Assembly (NCBI GenBank): GCA_950295325.1
Contig: OX485806.1
Span: 16,926,001 to 16,990,000, forward strand
Origin: Polytrichum commune
Lineage: Eukaryota > Streptophyta > Polytrichopsida > Polytrichales > Polytrichaceae
Reading direction: 5' to 3'
Length of the DNA: 64,000 nt
Made by a program: the position numbers and the translations under genes. Each line of letters starts with the position of its first letter. Positions within the stretch are counted from its first letter, which is position 1. Positions 1 to 64,000 of this stretch are shown here, one piece after another. Below the pieces are notes generated by a model, which was not told the origin of the DNA, did not search any database, and saw only the letters and a list, made by a program, of their open reading frames with translations.

Positions 1-832
1 TGTACATCTGCGGTAACTTATGCAAATTTCCTTCATTTTGAAATTCGATCCCGGGGTAAATCTGCGGTAACTTATGCATTCATTCATTTCTCTTTCCAAA
101 GATTCACTCAACCATACATAATTTACATCTTTCGTGTGGAATGTGTACGATGTTCTCTGGGTGTTGAGGGATTGCACACAAGATTTTCAATTGATGATTT
201 GGAGTTGTTTTGGATGCAGAGATGTGAAAACATGGGATGGCTGAGTAATCATGTGGAGGTAGAAAATATGAAGGTGCAATTTAGCGAGCAATCGGACCGT
301 TAACCACAAGAAGGCTCATTTCTCTATCACCTTGCTTTCAAGGTTGTCCAAACATCCATTTCGAAGGTCTCCTCACCTGATGATGCAATACATAGTCTCT
401 TCTCAGTAGAGTTTAGTTTGTTGGTAATTACTAGAATGCTCTCCAATTGCAAGGGCAAGACTGTGTGTATGGGAAGGACGAGTCGTTCGATTTACAAGTT
501 ACCGAGTTGAAAATCGATCTGCATCAGCTATTTGTGAATGACCGTGCCGTGAAGGTATGTTACCTTTTCAAGCCTTAATTCTAGGACACTCTAGTCTCTT
601 TCCCAACTAGAGCGTCTCAAGATTTGATGGAAAAGTCTTTTTCGTAAGCACTGATGTGATTCCCAGAGTCTGTTGTCGACATTCGATATCCGTCTGAAGT
701 TACAACATCTGAGTGCATCGTCAGAAATTGTATGTGCTTAACCTTAGTTGATTCCAGAAGTAGTGCATGATTGATGACTTTAGGGGTTTTTTTCATTTGG
801 CAGTTGCAACAAACTGCATCTGAGCTCTCTAA
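1..832. other. AT-rich intergenic DNA
   Basis: No gene can be supported here. Open frames are short, have no recognisable domain, and are interrupted on both strands. No tRNA-like or other RNA structure was seen. The stretch ends at the left terminus of a Tourist-like element. Confidence 0.5.
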
Positions 833-1337
833 GGGCATCACCACCCATGATGGCGCCTTGAACTGATGAACTGATGCTATTCATCAGTTTTCAATTCAGT
901 TCAGGTCGTAGATTGTTCAAGTGCCCCACCCATCGCTTCTTTTTTAGGGTAATTTTCTTCGGGGTAATTTTCCGGCACCTGAGGAGTTTTAGCTAGTTAC
1001 TTCTCAAACTCAACCATTTCATCTGTAAACTACACTAAATAGGGCAAAACCAGTGTCCCCATATTTTTCTCTAGGTAAATTGATTCGCTTGTCTTATTCT
1101 CCCATCGTTGCAATTCAAGGTAGCTTGTCCACTGCAAAACACCTAAGTTTTGCAAGACATTCACTGAAAATCGGATGTAGAGTAGTTTAGTTCATCCGTT
1201 TTGCAAATGGGTGGGGTAATTCCAGACTAAACTGAACTACTCTACATCTATTTTGCAGATGGGTGGGGCAATTCCAGACTAAACTGAACTACTCTACATC
1301 CGATTTTCAGTGAAGTCCGGGATGGGTGGCGATGCTC
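833..1337. mobile_element. Tourist-like MITE (PIF/Harbinger type), about 505 bp
   Basis: The left end reads GGGCATCACCACCCAT. The reverse complement of the right end reads GAGCATCGCCACCCAT, so the two termini form an imperfect inverted repeat. The left flank is TAA and the right flank is TAC, close to the 3-bp TWA duplication of PIF/Harbinger elements but not perfect. No coding capacity is seen. The termini resemble those of the 28,953-29,306 element, so the two probably belong to related families. A second, tighter inverted repeat lies inside. Confidence 0.6.
1162..1312. repeat. Internal inverted repeat with a direct duplication
   Basis: The segment opens with CACTGAAAATCGGATGTAGA and closes with its near-exact reverse complement ending at 1312. 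Between the arms, a unit beginning GGGTGGGG and containing ATTCCAGACTAAACTGAACT occurs twice in tandem, near 1210 and 1260. It sits in the right part of the surrounding MITE and may be its hairpin arm or a nested foldback. Confidence 0.65.
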
Positions 1338-3178
1338 TACATGCATAGCAAGTATATATAGTCACCTCCTCTACGAATATGAATTTCATGAAGGAATGTG
1401 CATCAATTGTGCACCCTACCTGTCACTGATTTGAAGCAGTGCGAGACCCTCACACACACAAAGATAATTGAGTTGATTACGAAAATGCGATGGATTCCCA
1501 AAGCGACATTCACTGCCAGATAATGAAGTGATTTGGAAGGCAACAAATTTTCCAGAAACCGACGAGGATGACAAGGGCATCAGAGTGTTTCGACATGTTT
1601 GACTGATGACATTGGAAGACAGCAAGCTATCACTATTCACTAAAAAGCTCGGGGAGGTTATTGACGAAAATCGTAAAAACAACGTGTGATAAAAAAAAGT
1701 AAGGTCTAATATATTCATTGTAGATAAATTTTGCGTAAATGGTACATATAATATAGGGGGTTTTTAAATAATGAAACATGTTTATGTGTAAAATACCATC
1801 ACATATAATACCCTCTTTTATTGAGTCAGTATGGGGACGTTCGCGATTGGGGTACCAAGAATGAGTGTCTAACGGTTAAAGGACTAGAGTAGATAACTTT
1901 ACATAGTTAGTGTGCTTAGATTTGTATTGTGAAGCATATTTTGGATCATACCTACATTTAATATTCCATAATGAGTACACCGACAAGGTTAATTTACAAG
2001 GAATAGGGTTATCTAATATCATTTTGATTCCTCAACGGACATCTATGGTTGTTGTTAGAATTGTTAATCTTAGGAATAAGGAATGAAAAGGACAATAAAA
2101 ATTAATTGAAATGATCCCAATTTTCTTCCTCACACTTATCGTTTAATTGTGTACCAATAAAACTAAAGATGTATTGCATACCAATTGTATAGCTTTACCT
2201 ATGAAACCAAACATGGGCCACATTATACAATAGCATGGCTATATGAAAAAGGAACGTCTAGAAATATAATCGAACATAATAAAATATAAGTATGCAAACA
2301 TGACACTTACACCAAGATACTAGGATGGAAAACATGAAGTAATTCACCTCCGATGTACACTTCAATAATGAAATTGCTAGTGATGTGGCCCAAACAAGTC
2401 TTATGACCTCTCTACAAGTCTTATGACCTATCTACTCATTTCATAAAGGATTTATCTATTATTGGTATATTATTCAGAAAGAAATAATATATTTCTTGGT
2501 AAATTTTATGACCTATCTACTTATCTATTTAAATTTTATTATAAATTAAATAATAGTAAATCATAATAAACGTCGAGATCCAATGCAACATAGTCCTTGG
2601 TTCCTTTGTCCCAAAAGTAGTGCCCCAATCATGAATGGACCCGTACATGTAAAATAACGTGAAAACAATTACTAAGGGTAGCGGGTTTAGGATAGGGTCT
2701 ATGCTAGTGGATGAAAAGAGGTGATTTTCTGTTGAAAAAGCTTGGATGAATGATTTTGTAGGTTGGTTGGCTTGAATGTTATTGAACCAACATATCCAAT
2801 GTGAAGTTAAAGTTTTCTACCTACGTGCCGGGAGGGGAAATTTTAGCGCATTGTTTGAATTACAATCTTCTTTCAAATTTTCTTTGGAAGTATAAGTAAA
2901 ATAGGGTATTTTTAAATGATTCCCCCAAAAATTTATAATTACTGATGAGGTGTATTAAAATACAAGCATTTACCTTTACTTTAAAAAAACAACATACCTT
3001 ATAATCTTTTCTGCAAGGTAAATAACCCCCCGATAAATAAGTCATGAGCGCACGTGTATGCATTAATATAAGAGGGAGTGACCTCCCTGAGCTAAAAAGT
3101 CACACTAAAATCCCTATTCATGTTGTATAATTTCAAATTCCGTGTATATGAGAGACCCAAATTGAGCTCCAAAAGTGT
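1338..3178. other. AT-rich intergenic DNA, no gene seen
   Basis: Only short unsupported ORFs are present. A short direct repeat (tacaagtcttatgacct) occurs twice near 2395-2430. No other organised feature was recognised. Confidence 0.45.
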
Positions 3179-3496
3179 TTAAGTCACCTTCTTTTCAATA
3201 CCTTGAGCTTGATCAATGGCACGCGGAAACCCATCAATGAGGTAGCGCTTTGCTTTCTCTATGCCCTGCTTCATGGCTTTTTCCAAGAGCTCCACAGTGA
3301 CCTCTATTGGCACCGACAACCCCTCCTTCATCAACTTCTCACAATTCTTCCCAACGTCTATCCCCTTTTTCACCTCATCCCCAAGAAAATCTCCTACTGA
3401 GAGATGCAAGAACCCAAAGTCGCACACAATTCTCTCACATTGTGTACCTTTCCCACAAATCAAGTGTACAAGAGAATAGATTATACTAGAGGACAT
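3179..3496 (-). pseudogene. Truncated UMP/CMP- or adenylate-kinase-like fragment
   Basis: The 105-residue reading frame resembles the N-terminal half of a nucleoside monophosphate kinase, the enzymes that move phosphate from ATP to UMP, CMP or AMP. Visible motifs are GKGTQCERIV (the end of the P-loop region), FGFLHLSVGDFL (NMP-binding helix, usually HLSAGDLLR), VPIEVTVELLEKAM and RYLIDGFPRA. Residues before GKGTQ are missing or replaced: the usual GGPGSGKGTQ loop is reduced to CGKGTQ, which should abolish ATP binding. The lid and the C-terminal half are absent. The frame ends at AAG followed by GTGACT, which looks like an old splice donor, so this may be a captured genomic exon set rather than a processed copy. 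No downstream exon was found before the transposon at 3,626. It is most likely a pseudogene fragment. Confidence 0.7.
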
Positions 3497-3659
3497 TTGG
3501 TGGAACTTTCAGTAACCTACACACATGTCCAAGGCCTGTAAAAGGCTTCAAGGTGTGTGAGCTTCAGAGAAGCATAAAAAATTCAATGAGTTTTAAATTG
3601 ATGCAACCATAGGAGTCATCACTTAGGGGGGGGGGGGGCGCACCAGGGGTGTACAGCCC

Positions 3660-6248
3660 GGTATATGTGTTGTAACCGTAGTTTTAGAGGTAACGGGGGT
3701 CGCATCAGGGGGGTACGTACCTGGTCGCATCTAGGTGTGTCAGAGGGAGCCGGGGACCGTGTGATGTGTCAGGTAACGGAGCCAAACACACAGACCTGAG
3801 GGTTCCATACCGCTGCTCGCAAGCAACGTTAGGCCGGACGTTGGATGATAACGCGTTTTCGTGGACAGAAAATGTCGACCAATGTTCCGTTTGGGTTGAC
3901 GGGTGCGTGCTCCCGACGCCTGCGCTGTCCAGGGTTTGCGCCTGATTGCGGTGCTTGCTTCGCCTGCTGCTCCGGTCGATTCGACGCTCAACACTCTTCG
4001 CCCACATTCCCATGCCCGTTGCTTGTTCCGTTTCCAAACTGTGGACGATACGGCTGCACGCGAACGGTTGTGTCTGTGTGCTTTGGAGGGCGTTTGCGAT
4101 TTTGAGCATTTTGGCGGGAGTTTGGGCGCGCTAGTGATCGCACCTGCGAGGTTCGGAGACTCCATCTACGGTTGCATCTGGTGAGTACATTGCAATCTCT
4201 ACTGTTGAGTTCCGCTTGCACTGTGGAAGTGGCAGGTCTGCGCTGGAGTTCTCTATCCCCGCCTGTGCCGTTCCATGCTGTCTGTGTGGGGTCTTTTTCT
4301 CTCGCTTTTGGTCGTGGTGAAGGCGTGCGACAAACTAGCAGCCTCCATGTGTACGTTGGTTTTCTTTCCTGTGGTATCTGCTTCGTCGATTTGTGTGGCC
4401 TGTTCTTGCTTGCGTGGGCATATTCTGGGAGCCCGGGTTTTATTTGTGTCGCCCCGGCCTCCGTGCATTTTCGTGGTGCGCCCTGTTGGTGTCCTCCGTC
4501 GTGTTCCCGGTGTGTGATGGCCACGAAGCCGTTTTCTTCGTGCTCTTCTTGCATGCTTCCTGCCTCGATGTTGCGTCGCCCTCGCCATCGCCGTGGCGAA
4601 CAGGGTTTGTGCTTGCTGTCATGCGCGTTGGGGTTTAGGGTTTTCGCGGATGGGGACGCCCTCGCTGCGCACCCTGCCAGGCACATGTTGCAAGCCTGTC
4701 ACCACAATCCCCCTCTGGTGGTTCGGAGGGTGTCAGGGGCTTTACGCATCGCCGACAGGACCCACTGCCACAGCGTGCGACCTCGCTCCCGTTTGCAAAC
4801 ACACGGTATGCATTTGTGTTCTTTACTGCATTTTGTGTTGGCTTCTCTTGTTGAACTCCGATTGTCTGCGCGTGCCACCTCCCGAATTGGGACCGAGGTG
4901 GGTTTGTTGCAGTGCCTATACACTCCCTGCAATACGTTGTTGTGCCATAGTTTACTGCGGGCCACTTTGGTTGGTGAATATCGTGTCCCTCTTTGCCTGC
5001 CATGCACAAGTGTTTCGGGTTGGGGTTTTGGGGATCTCGTTGCCAAGTTGGTCCTTATTCGTATACTTATGCTTGGGCGCAGCATAACCACGCTACATTT
5101 CCATCATGCTGCGCGCTGTGGGTTCCGCCAACTCAAACTGCCCTCCTCCTGGATCCAGCAGATTTTGAAAGATTGCTCCACTTCATGTGGGGAATGCGTA
5201 ATGCCGCCCGTGGGAGCTTTCCGACTGCATGTGGGGGCTAGGACTCACCTTTGCTAGAACTGTGGATGCCAGTTGCGTGTGCCAAACAGTCGCGTAGCAG
5301 GCATTTTGATTTTGAGGGAGTTTAGCTGTCGTGCAAGGGATCTTGACGGTTGCCAGTGGTCGTGACGCATCTGCAAGATTATGCTTGGGGAGGGCTCATG
5401 CCCAGCCTGCCCAGAAAATCCCCCCAGAGCATCCGTGACCAGCCGCATGCAAGCTGGATTTCAAGGGTTTTCCTTTTATGCTTTCGAGCACAGTGCATGT
5501 ATTCCATCTGGTAGGGACGTCGTTGTCCTCCAGTGCGGAGCTTGCGCCGGTGTGTCGATCCTCGCTGCCACAGATGTGGCAGCGTAGTTCGCTGTTTGGC
5601 TGCGTTTTTTCTTTTGGTGTGTGCAGCAGACGGCTCATTCCAGCTTTGTCTTTTGCGCATGCTTGTCGTAGTTGCAATTGGCAATGTCTTTGGGGTGGGG
5701 ATGATGGCTTGCCTTGTGCTCCGTCCATGCTCGCAAATGGCCCACATAATTGTCGTCTTCAGGGGCGGTTCTCTTCTTCTCTATTTCAGGTGGCGACCTC
5801 TGTCTGTGGGAGGTATTTTGCAGGCGCCCTCTGTTGCTCTTACATTGTGAACTCCACTGTGGACAGTCCGGGTGCAGACTGCCACTACCAAGAACCAGGG
5901 CGCAGTCTGCCACAGTCGAGCGACTCGCCCTCCACTGACTGGAGAAGACCTTGGTGCACATCCTGTTTCGGAAACCTTGGACGTTGTGGGTGCAACCGTC
6001 CCTACAGTTGTTTCCGAGTGTCGTGTGCCTCCGCTTGCCAGGTTTGTTCCCTGTCTGATTTCTACTGCCCTCGCCGCCTATCCTGTCTGCCTCTATCTGT
6101 TGGTGCTGCATTCATCCCGGGTGGTTGTGTGTGTGCGTGCCCGAAACTGACCCTCCATCCGCAACCTGCACTTGACGCATGCTTTCTGTGGGTGCACAAT
6201 GTTTGCTCACCCGCCTTCTGCTGACTGCAGACCATTCCGAGGGGATGG
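3660..6248 (+). other. T/G-rich leader region of the transposon's Myb gene
   Basis: About 2.6 kb of GC-rich DNA with T and G in excess on the plus strand. It is open in several frames at once, giving apparent proteins of up to 361 residues that are rich in Cys, Val, Arg and Leu and match nothing recognisable. That pattern fits composition rather than coding. The most likely role is a promoter, 5' leader and intron(s) of the downstream Myb-like gene. Small upstream coding exons cannot be excluded. Confidence 0.45.
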
Positions 6249-7397
6249 ATGATGCCGTGGACCTGGGGGATACCTTGCCACGTCCGATGTCTCCACAGCG
6301 AGGAGAAGAGTTTCGATTTTGGCTCCAGCTTCATGGAGACCCAGCTGCCCGCTTGCTCTGCGCCTGCAGCTTCAAGAAGGAATGCACGTGGCCGTGGGGG
6401 GGCTTCCAATGGTTGCTCATCATCTGCCCCATCACAGCCGCAGGGAGCAGTTCCTCACAAGGCACGTGGGCCAAACTGGACGGAGTCAGAGATGCTCGTC
6501 CTCATAGGGCAGAAGCGCCTCGAGTGGGACGGGCGACACAATTGTAATAGGCCTTCTCTTGCAAGGTTCGTATATGGTAGTACGGCATGGAAAGTGGTGT
6601 TGGAGGGGTGCTTGAGTGTGGTTGGCTTCTGATTGCAGGATGCCGACCAAATCACGAACAAGTGGGATGGGCTCATCAAGGAGTACAAGAAATTGAAGGA
6701 TTACATTGAGGCCTCGGGGTCGGGTAATTGGTGGGGCATGAGTAGAGAGGAGAAAAGGGAGTTGTCTAGAACTAGGAGGATGCTGCTGGAGTTTACCGAA
6801 AGTATGTATATCGAAATGGAAGGTTTTGTAGGGAAGCGGCAGATTTTTGGCAAGCCCACTAATGTCGTGGATTCCGACCGCCCAGTTGCACCAGTGCGGA
6901 GACCTTTTGGCCACAGCCCACCTGCAGCGTTTACACCTTCAGCTGCTCCAGCGTGCAGCCCCACAACAAGCGCAACGACCACACCCAATTCCACAACGCA
7001 AACTACCCCAGGCGATGACACCCCAGGCTCGACGGGTTGCAAGCAAAAATCATCGAGCACCGACAACATGGTGGATTTTGTAAGAGATTTCAACTCCGAC
7101 TACCTCGCACGCGTGGAAGCACAGCACAAGGACAAGCGCATGTGGAGGAGCAATGTTATGGCATTTGACACAGCCCGTGAGGCAAGGATAGCAAAGAAAG
7201 ATGCAGAAAATTTCAACATGGAGCAAAAACTTTATGAGTTGGAGGCAGAAAGAACAAAAAATTTGGGCAACATGACAACAGCCTTGCTCATGTTGGCTTC
7301 GTCCATGGACTCCCTCACAAGGTTCAGTCCTCAATCTCTAACTGTCGCATTTAATTTGCATATGTGTTTATTGTCACGTTCTTTGGGGATGCCTTGA
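6249..7397 (+). CDS. Myb/SANT-like (trihelix-type) DNA-binding protein of the PIF/Harbinger element
   Basis: In PIF/Harbinger transposons this second protein binds element ends and helps the transposase act in the nucleus. The first helix is clear: GPNWTESEMLVLIGQKRLEW near 6,462-6,521. After the stop the frame continues with DADQITNKWDGLIKEYKKLK, the third helix. A Ser/Thr/Pro-rich linker follows, then a charged coiled-coil-like tail (NMEQKLYELEAERTK). A TGA at 6,630-6,632 lies in the same frame between the two halves. Either a 69-bp phase-0 intron (6,570-6,638, ending TTGCAG) removes it, or it is a nonsense mutation inside helix 2-3. The read-through segment AWKVVLEGCLSVVGF resembles the expected W...C...GF helix, which favours mutation. 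The start codon is unresolved; 6,249 is the first ATG in frame. The end overlaps the convergent transposase gene by 24 bases. Confidence 0.7.
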
Positions 7398-9122
7398 GGT
7401 GTGGTCCGCATTTTGGATGCGCACAAGGTAGTCTAGAATGTCCTCTCTTGCCATCTTGCCTTCTAGCAATGCTCTTTCCTCGCTCACAAGGCCCATGGGT
7501 TTTGGAGGGCGGAAATCATTGTCCTCTTCCGTATTGGCAGCTTCGTGGACATCCATTCGTGGCAAGTGGCAGTCCTCTAGAATTTGATCCAATGTGCGAT
7601 CCTTGCTCGCAAGGAGGATGTTGTGCAGTACACAACATGCATGCACCACAGTGGGTAAGAAGTCAAGTTTCAGCGAGGTCTTAGTTCCAATTTCCTTGAA
7701 CCTTGCTTTGAGTATCCCGAATCCCCGCTCGACGCTCATTCGGGTTGAGGAATGTTTGCGATTGAACCAGGCTTCCTCTGCCGTTAGAGGCATCCCCATG
7801 GGTCCTGTCTTGAAAGGTGTTATGCACCAGATCAAGAGGGGGTACCTGCGGTCCGCCACTATGTAGGGAAGAAAAGGAAGTCCCGCAGGCCATGTCATAG
7901 GGTCGTCATGGAACCCTCCCATTATTCCCTCCTCCACTCTCCGATACAACTCCGATGACTTGAAATGTGTGTTGTCATGCAAACTGCCTGGAGGCCCTAT
8001 GTTCACTGATGTAAAGTAGCACTTGGTGTCCACCACGCCTTGTAGTAAAATAGAGAAAGATTTGTTCCGATTGCGGTGGTCGGCCGCCACAATACTATTG
8101 GGCGGCGCTTGAATGTACACATGCGATACATCAATAGCCCCGATACAGTTAGGGAGCCATTGCTTGGACTGGAAGGCGGAGGTCACCCTTGCCAATCTCC
8201 TGCTTGCAGGCCACGCAATGAGGTGACTGAAGTTTATGCTAATGGCCGAGCACACCTGCCTTAGAATTTGGTGCACCGTGGATTTGCCTATGGCGGCCTT
8301 GTCGGCGACAAGAGTTATTGAAACACCATGCATTAGCTTGAATAGTGTCACAACTACCTTTTTCTCAACACCAACGGGTTGCCGCCAGTGCGTATGTTGT
8401 CCTTGAATGTATGGGCGCAGGTCGTGCACCAACCGGTCGAATGTTGTCCTTCGCACCCGCAATATGTCGTAGAACATGTCGGGGGTGTATATGTTGAACA
8501 GGTATTCCTCGAACCAGCACGTGGAGCGTGGCTTGACATACCACTTTGCATCCACGACATGAATGTGCCAAGCGAGGAGGTCAAGTAGATCTCTCACATG
8601 TGGGTGCTCCAACTCGTCCTCCTCGGGCTCATGTTTTGCGAAAGGATTGGGTGCTGCATCGACGCCTCGTTCCTCAGTCCATCTTTTTGTTCGTTTTTTG
8701 TATGCAAGTTGTGCTCTGCTTGCCTCGGTTGATGTTGTGTACATGTGCATGATAGCGACGGACATGTCAATGCACGCCATGATGACGGGAATGGCGGAGG
8801 TCAATTCTAATGCACCGTTTGAATCTACATTCGGTGGAGGGTGCAGAGGGTTGTTGGTCCCCTCTCCGCATGGCGGCAGTGGGCGTACGGGCGAGAAAAT
8901 TGGTGCTGCAGGAGGAGGCGAATCAATGCCAAGAAGACACTCCAGCTCTGGAGTGGCAGCCGAGGCCGTTGGTGTGGCAGCAGGAGCGCACCGCACAAAG
9001 GCAGGCACGTCAAGAGGCGGCAGCGGGGACGTGGGAGGGTCCACATCTGGGTCCGAGTGAGCTGGGATATGCACCACAGAACTTCGAACCTTCACACACA
9101 AATAGACGCAATTTAATGGCAT
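7374..9122 (-). CDS. HARBI1-like PIF/Harbinger transposase (DDE_Tnp_4)
   Basis: The 582-residue protein cuts and joins the transposon ends. Residues 1-110 are a Pro/Ala-rich, low-complexity N-terminus. Residues about 205-310 form the helical region typical of HARBI1 relatives (FDRLVHDLRPYI, KKVVVTLFKLMHG, GKSTVHQILRQV), which resembles a helix-turn-helix. The catalytic DDE core follows: GAIDVSHVYIQAP with D331, GPPGSLHDNTHF with D383, IVADRRYPLLIW, and STRMSVERGFGILKARF with E465, then HACCVLHNILL. All three catalytic acids are present and there is no internal stop or frameshift, so the enzyme may be functional. Length is above the usual 350-450 because of the N-terminal extension. Part of that extension (residues 1-20) could be intronic: a splice acceptor-like CCCAG lies just before the SDPDVDPP region, and a candidate upstream exon is at 10,155-10,526. 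Confidence 0.88.
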   Translation of the reverse strand: MPLNCVYLCVKVRSSVVHIPAHSDPDVDPPTSPLPPLDVPAFVRCAPAATPTASAATPELECLLGIDSPPPAAPIFSPVRPLPPCGEGTNNPLHPPPNVDSNGALELTSAIPVIMACIDMSVAIMHMYTTSTEASRAQLAYKKRTKRWTEERGVDAAPNPFAKHEPEEDELEHPHVRDLLDLLAWHIHVVDAKWYVKPRSTCWFEEYLFNIYTPDMFYDILRVRRTTFDRLVHDLRPYIQGQHTHWRQPVGVEKKVVVTLFKLMHGVSITLVADKAAIGKSTVHQILRQVCSAISINFSHLIAWPASRRLARVTSAFQSKQWLPNCIGAIDVSHVYIQAPPNSIVAADHRNRNKSFSILLQGVVDTKCYFTSVNIGPPGSLHDNTHFKSSELYRRVEEGIMGGFHDDPMTWPAGLPFLPYIVADRRYPLLIWCITPFKTGPMGMPLTAEEAWFNRKHSSTRMSVERGFGILKARFKEIGTKTSLKLDFLPTVVHACCVLHNILLASKDRTLDQILEDCHLPRMDVHEAANTEEDNDFRPPKPMGLVSEERALLEGKMAREDILDYLVRIQNADHTSRHPQRT

Positions 9123-11600
9123 GAAACAAGAAACATAGCGAGGTGTCGAGCATAGTTAGTGGTACTCGTAGGCAACCAGGAATGGCGAGCACAGCAGCTG
9201 CCACCCGCAGCAGAATGCCAGAGTTCAAAGTTTAGTCGTTATTGGTTTGTAGGTGCAGACCAGAACTGTGATGAACACGGAAAATTCTGGCCATATGTGG
9301 AACATGCTTGTTGGCAAGGACCAGTTTGTTTATACAGTGTATTTGAAATTTGAGGCAGCCAACTCTGCCCGATGCTTCCAATGACTGATTACATGTTTGG
9401 GCTATCTGGTTGTGAGAATGTGGGGTTGCCTTGTTGTGGGTATGGACCCCCAGACCCTAGAGTCTGGCGATTGGAAACCGTAATGCCCAGCAGGGCCAGT
9501 AGCCCTTGCCAAGAGCGCACAGCAATGATTACGCAACTCCTCAGACCCTAACAAAAAAACCAGTCGTGCTACTGGAATCGGTCAAAGAGAAACAGAACGC
9601 AGAGTTTCAATAATGGACAGGACCCCAGGCTCAACATACACTCTGCCAACACCTGCCCACACACACAACGAAAAGAACCTAGAAACAAAGTAAAAAGCAC
9701 AACAAATACCATGCGATGTGACACAGAGAGACTGAATGCCCGGGAGTGCGCGGTACTGGCAGGGAGGATTACGGCCGAGTCCATTCCAAGTTGCGTCGCA
9801 AACGTCGAGACTGATCTACGGTGCATGCCACCAAAATGCCTGAACCCGAAGCCAAAAAACGAGGTGCAGGGGACAACACGGCAGTATAGCATGCAAATTG
9901 GAGAGTGGGCACAGTTGAAAGAACACTCAGGGCAACCACAAGCATGCGAAACTGCCCACGTCTGGAGGAATGGTGGCAGGAAAGCTGAATAAATGCCAGC
10001 AGAATGAATTTTGTATTAAATCACAGCAGCCAAATTGGCATACCGCAGGCAGCAGGGAACTGCATGGATGCCACGATACAGAAGAGCATGTCACGGTGCA
10101 GAAGAGGTTCTCGTGAAAGGTGAATTCTAAAATGTAACCTATAACTGCAAGCACCTGAGGCTGCAGAGTTCGAATTGCGGCATCCACTGCGGCCAGCCTC
10201 CCCCGCAGCACTTCGAAGGGGCCGGCGACCAGGTCTTCTGCAGCTTCGCGTTGGATGTGCGGCGTGGACGCAGGCAAAACCTCCTCATCGTTGCGAACCA
10301 TGAACAGTAGAGCGCGTCCGAGGTCATGCGACTCGAGCTCGGCCTCGGAGTCGAACCGCAACATGAGACCTTCCAGATTGCTGCAATCTTCTTGCAGCTC
10401 CCACCTGCAATACATCTCCACAAGCGGGAGAAGTTGCATGCAGGTGGCACGCACCGCGTGTGGGGAGGGAGATGTACCGGCGGCATGCCTGCGCCACACA
10501 AGTTGCCCTGCGGGAGGAGAAGCCATGCGCAGTCCTCAATAAGCAAATACGAAATTCCAAGGAAATGTGCATTTTGCTAAACAAACACGCAAACAGGGGG
10601 GAGGAAATGGACGTACTGAGTTTGGACTCCCGAAACTCCTGGACGTGTTGCGGAGAATGCGAATAGTAACCAAAGCAAAATAGCTTGTAACCCCGCCAAT
10701 AGTCCTCCACCCTGTGCACAGAAACATGCGCATTGTGAGAAGGAAATCCTGGAATGCATTGACGTGTGGGTGCCAAAAGCAACACCGCCACAGCAAAGGT
10801 GTTGCGACCAACGGCAGGAAATTTATGCCGCAAGAGGGGGCCAAGTTCACCACATCGCGGTGAACTGTTGTGCAACAAAAAGAGAGCGGAAGCGAAGGGG
10901 CAAGGAACCCAGCAGCCGCATGCATGGTGACAATCAGAGGGCATGCGAAGAAGGACGTCGAAAACAACGATGACAACTAGAACGACCCAGCGCCACAGGC
11001 GCACGCGCCTGAAGTTACTGGCAGCACAAGGTTCTGGACAGCCTACACCATCCATCCGCCGCGGAACTGAAGCAACAAAACTTGCGAACGGAGAAACAAG
11101 AACCAAGGCCACCCAAGCTGTTACTTTGCAGCGAGCCGCACACAGGCGAGGGGAGAGACAGAGGTGGGCTGCACAGGACGCGTAGCCTGCGAAGGGGGCG
11201 CGGAAAAGTCACGGGCGCAGACCAAAGAGGCCACACAGTTTGTTACGACCCCATACAAGAGCGTGCAGGGATGGAGATTTTCTGCACCCGAAACACAAGT
11301 CCCGGAGCTCGCTGTCGATTGCTGACCCTGGCTCCATCTCTGCGAGCAGTGTCCGTGGTTTGGACAGAGCGTGCGAGAGGCTCGACAACCCTCCAAGTGT
11401 GCGGTGCCGCGGAGCATTCTGTGCGTGGGAGGCCTCAGACCCTGGGAGGGGGGGGCAGAAGACCGTGGATGAAGTCTGTCACTTTCCGGCACAAGCCGGT
11501 GCCACTATGGCCCCCGGCACAGACCTGCCCCGCTGGCATGGACGGCCTCCCTACCCGGCCGCTACCTCCCGCTTAGCCCATATCCCAAACCGGTCCGGCC
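9123..11600 (-). other. Leader region upstream of the transposase gene
   Basis: GC-rich DNA whose minus (sense) strand is T/G-rich, mirroring the left leader of the element. It is probably the promoter, 5' leader and intron(s) of the transposase gene. Apart from the candidate exon at 10,155-10,526, no recognisable coding segment was found. Confidence 0.4.
10155..10526 (-). CDS. Candidate upstream coding exon of the transposon (unknown domain)
   Basis: A 124-codon open stretch begins MASPPAGQLVW and stays open to a CAG|GTGCTT donor-like site. It has a normal, acid-rich composition (for example LRFDSEAELESHDLGRAL and QREAAEDLVAGPFEVLRGRL), unlike the Cys-rich shadow frames around it. It lies on the transposase strand, 1.03 kb upstream of the transposase frame, so it may be the real 5' exon of that transcript. 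It could also be a separate small gene, or chance. No family was recognised. Joining to the downstream frame needs a matching splice phase, which was not proven. Confidence 0.35.
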
Positions 11601-11631
11601 ACAACACCCCCTTGGTGCGGGGGTGCCTTTA

Positions 11632-13526
11632 GATTGGTTGTGCAAAAAATATATGCTGATTTTTATGAAGATAATGAACGAGCTCCATGATAATAATACG
11701 TGGATAGGCTTGACTGAGCAGGTACATCCATCCTTTCAGCATTGTGTGATTGGTACTCACAAGTCAAAATAAAAATGCCCACTGAGTGTGAGGAGGGCTT
11801 GAGTATGAAGAATGTTCTTTTGACATGCATTTTTAACACAATTGGAGTGTATAATTTCCTCCCGGTTGTCTACTTTGACGTGTACAAAGAGACTAAGATT
11901 TGATTGATTGATTTGGTTGCAGTTGAGCATGTGATGAGGAGCAAAAGATTCCGGGTTTATTTCATCGGTTGGCATGGCAAATGTTGCCTATATCAATTGT
12001 GCTTGAGGCAAAGAGATACTAGTAGAAAGCAAAATTGATGATGTAGTCACAAAATTTGAACAATCTCATGTATACAAATTTGTAGTGGCCTTAACAATGA
12101 GACTTGCTCTAAATTGTGAATTTTCTTTCCATCATGTTGCTGCACGAATCGGCCAATTATGGTACAATATTTCTCTACTTGGAGCACACTTTGTAATGAA
12201 TGACTGTAAGGTCAGTTGCAACACTACAAATCTATAAACCCCCCCAAAAACAAATTACAAGGAATGACAAATAATGTTGGGTTAACATTAAGTGTCGGTG
12301 ACACTATACCACAGTTTACAATTAGTATTGAGCAAGACAATTAGAATCGGTGAACTAAATATCATATTTAGTTTAGCTTCCTGCAACACACAGTAGTTTG
12401 GTTGTGACTCTGTTAAGCTGCACAATCATGGAGCACATGAAATCATGTGATCAATTTCGAGTAAGTAGATCGATTGGGTGGGATAAGCGGAGGCTAGGTT
12501 TTCCTGAGCTATAGCAGTTTTTAAAGCCATTGATGTAATTAAGTAGCCCACCTTTACACAAACCACTCTTGAGGCTCGCTTGAAGCTTGTTCAATGCATG
12601 CTCTGCATGTTCAATGCACATTGAATGCTCTTAATCATATCAAGTAACTCATTCTGCCATCCCATGCACGAACGATTGAATTTGTCAAGGAATTGTATCT
12701 TGATGACAATTTGTACTTCTGCTACGGCATTGAGTCCTCGGAGGTCATGTTGACTCCAAAGTTGCGCCATTCGGTGCTAAGAAGCTGGTGCAATTTCATT
12801 TCTCTTCTCATTATGCAGTTTTACACAATCCTCTGATGACTATAATATTGTGCAATCATTCTTGATTCATGGATGAAAACATCAGATTTTGAGTTGTTGC
12901 AAAAGAATTGTTGTTTGTTGTTGAATTGTTTTGAAAATTAGGGTTTTTGTAATTCAGTCTGAATCTGCACTAGTTGGGGCATCCCATGGTTATATTTCTT
13001 AGGGCTCACATCAATGAACACACATTGTTTGGTAGTGTTATGAACCGAGATGCATTGCTAAAAAATAAACCATATCGACAACATCTCATTACATAGCTAG
13101 ATTCTAGAATCCAAGATGTGGCTTCTAAATATGTGCCAGATATATGAATTGAAAGTAGCTAACAACAAAAACACACTCTAGGATCTGAAGATTTGTTGTG
13201 TAATGCTTCAACATGTAATACAATTGATTTCTATGTGATAACATAAATCTTTCACTGCGGAAGTAAAGACAAGATAAAAAAAATTATATGGAACACATTT
13301 TGTAGATTGAAGCATGAAGACTTCATTACATAATTCGCAATCAGCCTTATGATTGTGCACCATTTAAAGAGATAGGGTTTATAGAAGGAAGTGAAGATGG
13401 TCTTTGATTCAATTATAACTGTAATAAATGAATTTAACATGTATTGAGTACCTTGCAATATAAACCGTTTTCATTTGTTACAATTACTTTTGTTAAAATT
13501 GGGTTGAATCTATGAGTCTTCCCCTC
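11632..13526. other. AT-rich intergenic DNA, no gene seen
   Basis: Downstream flank of the Harbinger element. ORFs are short and unsupported, and no clear repeat or RNA gene was recognised. Confidence 0.45.
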
Positions 13527-13534
13527 CCACCGAC

Positions 13535-13948
13535 CACGGGGAGGTCACTCCATTATAAAGCTGAACAACCACATGCAAACATTTTACATGTAAAAAAAAT
13601 CCTACTTTTTACATAAAGCATCACCAAAAAAATTATCAATTTTTTTCATGTCATTGAATAGATATATACATTACCTATTACATAGTAAAAAATGATAACT
13701 AAATTTGATGATTTTTTAAAATAAAACATACCGTTTCTAACTAGAATGACGCACGGATTAAACTAAAAACATTACTACAAATAATGAAGATGACTAAAAA
13801 TTTCAAAAAAATATACAAAAGATACTATCAATGGTTATGAAAAACTATCATAAATTTCTAAATTATTTATGTCATGTAATATAGGGGTAGCAAACTTTGT
13901 TCGCACGTGGTGTTCAACTTGACAATATAATGGAGTGACCTCCCCGTG
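13535..13948. mobile_element. Foldback MITE, 414 bp, 8-bp flanking repeats
   Basis: Termini are inverted repeats starting CACGGGGAGGTCACTCCATT on the left, with the same sequence on the opposite strand at the right. Flanks are CCACCGAC (13,527-13,534) and CCACCAAC (13,949-13,956), matching at 7 of 8 bases. An 8-bp duplication points to hAT-type integration. The interior is AT-rich and has no coding capacity. Confidence 0.65.
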
Positions 13949-14059
13949 CCACCAACTTAGGCCTTTGGGCTCTAATGGCTCGTTTGGGTTTGCATTTGGG
14001 TTTAAGGATTCTACAAATTGGAGGCTTTTGGAGCACACGTCAAGACTGTTCAATTTTCT

Positions 14060-14260
14060 CTCCAAATTGTGGCTCAGTTATTGTGCTCTTGTCTTTGTTT
14101 ATTTGAAGAAATCATTGAATTACATCCTATGAATGAAAAATCATTCAATGATTTTTTTGATTGGAAAGTGAAAATGTATTGTGTATTTAATAAGGGCCTA
14201 TTAGTTTCATGATTTGTATGTTTGTATGTGTAGTGGAAGCATTTATCATATTAAACTAAA
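14060..14260 (+). repeat. Dispersed repeat, second copy near 20,700-20,870
   Basis: Shared landmarks in the same order in both copies are a CTACATC-TATG-ATG-AAA block, TTCAATGA, a GTGAAA-TG block, AAGGCCTATT-or AAGGGCCTATT-like text and GTAGTGGA-GCATTTAT. Divergence is substantial. The element type is unknown. Confidence 0.5.
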
Positions 14261-14281
14261 AACAATAGTATAAACATGATT

Positions 14282-14415
14282 CCATTTCCTAGCCTACCAT
14301 TAGTATGGATACATTTGTTTTTCTCTATAACTTCTCATAGATGGGGGGGGGGTTATTATCATAGTGACCAACGCATGTCATTTAGGTTTCCAATGAAGAG
14401 TCCAACCCTCGGGAC
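14282..14415 (+). repeat. Dispersed repeat, inverted copy at 37,080-37,215
   Basis: The segment contains GGTTTCCAATGAAGAGTCCA near 14,390. The 37-kb copy carries its reverse complement (TGGACTCTTCATTGGAAACC), with similarity continuing across a G run and a CTTCTCATA block. The two copies lie in opposite orientation about 23 kb apart. Confidence 0.6.
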
Positions 14416-14419
14416 AATA

Positions 14420-15892
14420 TTGAGCCCCTTCGACCTTTGGAGGCCTTCTTTTTGTTGGGAAAATCCACTCATTGCTTTGTCATGTGGCCAAGTTGACGCC
14501 GCTCTTAAAATATACAATCCTTAAGTTCCAACAATTGATGAATATATCTCTATCATAGAGAAAAACATATTTTTATATTATATTTAAAGTTGCTAAAACC
14601 CTGAAGCATTTAGGGATTGAAGGTTGAATGTCAAATCAATTTCATTTCATTATCCACCACTCGACAAACGACACGCAAGGATTTCCACCTTCCCATATTA
14701 GAGCTATATTGCACAAATTTCAAGCGATTTTTTTTTCTAGTTGAATCATCTTATTTTCACCGTTTTCTACACATCTACCTCATGTCCAAATATCTCCGTA
14801 GACACTGCTGTGAAATGAATTTGATTCAAATGGTATGACATAGCACTACTCAAAGACGTGGGCCATCTGAATGTGACAGTGGGATATTGGGAGTTCAATC
14901 TGATCCTGAAGGGGGGCCACACATGATGGAAAATTGTCAGTTCCCCCACTGATGCCACCATCCCCGAAATCCGGCCACTATTTTTAAAGTTGATTCCTTG
15001 TTAGACTGGCAGTCAAGAACGGGGGTTCGCCTCCCCACCAAACTGCCATCTCTTCAAAAATGATGGAGGAAAAACACAACCCACCATTTTGGGAGCCAAT
15101 AAGAATGCAATCTCATGTTGTGCACAACCAAAAGTAACATGTTGGTGTATGTATCTGTTACGTAGTCAACTTTGAGGTGGGGTGGGTGGGCGCCGGCAAC
15201 TAAGTTTCTCACATCTTATCAATACTCCAAAGAAGTCTCATGTAACTCCATAAGTCACATGTCATCAAACTAACGGAAAAAACCAACGGCTCGATTCACA
15301 CATACACATATAGTGTGACCACAAATTAAAAACCACTCCGGTCCGAGACGGCTTGAGGTGAAAGGACCCTCCGATCCTGGACACGTGGTGGCCTCCACTT
15401 GAATCGCTATGCGCAATTGTATTTTCAAACATCCCACTGTTATATTTCGAGGGCGGGCGGGTGGGCCCACGGAATGAGAGCTTTGCACACTTGAGTGATG
15501 AAGTTTTCATATAGCCATTTTGAGGACATACTAAAATCAATCCGGTTGTTGTAAAGGCGCCAGCTGTGAGTTGGGCAGGTCCAGGCTGCTTATGCTATTC
15601 CAAGGCAACTGAAACAGTCGAGCATTGAACTTAATTACGATCGCTCCCAAGCAACCAACCAAGCAAGCAACGGTAATTAATAAACAAATGCAAGGAATGT
15701 GTCAGCAAAAGCCTCAGCAGCAAAGCAAAGCAAAGCAAAGCAAAGAAAGGCGGGGATGGAGGGTAACTTCGTTGTATATAACTTACCGATTGGAGCACCA
15801 GCAGCTGGTTGAAGAAGAAGAAGGGGCTCGCATATAATAAGGAGAGTCAAAGGGGGGGCCTATATTTGGGCTCATGAATCTTTCCTTGCAAA
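14420..15892. other. Intergenic DNA
   Basis: No gene recognised. Towards the right end (15,700-15,840) there is a short AAAGC tandem run and a purine-rich stretch (GAAGAAGAAGAAGG). These could belong to a promoter or 5' leader of the ORF at 15,893. Confidence 0.35.
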
Positions 15893-16201
15893 GTGTGCAT
15901 GGAGAACGGTGGGCCACCTGGATCTCCCGGGAAGATGCAAAGGACCTTGACAACCGAGTTTAAGGAAGGCCGGAGCCTATTCTCGGCAGATTCAAAGGGC
16001 TCAATGTCAATGTCCAACGTGGATATATCCGGTAACCTCTCACCGGCTGGGTCCCATTTCTCCTCACCGGGTCCAATTAATCAATGGAAAACCCCGCCAC
16101 TAGTTATGGCCCGCTCACTCACACAGGTCGCAAGTCGTCCGTCGCAAAGTCGCTTGAGACCAATCCGATCCGTGGTGCCACTCGTAATGCATCATGAGTG
16201 A
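15893..16201 (+). CDS. Candidate small or partial coding exon, unknown function
   Basis: A 102-codon frame begins MCMENGGPPGSPGKMQRTLT and is rich in Ser, Gly and Pro. Its codon composition is more gene-like than the surrounding AT-rich DNA. No domain is recognised. A donor-like CCG|GTAACC near 16,032 would truncate it as a first exon, but no following exon was identified. The frame ends in a GTGA microsatellite. It could be a gene remnant or chance. Confidence 0.25.
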   Translation: MCMENGGPPGSPGKMQRTLTTEFKEGRSLFSADSKGSMSMSNVDISGNLSPAGSHFSSPGPINQWKTPPLVMARSLTQVASRPSQSRLRPIRSVVPLVMHHE

Positions 16202-16228
16202 GTGAGTGAGTGAGTGAGTGAGTGAGTG
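16195..16228. repeat. (GTGA)n microsatellite
   Basis: About eight tandem GTGA units directly after the preceding open frame. Confidence 0.9.
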
Positions 16229-16229
16229 T

Positions 16230-19200
16230 ATACGAGAATTCATTGTTACCTATTACATTCAATCATGCTTAAGTAGTTCAAATACGGATGAATACTCGTG
16301 AAAAGTGAACATGCATTGACTACGATAGTACCGTATCAAATGAGAATTAAAAATGGCATATTAATATAATGGTGAGTCACGTACATTATAACCTCGATGC
16401 TAATGAGGGTTTTCTAGGTTTTATCTACTTCCAAGTTCACTACGTGCTTCATGACGTTGGTTTACATGTTTTCGGTTTCATTTCAGGGATGAATTCCGAT
16501 CGATTGCTTGTATACTGAGGGAAAGTGAACACGTGTATAGAGTTTTGGGCCTTCAAGGAGAAGTGCACTCAATATCATGGGATTTGTGGACGCACGGCTT
16601 TCGAAAAAGAAAGGGTAATTTTTTATTTTTTTTAACTGGGCGGGACTGGCAGCAGTTGTTGGTCAAGATCAGAAAAATTAAATGAAAATGTGGTGGGGCT
16701 ACCCAACGGTGCCAGATCGCAAGCCCCGGTCTTGAGACCCAAAATTAAAGACACATGCCGCTTGCCATTTGTTTGATTAATCTTCCCCTTGCATATTGAG
16801 ACGCAAAATTGTCATCTCAAGTGTCCCAATGTGCTACTCTATATGTCATAATGATGGTATTTAGGCCCTTTGTAAAATAGTGTATGTGGCACTAGACATC
16901 ATAAATGGCATAGCTTAGGTACGTGTGAGGTGGAAGTACATTCTCGTGCTTTTGTAACCAGATTAGGGCGAAGACTTTCTTGGATAAGGAAGAGTGCTTT
17001 GAACAATTTCCCTACCGTTGAATGTTGACTTACAATATGGTGGTTTCTATACATTTCTAGTCAGATTACGATTTACGTGGGGGCAGAACTACTCATGAAC
17101 TCAAATTGACGGAGGTTAAATATGTGTTTCCGAAAACAAACAAACAAAAAACAACTGTCTCATGGGTCCCAACTCGAACTGAAAGTACAAATGCAACTTT
17201 AAGTACCCACTTGCATGGCATTTGGGAGCACTTAGGGTGGAATAAAAACTATCGCAAAGGCATATGCCATCGACACATCACCATAGTTTGTTAATGCCAT
17301 CAAGACTTCGACTCATCCTAGTCATGTCGGAGTAGGTGTACTTAGTTTTGTCCTTGTTAAATTCCAAACACTATTGAATAATCATATACTTAATGCACCA
17401 GAACTGGTAAGGTGTGTGGGCCTTATTATACCCACTCTTCCTAATTGGGCACCTGTATTATTATAGGATCACAAGTTGTCCTTGTGGTACTGGGCCTTAT
17501 ATACCCACTCTTCCCGATTGGGCACCTATGTTATTATAGACTCACAACTTGTCCTATTAGTCCTAGGAATAAACAACTTAAAGACATGTGTTATGTTAAG
17601 CCTTGTAACATTCTACAATAGGGTGTACATACTATATGGGGGTCCAAACGCATGTATCTCTAGAAGCGTATGAATCCTAGGCAATCGACCTACGCCACAT
17701 GAGATTTGTCTTATGTAATTAAAGCATTTACAAACCAACACAATGGTAGATTTGCATTATTCTTTCATCCATGGGGGACGATTGCATAGGGCTCGTATGT
17801 TAGTAGTGTATCTAGCGATGCCCGAATAATATCACTTTATTCCTAACAATCATCAAGTCTTGTCTCAACATGTGCAAGTTCACGTCAGTGCCGCAACATG
17901 TGTACGATGAGTGGAGGCATGATCCACGATTCTCATTGATTGGTACTATAGAGGAACAATATTATGACCAAGTTTGTACTCGGAACCTGACAATTGTTTC
18001 ATGTTGAAGAATGTTATGGGATCGACCTATGGGATCGACCTATGTGCTCAACAGATATGAAGACTATTATAGGTTCATTTACTTGGAACATGTTTGGGCG
18101 AGACTTACTCAATTTGTATGTGTCATGAGCTTTGAAAGTATGTCTTTCTTATAATGTTAATAACATGCAAACATGACCCCAACTAGAAACGTACAAGGTC
18201 ACAGTGAATAATACTTGCGGTCTTATTAAGTATGATACTTCCATTTGGTTATAGCCTGATGCATGAACTGAAGATTCATGTGTCTACGAAATCCCATTCA
18301 TTGTGGATGCACGTGCTAGAACAAACATTGGACTCCATTGAACCGATTTGGGGTCCTTGATGACATTTCCAGAGTCAAAATGTCTATGATGTCCCGTCAA
18401 GTGAGTTGAGATTGATTTGTCCCAATGAACTAATACTTTATATCCAATCATAGCCACATGCCTAGCTTGAAACTCGTAACAATAAGACTACATTGTACTC
18501 GCATGGGGAATTGGGATAGTTCACATTAGCCATGGCTCTTTAAAAGACCATGGTACCTTGCTTTTTGAATGAGACATTTTTTTAGAGAAGTCCATCAAGT
18601 ATAACTCAAATTTTTTGGGGGGCACGAGGCCTTAGTGTAGACCCAAATTCCCTCCACAAATTCCGTCATGTCTACCTTCAAGAGCTGACCCATAAAATTT
18701 CCCTACAATTATGGTCAACATTATCCATGTTTACTATGTGGGATTCCGTGTAGGTTATTCATCCACTGAATATGTTACGGGTTGTGGTCCGAAACTACCC
18801 TCATGTAAAGACAAAGTGAGGGCCCATGATACTCTTAAGCAATGAGATTTCAAGGACTCTCTAGAGCCATGGCCTAATGGCTTTCATGTAAACATGCCCT
18901 TAATTGCACATTCAAGGATCTTTGAACAAATTATGAATGGTTTGAGGAATGCTAATTACAATTAACCTCATGAGTTGTGTGTGTGCGCGCGCGCATGCAA
19001 TGCAAAATGTGGCCCATGTTCTTATGTAAATTATATAAATTAGCGTGTGTTACTATTTTGTGATAATTTTATATTAAATTCACAATATCAATAATTTACT
19101 AATAGAATAGTTTAGAAAGAACACTCATTTTCACTGAGTTTGGAATTAGTGTGACCCACTAAGCATGGTAAGTTACACTAATTACCAACGCAAACTAATG

Positions 19201-19529
19201 GCGATATTTGGTGTGTGGTATAATGTAAACTTTAACTTTCACACTGGGCGATTGACATGCTAAGTGGCACCAAAGGAAGACATGTTACAATGTGATAAAT
19301 TAAGGTAGATGATGCTAAAACCATCTCTTAAGCATTAGGTGTATCTGTACTTTTTAGATCGCTAGATTTTTTGCATTCACAATTGCAAGTGGATCCCGAC
19401 ACACCAAAGTATGACTTATGCGATGTATGTGTGCAAAAGATACAAGGGGTCAAAGTTGTTTTTGGTAGATGGCTCAAAACTGACATGGAAATAAGATGTT
19501 AAGGTGGTGGATATATATATATATCAAAC
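16230..19529. other. Gene-free AT-rich DNA
   Basis: No supported coding region. It contains the duplicated unit at 17,417-17,553, a short GTGTGTGTGCGCGCGCGC run near 18,976 and an AT-dinucleotide run at about 19,511-19,524. Confidence 0.45.
17417..17553. repeat. Two tandem copies of a ~63-bp unit
   Basis: Copy 1 (17,417-17,481) and copy 2 (17,491-17,553) both run GGGCCTTAT, TACCCACTCTTCC, GATTGGGCACCT or AATTGGGCACCT, TTATTATAG, CACAA-TTGTCC. A related block occurs near 30,405-30,475, so the unit probably derives from a wider dispersed family. Confidence 0.75.
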
Positions 19530-19532
19530 TTA

Positions 19533-20026
19533 GGGCCACTTCACACACGAGCCAAGAGTTGTGACCGTGAAATTATAAGAGTCCAAAAGAAGTGTCTAAA
19601 CGTTGTCCCAAGACACTTCCAAAATCATGTAGTGTGGTCACAGGCCCTCAAGTGTAGTGTGAAGGCATATGTGACGGGGTCCTCAACCAAATGCCATATC
19701 AATGAACTTGTATTCATGCGGGGTCCTCACACAATTCAAGATATAATAAATCAATTTTTTTGAGATTCTGGAGTGCCATGGTCTCCCGGTTTTGTGTTTG
19801 GCCTACCTCCAAGAGGTGGTTTTTGAAAATAGTCCAAGTGACCATGAAACATGATCCATTTGATGCCATGTAGGACTCCATGTAGATTTTACATCTATCT
19901 TGCATTCACTTAGTTGGTCCCTCAAGCTTAGTGTGAAGTGAATTGGGATTGGCTCCGCCTTTTCCACCAATGAGAGTACTTGAAGTGCTATGGACTTAGG
20001 CCTCAATCTCGTGTGTGAACTGGCCC
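19533..20026. mobile_element. Tourist-like MITE, 494 bp, TTA duplication
   Basis: The left terminus GGGCCACTTCACACACGAG pairs with the right terminus CTCGTGTGTGAACTGGCCC with one mismatch. Both flanks are TTA (19,530-19,532 and 20,027-20,029). No coding capacity. This is the standard structure of a non-autonomous PIF/Harbinger element. Confidence 0.85.
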
Positions 20027-20395
20027 TTAATAAGCACTCGTAGTGCAAGGTTTCAAGTACTCACATTTAATTATATTTGGACAAACCACTTAGATGTAGG
20101 TTGCTTGCGCACTACATTCTAGATAATAGTGGGTTGGAGGTGTTTTCACGTAGTTAAACAAAAGCAATCAACCAACCACATCCTAGTGGTCTACTAGAAT
20201 ATGGTTGCTAGACTTTCATGCGTCACTAAGAGCAAGCCCAATTGTTCTTGGATCTACATCTGCATCCGGGAACGAAAAGTGGCCTCTGTCCAAGATGTTG
20301 ATTTAGACCTAGGCAAAATTGTCACTTATTGTGCATTGCCTTCGATGCTATCTCTTGAATTTCGTCTAAAATGATCTGTAGTTTTTCTAACATCG

Positions 20396-20580
20396 TGAAC
20401 TTCAACTGATTATTTCTCAAACTCATTTGGTTCATTTGTAGCTGGTACATATCTTGAAGTCTCAAACCTTAACCAATAATCTCTCAAACTCATCCAATTC
20501 ATCTGTAATTGGTAATTAACCTGAAGTCTCAAACCTCAACTAATTATTTCTCAAACTCATTTGGTTCATCTGTAACTAGT
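20396..20580 (+). repeat. Three tandem copies of an internal hAT-MITE segment
   Basis: A ~50-65-bp unit containing TCTCAAACTCAT and TTCATTTGTA or TTCATCTGTAA repeats three times. It matches the inner part of the ACCGGTT MITE family found whole elsewhere in the window, so this is a degraded, tandemly expanded fragment. Confidence 0.6.
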
Positions 20581-20955
20581 CCATACTAGTGAAAAGAAGT
20601 ATGTCAAAAGTTTAAATAATTTTAGTCTTATTATATGTATCCCTCCTTGGATATCTCTCACATATGTAGGGAGGCTCAACATGTTGTCCTTACTTTTCAC
20701 CCGTCTCCTCCATGTGTTTTTATGGTCAAATTATTGTGAGCTACATCTTATGGATGGAAATTTGTTCAATGACTTTCTCATTGGAACGTGAAAGTGGGTA
20801 GTATATGCAATAAAGGCCTATTTACTTCACGGTTTATATCTTGTGTATGTAGTGGATGCATTTATTCATGTAGGATACGAAACCAAATCTTAAATCCACA
20901 CCTAACTATATAACACTCAACTATACATGTCCAAATTATTGGTGTGTTCAATTTA

Positions 20956-21303
20956 GGGCCGGCTCACATGGGGTCCCAAGTCCCAACACGGAGGCAAAGT
21001 CCCAACTTTTCAACCTCACAAAACCATTTAAATATGGTTAATTATCCTTAAAGTCAAATCTTCATTTCTATGCAAAAAGATTCACAGGACTTGTCTTGGG
21101 AGTTGGGTCTAGCTTTTTGCTCAACCCAATTCTCAACACAAGTCCCTCACCTCACCTCTAAAAAGTGTTGCCATGTAGGCATCCATGTCATACTTGGGAC
21201 TTGGGACCCTATGTGAAGTGGTAAGTCCCAACTTCCATGCTCTCAACAACTAGGATTGCATGGATTGACCTCACGTGACTTGCGACCCTCTGTGAACCGG
21301 TCC
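20956..21303. mobile_element. Tourist-like MITE, 348 bp, TTA duplication
   Basis: Left end GGGCCGGCTCACATGGGGTC; right end in reverse complement GGACCGGTTCACAGAGGGTC. Flanks are TTA at 20,953-20,955 and 21,304-21,306. Non-coding. The termini differ from those of the element at 19,533, so it is a different family. Confidence 0.85.
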
Positions 21304-21482
21304 TTAGACTCATCTACCTTACCTTTTCTTCACACATTTCCTTCTCATGCATACAGAAGAAGAAAAAAGACCACGTGTAATATTCACTATTATTGATATA
21401 TAATAATTTATAATCATTGTTATCAATATACAAAGAACAATTTACTTGTAATCCCTTGTGCAATTACAAAATATGTTAGTAC

Positions 21483-21707
21483 TTGTGCCCAGGAAGTTTC
21501 TGGACATGGTCGATCAAGATCCTAGTGATTCTAAATCCAACCAATTACATGTTGACATCTTCCGGTTTTGCTTTATTCACTTGAGGTATATTCCATAGAT
21601 TCCTCTAAAACAATCGGTAATTCTCTTGAACTCTCCAACTTCAACCGGTTCATTTCTCAAATCAACCGGTTCATCTGTAACTAACCACCGGTTCTTCCCG
21701 GACATAG
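21483..21707 (+). mobile_element. ACCGGTT-family hAT-like MITE, copy 1
   Basis: About 225 bp with the family landmarks GGTCGATCAAGATC, CATGTTGACATCTTC, several CAACCGGTTCAT motifs and a terminal TTCCCGGACA. Flanks GTTAGTAC and GTTAGTGC match at 7 of 8 bases. Confidence 0.75.
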
Positions 21708-21715
21708 GTTAGTGC

Positions 21716-22741
21716 CAACTTCCCCTCTGTAAGAACAGTGGACTTACAGTTTAAATATCTAGTCAGATCAAGAATTACATCTTGACTTGGTGCTTATTCA
21801 CATGCACGATCACTTTTAAGTTTACTGAATTAAGTGGGAAAACCGTCATTAGAGTCCCTCTTTTTTAGAACATTCTGGATGTATATATATGTGGGGAGCT
21901 CGGCTTATCCTGCATTCGCATTTGGATTGCGATTGAAAAAGTACTAAATTCAGATGTAGATGTAGGATGAGTGGAGATGCCCTTTACCCATTCTTGGGTC
22001 CATACGACTATTCCATCAATGGACGGGTATTCTCTCCTTTTTGAGGACGAATGGGTGAAAGGGTCCATGCGACTTCACCCTAAAGGATGGGTTTACATAA
22101 GGGCCCATGTCCAAGTAACTTGGCGTCCAAAACACTCCTTAATGGACTTTATTTTTGGATTCCTGAGATTATATTTCTCATTCTCATTATTTTTTTATGA
22201 ATTTTATGTTCGATGAAACGTGAGGCAAAAAGTCAACGCCAAATGAACTAAGAATTAAGAGAATAATGTCCTTTTTTAGAGGATAGGAGGAGCCCCTCAA
22301 GCGTGTCACACCTCCACGTAAAAACAAATGAAGACTTTGACCTCAAGATCAGACCTAAGGTTGAAATTTGGTTCCATACACTAGAAAAATAGTCTTTTTC
22401 CTTGGGTTGGGACTAATGACATTTGACTGGAAAGTGATGCCACAACAGTAACCTCGGCCCTAGAGTAAACTCCTTAGGTCCAAAACTTTTGCTCGTGACC
22501 AAATAGGATTGCTCCATTTTGGAGTTTCTTTGGTTTTGGACCCTATGCAAACCCACCCTTGTTACTATCCACATCTTGTTTGAGCAAATGCATTTGGCAC
22601 TTGAGAAAATATTGTTCAATATTAGGCTTTAGATGCACCATATAAGAAGTGACGCTGCCAATATTTGAAAAAATCAGCCGACCTTCAAAGAATAGTGAGA
22701 TGCGAAAGTGCATCAAACAAAGACATTCATGTGTATACAAC
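21716..22741. other. Gene-free intergenic DNA
   Basis: No supported gene. A loose inverted similarity (TTTACCCATTC-GGGTCCAT against GAATGGGTGAAAGGGTCCAT) near 21,985-22,065 suggests a degraded foldback element. Confidence 0.4.
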
Positions 22742-22744
22742 TTA

Positions 22745-23139
22745 AGGGCCGCTTTAGACTACGGTGGAGAAGTGCACCGTTCAGTCAAGAGTTTTCAACC
22801 CAAAACAAGGTTATTTGAGGCAATGGTTGGTATGCCCGACAAGATGGGGGCGGGAGGAAGGCCTCAAGTTGGAGTTGTCCAGAGACCAAGTTTCTTGTCC
22901 GAGGGTTTGAGATTGCCCAAGAAACTTGACCTCTAGAGAACTCTCATAGCAAAACGTGTTGTCATGTTGACCATCATGCCAGTTTTCCCATTCATGCTCG
23001 AAGTTCTCCACTAAAGAAGTCTTGACCATGATAGTGTAAACCCCGATCAATGAAGAATCCGATTCATAGCCAATCATATTGCTCCATTCCCCCGAAATTC
23101 TTGACCCGTGCACTTCTTCACCGTAGACCTAACCAGTCG
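22745..23139. mobile_element. Tourist-like MITE, 395 bp, TTA duplication
   Basis: The left arm contains AGACTACGGTGGAGAAGTGC and the right arm, reverse-complemented, contains GTCTACGGTGAAGAAGTGC. Flanks are TTA at 22,742-22,744 and 23,140-23,142. The outermost bases are less well paired than the inner arm. Non-coding. Confidence 0.7.
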
Positions 23140-23560
23140 TTAGCGTGGAGGAGTCGGATGTCCAAAATTCCCAAACTCCGAGGAATTTAACACCCCTTAA
23201 TGGAGTTTGCCTGCCAATCAAAAGAGGCACGACAACAGTGGATGGGTGGGTGGGCAGTATTGGCTACCAGTTCCATAAGTAAGATAAAGTGTGGTGAGTT
23301 TGCCTCCCGATCAAGCAAGGGCACGATATCCCGTATTCTTGGATCTATTTTCGAGAGTCTAATATGCTCCCGAGCTTGTTCAATCTAGACATGTGCTTGT
23401 GCGATTAATAACATTGTGACCACTCACAACTAGGAGATGACACTCGCTTGCGATTCCCTACATGGCGATTGTTGGCAGGCGCAAGTTTCACTGCCACCCA
23501 ACAAATCGCCTATCAATACGCATCAATACGAGCGTTGTGTGTGACATGATACCACCTGGT

Positions 23561-23788
23561 CAATGAACGGGGAGAACGAAGCGACCGCTAGTCACAGATG
23601 AACCGGTGGAGTTGGAGAAATAAGCGGTCGAAGATCGAGACTTCAGGAAAGTTACCCATCATTTTCATGCAATATTATACCCCAATTTAACCAAGAAACG
23701 CTGAAAGATCACAACGTGTAACCGGTTGGAGTTGGGAGCACTCGGATCTCGACCGCTCGCTCCTGCCCAATACTCTCCCCGGACATCG
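23561..23788 (-). mobile_element. ACCGGTT-family hAT-like MITE, copy 2
   Basis: 228 bp between perfect 8-bp repeats CACCTGGT (23,553-23,560 and 23,789-23,796). Termini are CAATGAACGGGGAGAACG and, on the other strand, CGATGTCCGGGGAGAG. It carries GATGAACCGGT and TAACCGGTTGGAG motifs. It defines the family ends and the hAT-type 8-bp duplication. Confidence 0.88.
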
Positions 23789-24323
23789 CACCTGGTTCCA
23801 AAAGCTAGAGAAAGTTTCTTGACGATTTTATCCATCTTTCAGTTGGTCTTTGGCTCGATCGGTCCCCTTCGATCGAGCATGGGTCCACCAGTTCGAAAAT
23901 AATAGACTTTACACAACACATGAGAATGGTTACCAGACGATCTTCACGATGATAAAACCAAGTTTCTTTTTCGTTCGTCATTGGACTCCTTTCATTCCTG
24001 TAACAACTCGCTTGTAATGAGGATCCAATTTCTCAGAGAATCCTAAATTTTTTAAACAAAATTAATCACACACACACTCACACACAAAGCTCGGGCTCAG
24101 ATGAAGCCTGCAAACTGCAATCATACACCTGGAAAGGTGGTTTGCCGCAAGATCCCCCTTCAAGGCAGGTGGTAACCTAACTTGCGAAGAATGGCCCACA
24201 CCTTTGAATATTCAAGCTGGATTCACAGTACGTTCGTAGATTCAAGCTTTCCAAGCTTCATAGTGTTGGCTTTTGGTTCCCTGGATATCTGCCACCAACT
24301 GTAGAGAGCCAGAGGATATGGAT

Positions 24324-24569
24324 CAGTGGCCGGGAAGTGTTTGGGCATAGCCGGTCAAGATCCCAGTCATTCTGAATCCAGCCGGTTACACGTTGACATC
24401 TTCCGCATTTGCTGCTTTATTCATTTGGGCTATATTCTTCTATATATAGATTCCTCCAAAACGATGTGTAATTCTCCTGAAGTCTCCAACTTCAACCAGT
24501 GTTTTTCTCATCAAACTCAACCGGTTCATCTGTAACTAATTAACCACTGGTTCTCTCTGGACAGCAGTG
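24324..24569 (+). mobile_element. ACCGGTT-family hAT-like MITE, copy 3
   Basis: Starts CAGTGGCCGGGAAG and ends CTCTGGACAGCAGTG, both ends beginning CA(G/C)TG when read inward. Flanks ATATGGAT and AGGTGGAT match at 6 of 8. It contains AGCCGGTTACACGTTGACAT and CAACCGGTTCATCTGTAAC. Confidence 0.75.
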
Positions 24570-24735
24570 AGGTGGATCTCGAGTTTCGTTTTTTTATTTG
24601 CTCAACACCCCAATTATTAATGGTGGATCCTTTAGTGCTGCCAAAGCGACCCACATCCGCCATTTATAACTTCCGTGAGTTGATGAGAGTAGAGACAAAC
24701 TAGCCCATGGCAAGGAAGTTTATTAATAGTTCTGG

Positions 24736-24762
24736 CAAGTTGTGTGTGTGTGTGTGTGTGTT
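24736..24762. repeat. (GT)n microsatellite followed by a pyrimidine tract
   Basis: About 13 GT dinucleotides, followed by TTTTCTTTTTTC-type repeats up to about 24,790. Confidence 0.9.
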
Positions 24763-25242
24763 TTCTTTTTTCTTTTTTCTTTTTCATTTTCCCCCTCTTT
24801 AAAAGGTTCAAGAGCCAAATCTGACAAGAATGGAAATTGATGATAGGCACCCGATTACCATTTAATCCATCTGATTGGAAGGTGAAAATGTAGCGATCTA
24901 GAAATTTAGTGTGACTTAGAAGATTAATGTGGTTGGGCCACATTAATCTCAATAAGAGAATTAGTGTGTGCTCTAGAAAATTATTGTGGTCCACAATAAT
25001 AAGACTATTTAGTGTATTGAAAAATGCCATACATGTAGGACATATTACACACTACAAAATTGTCAAAATTGCGTATACACTAGAATACAAAGCTACCCAA
25101 TACGCAACCTACGTGGCAAGGCACCACATAACAAACCGATACTTTATAAAACATAGTAGAGTAGAGGTGCCCATAATCGATCACTTAAGGGATTATGCGC
25201 CAAATCTGGATAAGTTTAAGGCAGTGCAAAATTTTCCCATGC

Positions 25243-26680
25243 CCGGGGGGTGCATGTTGCATAACATGTATGAGTATACCTTAGTGCACAAAAGGGGTGT
25301 CATTTTAAATTTTGCCATACTATGTATACATATGCTACACAAATTGTAGCTCGTAGTTATGTACATGTTGAAGGTCCTCTAGAAGATATACAACATTTGC
25401 ACTTGCATGGTAGTCTCACTAAACTTTATGGGATGAGTATTTAATATTGGATGAAACTAGGATAAATAAATTTCTCGTTTCCCTTATCTCATCCATGATG
25501 TATGGAATAGGTAGCATTAGGGTTTTGGAAGGGGCCGTGGAGCTGGGAATGAGGGCATTTCTAGCTTTGGGTTGCAAGAGGAATGGGTTGTGTTCCTTTG
25601 TGGGGGATGATTAAAGGGGATGCAGGTGGTTGATGCAAGTAGTGATTGTAGGCATTAGATGACTTAGAGGTTAGGTCTTGTCGCAAAGGTCAATATAAAA
25701 GTTTGTTGAAATTGCGAAGGTGCTTAAAACTCCTTTCTTTATTCCTTAACACATTGCCCCTGCCTCCTTTTGGATGCTTGTCACATTAGTGGTTTTCTGT
25801 ATTTGATTATGGAAGCAACAATAAGTGTTTATACATAAATTCCTCCATCAATTGAATTCTTGGTTTTAGATAAAGAGAAAATGCTTGTCATGTCTCTGAA
25901 TGAAATTTTGGCTTGTATTAAAACATGCATGGTAGAGACTAATTAACAACTGGAATAAAATGGGACAAATATGTTTTTTTTGTTCAAGATACTTTTAGTT
26001 TTGATTACTATTAGAGCTACACGATGCATGCAAGGAAAGTCAAGACAAGAACACACTTGAAGCTAGAATTGTCAAATTTGTGGTAGATAAAAAAAAATAG
26101 CTCCAATTACGGTTTGATTTGTTGAGAGGGTTTATAAGACACATAGAAAATTTGGTAATCATCAAGTGGAGTATATGGATCCAATTGACTTGACAGACCA
26201 TCCATCAAACATGGAGATTAGCTTACGATCACAAAGGCCAACAACAAATGGACTTACAATCTTACTAATCATTTGATGACAAACTTCTTATGACCTTACC
26301 AATCTTTGGAAATAATAATTACATTAGCTTTTATGACATATATTGTAGACTTAGATGCTTACGAGTTGCATCTAGGGGATGGAAAAGTCTTCAACAATTA
26401 TATGATGAATGCTGGGATTTTGCATTTTATATATATATGATAGGGGTTGATTGTTATTCCATAGTACATTTGTATACTTATGTTAGTACCTATATAAGAA
26501 AGTATTTTTGTTTTGTTTTGTCATGTATACATTTTGTCACTTGTATTTTTACCATTCTAATTGCATGTGTATTGCATGATTTTACAAAAACAAAAACTTG
26601 TATATAGGGGTTTTTTAAAGTATGTTGCAAACACACATGGTTCTTGGTTCTTAATGAAAGGTGCAGCCCCTACATTCCTA
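25243..26680 (+). mobile_element. Longer copy of the CTCGGGGGGTGCA hAT-like element
   Basis: It begins CCGGGGGGTGCATG and ends near GGTGCAGCCCCTACA. Its two halves match the left and right halves of the perfect element at 62,875-63,598: ATGTATGAGTATAC on the left; GATCCAATTGACTTGA, CCATCAAAC and TTAATGAAAGGTGCA on the right. It has about 0.7 kb of extra interior sequence between them. The ends and duplications are decayed. Confidence 0.65.
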
Positions 26681-26910
26681 TGCATGAAGATGGAAATTAT
26701 GAGGACAACAAGACTTTTGGTAATTTTATTCCTTAAATTGGAATTATTGTGTATTTTTTAATTAAAAATTTGGCCAAACAACATTACCAATGTCTAGAGT
26801 ATGACAATCTCACTTATTTTGAGACAAGGTCCTCCTCACTTTAGCACTCAAAACCAAGGACATCACACTATCGATTCCCTAGTGATACCATAACTGAAGT
26901 TGGAGACTTA

Positions 26911-27031
26911 GGGTTAGTTTCCATGTAGGCCGCTCGCCCACCATATTCTAGTGGAAACATAGATTCCACTTGGCGACATGTACATTTCCACTAGAACATT
27001 GTGGACGAGCAGCCTACACAAAAACTAACCC
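26911..27031. mobile_element. Small Tourist-like MITE, 121 bp, TTA duplication
   Basis: Almost the whole element is a hairpin. The left arm begins GGGTTAGTTTCCATGTAGGC and the right arm, reverse-complemented, begins GGGTTAGTTTTTGTGTAGGC. Both continue through CTAGTGGAAA. Flanks are TTA at 26,908-26,910 and 27,032-27,034. Confidence 0.88.
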
Positions 27032-27500
27032 TTAGAAACCTTGAAACATAGAGCCTAATTTTAACCACCCACAAAAAGATTACCAAGATTAGCCCCAACT
27101 TGATTGAAATTATGACACCCTATAGATTCCCAATGGGGTCTTGGTTGGGAATAGGTGGCTCTACTCTATATAACGAACATCTCTATCATGTGATTTTTCT
27201 ATGATTTCTATAAAAGGTGAATGCTTACAACACCTAGTTAAGGGAGAGGACAAACTGGGGGAAATATGAAGGTGAAAGTGATGATTACTATTCAAAAGCC
27301 AATGTGCTATTGTTATACACTAAATAAACCCTTAGATTGGAGATTGAAACCCCAACTTAGTGACGTAGTGAATTTAAATTAAGGTGAATTGCACCCAACC
27401 TATTAAGATGCATTTTCTACTATTACCACCTCAGTAGGTGTTGAAGGAAACCACCTCATCTTGAGCATGTTAGTTTTATGAACTATATTTTATAGTATGT

Positions 27501-27860
27501 GGGCCCGGGCTAAATCACATATGTGTTCGGCTGGGGTTCGCCCCTCCCACGTCTTCTTCATTGCCTGGTCTTCCTGCCCGCACATGCATGGGAACTTTTC
27601 CTCGTTGGGAACCAATGTGACAATACCCGGTCAAGATTACAAATATTCAAGTTGACATCACTTTCATTATTCTCATGTTAATTAATGGAGTTCCTTCACA
27701 TGCCAAAGAAGCTTAATGGCTTAAGTGACCGGGTATTGTCACATTGGTTCCTACCAGGGAAGAGTTCCCACGCAGGTGTGGGCATGAAGACCGTGCAATG
27801 AAGGAGGCATGAGAGGGGCGAACCCCAGCTGAACACAAATGTGATTTGGCCTGGGGCTAG
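27501..27860. mobile_element. Large foldback element with ~150-bp arms
   Basis: Two inverted arms pair over about 150 bp with modest mismatch. Shared text includes CTGGGGTTCGCCCCTC, TCTTCATTGC or CCTTCATTGC, and GGAACCAATGTGACAATACC. The same five bases TATGT flank it at 27,496-27,500 and 27,861-27,865, a possible target duplication. There is an AT-rich 75-bp spacer and no coding capacity. The superfamily is not resolved. Confidence 0.7.
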
Positions 27861-27896
27861 TATGTAGGGACTGCAATTTATAGAGTTACTTGCCAA

Positions 27897-28921
27897 TTGC
27901 CGCATGTTTCACATGAAGCAACAATAACACGCCTTCTCTCCATGATACATGGTTGGATAAAATCCCATCTTTCCCGAGAGTTTAGTAGAGACTCGGTCAT
28001 CAATAGTATTTCTAGTATGACTAAGGTGGCATACAAATGGCAAAACTACCTCCTGGGGAACCACCAGTTCTATTGGTTACATGTTTGGGATCTTGCTCAC
28101 TTTGGTAAAGATGTTGCATTCATGTGGTCTATTTGGCACAAGGTTGTCATACTTAATGCAAAGAGGGCACACATCATTCTTGCCTCCCAAACATGAGTGG
28201 GTAGGTTAAGCTCAAAATTTGGGATTGCATTCAAACCCGAAGAGCGTGGAGGTGGGTTACCTTCATCATGCATGAATTATGTGGGGTTCAAATCAACAAC
28301 TATGATAGTTTTCACTGGTAACAAACTCTCTTTGAGGAGAGGATCCCTAAGAAGTTTGTCAAGAAAATGAAGATTTGGCCAACTCTGCATGTCACAATGC
28401 TTTGGACAATTTGGATTGAGCACAATGTTAGGGTGTTCAACCACAAGCAATGGCATGAGTCCAACGTTAAACACCTTATTGGATGACGTCATTATGTATG
28501 TCAAGGTGGCTTGGGAGAAGGTTATTAAGTTTGTTTGGATTAGTGCCTACTTCGCCGAAGCTCTCCTTAAAGGTTTCGACCAAACTGGGTGTTCTAGGGA
28601 TGTTCTTTGCAAGTGAAATAATTTATATATCTCTTGGAATTGGAAAAGACAACGTAACTAGGATGTTGATCACTTCGTGGGGCAATTTGTCCTTTGTTGG
28701 TGGAGCGGGGATGGTCTTTGGTTGGGTGGTTTGGTGGGTTGTGCTTTGTATGCTTCAAGTGTTTTTGTTACTTGTATGTGGCATTGTGAGGCATTTGAGG
28801 GGCTCCGTCTCCTCTCCAAGTGGGCACATCTTCCTTGGTTCTTAATGCATGTTGGCATTGGCTTTTAGGCCTTCTATCTAAAAGAAAAAGAAAAAGAAAA
28901 AGGGAAAGGGAAAGGAAAAAA
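27897..28921 (+). pseudogene. Degraded non-LTR retrotransposon (LINE) 3' remnant
   Basis: A decayed coding stretch resembles the C-terminal part of plant LINE reverse transcriptases, including the zf-RVT-like region. It contains MWSIWHKVVILNAKRAHIIL and MLWTIWIEHNVRVFNHKQW, the latter like the common W-x-x-W-x-x-x-N-x-x-x-F block. Frameshifts and stops separate the pieces. An A-rich tail of AAAAAG units (28,880-28,921) ends it, as expected for a LINE 3' end. No reverse-transcriptase active site is present. Confidence 0.5.
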
Positions 28922-28952
28922 GATGTTCCTTTGAAAGCTAGAATACATATTA

Positions 28953-29306
28953 GGGCATCGCCAGCCCATTCCCGGCAGGGCGGGATGCAGGGAGCCCTGC
29001 TCAATGGAGGGAGGGTTTGGCGGGAGGGGGGTCCAGCCCATTGCCCGGCAAGGGCCCCCCGGCACACAGGTCTCCAGCCACGTAGCCCCCTGGCACACAG
29101 GTGTCCCAGCTTCACAAGCTACTTTTGGATAAGGCAATGTGTAGCGGGAGGACAACTTCTCTCGGCAAACTCCAAAAATGTGCCGAGAGCGGGAGTAGCT
29201 TTACAGGGACCCTGTGCATAACGGGCTGGGTACCGAGCCCGTTGGCCCGAGCCCGGGCTCACTGTTCCCGGTAGTTACCGTTGCCGGGAATGGGCTGGCG
29301 ATGCCC
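28953..29306. mobile_element. GC-rich Tourist-like MITE, 354 bp, TTA duplication
   Basis: The left end GGGCATCGCCAGCCCATTCC is an exact inverted match to the right end; pairing extends through CCCGGCA. Flanks are TTA at 28,950-28,952 and 29,307-29,309. The interior is strikingly GC-rich and non-coding. It is one of the best preserved small elements here. Confidence 0.92.
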
Positions 29307-29449
29307 TTAGTAGCATGTTGTATTTACCAAAAGCAGCTTTGTGAACCTTGTTGTGCATGCAGATTTCATCACAAGTTGGGTACAAGTGTTGCTTGGGATA
29401 TGAGAGATAGTTGTTCTAGGTCTCTACAAGAACATAACATTAGATAGAT

Positions 29450-29835
29450 GGGTCTTAATTGGTTACTTTTCTCTAACTAGCCTACTTCTCCTAGGATATG
29501 AAACTATGTGATTAGTACAAGATAGTTGGCAAATTTATATCAAGGGTGTAGTCACGTCCTCATACTTTTCGGAGCTTGTATGAATGTCTTATGCATTATC
29601 AAAGTGAATATTATTGTGCTTATTAATTGGTCATGTAGGTCCTCCCCAATTATGTTGATTATTTATTGAGTCTAGAATGATTATCATATTTTGAGCATGC
29701 AATTCAATCACTTTTGAACATATTCCTTCATGAAGTTTGTTCTCAAAGCCACACCAAAACCACATGCCACTCAAATATAGGGTTCCTAATAAAAACATAG
29801 TAACCGAATTAGGGTTGCCTATCTTACAAAGTTTT
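29450..29835 (+). repeat. Dispersed repeat family R2, long copy
   Basis: Family landmarks in order are CCTAGGATAT, TCATACTT-T-GGAGCT, CATTATCAAAGTGAA, TAGGTCC-CCCCAATTATGT, TTGAGCATG, CACTC-AATATAG and CGAATTAGG. Related copies, all in the same orientation, occur near 31.43, 35.70, 36.72, 41.34, 47.79 and 54.43 kb. No terminal repeats or coding capacity were recognised. Confidence 0.65.
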
Positions 29836-29839
29836 CTAG

Positions 29840-31420
29840 TGAATTTTTTTTTTCTATGAATGAGAGGCTACCCTTGATAGCCCATATTCAACACTGAATC
29901 TAGGCCAATGGAGCATCTTTGTGGGCACAAACTCCACATTGTTTGTCGGCCCATGTAATTCATTTTCAGGGCTTAGTAATGTTAGGGACCATTTGCACAT
30001 CCCAATTAAGGCTTTACTTAGAGTAAGTAACCACTTAAACTAGTTACATTGTGCATAATGTTCATAATTAGTGTCATATTCAAAACTTGGGCAAGTCAAG
30101 TGAAACGTTGGCCGGTCAACCTTAATACCTCTCTTAAATTGGTCACCCATTGGTGAGTTGTAACTAGGGGGGAAGGAGGTGCACGATTGGGTTAGTTTGG
30201 AGCTAGCATGTTGGTTAGCTTATTGTCATCAACTCACCGTTGTTAGCTGATTTTCTCAACTAGGTGGTGCGGTCAATTAAAACATCAATTAATTAGTTGA
30301 CATTTTCACTAGTTAGTGAAGACTAACTCATAAATGAGCTACTTCCCTGAACTAGGTGATATGGGTGGATCCTTGTGCAAAGTAAGTTGCCACATTGTAA
30401 GGTACGTGGGCCATTACTACAAACACTCTTCTCAACCGGACACCCATATTTCACTGGTACATGTCACAAGGTCGTGGTTTAGAACACACACAAAAACAAT
30501 GCATGTCACAATGATATTGAACTATATGCTCATGATACAGACATCATTCTAGGTTCAATAATGAGCATCACAATTGGGAGGACCTATATCATCACAATGG
30601 GGAGGGGGAATAAACAACTTCAAAAACAATAAAATAAACTAAACTAATCTTTGACGTCCTATATCTTTAGCCTCGCCACTCCGATGACGAAACTTAAAAG
30701 TCGACAAGATCTTCGTGATTTGCAAATTTCTAGATGGGAAGAGATAAAACCCGAGCTCATCCAATGGATAAACCCTTCGTCGAGCTGGAATCATTGCCTA
30801 CAGGAGGGCCACGTGCCTTAATATATTGAGAAAAGTGCATAGGCCATGACGGGAACACCACTCAACACAAAAGCCTACACCGCAAGAGTTTCAGGATGTG
30901 TGATACATCAGCACAGAATCGGCAGAAAGCAGAGTTATTGAGCCTGGATATACGACCAAGTTGATTGAAGAGTCTTTGGAGACTGAATGATTGAAGAAGC
31001 GGGTGGTATTTGAGGACGCATTTAATGCCACTAATCCGTGAATTTGGCAAAGGTGAAGTCGGATTCATATATAGACCGAGGTTTACTTGTAGGCCATATA
31101 TACTTACATCGTTTCATGCACACAATGATACACTACAAGGATCACGGGTTGTTACCACTGGTTATGTCACCACGAGGTAGATTGTGGGTGTCCAAATCTG
31201 ATATGATCGTAGATTTGCGTATTTGAAATCTATCTTGTGGGATCCTTGTATTGATGTCCGCACATGAGTGATAACTTGGTTGCTATGAGTATTTATAATA
31301 TGTTATGTAAAGTACGTATGCCTTCAAAAAGACAACTTTAGCTCTACATCCGCTTCTCGTGAAATAAGAAACGCACGTTTATTAATGTGAGTTGACTTGT
31401 AAATCCAACTGTCACATGTA
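29840..31420. other. Gene-free intergenic DNA
   Basis: No gene supported. A block near 30,405-30,475 is related to the 17.4-kb tandem unit. Confidence 0.45.
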
Positions 31421-31522
31421 GTCATTTTTCTCATGGTTTTCATATCTTGTGTGAATGTCTCATTCATTTTCAAGGTTAATGTTTTTTTTTCTTATTAAAT
31501 GATCGTATAGGTTCTCACATAT

Positions 31523-31988
31523 GGGTGCAAGCACAGTAAAGTGGACAGCTCCCGATCCTTGCCTAGGTTTAAGTGAAAGTGGTGTGCAAGTTTGTGATAT
31601 TGAACAAGTAACTATCTAAAATTTGTTTGAAATACGAAAAAAAATACATTAAATTAATGGTTTTCTACCAAGTTTTTTTTTTATTATGCCCTCACGTATA
31701 TAATGAATTCAAGGAACATGAAAAAAAATCAACCTCAAAATATTTGAGGTCATGAATTCTACATCCAAAACTAGATTGGACCATCTGCTTTCGAGCATCA
31801 CTTCTAATGATAAGTTTGAAGTTCCCAACCTTGATATCCTACATTCGAGTATTGAGCACAACTATAGAGGCCATCATGAGAACATAAATCCAATTCAAAC
31901 AACACTTTGCTACTACTTTCAGACCTTTGACCAACAAAATTATGATTTACAATAAACTTTGTTGGTCCACTTTACCATGCTTGTACCC
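31523..31988. mobile_element. GGGTGCAAGCA foldback element, 466 bp, 4-bp duplication
   Basis: Left end GGGTGCAAGCACAGTAAAGT; right end in reverse complement GGGTACAAGCATGGTAAAGT. ATAT flanks both sides (31,519-31,522 and 31,989-31,992). The flanks are the two halves of a family R2 repeat; removing the element plus one ATAT restores the spacing seen in other R2 copies. A second family member lies at 37,931-38,529 in opposite orientation. Confidence 0.8.
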
Positions 31989-31999
31989 ATATATGTTGA

Positions 32000-34087
32000 C
32001 TACAATAATCAATGTGTAATTAACGAGCTCTACACTTAACAAGCTCTAACCTTTCAAACAAGCACACAGTTTTTTGACTTCATCACAACGGCAATTTAAA
32101 AAAGTAAAAAAGTAAAAAAAAACAACAAACAAACAAACAAACAAACAAATGAATGCTCATATGCAACTGGAAGTCCTTTGGAAGCCACTTTGAAGTCACA
32201 GCAAAGACCATTTACTTCTGCAACAAGGTTTTGAATACAACGTCATTGGCCTGATGTTGTGAAGGTGGGTCAATACTCTCAAAGTCTCATGTTGCATGCA
32301 TGAAGGTGCTTCACTAAAAAGTATCACTTACTATTTGGAATTACGCAATGCTAGATCTATTTAATGTATATCTCATATTTTACTAACAAACATCAAATTG
32401 GTTCTTTGGACATTGTAGAATATTGATGATTTTACATGATAAAAAATTACATCGATTGTAAAAATACATAAAGCTTTGTACATATAAATATTCAAGGACT
32501 CAGATTGGACGTTCCACAAACTTTACCTTGATTACATTTTGAGGAAAATGTGATTGGTTGTTAGGATGAGGACACAACACATGTCAAAATTCATAAGGAG
32601 CACAAAAACAGTTGCTTGTCGAAATTGAAAAGAAAAAGAAAAAGAAAAAAAGAACCGATGACCAAGGATGAAGAAAGGGTTACTTCACAAAGAGTGTGTG
32701 TGAGTGAGGGGCTCATCACACCAGTTTAGACACCATCCGTCGGCATCTCTGGCTGTAATAATGTGAAAAGTGGTGGACTATCATCTATTTCTCAACATAA
32801 TCCCCAACAATGTCATGGTTTGGACTGAACATAAAGTCTGGTGTGATTGGGACATGAATGTCCAAAATGTTTAGTTGATTGTCTACAAAATTATAAGTAA
32901 ACGTATGACTTGTGCCTAACATGTCAAGCCGTGAACAATCTCCCAATTGGAGATGAGTGACTTACTTCCTATGTTCCTGATTGCTACCTCAAAGTTAATC
33001 CATGTTAATGTCAAGTAAAAGGAGATTTTCATGGATTTAGGGTATGTTGGACAGCCTTTTGTGTAACTCCTCTTCAATGCCTATTATATGAGTGGCCTAT
33101 GGTAAGGTTGTGTTCTACATGGATGCCCAAAGGACACATGCTTAAAATGAGATAGGATTACATGCTAAAATATCATCACTAGCCATTCTATTGTCGAAAC
33201 TGAACATACTTGAAAGAGTTTGTGTGATCATTAAAGAGACGAAAATGGCATTCACTCTGGTCTCTTGTAACTTTCAAAATGACAATCTTCATGATTCATG
33301 TTTTTTAATCGGATGAGACAATGTCCAATCCAATGCAACGCCCAACATTGGCCGTGAAGTTACATACCTTAGGGTCACATACCTTTACGTGTTGCTAGAC
33401 ATCATAAGAAAAATCCCAACAAAGGGTTCAACAAGTGAGGAACGAGGTTCAGACATTGAGTTAACTCGTGCAACCAACACTTCATTTTTATTTTTCTTAA
33501 ATGAAGAAGTGGGGCCCTGTGTGGCCTCTCCCCTCAATTGGGTGTTTCCCTTTGACTGAGTAGCATGTGACAAGGCTTGTAATCAAGCATGGACAATAAA
33601 ATACACACGATACGATGAGATTGGATCAACTGTGTACTCGAAAACATGTTAACACACAGTTCCAGTTGCCAGAGTGGCATATATGAAAGGACCTATGTGA
33701 TCACTTGGGAAATCGGATGACCTTCACTGCATTGACTTCTTACAACCTCTGGCGCATCTCCCACTATGAAATCGAGGGATCCACGATCACCGACCGGATG
33801 CGACAATTGTCGATCCGATCCAATGGCCACCATTGGGTGTGGCGGAGTTAGAAATGGCCACCATTGGGTGCGGTGGAGTTAGAAAGGAATGCCCACAATC
33901 GGGCCGCATATTCATTCCTTGGTCACATGGAGGAATTCATCGGGGAAGGAGCCGTTGACATTGAGTTGCAGCATAAGCGCATTGGGATCACGCTTGCTTC
34001 GTTGACTTATTATTAACATTCCTTGGCTGGTTGGCTTCCCCCCCCCCCCCCCAAACACACAAAAATCCCACAGCCAACTAGGCACAC
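32000..34087. other. Gene-free intergenic DNA with small repeats
   Basis: It contains a (CAAA)n run at about 32,124-32,147, a repeat at 32,725-32,850 shared with 42,140-42,265 (CCATC-GTCGGCATCTC-GGCTGTAA), and a 31-bp tandem duplication at about 33,820-33,881 (ATGGCCACCATTGGGTG). No coding region is supported. Confidence 0.5.
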
Positions 34088-34095
34088 CTCGCCAG

Positions 34096-34337
34096 CCAAT
34101 GAACAGAGAGGACCGACCGCCGGTTCCAGATGAACCGGTGGTGCGTTTGAGGGAGGGATTCACCGGTTCATGACTTCATGGAGAGTTACCGATCGTTTTG
34201 CACAAGATTCCATGGAATATACCCCCACACCCCACATTATTAAAGAGAAAACCACACTGTAATATCACCACTGGTCACCCAGTGGGCCTTGGGAAACACT
34301 GGGATCAACTCGACCAATTAACTTATGCTCCGAAACC
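34096..34337 (-). mobile_element. ACCGGTT-family hAT-like MITE, copy 4
   Basis: 242 bp between perfect 8-bp repeats CTCGCCAG (34,088-34,095 and 34,338-34,345). Starts CAATGAACAGAGAGGACC and contains GATGAACCGGTGG and TTCACCGGTTCATGA. The right half is diverged from other copies. Confidence 0.8.
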
Positions 34338-35045
34338 CTCGCCAGATGGATGAACTCATCCACCATCGTCCATGACAGTGTTTGTTCACTTATTCGTACG
34401 AAATGTCATCCAAAAAGTTACCATAGTGGTATTCAATACCGTATACAACGTTAAATATCACATTCAGTGTAGTAACTGCTACACTAAACATGACATTTTG
34501 TGGCATTCACTATTCCAAATTCCAACCATCCATGAGAATGTTTCATCGCAAGGTTGTTGATGAGAGAAGGTGGGGTTTTGGCCAATGGATGAATTCATCC
34601 ACCATCGTCCATGACAGTGTTTGTTCACTTATTCGTACGAAGTGTCATCCAAAACATTACCAGAGTGGCGTTCAAGGCTGGGGATTCGTGGCACTCAAGT
34701 AAAATCATCCATCCAAGATATCGTGGATGAAGTGGCTCCAATAAAAAAAGCCCCCCTATGGGGTTGAGGGCCGATTCATTCGAATGTGACGTCACTAGAC
34801 TAATTCGGGGCCTTTGACTCTATTTCCGGAATCAAATTGCCCAAAAATAGCCATTTAGATGATTCCTGTGTTTTTTTCATCCGCACGGATGATTTTACTT
34901 GAGTGCCACGAATCCCCGGCCGGCGTTCAATACCATATACGACACTAAATATCATATTCAGTGTAGTAACCAAAGTTGGCCTTGGGAAAACACTGGGATG
35001 AACTCGACCGATTAACTTAGGCCCCGGAACCCTCGCCAGACACTG
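34290..35045. repeat. Segmental tandem duplication block
   Basis: Three segments occur twice: R1 at 34,290-34,346 and 34,980-35,041 (CACTGGGAT-AACTCGACC to CCCTCGCCAGA); R2' at 34,350-34,428 and 34,585-34,668 (ATCCACCATCGTCCATGACA); R3 at 34,431-34,475 and 34,925-34,970 (ATTCAGTGTAGTAAC). The duplicated R1 carries the right end and flanking repeat of the hAT-like MITE, so duplication followed that insertion. A Mutator-like MITE then split one copy. Confidence 0.75.
34676..34921. mobile_element. Mutator-like MITE, 246 bp, perfect 9-bp duplication
   Basis: Inverted ends GGCTGGGGATTCGTGGCACT (left) and GGCCGGGGATTCGTGGCACT (right, reverse complement) pair for about 34 bp, to AAAATCATCC. Perfect 9-bp repeats GGCGTTCAA flank it at 34,667-34,675 and 34,922-34,930. 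The paralogous site at 34,428-34,436 (GGTATTCAA) shows the uninterrupted target. Duplication length and long termini fit Mutator-like elements. Confidence 0.9.
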
Positions 35046-35250
35046 GCTCCAACGCATGAGCAGGTGAGGCTAGGTTCGCCATCTTCGTGTCTGAATTTGG
35101 GGATGTGGCTTTGGTGGTGGTGTTTTGTGGAGGTGGATCTAGGGAGGGAGGGAAGCCCGGCCGAGGCCGAGAGGTTGAGTGACTATGATGTTAGTATTAA
35201 GGTAGATGGGTCGGTAAATGGTTACTTGTTTCTTTGTTCCACCTAACCCA

Positions 35251-35587
35251 CACTAGTAGAGAACCTTGCGGAAAAGAACTGCAGTTGTGTTTTTCCCATT
35301 GCGGTTCTTTTGACCACCTTGATCTACAGTCGTTAAACGACTGCATGTTTTTCTTTTTCGTTTTGCGCCTGCGATTTCAAATGTTTCAGGGCATGTAATA
35401 CACCGTTGGAAAAGGTAGTTAGAAGACCTTTCCAACAGTATATTACAAGGCCCCAACTTCTTGAAATTTCAGTTGGTAAATCAAAAAAACAAATTTGAAG
35501 TCATTTAGCGACTGCCGATCAGGGTGGTCAAAAGAACCGCGATGGGAAAACGACTGCGGTTCTTTTTTGCAATGTTTTCTAGTAGTG
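35251..35587. mobile_element. CACTA-like foldback element, 337 bp
   Basis: The left arm starts CACTAGTAGAGAACCTTGCG and the right arm, reverse-complemented, starts CACTACTAGAAAACATTGCA. Both continue through AAAAGAAC-GCAGT and GCGGTTCTTTTGACCACC. CACTA ends are the mark of the En/Spm superfamily. The expected 3-bp duplication is not evident (flanks CCA and AGA). Non-coding. Confidence 0.75.
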
Positions 35588-35699
35588 AGACTTCGCCTAG
35601 GATGGATGTGAAACACACGGTTTGTATAGAATATGCTTCGCAAAGCCAAATTGAGGCCGTCGTCACTTTTGTCAAAAATAAATAAAAATAAAAATAAAA

Positions 35700-35960
35700 A
35701 TTTGGAGCTCACATGAATATGTCTTATTCAATACATTCAAAGTGAGGATTCTTGTGCTCGTCAAATAAGTCTAATAGATTTCTTCCTATTATGTTGACTA
35801 TTGAACCTAGATGGTTTGTTGTCTTTTGAGCACACAGTCCAATTTTGTTGTTGTTAAAACACGTGTCTTTCTGGTACCTAGTCTTGGAGCCACACCAAAC
35901 CACATACCATTCATAATATAGGCGAGCAATTGAGATGGGTGACCAAATTAGGCATATCTA
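35700..35960 (+). repeat. Dispersed repeat family R2, copy
   Basis: Carries GGAGCTCA, CATTCAAAGTGA, TTATGTTGACTATTGAACCT, TTTTGAGCA and ACCAAATTAGGC in family order and orientation. Confidence 0.6.
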
Positions 35961-35976
35961 ACTTTAAAGGATGGGT

Positions 35977-36289
35977 TTACACTAGGGTCCAAGATATAAC
36001 GAACTCCCAAATTGAGCGATTCTATTGATTAAAAGCATAATTTTGGACCCAAGAAGTTTACACTTAGAGGGTCCAGATTCAAGTATGAAAAAAACGATGT
36101 GGCACTAATGTCATGGCATCACTTCCTTGCCAAATCTCAACGGTCCCAACCCCCCCCCCCCCCCAAAAAAAAAACAACACTCCTAGTTTGAAGAATTGGT
36201 TTTGAAGTTTGTGTTCAATTATGAGTATGAAAGTAACTTGGTCCAACTTGAGTGTTGTGGACCTTAAATTTCTTGGACCCATAGTGTAA
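35977..36289. mobile_element. Foldback MITE-like element, ~313 bp
   Basis: The left end TTACACTAGGGTCCAAGA pairs with the right end (reverse complement TTACACTATGGGTCCAAGA). No clear target duplication. The interior includes a C run of about 18 and a second GGACC-containing block. Non-coding. Confidence 0.5.
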
Positions 36290-37930
36290 TATAACCAACT
36301 ATAAGCTACATGACCCTATGGTGAGCACTTCCAACTCCATACATAATTTTGAATGTTGGACCAGATTGAGAATTTTCTTGTCATGTTAGAAATTATGAAG
36401 ATTGTCATTCTGAGTTCTAGAATCAAAGTTGAAATGCAAAAAAAAACTAGTAATTAGGTAATTCCAAACTTTTGATGGGTTAGGATATAAGCAAGCAATT
36501 TTTGGGGAATGTGAACACTCATATTGTTATGTGTAATTGCTATGTAGCCATTATATAGGTGATCTCATGTTAAGAGCATGTGAACATGATGTGTGCAAAC
36601 ATTTCACACCATAATAGAGATATTAAAGTGGGCGTGCAACGGTAATTTAGTCCAGAAATGGCCCAAAATCCCTTAATTAACTAAATACTAGTTACATTTT
36701 GTCACAACATGTCAAAATGAAGATTTTTTATTTTATTTAAGAAATCACATAGATCCTCCTAACATTTTGCATTGGCTCTTGAACCTAGAGTGATTGACAT
36801 ACTTCAATGAGCACATTGTCTTACCTCATTGTAGCACATGTCTTTCTAATGTCCATCTATAACTACAAGCATTGCCATATAGTACTTGAAAGTATAGGCC
36901 CGTTCTAATGAAGGTAGGAGCACCTTAAACCGAGAGATTAAGGTATTTGGCATACATATGGTAGCCGTATGAACCGAAAAAATTATTCCTATGTAGGGAA
37001 AAAGAGATCATGTGTACATGACCCCCCCCCCCCCCCCCGCCCTCCAATATTGAAATAAATATATTTTTGGATCTGAAACCCGGGGGTTGGACTCTTCATT
37101 GGAAACCTAAACGACGTGCATGGGTCATTATGAAATTAAACCCCCTATATATGAGAAGTGTATGGAGAAAAATAAATGCATACGTACTAAGGGCATGCTA
37201 AGAAATGGACTCATGTATTTATACTTAGCTTTTCAATGTAATGTGATAAATACCTCCACTACGTATACATAACATGAATCATGACTTAAATATGACTCTA
37301 TTACATGTAAAATCCATGTTTACTTTCTAATGAGAAAGTCATTTGAACATTTTTTCATACAGAGGATGTAACTCAACGATTGCTTCAAACAAACAAAGAC
37401 CATGGCACAATAGCTTAGCCACAATCCGGAGACTCAAGAGAAAAACTCAACGGATCCCACGAGCATTCCAAGAGCCTCTAGCTTGTCCTAGAATTCAAAT
37501 GCAAACCCTCACAAGAATGGACAAGGGATTCATTGAGGACTATTATCATATGACAACAATGAATGAAAATATGAATTGGATGAAACTAACACATCTCATT
37601 TTAAACATTCTCTAAGCCTTAGGGGCCCCTTTTGTACATCTACCTTTACTGTAAAATTCTTAATAGCCTTGCTAGATGTACACACTAGAGTAAATTAATA
37701 CCTCTCCCTTATGTATAATATGTACGCCAATGCCTCGAATAATATCCCTTCTTACACTTAGGTTAGTGTTTACATGGTATGAAGAGTCCACCCCCAGGGA
37801 AGTGAAAATTGTGTTGGCACCCAAAATTGTTAAGGGGTCCTGATGATCATATAATGAACAATCTCAAATTCAACATGTACTTATTATGCAAGATTTTGGG
37901 GGTGTTGGTTTTGGGTGATGTATTGGTTTA
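36290..37930. other. Gene-free intergenic DNA
   Basis: Holds an R2-family copy at about 36,718-36,905, a poly-C run at 37,022-37,038 and the inverted partner (37,080-37,215) of the 14.3-kb repeat. ORFs are short and unrecognisable. Confidence 0.45.
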
Positions 37931-38529
37931 GGGAGCAAGCATGGTCAAGTAAATGGAAAACTACTCCATTGTACTAAAACCATAAATTTTTTTGGTCCAA
38001 TGCCTAAAAGTAGTAGCAAAATGTTGTTTAAATTGGATTTTGTATTCATGGCACCCTCTATTGTTGTGTTAGGTACTCAAACATCGAATATCAAGATGAG
38101 ATCTTCAAAACTTATCATTAAAAATATTGCTAAAAATTTTTGGACATAGATTTCATGACCTTAAATAATTTGAAGGTGGATTCTTTTTTCATATTCCTTG
38201 ATTTCATTATAAATCTTAAAGCACCATTACAAAAATTTGTAGAAAAATATCTAATTGATGTAATTTTATTAAATTATAAACAAATTTGAGACAATTACGT
38301 GTTCAATATACCTACTTACACACTACTTGCACCGTCTTCTAAATTTTGTAGACTTTTCTAGAAAGAAACATTTATCAACATGAATTGCTTGGTTTTGTAG
38401 ATCAATGTGTTTTTCAAATATCATGGTTTTTTCCTTCACAATATTCAAAGTTAGTACATAATTTTGAATCACTTTCGTTTAAAATATGTACATGGTAATG
38501 GAGTTGTGTACTTGCCCGTGCTTGCACCC
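37931..38529. mobile_element. GGGTGCAAGCA foldback element, 599 bp, 4-bp duplication
   Basis: Left end GGGAGCAAGCATGGTCAAGT; right end in reverse complement GGGTGCAAGCACGGGCAAGT. TTTA flanks both sides (37,927-37,930 and 38,530-38,533). The interior matches the 31.5-kb element in reverse orientation (GAATATGAAAAAAGAAT-type and AGGTCATGAAATC-type blocks), confirming a family. Confidence 0.72.
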
Positions 38530-38533
38530 TTTA

Positions 38534-40082
38534 AGGAGCTCCTACCTTACGAAGAGTGACCACATACATGATGGGCTTGGCTTCACCCTCTCAATGTTGA
38601 GTTTTTGTGCACGTGTCTTGGGGTCGAATTACGAGGCCCATGTGGTACTCATGCAGTAAGTTACTAGACGAGTAGCAAATTTGTAACACCTTTTGCAACT
38701 TGGTTTAGAACTAGGATAACAATATTGTAATATTTGATGGAAATAAATCATTATAAATTAAAATTATGTAATAACATCCCCACACTGATTGGTGTGGGTA
38801 ACTAGTGAACGGCTCCTACAAGCAAGAACCACTTTTAGCTCCATTTTGACCAGTAAATATGTTGGTAACCAATGCTGGTAGAAACTGTTTGTTGGTTGGC
38901 CCACACCAGTATGTGTGGGTGGACTATAAGCATTACCACATAAAGGCACAAGGGGGAAAAGCATTTTCTAAGATGTGTTTTATGAACAACATTTTTAAAG
39001 CGTTTCTCAGTGAGAATTACCACACATAAGAAGTTACCATGCACTACCAAGAGATCCCATTCTTGTGGTTAGAAACAGGGACATTTCTTTTGGTCCTCCC
39101 ATTAATGTCAAATTAAAAATGCGAGAACATTGATATACTCACTGTATGCACATTTTTAATTTAGAGAAGAAGAAAAAGAAACTTGATCTGCAATTAGGCT
39201 GCAGCATTCACAACCGTTTATAGATTCACTGGAAAGTTGGAAGCATAAAATGATCTCAAAACGATCTATTTCCAAAACGTGTCTTCAGAACTAAGCACCT
39301 CTTGAGCTGAAAAGAATGCCATTCATCAGATTTCATGATCAAGCCAATCTTGGAGATGATAAAACAATTGCACTGAAATTAAGTTGATTATAAAGTCCGG
39401 GAAGTATTTTTTTTTTTGGGCCTTATGTCTCAAAAAAAAAAAAAAAAGTCCAGGAAGTCAAAAGGCATGTGGGACTACATTCCAATTTCATAGAGTAGTG
39501 GAGTGCAATAGCCTCTATAAGAGGAAGGCTAATATAAACTTGATGGTCCAACTGGAAGGACTTTTGATACTACATTATAATAAATAGTGAAGGGTTCTCA
39601 TCTTCACTAGAGTTGTAATGGGGACACTCCAACACAAAGTGCGTCTCGTTTTCAACTACATTAGAAGATCAAAAGTGGCGTGTTCTTGTTATCTCTTGGG
39701 ATTGGGTTAGTCAACCACTGATCGATTTCAATGGCAAGTCCATAATTTGAGGTGCAGAATCAACAATGATTTTGCATTAATCTGGTGTCAATGGTTGCTT
39801 AGAGTACGTTTCACATTCATAGTAGAAATTTGATGTCAATTGAAGGTCCCAAAGTTCAGACAACGATCACTAAGTTGTAAACTTCACATGCACAAATGTT
39901 GCAGGGCATATGAAAACTACACATGATTTTGACCCTTGCCCAGCAGGGAACCTTTTTAACCCTTGTCCACAGTTAATATACATTGAACACACCTATAATC
40001 AAGACTTTGAAAATTCTCAGTTTATTCATATGGTGCCTAGGAACAACGTGGTCCTACAATTACTAGTTGACATCTTTCAATT
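38534..40082. other. Gene-free intergenic DNA
   Basis: Homopolymer T and A runs near 39,410 and 39,435. No supported gene or clear transposon end. Confidence 0.4.
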
Positions 40083-40528
40083 CAGTGTCCGGGGAGACTT
40101 TGGGGCATCACCGGTCAAGATCCTAGTGTTTCCAAGTCCAACTGGTTGCATGTTGACATCTTTTGGATTTTATTTTTGAATTTGAGGTACACTCCACAGA
40201 TTTTTTTTAAATGATCAGTAATTATCCTTAAGTCTTGAATTTCAACCGGTTATTTCTCAAGCTCAACCGGTCCACCTATAACTACACAAAATATGATATT
40301 TAGTGTGACTTATTGTTTGGAGTTACATGTTTTCTATATCTTTTTATGATTAATGTATTTTTTTACTAAGCAAAGATGTTAATGTTCTATAGTGTGCAAA
40401 CAACCAATTCAACCCTGGTTGGTAAAAAATGAGATGCACAGTAGACAGTTATAGCATTGCGTAATTCCAAATAGTAAGTCACACTAAATATCATATTTTG
40501 TGTAGCGGTCAGTTCTCCCTGTTCATTA
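40083..40528 (+). mobile_element. ACCGGTT-family hAT-like MITE, copy 5, with nested insertion
   Basis: Starts CAGTGTCCGGGGAGACTT and ends CTCCCTGTTCATTA, between perfect 8-bp repeats TTTCAATT (40,075-40,082 and 40,529-40,536). It contains the family CACCGGTCAAGATC and TCAACCGGT motifs. A 218-bp Stowaway-like element interrupts it near its right end. Confidence 0.88.
40285..40502. mobile_element. Stowaway-like (Tc1/mariner) MITE, 218 bp, TA duplication
   Basis: Terminal inverted repeats CACAAAATATGATATTTAGT pair perfectly and extend to about 27 bp. TA lies on each side (40,283-40,284 and 40,503-40,504). Removing the element and one TA rejoins the surrounding hAT-like MITE as CTATAACTA-GCGGTC, matching other family copies. 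A partial relative occurs near 32,310-32,350. Confidence 0.88.
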
Positions 40529-40536
40529 TTTCAATT

Positions 40537-42413
40537 ACCAAAAAAACCCAACATAATAAGGGTTAATCTAATAATAGAACAGTTGCCCAAATTCTCAAAA
40601 GGACGATGATTGGTGTCGTAGTTACCCTAGAATAGGCCTTGAAAAGTGGCAAACCCACCTTACCTTCCACGGTTGACGTGGGGAAGCTCCAGCTGGGCCA
40701 TTGAATGCTCAGGAGAATCACTCACATGATTCCTACGACATCAAGAAAGGAAAGGTGAACACAAATTTACATCATTAATCTGCAGGTTATGATCATATTA
40801 TAATTAGTTAGCCCTACAAAGTTGATGGAATTTTTAGTCAGTAAAGTTTCATGCAGATTTCTTCAGTGTCGGATGCAGAGGTCCGCTGTAGTTCATGCAG
40901 AGTTATTCGGCGACATGATCAGTTTGAGCCATACATTGGATTGTTTTTGTTCGTCTGTACATATGCATGCTTTTCCCATGCTCATGATGAACACACGCCA
41001 CAGCTAGCCTTCATCGTTCACATGAAAGTCTCCTGAAGTAATGACCCCCCAAAATTAGCTGCGAAATGCGAACACTGGTGATTGAACTCATTCGAAAGAG
41101 AATTTGGCTGGAGTGTAAGCCACGTCGATGATGATACGCCATCACCGATTCCTGCGGAGCAACAGCCCATATTTCACCAGTGACCATCCATCTTTATTTT
41201 CATTTTAAGGTATGTGGGTATTACTGCGGTTCCTTCTAACTTCTACTGAGCACATTTCCAGAAAGAAACCTGTGTTGCATAGGCAAATCTACGATGAAGC
41301 ATAAGAAAATATCGGAATGAAAATCGGACTTACCTGATTTAGGTATGGTTATCCGAAGTTGCATGTTTGTTGATTGATTCCTTAACTGAATGCATAGGTC
41401 CTCCCAATTATGTTCTTTATTATGGTGTTTGTTGTTTGATCCTCACCTACCCACACACCAATGAAATTTAGGGGTTCGATTCACAAAAAATAACCGAATA
41501 ACACCTGGTGCCTTTAGCTTCATAGAGATGGCGATGGAAGGAGGCGGTTCACGTGTGGTGGGTCCATCCGCATCCTCGGAGCGTTGACAATACGTACCCC
41601 CTGCTGTTCACAATGTAGCATAGCCTCACCAAGAATCTCCCAGCCTCGTGGGTTGACACCAGATAGAGTCCACACTTGCAGTAGCACCATCAATAATGCT
41701 TCTAATCTCTTTGAATCTCTTTGAATCTCATTGAATCTTTCTCTCCAAAGTCTCCCGCGACGTCGCGCAGCAGTTGTATTCACAAGTAGCCGGTACGTGC
41801 ATTGCAAGCTGTAAACTTGCCCATCTTCTACATTTAAGTTATCAGGTAGGTCCTACCTTGTAACCTGGCCCAAGATTCTGAATATTCTGACACTCGCATC
41901 TGAATCCTTAAGCTTCGTTCGTTTGCTGTGATTCAGAGAAAAGGTACTCCATATTGCAGGTAAAGATTGAAGAGTCAGAATTCTACTCCAGATTCCATGT
42001 AACTAGTGAGAGTGTTGCTAGCGAGCTGCTTTTCAACAGGCGCCTGAACAAGCCCGCCACAACAGGGAAGGGGAGCTTGCTTGCTTGCAGCCTGCATCAT
42101 CAATATTGTCACTACTGATGATGACACCGGCCACTTCTGGCACCATCCATCGGCATCTCCGGCTGTAAAAGTGTGAAAAGAGGTGGGCCAACATCTATTT
42201 CTCAATATAATGCCCAGCAATTTCACTGCTAGAACCGGACGGAAAGTTTGATGTGATCGGAGCCTGATGAGTGTTGCGTCTTGATTTTCGGCGTCTACGT
42301 ACGATCGGTAAGGTTGCAAGTTAGCAAGGGGGTTACCAGCGGAGCGGGCGATCGGAGGAGGAGCTTGCGCTAGACCTCCTGTTGGTTTTTTTGAGATTGC
42401 TTAGAGGACTCCT

Positions 42414-42418
<5 letters not shown>
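40537..42418. other. Intergenic DNA
   Basis: Contains an R2-family copy (41,340-41,510) and a repeat shared with 32.7 kb (42,140-42,265). A 95-codon minus-strand frame at 41,520-41,807 (LWRERFNEIQRDSKRLEALL) has gene-like composition but no recognised family or splice partner and is not called. Confidence 0.4.

Positions 42419-42479
<61 letters not shown>
42419..42479. repeat. (GA)n microsatellite
   Basis: About 30 uninterrupted GA units. The apparent Arg-Glu or Leu-Ser ORFs across it are artefacts. Confidence 0.95.
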
Positions 42480-42483
<4 letters not shown>

Positions 42484-43215
42484 TGTGCAGCTTGGATGTG
42501 CTGAGGAGGCAGCAGCAGAAAACTGCCGGTGGTTCGTATACTACAGCGATGCACGGGTGCAACTTCCTGGACTGCAGATGAGAAAGCCAATTACACCTTG
42601 GATTCATTGGTACCACTGATGGTTGTGGGTGGACCCCAACACGTGAACATCATCACCAAACACATCGACATCAAAAACTAGTATTGATCGACATAGCGAT
42701 CGAGCTTTGCTGCAGGTTCAGATTCATCTTCGAGCTAACCCCTGCATTCTTTCATATATCTGAGTTCAATCGGAGGTATATGTTAACCCAGCCCTTGGAG
42801 GTAATCAGTCGGTAAAGGCCGCCGGTCAGTCAGTCGGTCAGAGACGTGACCATTACTCTACACATCACCAAACATCACCAAGAACATCTAATTGACTGCC
42901 GTTTCCCAGCTGCAGCTTTAATCTTCGGAGCTGAATCTGCATTCACTCTTTCATTCCCTCCTTCCTCAGAGGTTCACCCCGCCGTGTACTCATGTTTGGA
43001 GGGAGATCATAACCCTCGAAGGTTCACTGATCGGTCGGTAAGAGGTCGATTTGCACTTTAGTACATATAACTCTTCAACCCGCATTCACCTGAGGTCTAC
43101 CCATCCAGGTCATATTGGTTGGAGATTGATTATTAACCCCTCGAAGGTTATACCCTCACCGGCGAAGAAATCGATCGGACGGACCGACGGACGGATTAGA
43201 GCAAAGCTCGCCGGG

Positions 43216-46200
43216 ATGACGATGGACGTGTCGCAGGATGCAAAGCAAGGAGTGGATTCAATGGAAGTGGGGATGGTGGTGACCCTGGAGGAAGCTTTGG
43301 CAGAAGCAGAGCTGGAGGCAGTGAAGACACGCACCATCAACCTGGACCAGGTGTTGGAGCTTGCAAGAGTCGAAGCGCAACATCCAAGTGTAGTGGCCGT
43401 GTGGCGAGACACAGACGAGTTGGCTGGTGGACATGAGAAAGTGGTGGCCGAACACATGCTTGGGGCAGCCTTCCCTGCATCCACCACAGGAGGACGCAAG
43501 AAGGTGAGAGAGAGAGAGAGGGAGAGAGAGATGTGATGAGAGAGGCTCTCCACCCAAGCTTAGAGAAGGAAGTCACATATTAAATGATGATCTTCCTATC
43601 ACCCTCCAGCCTCTTTCTATTCATATGTAGATTACACTTGAAGTCTCTTGACAAGACTAGAACTGTGTCCAGATACTACAACACCGATCGCTTGGTTGTT
43701 AATGCATCCACTTTAAATGTTAAGTTCCTCATTAAGTGAATCTGCAAGGTTGCTTGAGACCTTTTGGTGATTGGTGTAAATTAAACTCTTGGAGAAGGAA
43801 GTCGCATTCTAAGCTGATGATCATTTTCTCACCCTTGAGCCTTTTTTTAACTCACATGTGGATTACACTTGTAGGCTCTAGAACAAGTCTAGAACTTGTG
43901 TCAAGATACTAGAACACCGATCACTTGGTTGTTAATGCATCTACTGTAAAGCTTAAGTTCAACATCTAGTGAATGTGTAAGGTTGCTTGAGCCTACCTTT
44001 TGGTGATTTATGTAACTTAAGCTCTTGGGATCTCCAACAGGTGGCCGCTGCACTCGTGATCGGTGACTCCCTGGAGCCGCAGGCGGTGGGACATGCACTC
44101 GTGATGGCAGCCAGTGGAGGCCACATCAACTGCGTGCGTCGTCTCCGTGAGATTCAAAGAGAGCACATGGGAGCAAGCATGTTGGTGTCACGGTTCGCTG
44201 CTTTTGCATTCCTGAAATCTGCAGAACAGGGGCACGTGGAGATAGCCAGGGAGCTTCTGCGGCCAACAGCATCGACAAGCACCGCCATGATGGGGTACGC
44301 CATAGCCACCCGGTGGAAGGACAGCAAGGATCAGTCAGCATCCTCCTCCAACAACAACTACCCGTTTGTGAAACCTGCCGAGAATATGCCAGGGAAGGAG
44401 TGGTTCCAGAAGCTAGCGTCCACGAAATCACTGCTTCCACGAGCTGCTGCACCGATCTTCCGGCCAGGGGTCGGGTGGGAGCTTCGAGGGTTACCCGCGG
44501 TGAGGGATGAGGTCCACGACGCCATCCGCGCTGCTTACACAACTTACCTTGTTTGGAGAGTTGCAACCGTGGCAGCGATGTACTGCCATGCGGATGTGTT
44601 CAAGCTTCTGCTCAAACAGCGAGCCCTGGAGAACACCATATTGGCAGACACGTTTCATGACACCTCCAGATTGAACAGGGGATTCGACAGCGAAGGTAAG
44701 AAGGTGATCGCCGACCGGGCCAAGATGGATACCCTCTTCTACCAGCTGGTGGAGGAGCTGAGCACCAAGAATTACCATGACTGCATCCTGTATGCGCTGT
44801 GGGGCCACATCCAGCGGGGGGGCAGAGACTCCCCCCGGCCACATGCGGGGCGGCCGAGATGCGTTGCGCAGGCGCAGTATGGATTGTGGGAGATGCAGTT
44901 GGAGGTCCCCCTCTTGATGATGCCGGTGGAGCACGCGTTGCAGGACTTGGAGCCGTATCGGCGCTACAAGCATCTCACGCAGCTCTTTAGCCAGAGGGCC
45001 AAAGTCAACATCCAGCTCGTTGCCCTTGTCGAAGCCATGCCCACCTACATCCAGGTGAGAGCTGATTCAAGACCTTATTAATGTTGCACAATTAACAATC
45101 ACTAATGATTTCATTCACAAAATTGTATGTCTGGAGCGGATCCTTGTGCTTGTTGTTCGTGACGGTAGCATTGGGGGAGGTCGGTCTTAAAGTCCTGATT
45201 ATCTATCATTGGTTTAGGTCGTGGTCTTGAGAGAAAATTAAAGTGATTATTGTCCTTGTTGGCTTCGGATTGTAGTGTTAAAGTATTGGTTGCCTCCTAA
45301 ACTTTCTCCTTGGACCCTAGGCCTTCAAGCTCGATAGTGATGCCACATGAACAACCACCCCAAGAAGGATGGTTAACCATGCGCAGTAGGGCCGGGGTTG
45401 ATGGGGTTAAGGGGTGGTTGGCATTCAGTATGCCTTTTCCATGGGAATAGAATTGAACAAAGTAAAGCACTGCCATGACCACAACCACCACTAGTGTAAA
45501 CACCCCTTTAGATGTTGTAGTTTGTGAAATCCTTGCGGATGTGGAAATGGTCCGATTTTGGGTCAAGTGGAGGAATTCAGCCCCTTTTGCAAACATGTCA
45601 AACTGTTGGTACATGGTGGCAACATTGATTGATCACGGGAGGAAGATGATTCTGGCTCGATGTGATGCCGGCTCTAAACTGATGTTCGGGAGATGCTTAA
45701 GGATTTATAATCTTATTTGAGTCAAGTGCAGGAATTAGCAAACGTTGCAAACCTACATACATCAGGAGTAGCCGATTTCTCGTCAATCAGCTTCCGTATC
45801 GATAGAGCTGCACGCGTTCTTTTTGGTGATTGAAATGTTAGTAGTGTTCCCATCACATGAGAAAGATGTGGATTTTGTATTTATCGCCTCTACGGTGATG
45901 TCTGTCATAGCCTTAAGAAAGTGGAATCCGATTTTTAGCCAAGTGCAGTAATTAACCCATGCTGCAATTAACCTATGTACCGAGTCCTCGTACTGAAGCT
46001 GTTCATCAGCAATTACGAAAGGAAGATCCTCACTCAGACCCAAATCACATGACCAGAAGGCAAAGTAGGTCTACTCCCGCTAGGGTGGTAACCTTGTTGG
46101 CGTCATAAAATAAAGTGTTCAATGAAAACATTCCCTCTTCCAATTTTTATTCTTCCTCCCCGCTTTTACGATCTCGGGATATTGTGCCGCTCCTTTGCCA

Positions 46201-48823
46201 CAGGATCATTTTGTCTTTTTTCCACATGAGACCCCCCTTCAGAAACCTTCTAGTTAAGTGGTTTGGGCCTCATTCTGCAGGAAGAAGGAGAAGAAGCCAC
46301 GATGTCAGCTTATATTTAGGGTTTAATTTCCCCTGTTTGGATTATGCACGTGACAGTGGGCAGTCTTTCTGGTAATTGAAATCATGATGGTAGTCTTGAA
46401 TCACAGGAGGAAGATGTCGATTCAAGCTCTAATTATTACGCCTCTAACTTGACGTTTGTTAGATGCTTAAGGATTTTGTGTAAACCGATTTCTCGTCGAG
46501 TACAGTAATTAGTTTATATCATGCTGCAATCAACCTACACCAATTCCTTGGATTCAACCTGTTCGTCAACAATCACAAGAGGTGGAAGATGCTCACTCAC
46601 GATTCTGCAGAAAGAGGATATTAGCAAGCTATGATGATGCATGTCATCACATGAAGGGTAGCTTAAACCAAAGGCCTTAAACTTGGATTCCATTGGAACT
46701 CCGACTTTAAGCGGTCTAGGGCCAGAATAGTACTTGGATGGGCCTCTAAGTCTCGTAAGGTTGGTTTCGGGATTACGTATAGACTTAGACCAACTCGAAA
46801 ATGAAAGCAACACCATCATTCACGCCGGTGATAACATTATCGGCGTCGTCTTTCCTTGTTTCTTTCATCTACCGTTTCCAGGATTGATCCTTGTTTGTGA
46901 TGGAAATTGGTGCAGGTGACCGTGGGCATCAAGCATGTGCGATTCAAAGTTGAGAATTCTCGGTGGGACGTAGCAAGCATGGGCCACTTCCCCAGCCTGG
47001 TATCCTTATCCGTGACCCCCATGACGACCGAAGGCACAGGGGTAACCATGACAAACTCATCCTCCAACATCGTAGTGAAGATCGGCAAGATGGAGAGGGT
47101 ACAACTGGGCACAGGGGTGTCTGACGGGGCGAGTCAAGGGTTAAGTGGAAGGATGGGAATCTCATCCGCCATAGGGGTAACCTCCACCATGAAGAACAAG
47201 CCCTGGCGGTTCGAGCAGCTGCCCTTGAAAGACGAACGCGGTGGTAGCTTCGTGTGGACACTGCAGGCCATGAAAGGCGCCATGTTCGACAGGTCCAATC
47301 CCATAAGAATGCAAGCGGATCGAACCTCGTTGTGGAGGTTTGCGAAACGCATTCCTGTGAACCCCCTTGATGAGCTTCCGTTCACAAGTGAAGGCGGCAT
47401 CATCTTCACCAATGCTGAGTTCGATGATACCATGATCTGGCGCTTTCCTAAGCACATGGATGGGTGCAAGCTCCGGTGGAGCATCGAAGGCCAAATCCAC
47501 TGTACTTACACGAGCAATCGATACTTCGAGACCAGGATGGCTAGCTTCTGTGGCGACATCGAGGAGAAGCTGGTGGCCTTGGAGGTGAAGGATAAGAAAG
47601 GCAATCCCAAGTTCCCCAAAGCGCAGGCTTCGTCCGCCGATGCGCAACTCCCCAAGGGCGAAAAGAAAGGTCGCATTCTCACCTTCTGTTCTATTGATTA
47701 GATTCTACACATGAGAGTAGTTGAGGTACACGTGTCTTCTTTGGATGCCGTTTTCTCTGCACCCACTTCTCGCAGGATACGAAACAGGCAATTCGCGCGA
47801 GATGATTAGCGAATCCAAATCGTGCCCCTAGCCATGTGCTTCATAATTTTCGGAGCTCCTATGAATATCTTAATATTCTTTATCAAAGTGAAGATTTTGG
47901 TGCCATTAAGTAGTCATATAGCCTCCCCATCATGGTGATTATAGAGCCAAGAATGGTTAGCATGTTTTGAGCACGTAACTCGATCTCTTTTAAACACCTG
48001 TCTTTTTCATGTTAGCTTTTAAATCCACGAAGGCTAACCACATACCACTCAAATAGATTATTTACTGTACTTGATATTAGGCACGTACCTTAGTTGTTTT
48101 GCATACAACACCCTCCATGTTCAGTGCATGCTTGGAGGTGGTGTGGAGGTTTGATCAGTGTAACAATAGAATATGTTTATTGGTCTCTTTTTACATTAAG
48201 GATTAGCACTTGGAACTGACTCGCTCAAGAGAAATTGTATGCCTGTAAATAAACTTGGGCTCACCAATACTTGAGCTAATGTAAGTGGTTTTCTGATAAC
48301 AGAGAAGGGTGACAAGGTTGAAAAGGGTGACAAGGGTGACAAGGTTGAAAAGGGTGAAAAGGGTGAAAAGGGCGAGAAAGGCAACAAACACAAGGATCAC
48401 CACAACAACGTTCAGGCTGAAGACCTTCAATCGGATCCAGAGTACCTGGAGTGGCTGGAATTTAAGAAATTTAAAAGCAGGGTCCACAACCATTCTCAAG
48501 ATAGGGATATGATCAGAAATAATGGGAATCAATTGTTTCACGACTCTCCTCCTGCACCACGGTATACAGTGGGGACCAGGAAAGCAGTGAGTGGACCACT
48601 CCTCAGTCGACTGGGAGAGGATCTCATTGGGGTTGGGGTGGAGGCAGATTATCAGGATTTGAACCAGCCACCCGAGATTTGGAAGCGAAAGGTAGAGAGG
48701 GAGGGTAGTCATGGGGAGGGAGCAATCGGTATGGACTCTGCAGACACAGCTCAGATGCAAGTTGCAAGTCAAAGAATTGCTGGGTTGGAAATAAGACAGC
48801 GATCGATTGACTTAGGAAGATGA
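43216..48823 (+). CDS. Ankyrin-like repeat protein of unknown function, four exons, 858 residues
   Basis: Exons 43,216-43,503, 44,041-45,054, 46,916-47,669 and 48,303-48,823 join in phases 0, 0 and 1 with GT-AG introns. Exon 1 starts MTMDVSQDAKQG; the start is the first ATG pair in frame after GC-rich GGACGGACCGACGGACGG leader DNA, and upstream non-coding exons are possible. Exon 2 (97-434) holds ankyrin-like helices: GHALVMAASGGHINCVRRL (113-131), AFLKSAEQGHVEIARELLRP (152-171) and VAAMYCHADVFKLLLKQ (272-288). Exon 3 (435-685) looks beta-rich and matches nothing recalled. Exon 4 opens with nine G/V-D/E/N-K triplets, then a charged, probably disordered tail. No signal peptide or membrane segment is seen. 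Ankyrin helices suggest protein binding. The exons are far more GC-rich than the introns. The function is unknown; splice sites are predicted, not observed. Confidence 0.75.
43558..44028. repeat. Tandem duplication of ~235 bp inside intron 1
   Basis: Copy 1 (about 43,558-43,792) and copy 2 (about 43,793-44,028) share GAGAAGGAAGTC, TGATGATC, GATTACACTTG, AACACCGATC-CTTGGTTGTT and AAGGTTGCTTGAG. Both lie in the first intron of the ankyrin-like gene. Confidence 0.75.
47790..48090 (+). repeat. Dispersed repeat family R2 copy in the last intron of the ankyrin-like gene
   Basis: Contains GAGCTCCTATGAATAT, TTTATCAAAGTGAAGATT, TAGTCATATAG, TTTTGAGCACG and CACATACCACTCAAATAG in family order. Confidence 0.6.
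48305..48390 (+). repeat. Codon-phased minisatellite encoding K-G-D/E triplets
   Basis: Nine-base units of the type GACAAGGTT-GAAAAGGGT repeat in frame at the start of exon 4. They encode GDK, VEK, GDK, GDK, VEK, GEK, GEK, GEK, GNK. The first two thirds also repeat as a 33-bp higher-order unit. The protein tract is strongly charged, with a residue period of three. Confidence 0.85.
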
Positions 48824-48898
48824 TGATGAGGAGGAGCTTAACCTTTCTGTAAATGTGTAGAATATGAAGACCATGAAGAAGTCATGAGATTATTGAAC

Positions 48899-49690
48899 TT
48901 CTCTTTTGAAGAAGACCCGGGGACCTAATTTGTACCCCTGCAGCAGGATCTGTACCATTTTTATGTCTGATGTGGTTCTCCTGCCGACCACCACCACCCA
49001 TGGGCTGGTCAACACCAAAGATATGGCAGTAATCCGGGAACTCTCAACATACTGGTGCTCTCATAGAGTATGTGTGTCGAGTTTGCTCTATCAAATAAAA
49101 TGGGGAAATTTTTCATGTGAACTATGTGTTGTTTGACTCATCAGAATTGAGATCTCACAAATGACTTAGTGATTGCACTTCTCTTTGAACTACTCTTTGA
49201 ATATCTGGGGACCTAATTTGTCGCCTGCAGTAGCATCTGTACCATTTTTATGTCTAATGTGGTTCTCCTGCTCGCCAGCACCAAAGATTTGGCAGCAATG
49301 AAGAACTCAAAACACAGGTTCTCATAGAGAGTGTCCAGTTTGCTCTATCAAAATACAAAAGGAAAATTTTCATGTGCACTATATGCTGTATGACTCATCA
49401 GAATGGAGATATCACGATTCACTTAGTAACAGCACTTCTCTTTGAGCCTATTTTTGGAACCTGTGGACCTAATGTGTCCCTGTAACAGGAAATGTCCCAA
49501 TTTATGTCTGATGTGGTTCTCCTGCTGGCCAGCACCAAAGATATGGCAGTAATGAAGAACTCAAACCTCAGGTTCTCTCACAGAATATCCAGTTTGCTCT
49601 ATCAAAATAAGAGGGGTTTTTTTGCATGTGAACTACATGCTGTTAAACTCATCAATATGCAGATCTCGCAAATAAGTTAATAGTAATTGA
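48899..49690 (+). repeat. Three tandem copies of a ~260-bp unit 3' of the ankyrin-like gene
   Basis: Units start near 48,899, 49,173 and 49,434, each with CTTCTCTTTGA or CTTCTCTTTTGA. Shared landmarks are GGACCTAAT, TTTATGTCT-ATGTGGTTC, CACCAAAGAT, CCAGTTTGCTCTATCAAA or CGAGTTTGCTCTATCAAA, and CATGTG-ACTA. The first unit begins 75 bp after the stop codon, so the array may be transcribed as 3' UTR. No coding frame is conserved between units. Confidence 0.85.
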
Positions 49691-49965
49691 GTTTTTCTTC
49701 AGTTCATTCTCGTCTTTTGATTGTTTGGGTGCTACGTATTTTTACTGAATGCGATTTCTTTTTGGTGAACTGTAATGGAAAGTTGCATGGACCTGGCGTT
49801 CCAGTTTCTAGCAGTGCATCATAACTCTGGATCCGGGGCACACCAACTCCAGTCTTGTTTATGTTGGCTTCAACAATTCAAACATTCCTTGTCAAACATT
49901 GGTGTGCCTCACAGATTCCTCAGAGTGTTGAACAGCTGGATAACTTGCTTCTAATTGGTGCTGCA

Positions 49966-52900
49966 TTACTTCTGACTTGTATTAACTATGAGATCGCAAG
50001 CAGGCTTGTGAGCCTTCCAGACAGAGACTTGACATTGCCGCCCACAATACCTGCAAATTGATGAAGGACAACATTTTACTTACCGTGAGTCCAAATACAA
50101 ATAGGAGTACAGTCAACCCAACATGATCTTATTGTGTATAAATATGATTGATAAATCATGGAGCCATTCTAATCAACACGGTGCATTAATTTTAATGCCA
50201 CACTAAATCATATGTATAGTGTACCTCTTGCCACACAGAAGGGCCACCCATATACATTAGGGTATTGGGTGGCAACAAGGAAGGTGGCATGGGACACTTG
50301 TTATTACATGGAAAAATCATGGAGCCACTCTAATCAGCACGGTGCATTATTTTTAATGCCACACTAAATCATAAGTATAGTGTACTCTTGCCTCAGAGAA
50401 GGGTCACCCATATACATGAGGGACTTCTGTCCCACAAGTCACTTTTGTTGGGGAACATGTGTTGCATGAGCATGCCTTGATTTGAATCATTTATCACAAT
50501 TGTCATCGTTTATATACTCCATGTAGCCCTCTATATAAATTTGGGGCTTGAGTCCAAATTTATTATCATGGAGGATTTATAAGTATCCGAAGCTCAAACC
50601 GAGAAATTTCCACTCATGTATTGGTCAGGTCAAGAGATTTTGTTGAGGTGTCTATTTAGGATTGGATACCTGAAGACAGACTATCCCTCATTATTGATGA
50701 CCTTGTCAAGGTGTGACCACTATGTATGGTTACGGACAAATTTCACGAGGTGCTCAACATTATTTGACCAGTGTCTGCGATCATGGATGCTCTCTAAATG
50801 TTACTTTGACCTCTCACTTGCAGAAGCGTTGCGTATACCTAGGGGAACTTTACATGGAAAGACTACTGAAATGGATCCTGCTTACATGTCTGTTAATGGA
50901 ACTGACAACACAAATTGCCCATTGAAAGGAATGGATTGCAATGGTCTTCTAAACTTCCAGTCGGGTGTTATTAGAGTGCAATAAGCATTTGTACCAGTCA
51001 GCTTTACAGCGTGAGCATCGTTGTACTGCTGATTTCCCACAGACTGCACAAGTGGGCTGCTCCAACAATTCCTGCAACCCAACCCAGAATTGCTATACGA
51101 TGCAAATAAATCTCAATTTCAAACGACCTCCCCCTACAAGTAATAAAACTCAGACAACCACATGTGCAGATTGCAGTGTAGTTACAGCTACTCATCCATG
51201 CTTTTGGTTTTGTGAGTGAAATCCATTGCTGACATGGTGGATGTATCTTTGTACCCCAAAATGGAAGAGTTTGAGTATCTCTTGAGCTTGATGGTGAGTG
51301 GTGACTTCAGACTTTTGTGAAAATACTGTCTGCAATTGGTGTTGGGCAATTTCTCCTGCAAAAATGCAATTCATAACAACTTCAAGGGAACCTGTTATAT
51401 GCAAAGATGAGCCACTTCAAAGCCTTTTTCAAGTCTGGTTCGTTACCCTAATTTCAAGTGGACTGGGTTAAGGCTTCAATCATGATGGAGATACTATGGA
51501 AAAGAACAGGCTTAAACGTTAATAAGGACTATCTAATGCCTAGGAGATCATCCTTTAAATGAATTCGCTAGGAGTTGTGAATTCACTCCAATTCTTTCGG
51601 CGTATCAGAGTCTCCCGCAGCTCAGGCACCTGACATATATCACAAAAGCGAATTTTTCTCAACGTGAGTTTGTGTGTGTGGGTGTTTGGTTGTAAGCCAA
51701 GAGAGTACACTTTCTGCAAACAGGCAGTCGAGTCATGAAGTCCAGTGTGAGAGAGGCCTGGACCTAAGCGCATCTTTACTCATGGAGCCACAAATGGGCC
51801 TCTACCATTAGCTTTTTCGGCCTTTTAAGGCAAGACCGCAGGTTACGTCCCACCTCCAAAGTCCATATGTATCCAAATGTCTTATCACCCATCTATTATG
51901 TCATAGAGGTCTCTCTCAAGAGCCCTTTGACTTGCCATACTTAGAGAGCCGAGAGAACACTTTTATGACATAATTGGTGGATAGTGACATTTTTAGATAC
52001 TTATAGGAGGTTATGGGTAGGACATACCATGCGACCTTACCTTAAAACCTATGAACGGGGAGATCCAATTGCTAGTTACAGATGGGCCAATTGAGTTTGA
52101 AAATGACCGGTTCAAATTCAAGACTTTAGGAAAATCGCCAATTGTTTTAGAGGAATCTATAAAATATACCTTCAATTAATAAGAAAAACCAAAAGATATC
52201 AACATGTAACATGTAACCAGTTGGAGTCGGAAACACTCATGAATCTTGACCAATTGTGCCCAAAATCTCCCCGGACACCGCTAAATAGGCTTAAATAGCC
52301 AATTGTAGAGGCCTGTTTACATTTGCGGCTCCATGAGTGAGGCCCTAAGACTCTTGGTAATTTCATGCGCGAACTTAAATATCGTTTACCTGAATACATA
52401 TATGGAGACAAGAAGGATGTAGATGGCTTTTCCGGTCTTAAGGTCAATATTTTACCAAGGTCATGCTCTTTACAATGCTAATAAATATTATTGAGGAGAT
52501 GACCTGCTCAATGATGAGACGACCTGATATGGCCTCTGGAGCAGTCTGGGGCACCTGGAGCACAAGCTGCTCTACTGCCTGGCACAAATTTTAAGCTACC
52601 CAAAATGGGTTTGTTTAGAATTTCTTTCCTCAGTCACAGAGCAGTTAGCAAGGAAGACCGTGTGGTATTAAGTCCCCAAACTTTCCATTATAGCTAAAAC
52701 AGCAACCAAAATTTTGATAGATTCATTGTCAAGAAATAGGTGCTTTCTTGTGCACGTTAATTTTGATAAAATACACCATGATGTAGAAAGATCACCTAGT
52801 AATCACCCTTGTGCATAGGTTGATGTTGAGGATAGTGAAATTCTAGGTTCAGCATAATGACCTAGGTTAAACAAGAAATAGATAGATGGATACATAGAGT

Positions 52901-55900
52901 AGAGGCACCCATAACCGATCATTTAAGAGATTATGTGCAAGATTGGGAAAAGTATAAGGTGGTACAATTTTTTCCCATCTAGGAAGATAGAAAATCAAGA
53001 GGACTGCAAATTTTCAGTAATTTTATTCCTTAAATTGAAATAACTATGAATTTTTGAAGTCAAAAGTTGGCCCGAACATATTACCAATGTTTAGAGTTTG
53101 CCATAACTGCTCATTCCTCCTCACTTTAGCACTCAAAATCAAAACATGTGTCATGGCATTATTGATTTGGGCCTTATAGGAATTTAGTCCTAACTCGATC
53201 AAAATTCCAGTACCCTATAGATTGCCTGTGGGGTCCTGATCGGGAATAGGTGTCTCTACTGTAATATGCATGAGGTGCAGAGTTGGAGGGCCTGAATACT
53301 GACCCATTTCAAATCTTTGAGGTTTGGCAATTGATCCAGGAGGATATCAATCAAGTATTTCCGAAGCTGCACAGGTCTTGCAAAAGATAAGACAGATCTT
53401 GACCAAGACAAAACACACCATCCATTGGAAATGGGAATAGTACTCATTTCCTTAACAAAGACCTTTATAACGACAGTGTGACTTTTAAATGGAATCAGAC
53501 ATTCATGTTCAGGATAGAAGGTAACCTTGAGGACTTGAGATCGTCGGAAATCATCATAAGTGTACTTGCAACGGCACCGCAAATCCACAATCAAATTGTA
53601 GAGAGCCAACCAAAGCTATCAAGCATCATGGGCCAAAACACCGAGTGTAAGAGATTTTGGACTACCACAAGATTTTACAAACTTGAATGAGTTACGCAGT
53701 TCCAATTTTATTTGCTGGAAAAACTCCAACATCCATACTGAACGATAGATACATCTGACAATTAGTGCAGTTTTGCATACTTATGGGGAGAAGGTCGATA
53801 CACTTTAGGAATACAATTATACATGACAAAATTTCCACTCCAGAGATAGACATCAAGAATACAAGAAATACTAAGATGAAAACCTGGGCATCAGGCTTGG
53901 TCAACTTGAACCAATCACCTGGTTTCACTTCGATCCACTTGCCTTCTACATACTTCTCAATCTGCACCCAGTATCAAAATTGGAGCACTTGCAAGCCCAC
54001 ATCTTATTCGTTTCATAAAGGTTGATTGAGACATACTTGGTTTCTACAATAACCATATGCTAACACTGATATACTGGGACACCATTCCACTTTATGTTAC
54101 AGTTTAACTCCACTGAAGAGAATGGTAAATAGGTTGGGAAATCAGCTGGCATTCTTATGAAAGGCGTAGACAAGGATATAGAGCTTAACCACAGGTTTTC
54201 CAGAGCGGACACGTTTTCGTTGCCAAGGAGGATTCTCCACAAGAGGCACAAGTGCCATAATCATGTCATGACAGTCCAGGATACGTGCCTGCACCATTGC
54301 TCATCATCAACTTATCCGCAAAACATCATCAGAGTTCTATTACACCACATATATCTTGCCGCTTAACAAATGACCACATAAGATACACCAAGGTAAGTGG
54401 GCCTATAACAGATACTTTAATCTCTACACCCACTTTTCCTAGGATATTAAACATGCAATAACTACAATATGATTAGCTAATCCAACTCAAGGCTGTAGTC
54501 ATTTTCCTCATACTTCTTGGAGCTCATGTGATGTTCTATTCATTATCAAAGTGAAAGGCTCTCTTTCTTCTTAGATGATCATATAGGTCCCCCCAATTAT
54601 GTTGACTATTGAACCTAGAATGTTTAACAAATTTTGAGCATGTAGTCCAATCTCTATCTTTTTCATGTCCATTCTTTGATCCACACATAGTCACACACCA
54701 CTTGAATATAGATGTCCTCAAAAGATAAATAGCCGAATTAGGCCTGCTTACCTTACAGTATATGGAGTTCAACCTAGAATAAAATAAAATCATTGTGCTC
54801 ACCATAACCGAGAGAGGGAGGTCGCTCATGTAGTCTGTCAGGTATCTGCACTGTGAAACTCTCAAAGTTATCACGACAGCATGTGGGCTTCAAAAGGTTA
54901 TATTGAATAATGGCTTCTCAGTATTGGAGTAGAGTACAGTCCTCTTTTATCTGCAATGTCTTCAAAGTTCTCAAGTTCATGTGAAATGTACAGTTGTTTA
55001 CAGTGATTGATTGACCTTCTACATATACCATTGAAGTAATTCTCAGCTCCATAATCGAATCATATTTTTACAATGAAATGTGAATTGGGCTATAGTTTCT
55101 CCTTGTTGAGTGTGAAGTGTGTACCTCAAAACTGTCAGTGAACAGACCCCAATCCCGAACTGCATGCTGTCCAACTGCACATGCACAAAACGAAATTTTG
55201 AACTCAGATACCAATTGGAGAGCTCCAACTTCAAGTATGACTTGGAAGGATGAGAGTCATGATTCTTGATCCTTGATTGATTATTCTGGTGCATGACGCA
55301 AACCTTTTCTTTTAGCTCCTCCTCAGGTGTCATGTCAACAATCTCCCTTGCACTTCGTTCTGTACACAAACTCAACAAATGTGGTGTTTAAATCATATAT
55401 GTATCCTTTTTGTTGAGTTGGACGCAGTAAATATGGATATATCAATCCCCTAACTTGTACTAAGCAAAATCCAGAGGTTTTGATATCGTGATACTGTCTC
55501 CCTGTCAGAAAGCAAGCAGGAAAGCACCCATATTATCCAAGAGAAGTTTGAACATATTGGACATATTTAGTTTATCCTTGGACTAATTTCAGCTCAGTTG
55601 AATTTGTCTTTGCAATTTGGAAATCTCAAAGCATCAATGTCAAAAATCTGTTTCAGGTGATACCTATATAAGCTGCATCTTGAGCTCCATCTGTATTGAG
55701 GTACACAATTTTACGGTAGCAGTAATCTGCAAGCTGGAACCATCAACAGATCCACAACATGGACATCATGTTCAGTGTTTTGTGCCCAAAAACATCACAA
55801 GACCCGCAAGGGGTCCAAGTTGTCTCCTCCTCAGAAATCGAAATTAGGGATTCAGCATTTACAAGGTAGCGAGTAAAGTCATTGAGACAACATGATTACC

Positions 55901-57334
55901 TCAAGAAGAGAGGCTGCATTCATGGATTCGCACACTTCTCGGTGATACAAGATCACCTGCACACCAAGCAAATGGCTGACATGAGTTTCACAAAATTGAT
56001 AATTGACGAATATGAGGTACATGTGCTGTACTGAAGAGCAAGAAAATACCTCAAGCAAGTTGATGATGGTTGTCTCCTGATACAACACAAGGTGGAGGTT
56101 GATGTGAGAAGCCTGCTCTGCAAGTGGTTTCTTAATTACCGGGAGAACTTTGTCCTTCCAGATCTGTGAAACAAAGTACAACATGTAATAATTAGAGAAA
56201 ACCAGAGGTGGACAAAGGCAACAAAAGATCACATGTGAGTCACTTTGTTGATATTTACCACCAATTTATAGAGCGAAAGCTTGCTGAATGTGCAAGTAAA
56301 AAGAGGACTGTGGATATTTTGAATTTAACTGTATTCTGCAAGTAATATGTTGCAGTTGTTGGTTTTCACAGAGTACTGACTTCAATTACAAGCAGCTCAT
56401 GTATGAGAACTCCCAGTTTGTCATGACTTGTCAATGCCTACACACTCACAAAAGCCCACATCTAATGCCTCAAACCTCAGTTTTGGCATTGCGATCACTA
56501 TGTAGTGTTACATGTAAAGTTCTCATCAGGAATATTTGAAAGAGAATGCACAGATCAATGTATTCGCAAGGTTTATATTTTCGTCACAACCTGAGGCAAT
56601 AAAGAGATTCCTACATACCACCATGACAAACTCATCACAATGTGCCATTGTATTATAATGTGCCTGCAACCCACCCAGTGTACTAAGTTAGTCAGCTTTA
56701 TTAATTATTTTAATAGTGAAATTTTCATCAAGAAAGAAATTAGGGCTATCCGCCCACCTCCAACGGAGAGCATTCAATAAGCACTAACACAAACCCTGAT
56801 TCAACTTTAGTTGGATGTCAAACAAGGTGTGCATCTTGGTGAATTCATTGCAATTACCTGCAAGTTCAGTTTCTCCAGGTTTGAGTGCTGTGTTAACCAT
56901 TTTCTGCTTCCCACCTGCATCAGCTTCCACATACTTCACAATGTGACGTGATCACAAACTTGACCTATTACGGAGTGTGTTCTCTTCATCACCACCTTCT
57001 TTAACCCTCGGAGCTTTTCTTGAATGTTAACAATGTAGTAGCATAAGCAGAATGTAGGATGATTAATCTTATACTGGCCAAAAATTCTCATAAGCCGGTC
57101 CGGGAGCTGAGGCAACATACCATGTCAACCCCTCAGAATCGAATAAGGACCATGGATCCCGACCTCGATAGCGAAGAATATAATGCGTGCCAGTTTGTAA
57201 CAATTTCTTTACTTTCTTGCCAAGTTAGGAATTACCTGCTCAATGGAGAAGGTGGTGAGGTACTGCACGATGAATTCGGCATCCTCTCTGTTCAACAACA
57301 CCTGATCCAACCAGCGCCAAGACATTTCAAACAT
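49966..57334 (-). CDS. ZMYND10: ZMYND10 (dynein axonemal assembly factor), 19 exons, 452 residues
   Basis: ZMYND10 works in the cytoplasm with LRRC6 and HSP90-type chaperones to fold dynein heavy chains before they enter cilia. Exons (minus): 57334-57236, 56914-56858, 56663-56619, 56437-56381, 56163-56050, 55956-55900, 55733-55664, 55359-55304, 55174-55125, 54845-54803, 54288-54190, 53961-53884, 53615-53526, 53366-53304, 52578-52504, 51629-51587, 51355-51255, 51071-50995, 50050-49966. All phases agree and the total is 1,359 nt; human ZMYND10 has 440 residues. Family blocks, in order, are WLTQHSNLEKLNLQ, IWKDKVLPV, ETTIINLLE, YHREVCES, ADYCYRKI, ARILDCHDM, LALYNLIVD, LIDILLDQLPNL, EIAQHQLQTVF. 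The C-terminal MYND finger has all eight ligands: C407, C410, C418, C421, C427, C431, H439, C443. An in-frame TGA just upstream fixes the start. The exon 17 donor is the least certain. Introns carry a MITE and several repeats. Confidence 0.9.
50154..50427. repeat. Two direct copies of a ~105-bp unit in the last ZMYND10 intron
   Basis: Copies at about 50,154-50,262 and 50,322-50,427 share AATCATGGAGCCA, CACGGTGCATTA, TTTTAATGCCACACTAAATC, TATAGTGTAC and CACCCATATACAT. The separating segment contains a GGTGGCAACAAGGAAGGTGG stretch. Confidence 0.8.
52049..52280 (-). mobile_element. ACCGGTT-family hAT-like MITE, copy 6, in a ZMYND10 intron
   Basis: Starts CTATGAACGGGGAG and ends CTCCCCGGACACCG. 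Contains GACCGGTTCAAATTC and AACCAGTTGGAGTCGG. No clear 8-bp duplication (CTTAAAAC against CTAAATAG). It lies between exons 15 and 16 of ZMYND10. Confidence 0.7.
52895..53258 (+). repeat. Composite repeat block (copy B), uninterrupted
   Basis: Matches the split block at 25.15-27.2 kb and lacks both transposons found there, so it records the pre-insertion arrangement. It lies in the ZMYND10 intron between exons 14 and 15. Confidence 0.65.
54430..54770 (+). repeat. Dispersed repeat family R2 copy in a ZMYND10 intron
   Basis: Carries CCTAGGATAT, CATTATCAAAGTGAAAGG, GTCCCCCCAATTATGTTGAC, TATTGAACCTAGAATG, TTTTGAGCATG and CCGAATTAGGCC in family order. It lies between exons 10 and 11. Confidence 0.7.
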
Positions 57335-57960
57335 TAACCCTCACCATTCCACATTGAGTTTGTTGCTGCTCGATCAACAACGTGGAGATATTAGGGTTCA
57401 CAATATTGAGATTGATCGATCCTCAATGCTTCTTGGCATTATAGGATGGATTATCATAATGCATTATAGGATGACCTCATATCCATATATGTAATTGTGC
57501 ACAAATGTGGGAGGATAATGGTATGGAAGGAGGAAATGCTTTAAGTAATCATCATCGAGGCCATTGACAGTCCCGAATCATTGAAACCATTCCTGGCCAT
57601 GTCCTTTCCTTTCGTTTCCTTTCCTGTGATGCTTAATCTCATTGACACTCATTGAGTGCTTACATTATCTTCGTACTTGAAATAGGTCGGTCGGCTGCTG
57701 TTATCAGATGCCGTTACCTCCATCTTTGACAAGAATGAAGCTAACGCTCAAAGGAATCACAACAACGCCGGGGTGTATCAGCAACAGTCGATGCCTACGT
57801 AAATAATAACGTTTATCTACAGGCTGTTCCGCCAATTTGGCAAACTGGATTGTGTTACGACAAGGTCCTTCTGCTTGATCAAGCTGTATTTTTGACAAAG
57901 TTTTTGCAAGGTTTTCACTTTTGACACACAGAAACTCACACAAAAAAAAAAAAAAAAAAA
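57335..57960. other. Upstream region of ZMYND10
   Basis: Likely contains the promoter and 5' leader. No certain TATA box. It holds a CTTTCCTTTCGTTTCCTTTCC pyrimidine stretch near 57,604-57,624 and an A run at about 57,941-57,960. No gene on either strand is supported. Confidence 0.35.
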
Positions 57961-58066
57961 GCACGTCAATTGACGTGCACAATTTAGAAGTTGACACATA
58001 TTGTGACTTGTGAAGAAAAAAAACACATGTCAATTGACACGCTAGAAATTGAAATGACACATATTA
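57961..58066. repeat. Perfect 18-bp palindrome and a diverged tandem copy
   Basis: GCACGTCAATTGACGTGC at 57,961-57,978 is a perfect palindrome containing two inverted TGACG cores, the core bound by plant bZIP factors. A diverged copy, ACATGTCAATTGACACGC, follows near 58,024-58,041. Both are followed by AGAA-TTGA and a GACACATATT block. The palindrome lies ~630 bp upstream of the ZMYND10 start; regulatory function is only a possibility. Confidence 0.6.
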
Positions 58067-58069
58067 CCA

Positions 58070-59795
58070 GGCAACTTAAGAAGTACTATAACTGTAGTTC
58101 CAGTATCCAGAAAACATAACCCATAACAGCAGGAGAACTTCCTACACTCACTTACATACTTAAGTTCAGCCTTGTTCTTGTAATTTTCTTTGTAACCAGG
58201 AAAGCTACACCAATTTTTTGGCTTGCAAATATTAGAGATACCCCATTTTTCAAGGTTCTCTTTTGGCACAAATTGTTGTATTTCATCACATTGTTAAAAG
58301 CCTAGCTTATTATGATGCAAATGAGATTTTGTGATTTTGTTTCAAGTTCATATCAACTCAAAGTAAACAAATGTTTATTCTGAATGAAATGGAAGGCATT
58401 GAATTTGACTTTGTAAATTGAATAGTGTTGTGGATTGAATTTGTATGAGAAGTGTGTTTGTATTGGGATGAAGGTTTCTCGTTGCCCAGGGTGTATGTGA
58501 ATGGCTCACCTAAGTTAGAGACTTGTATACTGCACCAAAAGTTACAACTGGTAACGTCCAATTGTGTATGATTGCATAATACAATATTTCAAGTGAATTG
58601 GATCATGTTGAACTTGTTTCACTGTTTAGTTTGGTAGTGCAATTACCTTGTTAGATAATTTGTTTCTTGTCCATGAATATGAACTTATATATGCATGTTT
58701 TTCAACTTAGCTATCAGATTAGAGGCTCACACAATCTTGAACTTATATCGATTTCATGCAAGGGTAATAAGAACTTTCACAAAATTGTTCCAATATGCTA
58801 ATTTGACTGGTGTTGTTTTACCAACTTGCACTCTGTATCGAGAAAAAAATATTACATTAAGGAAATGTAGACAAAAATAATTCTCAGGTGAATATTCTAT
58901 GAGTGCATATAATCATTTATCTCATAATTTTTAAGAGACTTGGTACAATATTAGTAGGGGGCTATGTGGTACAAATTTATTATTATTTTTAGCATAATTT
59001 GAAATTAAATGGGAATGGAGCTTGAGAAGAACTCGACAATTTGCATTGAGTGAGATTGAAGAGGCTATTGACTAGAGATATTCGAAAAGGGGATAGGAAG
59101 GGCCATAATCTGATAGAAGGGGACGTAGCCTCTAAGATCTATTTCAGATTTCATAAGGGTATAAAAGACTAGGGGATCTCTCTCTCTCTCTCTCTCTCTC
59201 TTGAGCATATATAGAAATTTATTAAATTATGTGAAACAATTTTGGCCAACAAGCCACCTTTCTACTTTAAATGATCAATTTCAAATTTTACCTGGATGTG
59301 TTGGAGTTTAATAAATAATTTAGCGGCAATTATATGCTACTTTGAGTGAAGTAAGTTGAGTCCAAAGGGGTTGTGTTGGATTTCCACTAGTTGTATTTGT
59401 TTGATCAATTGTAGAGGTAGATTGTGGATTGATTTGTCAAATTAAGCAAAGAATGAATTTTTAGTTTCTGTTACAATCCGTGTATGTGGCGTTATTCCTG
59501 TTAATTTATAGCTCTTGAAAGTGTGAATGGGTTGTAGGCCATCATCGTATTATCCACTATAGTCTGAAGTGAAAGAGTGTTGGATAAATCTATGATCTTG
59601 CCAACTGAACCAAAGGGATTGTGTTGGTTTTGGAAGCTTATAATATTCTAGGGCATAATTTTTCCATCGACTTGTTATAAGGATAGATGATACCATATAC
59701 GATAGTCATATTTAAAACCATCGTCTGGGGAATCGAAACACATGTTGTATTTGCAAATGAACTAAACAATTGCTTGGATTGAATAACTTTAAGAG
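58070..59795. other. Gene-free AT-rich DNA
   Basis: No supported gene. Contains a (TC)n microsatellite at 59,177-59,201. A 75-codon minus-strand frame at 58,042-58,269 has no recognised homology. Confidence 0.45.
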
Positions 59796-60020
59796 CAGTG
59801 ATCGAGGAGATTTTTGGGCATAATCAGTTGAAATCTTAGTGTTTGCAAATCCCACCGGTTACATGTTGTTATCCTTCGGTTTTCCTTTATTAAATTGGGT
59901 ATATTCTATAAATTCCTCCTAGAGGATCGGTAATTTTCTTGCAGTTTTGAACTCCAACCAGTTATTTTTCAATCTCAACCGGTTCATCTGTAATTAACTG
60001 CCAGTTCTCTCAGATCATAA
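59796..60020 (+). mobile_element. ACCGGTT-family hAT-like MITE, copy 7
   Basis: 225 bp starting CAGTGATCGAGGAGATTTTT, with CACCGGTTACATGTTG and CAACCGGTTCATCTGTAA motifs. Flanks TTTAAGAG (59,788-59,795) and TTTGAGAG (60,021-60,028) match at 7 of 8. Confidence 0.8.
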
Positions 60021-60099
60021 TTTGAGAGTTGTATGTTATTGAGTAGGGTCAGAGTGATTGTGAAGGCTTTGTCCGAAGTCTATAATAATGAGAAGTTTT

Positions 60100-60577
60100 T
60101 TTTATTATTATTTGAAAATAATTCAAAGTCTGGTTATTGATGAATGTGTGAGAAGTTCAGAGAGGCTATTGCCCCACGCACATGCCACAAAAACCTGGCG
60201 GATGCCAACGAAATCCATCCGCGGAACGTTGGCGCCGTGGCGGAATTCTCCCGTCGCCGGAGACCACCGCCAGCTGCCCTGCACGCCGTTTCAGGGCACC
60301 TTTTACTGCAACTTTTACTGCACTTTCACCACGCCATTTACTGCACCGGATTCACAACCGGCGAAATTACCTATGGCAACTTCGATGCATCTTCCAGCCA
60401 GGGACTCCAAATTGTCCTCTGTCGAGGCCAGGGGTTCCAGGCCAGAGAGTCCAGGGCATACTCATTTGCAGGTTGAGTGTCCAGGCCGTACTCTGGAGCA
60501 AGTTTTTGAGCTAGGGTTTAAAAGTACCAGCATTGTTTTATTAGTTTTTGGTCGTAGGAAGTGCACGTTTAATCGAT
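60100..60577 (+). other. GC-richer leader of the Myb/SANT-like gene
   Basis: Composition changes sharply near 60,140 from AT-rich to GC-rich. Three frames are open here, none with recognisable protein similarity. It is probably promoter and 5' leader of the following gene. Confidence 0.4.
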
Positions 60578-61555
60578 ATGGACGGGGAGAACTATCTGAT
60601 CACGTTGTTAGGAAATAGTCCTCCAAGCTTGGTTATGACGCAGAGTTCTCAAAATTCTACTCCGGTGTCTTCAGTTCCACTCTCTTCCATTCCCGTTGCT
60701 TTTGTTTTCGTTAGTTCTGTGTTGACAGGTCCACCCCCTCCTCTCCCACGACGGGCTCCGGTTGTTGTGTAGGAGCGGCATTGGAGCAATGCTGCTGTGA
60801 AATTTTTATTGGAACAATGCAAGGAACACGTCGAGGCACACAACACGATCACGATGCGATCGTATCAATGGGCGTGGGTGCACAAGTTGTTGATTACGCA
60901 GTTCCCTCAGGAGTCTGGGCGGAAGGTCAAGTCCTTGTCAGACAAGTGGGAGAAGTTGCGGAGCACCTATTCCAAGATCAAGAAATTGCGCAACCAAACG
61001 GGTGCAGGTGTGCGGGACAACGGTGCGAAATTCATATGGTACGATCAAATTGACGAAATTCTTAGTCTCACTGCAAAGGCCAACGGTGTTCCAGGAGCAA
61101 TGGACGAAGGGGTGTCCGCGCTCGTGCCCGGTACTTCCAACGCTTCGACGGATGGTTGTGAGGAAGCCGACGGAGACGGTGAGCCATCTTGGGTGCACTC
61201 ACCGCAGCGCACCAATCTCGAAGCACACAGTGGAACTGACCAGCAGAGCAACGACACCACTCCACGAACACGAGCATCGAATTTAGTCGGGGTTTCGGGA
61301 AAAGGTACTAATTCCACACCATCTAAACGGGCTAGGATTGACAGGAATTTGATGGATTTATTGGATAGACTTGCAGATTCAACTGCTGAGATAGAGCGGT
61401 TGAGAATCGAAGCTGCACTAACAATGCACAAAGATAATTTAATAGAACGCCATGAAAACATAAAATTGGAACTTGAAATGTTTAGATTGCAACAGGCGAG
61501 CGGGGAAAGGATGGCAGCTATGTTTGCAGAAGTTGTTAAAAAAAATTCTCAATAG
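60578..61555 (+). CDS. Myb/SANT-like DNA-binding domain protein, one in-frame stop
   Basis: The frame starts MDGENYLITLLGN, followed by a Ser/Pro/Val-rich segment. After a TAG at 60,770-60,772 it continues in the same frame with a Myb_DNA-bind_3-type domain: HWSNAAVKFLLEQCKEHVEA, then SLSDKWEKLRSTYSKIKKLR, then AKFIWYDQIDEILSLTAKA. A Ser/Thr-rich linker and a coiled-coil-like tail follow (LADSTAEIERLRIEAALTMH to the QQASGERMAAMFAEVVKK end). A 62-63-bp phase-0 intron (about 60,710-60,772, from GTTAGTTC to TTGTGTAG, with a strong pyrimidine tract) would remove the stop. Otherwise it is a nonsense mutation just before the domain. Proteins of this class include plant transcription factors and partners of PIF/Harbinger transposases. 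No transposase or terminal repeats are visible nearby, so it may be a domesticated gene or an element fragment. It is unrelated in detail to the Myb-like gene at 6-7 kb. Confidence 0.72.
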
Positions 61556-62866
61556 ATACTACAATGATGGATCGATTCCGTGAGAGCTTTGGTTTGAGTT
61601 TTAGGGTTTTTGAAATGTATGGGGCCAATGTGGTTCTGTATTGTACGCCAAAGTGCTTGATTCACATTCCTTTAATGTATGTGGTTGTTATTATTTAGTT
61701 CGTTTGAAAGCTCACAACTGTTGATCGATCATATTTTATCATGTGTGACTACCATGCATGTGCTTCACAACTTCTTATGGGCTCTCGCAATTTTATGGTC
61801 ACGGATCTTGTCTCATGTGTGACATGACCCTATGCTCCTCACAATTCAGGCACCTTCATAAACTACTGCATGCCCTTCTTTCCACTTCTCTCATATCTCT
61901 TCCTACACTGAGGATGTGTTGCTTCATATTGTTTGTAAAATTGTATCATGATATGATTATATATGTGGATTGACACTGACAAGACAAGCACTCGGTGGGT
62001 TTGTAAATGATTTCTGTGATGGTCATAACTTAGTCCTCCTTTCCTACGTAACCACTTAATGAACGAGAAATTATTTCCTTTGTTAATGAATAAAATATTT
62101 ATATGAGCTCGGAGATTTGTGAGAAAATGGCTACATGCATGATTTGGTTTTGCTAACCGTCTCACACTCTTTGCGTGGTTCTCTATCTACAAGAAGTGAG
62201 TGCAAAGAAAAAACATAAAATTAAACGTGTATTATTCCCTCTTTCTCGACTATAATAAAAACGATCAATGCCTAAACACATTAATTGTAGATTACATATC
62301 TAGCATAATTTCAAAATCAATGTTTGAGTTCTAGAGAATAACTGCAACCCACGCTCATAGGACTATGAACTGTAGTTATAGAACCTACACATAAATGTTG
62401 CGACACTCTGTTTGAGGGAATTTCGACTTGATTTTGAAAGTACTATTAAGATGCTAGAGCTTAATTTGAGGATATTCCTTAGAGCATTATCAAATTCGGA
62501 TCATGCAAGTAAGAACATACTAAGATCACAACTAACTACACATGTGAGTAATTTAGAGGAATTTAGAGATTATACAATGTGACCAAATGGTTTAAGGTTG
62601 ATTTAGGAGTTCATATAGAGGTTGTACTAGTAATTTGGTATGTAGGTTATTCTTTGACATTATGCAATTCTTCAACATAATGTGAATCATGTACATCATG
62701 TACATCATTTAACATGATCATGTAATGATGTAATTGTTCGACTTAATGTTGTTCTTGATCAATGACTCATATACTATATATCATTTAAGCGTTGTGCTTT
62801 TGAAACCGTGGCCAAAGAAACACACAAATTTGAAACATAAGCTTCTCTTTATTGCTACCATATCTT
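61556..62866. other. Gene-free AT-rich DNA
   Basis: Probably includes the 3' flank of the Myb/SANT-like gene. Only short unrecognisable ORFs. Confidence 0.45.
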
Positions 62867-62874
62867 ACATCGCC

Positions 62875-63598
62875 CTCGGGGGGTGCACTGTACTAAACAT
62901 GTATGAGTATACGTGACTGCACAGGAGGGGTATTGATTTGGACCTTGCCGTATTACGTATACATATAGTATACATGTTATAATTCATAATTACGTACATA
63001 TATGGAAGGCCTTTAAAAAGTATACAATAATTGTACTTGTATGGTGCTGTTACTATACTACATATCATAAGTTTTCATATTGGATGAAATCGTTTGGAAA
63101 TCGTTTGGTAATCGTTGGGTGGAGTATAGGGATCCAATTGACTTGATGGACCGTCCATCAAACGTGGAGATTGGTTTATGTTGGTATCAAAAAGGGGCTA
63201 ACAACAAGTGGACATATGATCTTACTGATCATTTGATGGTAGACTTAGAGACAATAATTGCATTGGCTACAATGACATATATTGGTGAATGAAATGTTTA
63301 TGAGTTACATCCGGGAGATGAAAAAGTTTTCAACGACTTTGTTGATTAAAGCTAGAATATTTTGTTATACATATTATAGGGGTTGATTATTGTTCAAAAG
63401 TATATTTGTATACTTATGTTAATGACTATATATGAATGGATGTTTTTTTGTGTATACATATTGTCACTTGTATATTTATTGTTGTAATTGTATGTGTATT
63501 ACTTCATTTCACAAAAAATAACTTGTATATAGGGGGTTTTTAGAGTATACAGTGAACGCACGTGATTCTAGGTTTTAATGAAAGGTGCACCCCCCGAG
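62875..63598 (+). mobile_element. hAT-like element, 724 bp, perfect ends and 8-bp duplication
   Basis: Perfect 14-bp terminal inverted repeats CTCGGGGGGTGCAC (62,875-62,888 and 63,585-63,598). Perfect 8-bp duplication ACATCGCC (62,867-62,874 and 63,599-63,606). Internally it matches both halves of the longer copy at ~25,243-26,680, so it is an internally deleted derivative. A 70-codon frame (63,083-63,292; FGNRWVEYRDPIDLMDRPSN) is partly shared with that copy but has no recognised function. The 8-bp duplication fits hAT; the terminus is not the usual CAGGG. Confidence 0.9.
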
Positions 63599-63606
63599 AC
63601 ATCGCC

Positions 63607-64000
63607 GTCAAACACTACAAGCTTACGAGTCGTGAGTAATAAACTTGCGTCATTAAAAGAAATATGCGTGTCTCCTTAGTGCATGTTAAGCACATATATC
63701 TTTAGTGCATGTTCTTAGATGTACACAACACTCAAATGAAAGTGTCTCATTAAAACAAGCATATAATTCCACTTTTGATGTATCACGGTCAAAATCAAAA
63801 ACCAAATGATTGCACATTAAAATTATATGAAAGTGGAAAAGAAATAGTATGGGGTCATACGTAGAGTATTTGCCACTCATGTGGCTACAATGAAAAATCT
63901 AATATAGAGAAACATCATTCTGGATTACGCTCTAGCCATGATGAGAATAAAACATTCATCATCCTCTCCCCTGCTACACCTTCATGGGGAAGTTGCATCC
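63607..64000. other. AT-rich end of the window
   Basis: No gene or repeat recognised. Confidence 0.4.

Follow-up and report, generated by a model that had tools for sequence, protein, structure and literature searches.

A probable moss orthologue of the dynein assembly factor ZMYND10 in a genome with inner-arm and seemingly no outer-arm dynein genes

In the mouse, loss of ZMYND10 (DNAAF7) removes inner and outer dynein arms alike (PMC5895051, PMC6044906), and two published proposals exist for its client: heavy chains, on which ZMYND10 is reported to act together with FKBP8 and HSP90 (PMC6044906), versus DNAI1, which it is reported to stabilise and which then stabilises DNAI2, the MYND part being needed (PMC5895051). 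The protein is further described as binding either FKBP8 or DNAAF11, never both together (PMC12633730). In the green lineage, the Chlamydomonas orthologue (Cre08.g358750) is about 29-fold up 10 min after removal of the flagella (PMC3689809); Chlamydomonas, however, has kept its outer arms. The moss Physcomitrella patens resembles our case in that an assembly factor, HEATR2/DNAAF5, was kept in a plant whose sperm have inner arms only, from which a role of HEATR2 in both arm types was argued (PMC4168999). Yet HEATR2 is a HEAT-repeat protein encoded by another gene, and Physcomitrella belongs to the Bryopsida, outside which the present genome probably lies. Secondary loss of the outer arms has been reported for Physcomitrella and Selaginella (PMC4361367), and PMC12637542 cites the same moss along with a 1985 paper whose title concerns a widespread lack of outer arms among lower-plant sperm. 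Moss outer-arm loss and the HEATR2 argument are thus already published, and a moss ZMYND10 is a useful addition and no surprise. It may even be recorded in Figure 1 of PMC12633730, which displays the eukaryotes holding each assembly factor; the text of that paper names no moss or plant. Our literature searches returned no report of a moss ZMYND10 among the matches listed, and no paper naming both ZMYND10 and Marchantia was found.

The gene described here lies on the minus strand of the window (the whole 64,000-nucleotide stretch of DNA that was analysed), with its start codon at 57334 and its stop at 49966, and is predicted to comprise 19 coding exons, which a spliced protein-to-DNA alignment joins into 458 codons plus a stop. 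Exon 1 (57236..57334) carries a second ATG three codons after the first, because of which the true start codon is uncertain. It is followed by exon 2 (56858..56914; 12/19 residues identical to human), exon 3 (56619..56663), the weakest of all with 2/15 identical, exons 4 (56381..56437), 5 (56050..56163), 6 (55900..55956) and 7 (55664..55733), and the likewise weak exon 8 (55304..55359; 4/19). Exons 9 (55125..55174) and 10 (54803..54845) precede exon 11 (54193..54288), whose 3' end, at the donor GTGGTTAA, is uncertain; further on lie exons 12 (53884..53961), 13 (53526..53615), 14 (53304..53366; 13/21 identical), 15 (52504..52578), 16 (51587..51629) and 17 (51234..51355). The MYND finger is divided between exon 18 (50995..51071), which encodes its first part, and exon 19 (49966..50050), which encodes the second part and the stop codon. 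Both end bases, the strand and the number of exons are the same as in a previous sequence-only reading of this DNA; its in-phase joining of 19 exons also stood, whereas its product of 452 residues is replaced by one of 458. All 18 introns are GT-AG, although several donors (GTGGTTAA, GTTTTCAT and GTCATCTC, for example) are far from GTAAGT, and the exon ends, being predicted, are least sure at exons 3 and 8 and at such non-consensus donors. Neither Rfam nor a tRNA scan found anything in the window.

The spliced aligner demanded an AG acceptor, allowed a GT or a penalised GC donor and penalised stops, and the open frame and the 18/18 GT-AG introns are partly a product of these rules; the evidence therefore lies in the control scores, for which the same aligner was run in a form that returns scores only. 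Guided by human ZMYND10, the minus strand scored 724.75. Shuffling the protein 20 times gave scores that averaged 231.2 (SD 8.9) and never exceeded 254.4, and reversing it gave 210.3; the unaltered protein scored 199.8 on the plus strand and 212.8 when aligned to a different 7.9 kb of the window. Chance picking of exons is ruled out by this difference. Furthermore, unspliced tblastn gave collinear matches for query residues 22-47, 79-140, 279-311, 390-413 and 413-432, in falling order along the window. The human sequence that served as query and guide throughout (tblastn, spliced alignment and blastp) was checked at two points: it agrees with PDB entry 2d8q over the MYND finger, and at its positions 339-362 it shares 22/24 residues with the mouse antigen peptide 339-362 (PMC5895051). 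We regard a real ZMYND10 gene at 57334-49966 as confirmed at the level of sequence.

The family to which the product belongs can be read along its whole length. Blastp against ZMYND10, the comparison that the sequence-only reading had proposed, returned E 9e-99 with 37.8% identity over 445 columns of the alignment to the human protein, and in a global alignment 168/436 aligned pairs were identical, 147 of them outside human residues 391-440. When the alignment was divided into five segments, identity ranged from 36 to 43% except in the first (35/99). The only Pfam family to pass the cut-off was zf-MYND (2.1e-9; residues 413-449), and residues were kept at 8/8 of the positions that we take to be the zinc ligands of the finger (C4-C2HC); the full MYND finger claimed earlier is borne out by both results. 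Four PDB sequences matched the product at E <= 0.001, all over the finger only, with two human ZMYND10 fingers first (2.8e-9 and 1.3e-8), followed by CBFA2T1 (2.6e-4) and an ETO2 fusion (4.3e-4). The earlier assignment to ZMYND10 is upheld by this ranking and by the collinearity. Val16, Leu39 and Leu266 of human ZMYND10, presumably sites altered in patients, are all kept in the moss protein, as is Trp423. Replacement of the latter (W423A) abolishes binding of FKBP8 (PMC6044906). The same paper reports that a patient change at residue 379, written there as T379C, also abolishes this binding; our human reference has Tyr at 379 and the moss protein has Phe, which we list against the ZMYND10 reading. 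When the product was searched against its own genome, 13 of the 15 matches fell inside the gene itself and the other two, at C4:23.85 Mb and C7:0.89 Mb, covered the MYND finger only, on which grounds a second copy was rejected; ZMYND10 thus looks to be single-copy by sequence.

The same genome also contains the partner and candidate clients that are expected of such a factor. A human LRRC6 query matched C1:39676301-39676477 (47%) and C1:39679196-39679372 (56%, E 3.3e-10), lying on one strand in the right order; more LRRC6-like exon sequences occur between and after them, and on this sequence evidence we assign the locus at C1:39.676-39.679 Mb to LRRC6/DNAAF11, a gene whose presence the sequence-only reading had suggested checking. 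The query matched once more at C1:52.097 Mb, over 87 residues of the LRR part only (37%). PIH1 was matched at two loci, while a genome search for DNAAF3 with Pfam PF14740 yielded 0 candidates, though this search had no control match. ZMYND10 therefore co-occurs in one genome with LRRC6/DNAAF11 and, as set out below, with axonemal dyneins.

For the heavy chains, PF03028 gave 13 matches at 8 loci, with 17 candidates scored. We cut 5.5 to 6.5 kb round each locus, read and joined the conserved exons, and compared the joined pieces from 7/8 loci, all except L003, with PDB. For L005 an unnamed chain of 8glv ranked first and DNAH10 next, as fits the I1 alpha type; for L006 the best matches were the I1 beta chain and DNAH2. 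L001 came nearest to an unnamed chain of 8glv followed by DNAH6, L002 and L004 to chains of the DNAH12/7/3 type, L007 to a pair of unnamed 8glv chains and DNAH12/7/3, and L008 to DHC2 and DNAH1; L003 itself was nearest to L002 (score 720, next 583). The top PDB row for L002 was a 4069-residue chain labelled malate dehydrogenase, which we take for a labelling error. All seven classified loci are thus of the inner-arm type, with a lead of 154 to 326 bits over the best outer-arm chain, which for L002, L004 and L007 was a 4730-residue chain labelled CFAP57 that we read as an outer-arm heavy chain. Among these seven of the eight PF03028 loci, all found by an exon-by-exon genome search, there was no outer-arm heavy chain. 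In addition, the DHC_N1 tail domain, which we take outer-arm heavy chains to carry, was found at two places only, each on the strand of and about 50 kb upstream of L005 and L006, to whose genes, judging from position, the two tails belong.

The intermediate chains agree with this picture. Of the two human queries, DNAI2 gave one genome match (34% over 47 residues, E 7.2e-4) at C1:3.752 Mb, where the joined exons score 97.8 bits against IC140 versus 72.5 against the outer-arm 70 kDa chain, and DNAI1 gave three, all in one gene at C3:28.22 Mb, which scores 169.3 bits against IC138 and 159.6 against human DNAI4 versus 132.4 against the best DNAI1. Neither locus is thus an orthologue of its query: each search of the genome reached an inner-arm I1 paralogue (IC138, IC140) and nothing closer to DNAI1 or DNAI2. 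p28 (PF10211) is represented by one gene with five exon matches at C5:50.948 Mb. The sequence-only reading had suggested that this ZMYND10 may serve inner arms only and had placed the organism in a lineage with flagellated cells; both ideas gained support at the gene level, the former from the lack of any outer-arm heavy chain or DNAI1/DNAI2 orthologue among the loci found, the latter from the inner-arm heavy chains, IC138 and IC140, p28 and LRRC6, with LEAFY types that suggest a moss.

We therefore consider it very probable that the gene is the moss orthologue of ZMYND10 and that its product acts with LRRC6 as a co-chaperone of inner-arm assembly in swimming sperm. By analogy with animals, the product would be a cytoplasmic co-chaperone in developing swimming sperm, where together with LRRC6/DNAAF11 and the HSP90 system it would stabilise newly made dynein subunits, which would then be assembled before their import into the flagellum. 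Since the census turned up neither a heavy nor an intermediate chain of the outer arm, we propose that its clients would be inner-arm dyneins: the I1 pair together with IC138 and IC140, and the single-headed heavy chains associated with p28.

Among the alternatives, the one that survives best holds that outer arms do exist, that their genes were missed and that ZMYND10, as in animals, serves inner and outer arms alike. The genome was searched exon by exon, a procedure that can miss split or diverged domains and by which the outer-arm absences are soft: the genome-wide MYND scan, with 10 matches among 48 candidates, passed over the ZMYND10 gene itself, because an intron cuts its finger. Runs of N in the assembly may hide genes, the PDB comparison covered seven of the eight heavy-chain loci and not L003, and like that for PF14740, the search for the outer-arm docking complex (PF21773) gave 0 genome matches with no control match. 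Against this, all seven classified heavy-chain loci of the eight are inner-arm, the DNAI1 and DNAI2 queries reached more distant inner-arm paralogues and yet found no orthologue, and mosses without outer arms have been published (PMC4168999, PMC4361367, PMC12637542). We thus judge missed outer arms improbable, and as far as the assembly goes, outer-arm genes are likely absent from it.

That the gene is a decaying relic, no longer used, is less probable still. Poor matches of some donors to GTAAGT and the low conservation of exons 3 and 8 are what a relic might show, but the 458 codons join without a stop, conservation is spread along the whole length with every zinc ligand in place, and the partner and client genes persist in the same genome. 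This co-occurrence of LRRC6 and inner-arm dyneins likewise speaks against a task outside the flagellum to which ZMYND10 might have turned in this lineage, a reading to which we give slightly less credit than to the relic. Finally, MYND fingers are common and the genome holds ten other MYND matches, but a different MYND-finger protein is ruled out for practical purposes by the alignment through the whole N-terminal region, with its 147 identical pairs beyond the finger segment, and by the first rank of the ZMYND10 fingers in PDB.

To return to the proposed inner-arm co-chaperone, our gene resembles human and mouse ZMYND10 in its collinearity over the whole length, a C-terminal MYND finger with the same eight ligands, Trp423 and the LRRC6 partner, but animals have both arms and DNAI1 as a reported client (PMC5895051), whereas DNAI1 was not found in the moss genome searched. 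A plant that seemingly lacks the outer arm while holding ZMYND10 and LRRC6 separates the two published client proposals: as ZMYND10 is kept where the outer arm seems absent, DNAI1 cannot be the sole reason to keep it, and the moss protein is useful because, to judge from the genes present, it probably cannot be serving DNAI1. If this lineage has lost DNAI1, the one direct intermediate-chain client reported for ZMYND10, along with the entire outer arm while ZMYND10 stayed whole, the indispensable client would be on the inner-arm side. We give an even chance to the idea that the ancestral, indispensable client is such an inner-arm one, either the heavy chains or the DNAI1-like IC138, of which animal DNAI1 would be one case. 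Should this be true, moss sperm would offer a clean setting for finding the inner-arm client of ZMYND10.

The gene also marks the genome as one with swimming sperm, and other features suggest whose genome it is. Three loci carry the LEAFY DNA-binding domain, with one His and two Asp at the position taken for 312, the residue that we assume marks the LEAFY type. Both types are reported in mosses outside the Bryopsida (Tetraphis, Andreaea, Sphagnum, Takakia and, after earlier work, Polytrichum commune), and one type II LEAFY in a liverwort (PMC6588583). Seven contigs make up 406.07 of the 407.81 Mb of the assembly. Relatives of Polytrichum have seven chromosomes. The LEAFY types and the seven chromosome-sized contigs together suggest a moss outside the Bryopsida, and C4 starts with the plant-type repeat AAACCCT.

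Of the eight heavy-chain loci in the Polytrichum commune assembly (L001-L008, seven of them classified), none was recognised as encoding a cytoplasmic dynein 2 heavy chain. This genome may therefore lack the motor that drives retrograde intraflagellar transport, or carry a diverged form of it.

The same assembly holds three LEAFY-type genes, located on contig C1 at 40.57 Mb (L013) and 62.30 Mb (L014) and on contig C7 at 8.64 Mb (L015). At the specificity position, one of the three carries His and two carry Asp, residues which we take to denote LEAFY types I and II, respectively. The joint occurrence of both types is reported from mosses outside Bryopsida in PMC6588583.

Close downstream of the ZMYND10 stop codon lies a tandem array (49004-49673), composed of 2.6 copies of a 254-base unit that are 77% alike. 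The window also holds open frames with a likeness to Pfam families: a plant-type DDE transposase frame of 593 residues (7374-9155, minus strand; DDE_Tnp_4, 4.1e-29; Plant_tran, 3.3e-13), a 366-residue frame with weak ankyrin-repeat matches (43981-45080, plus strand; 8.2e-5), and a 260-residue frame (60773-61555, plus strand) whose likeness to Myb/SANT-like DNA-binding domains (1.4e-5) fell narrowly under the Pfam cut-off.
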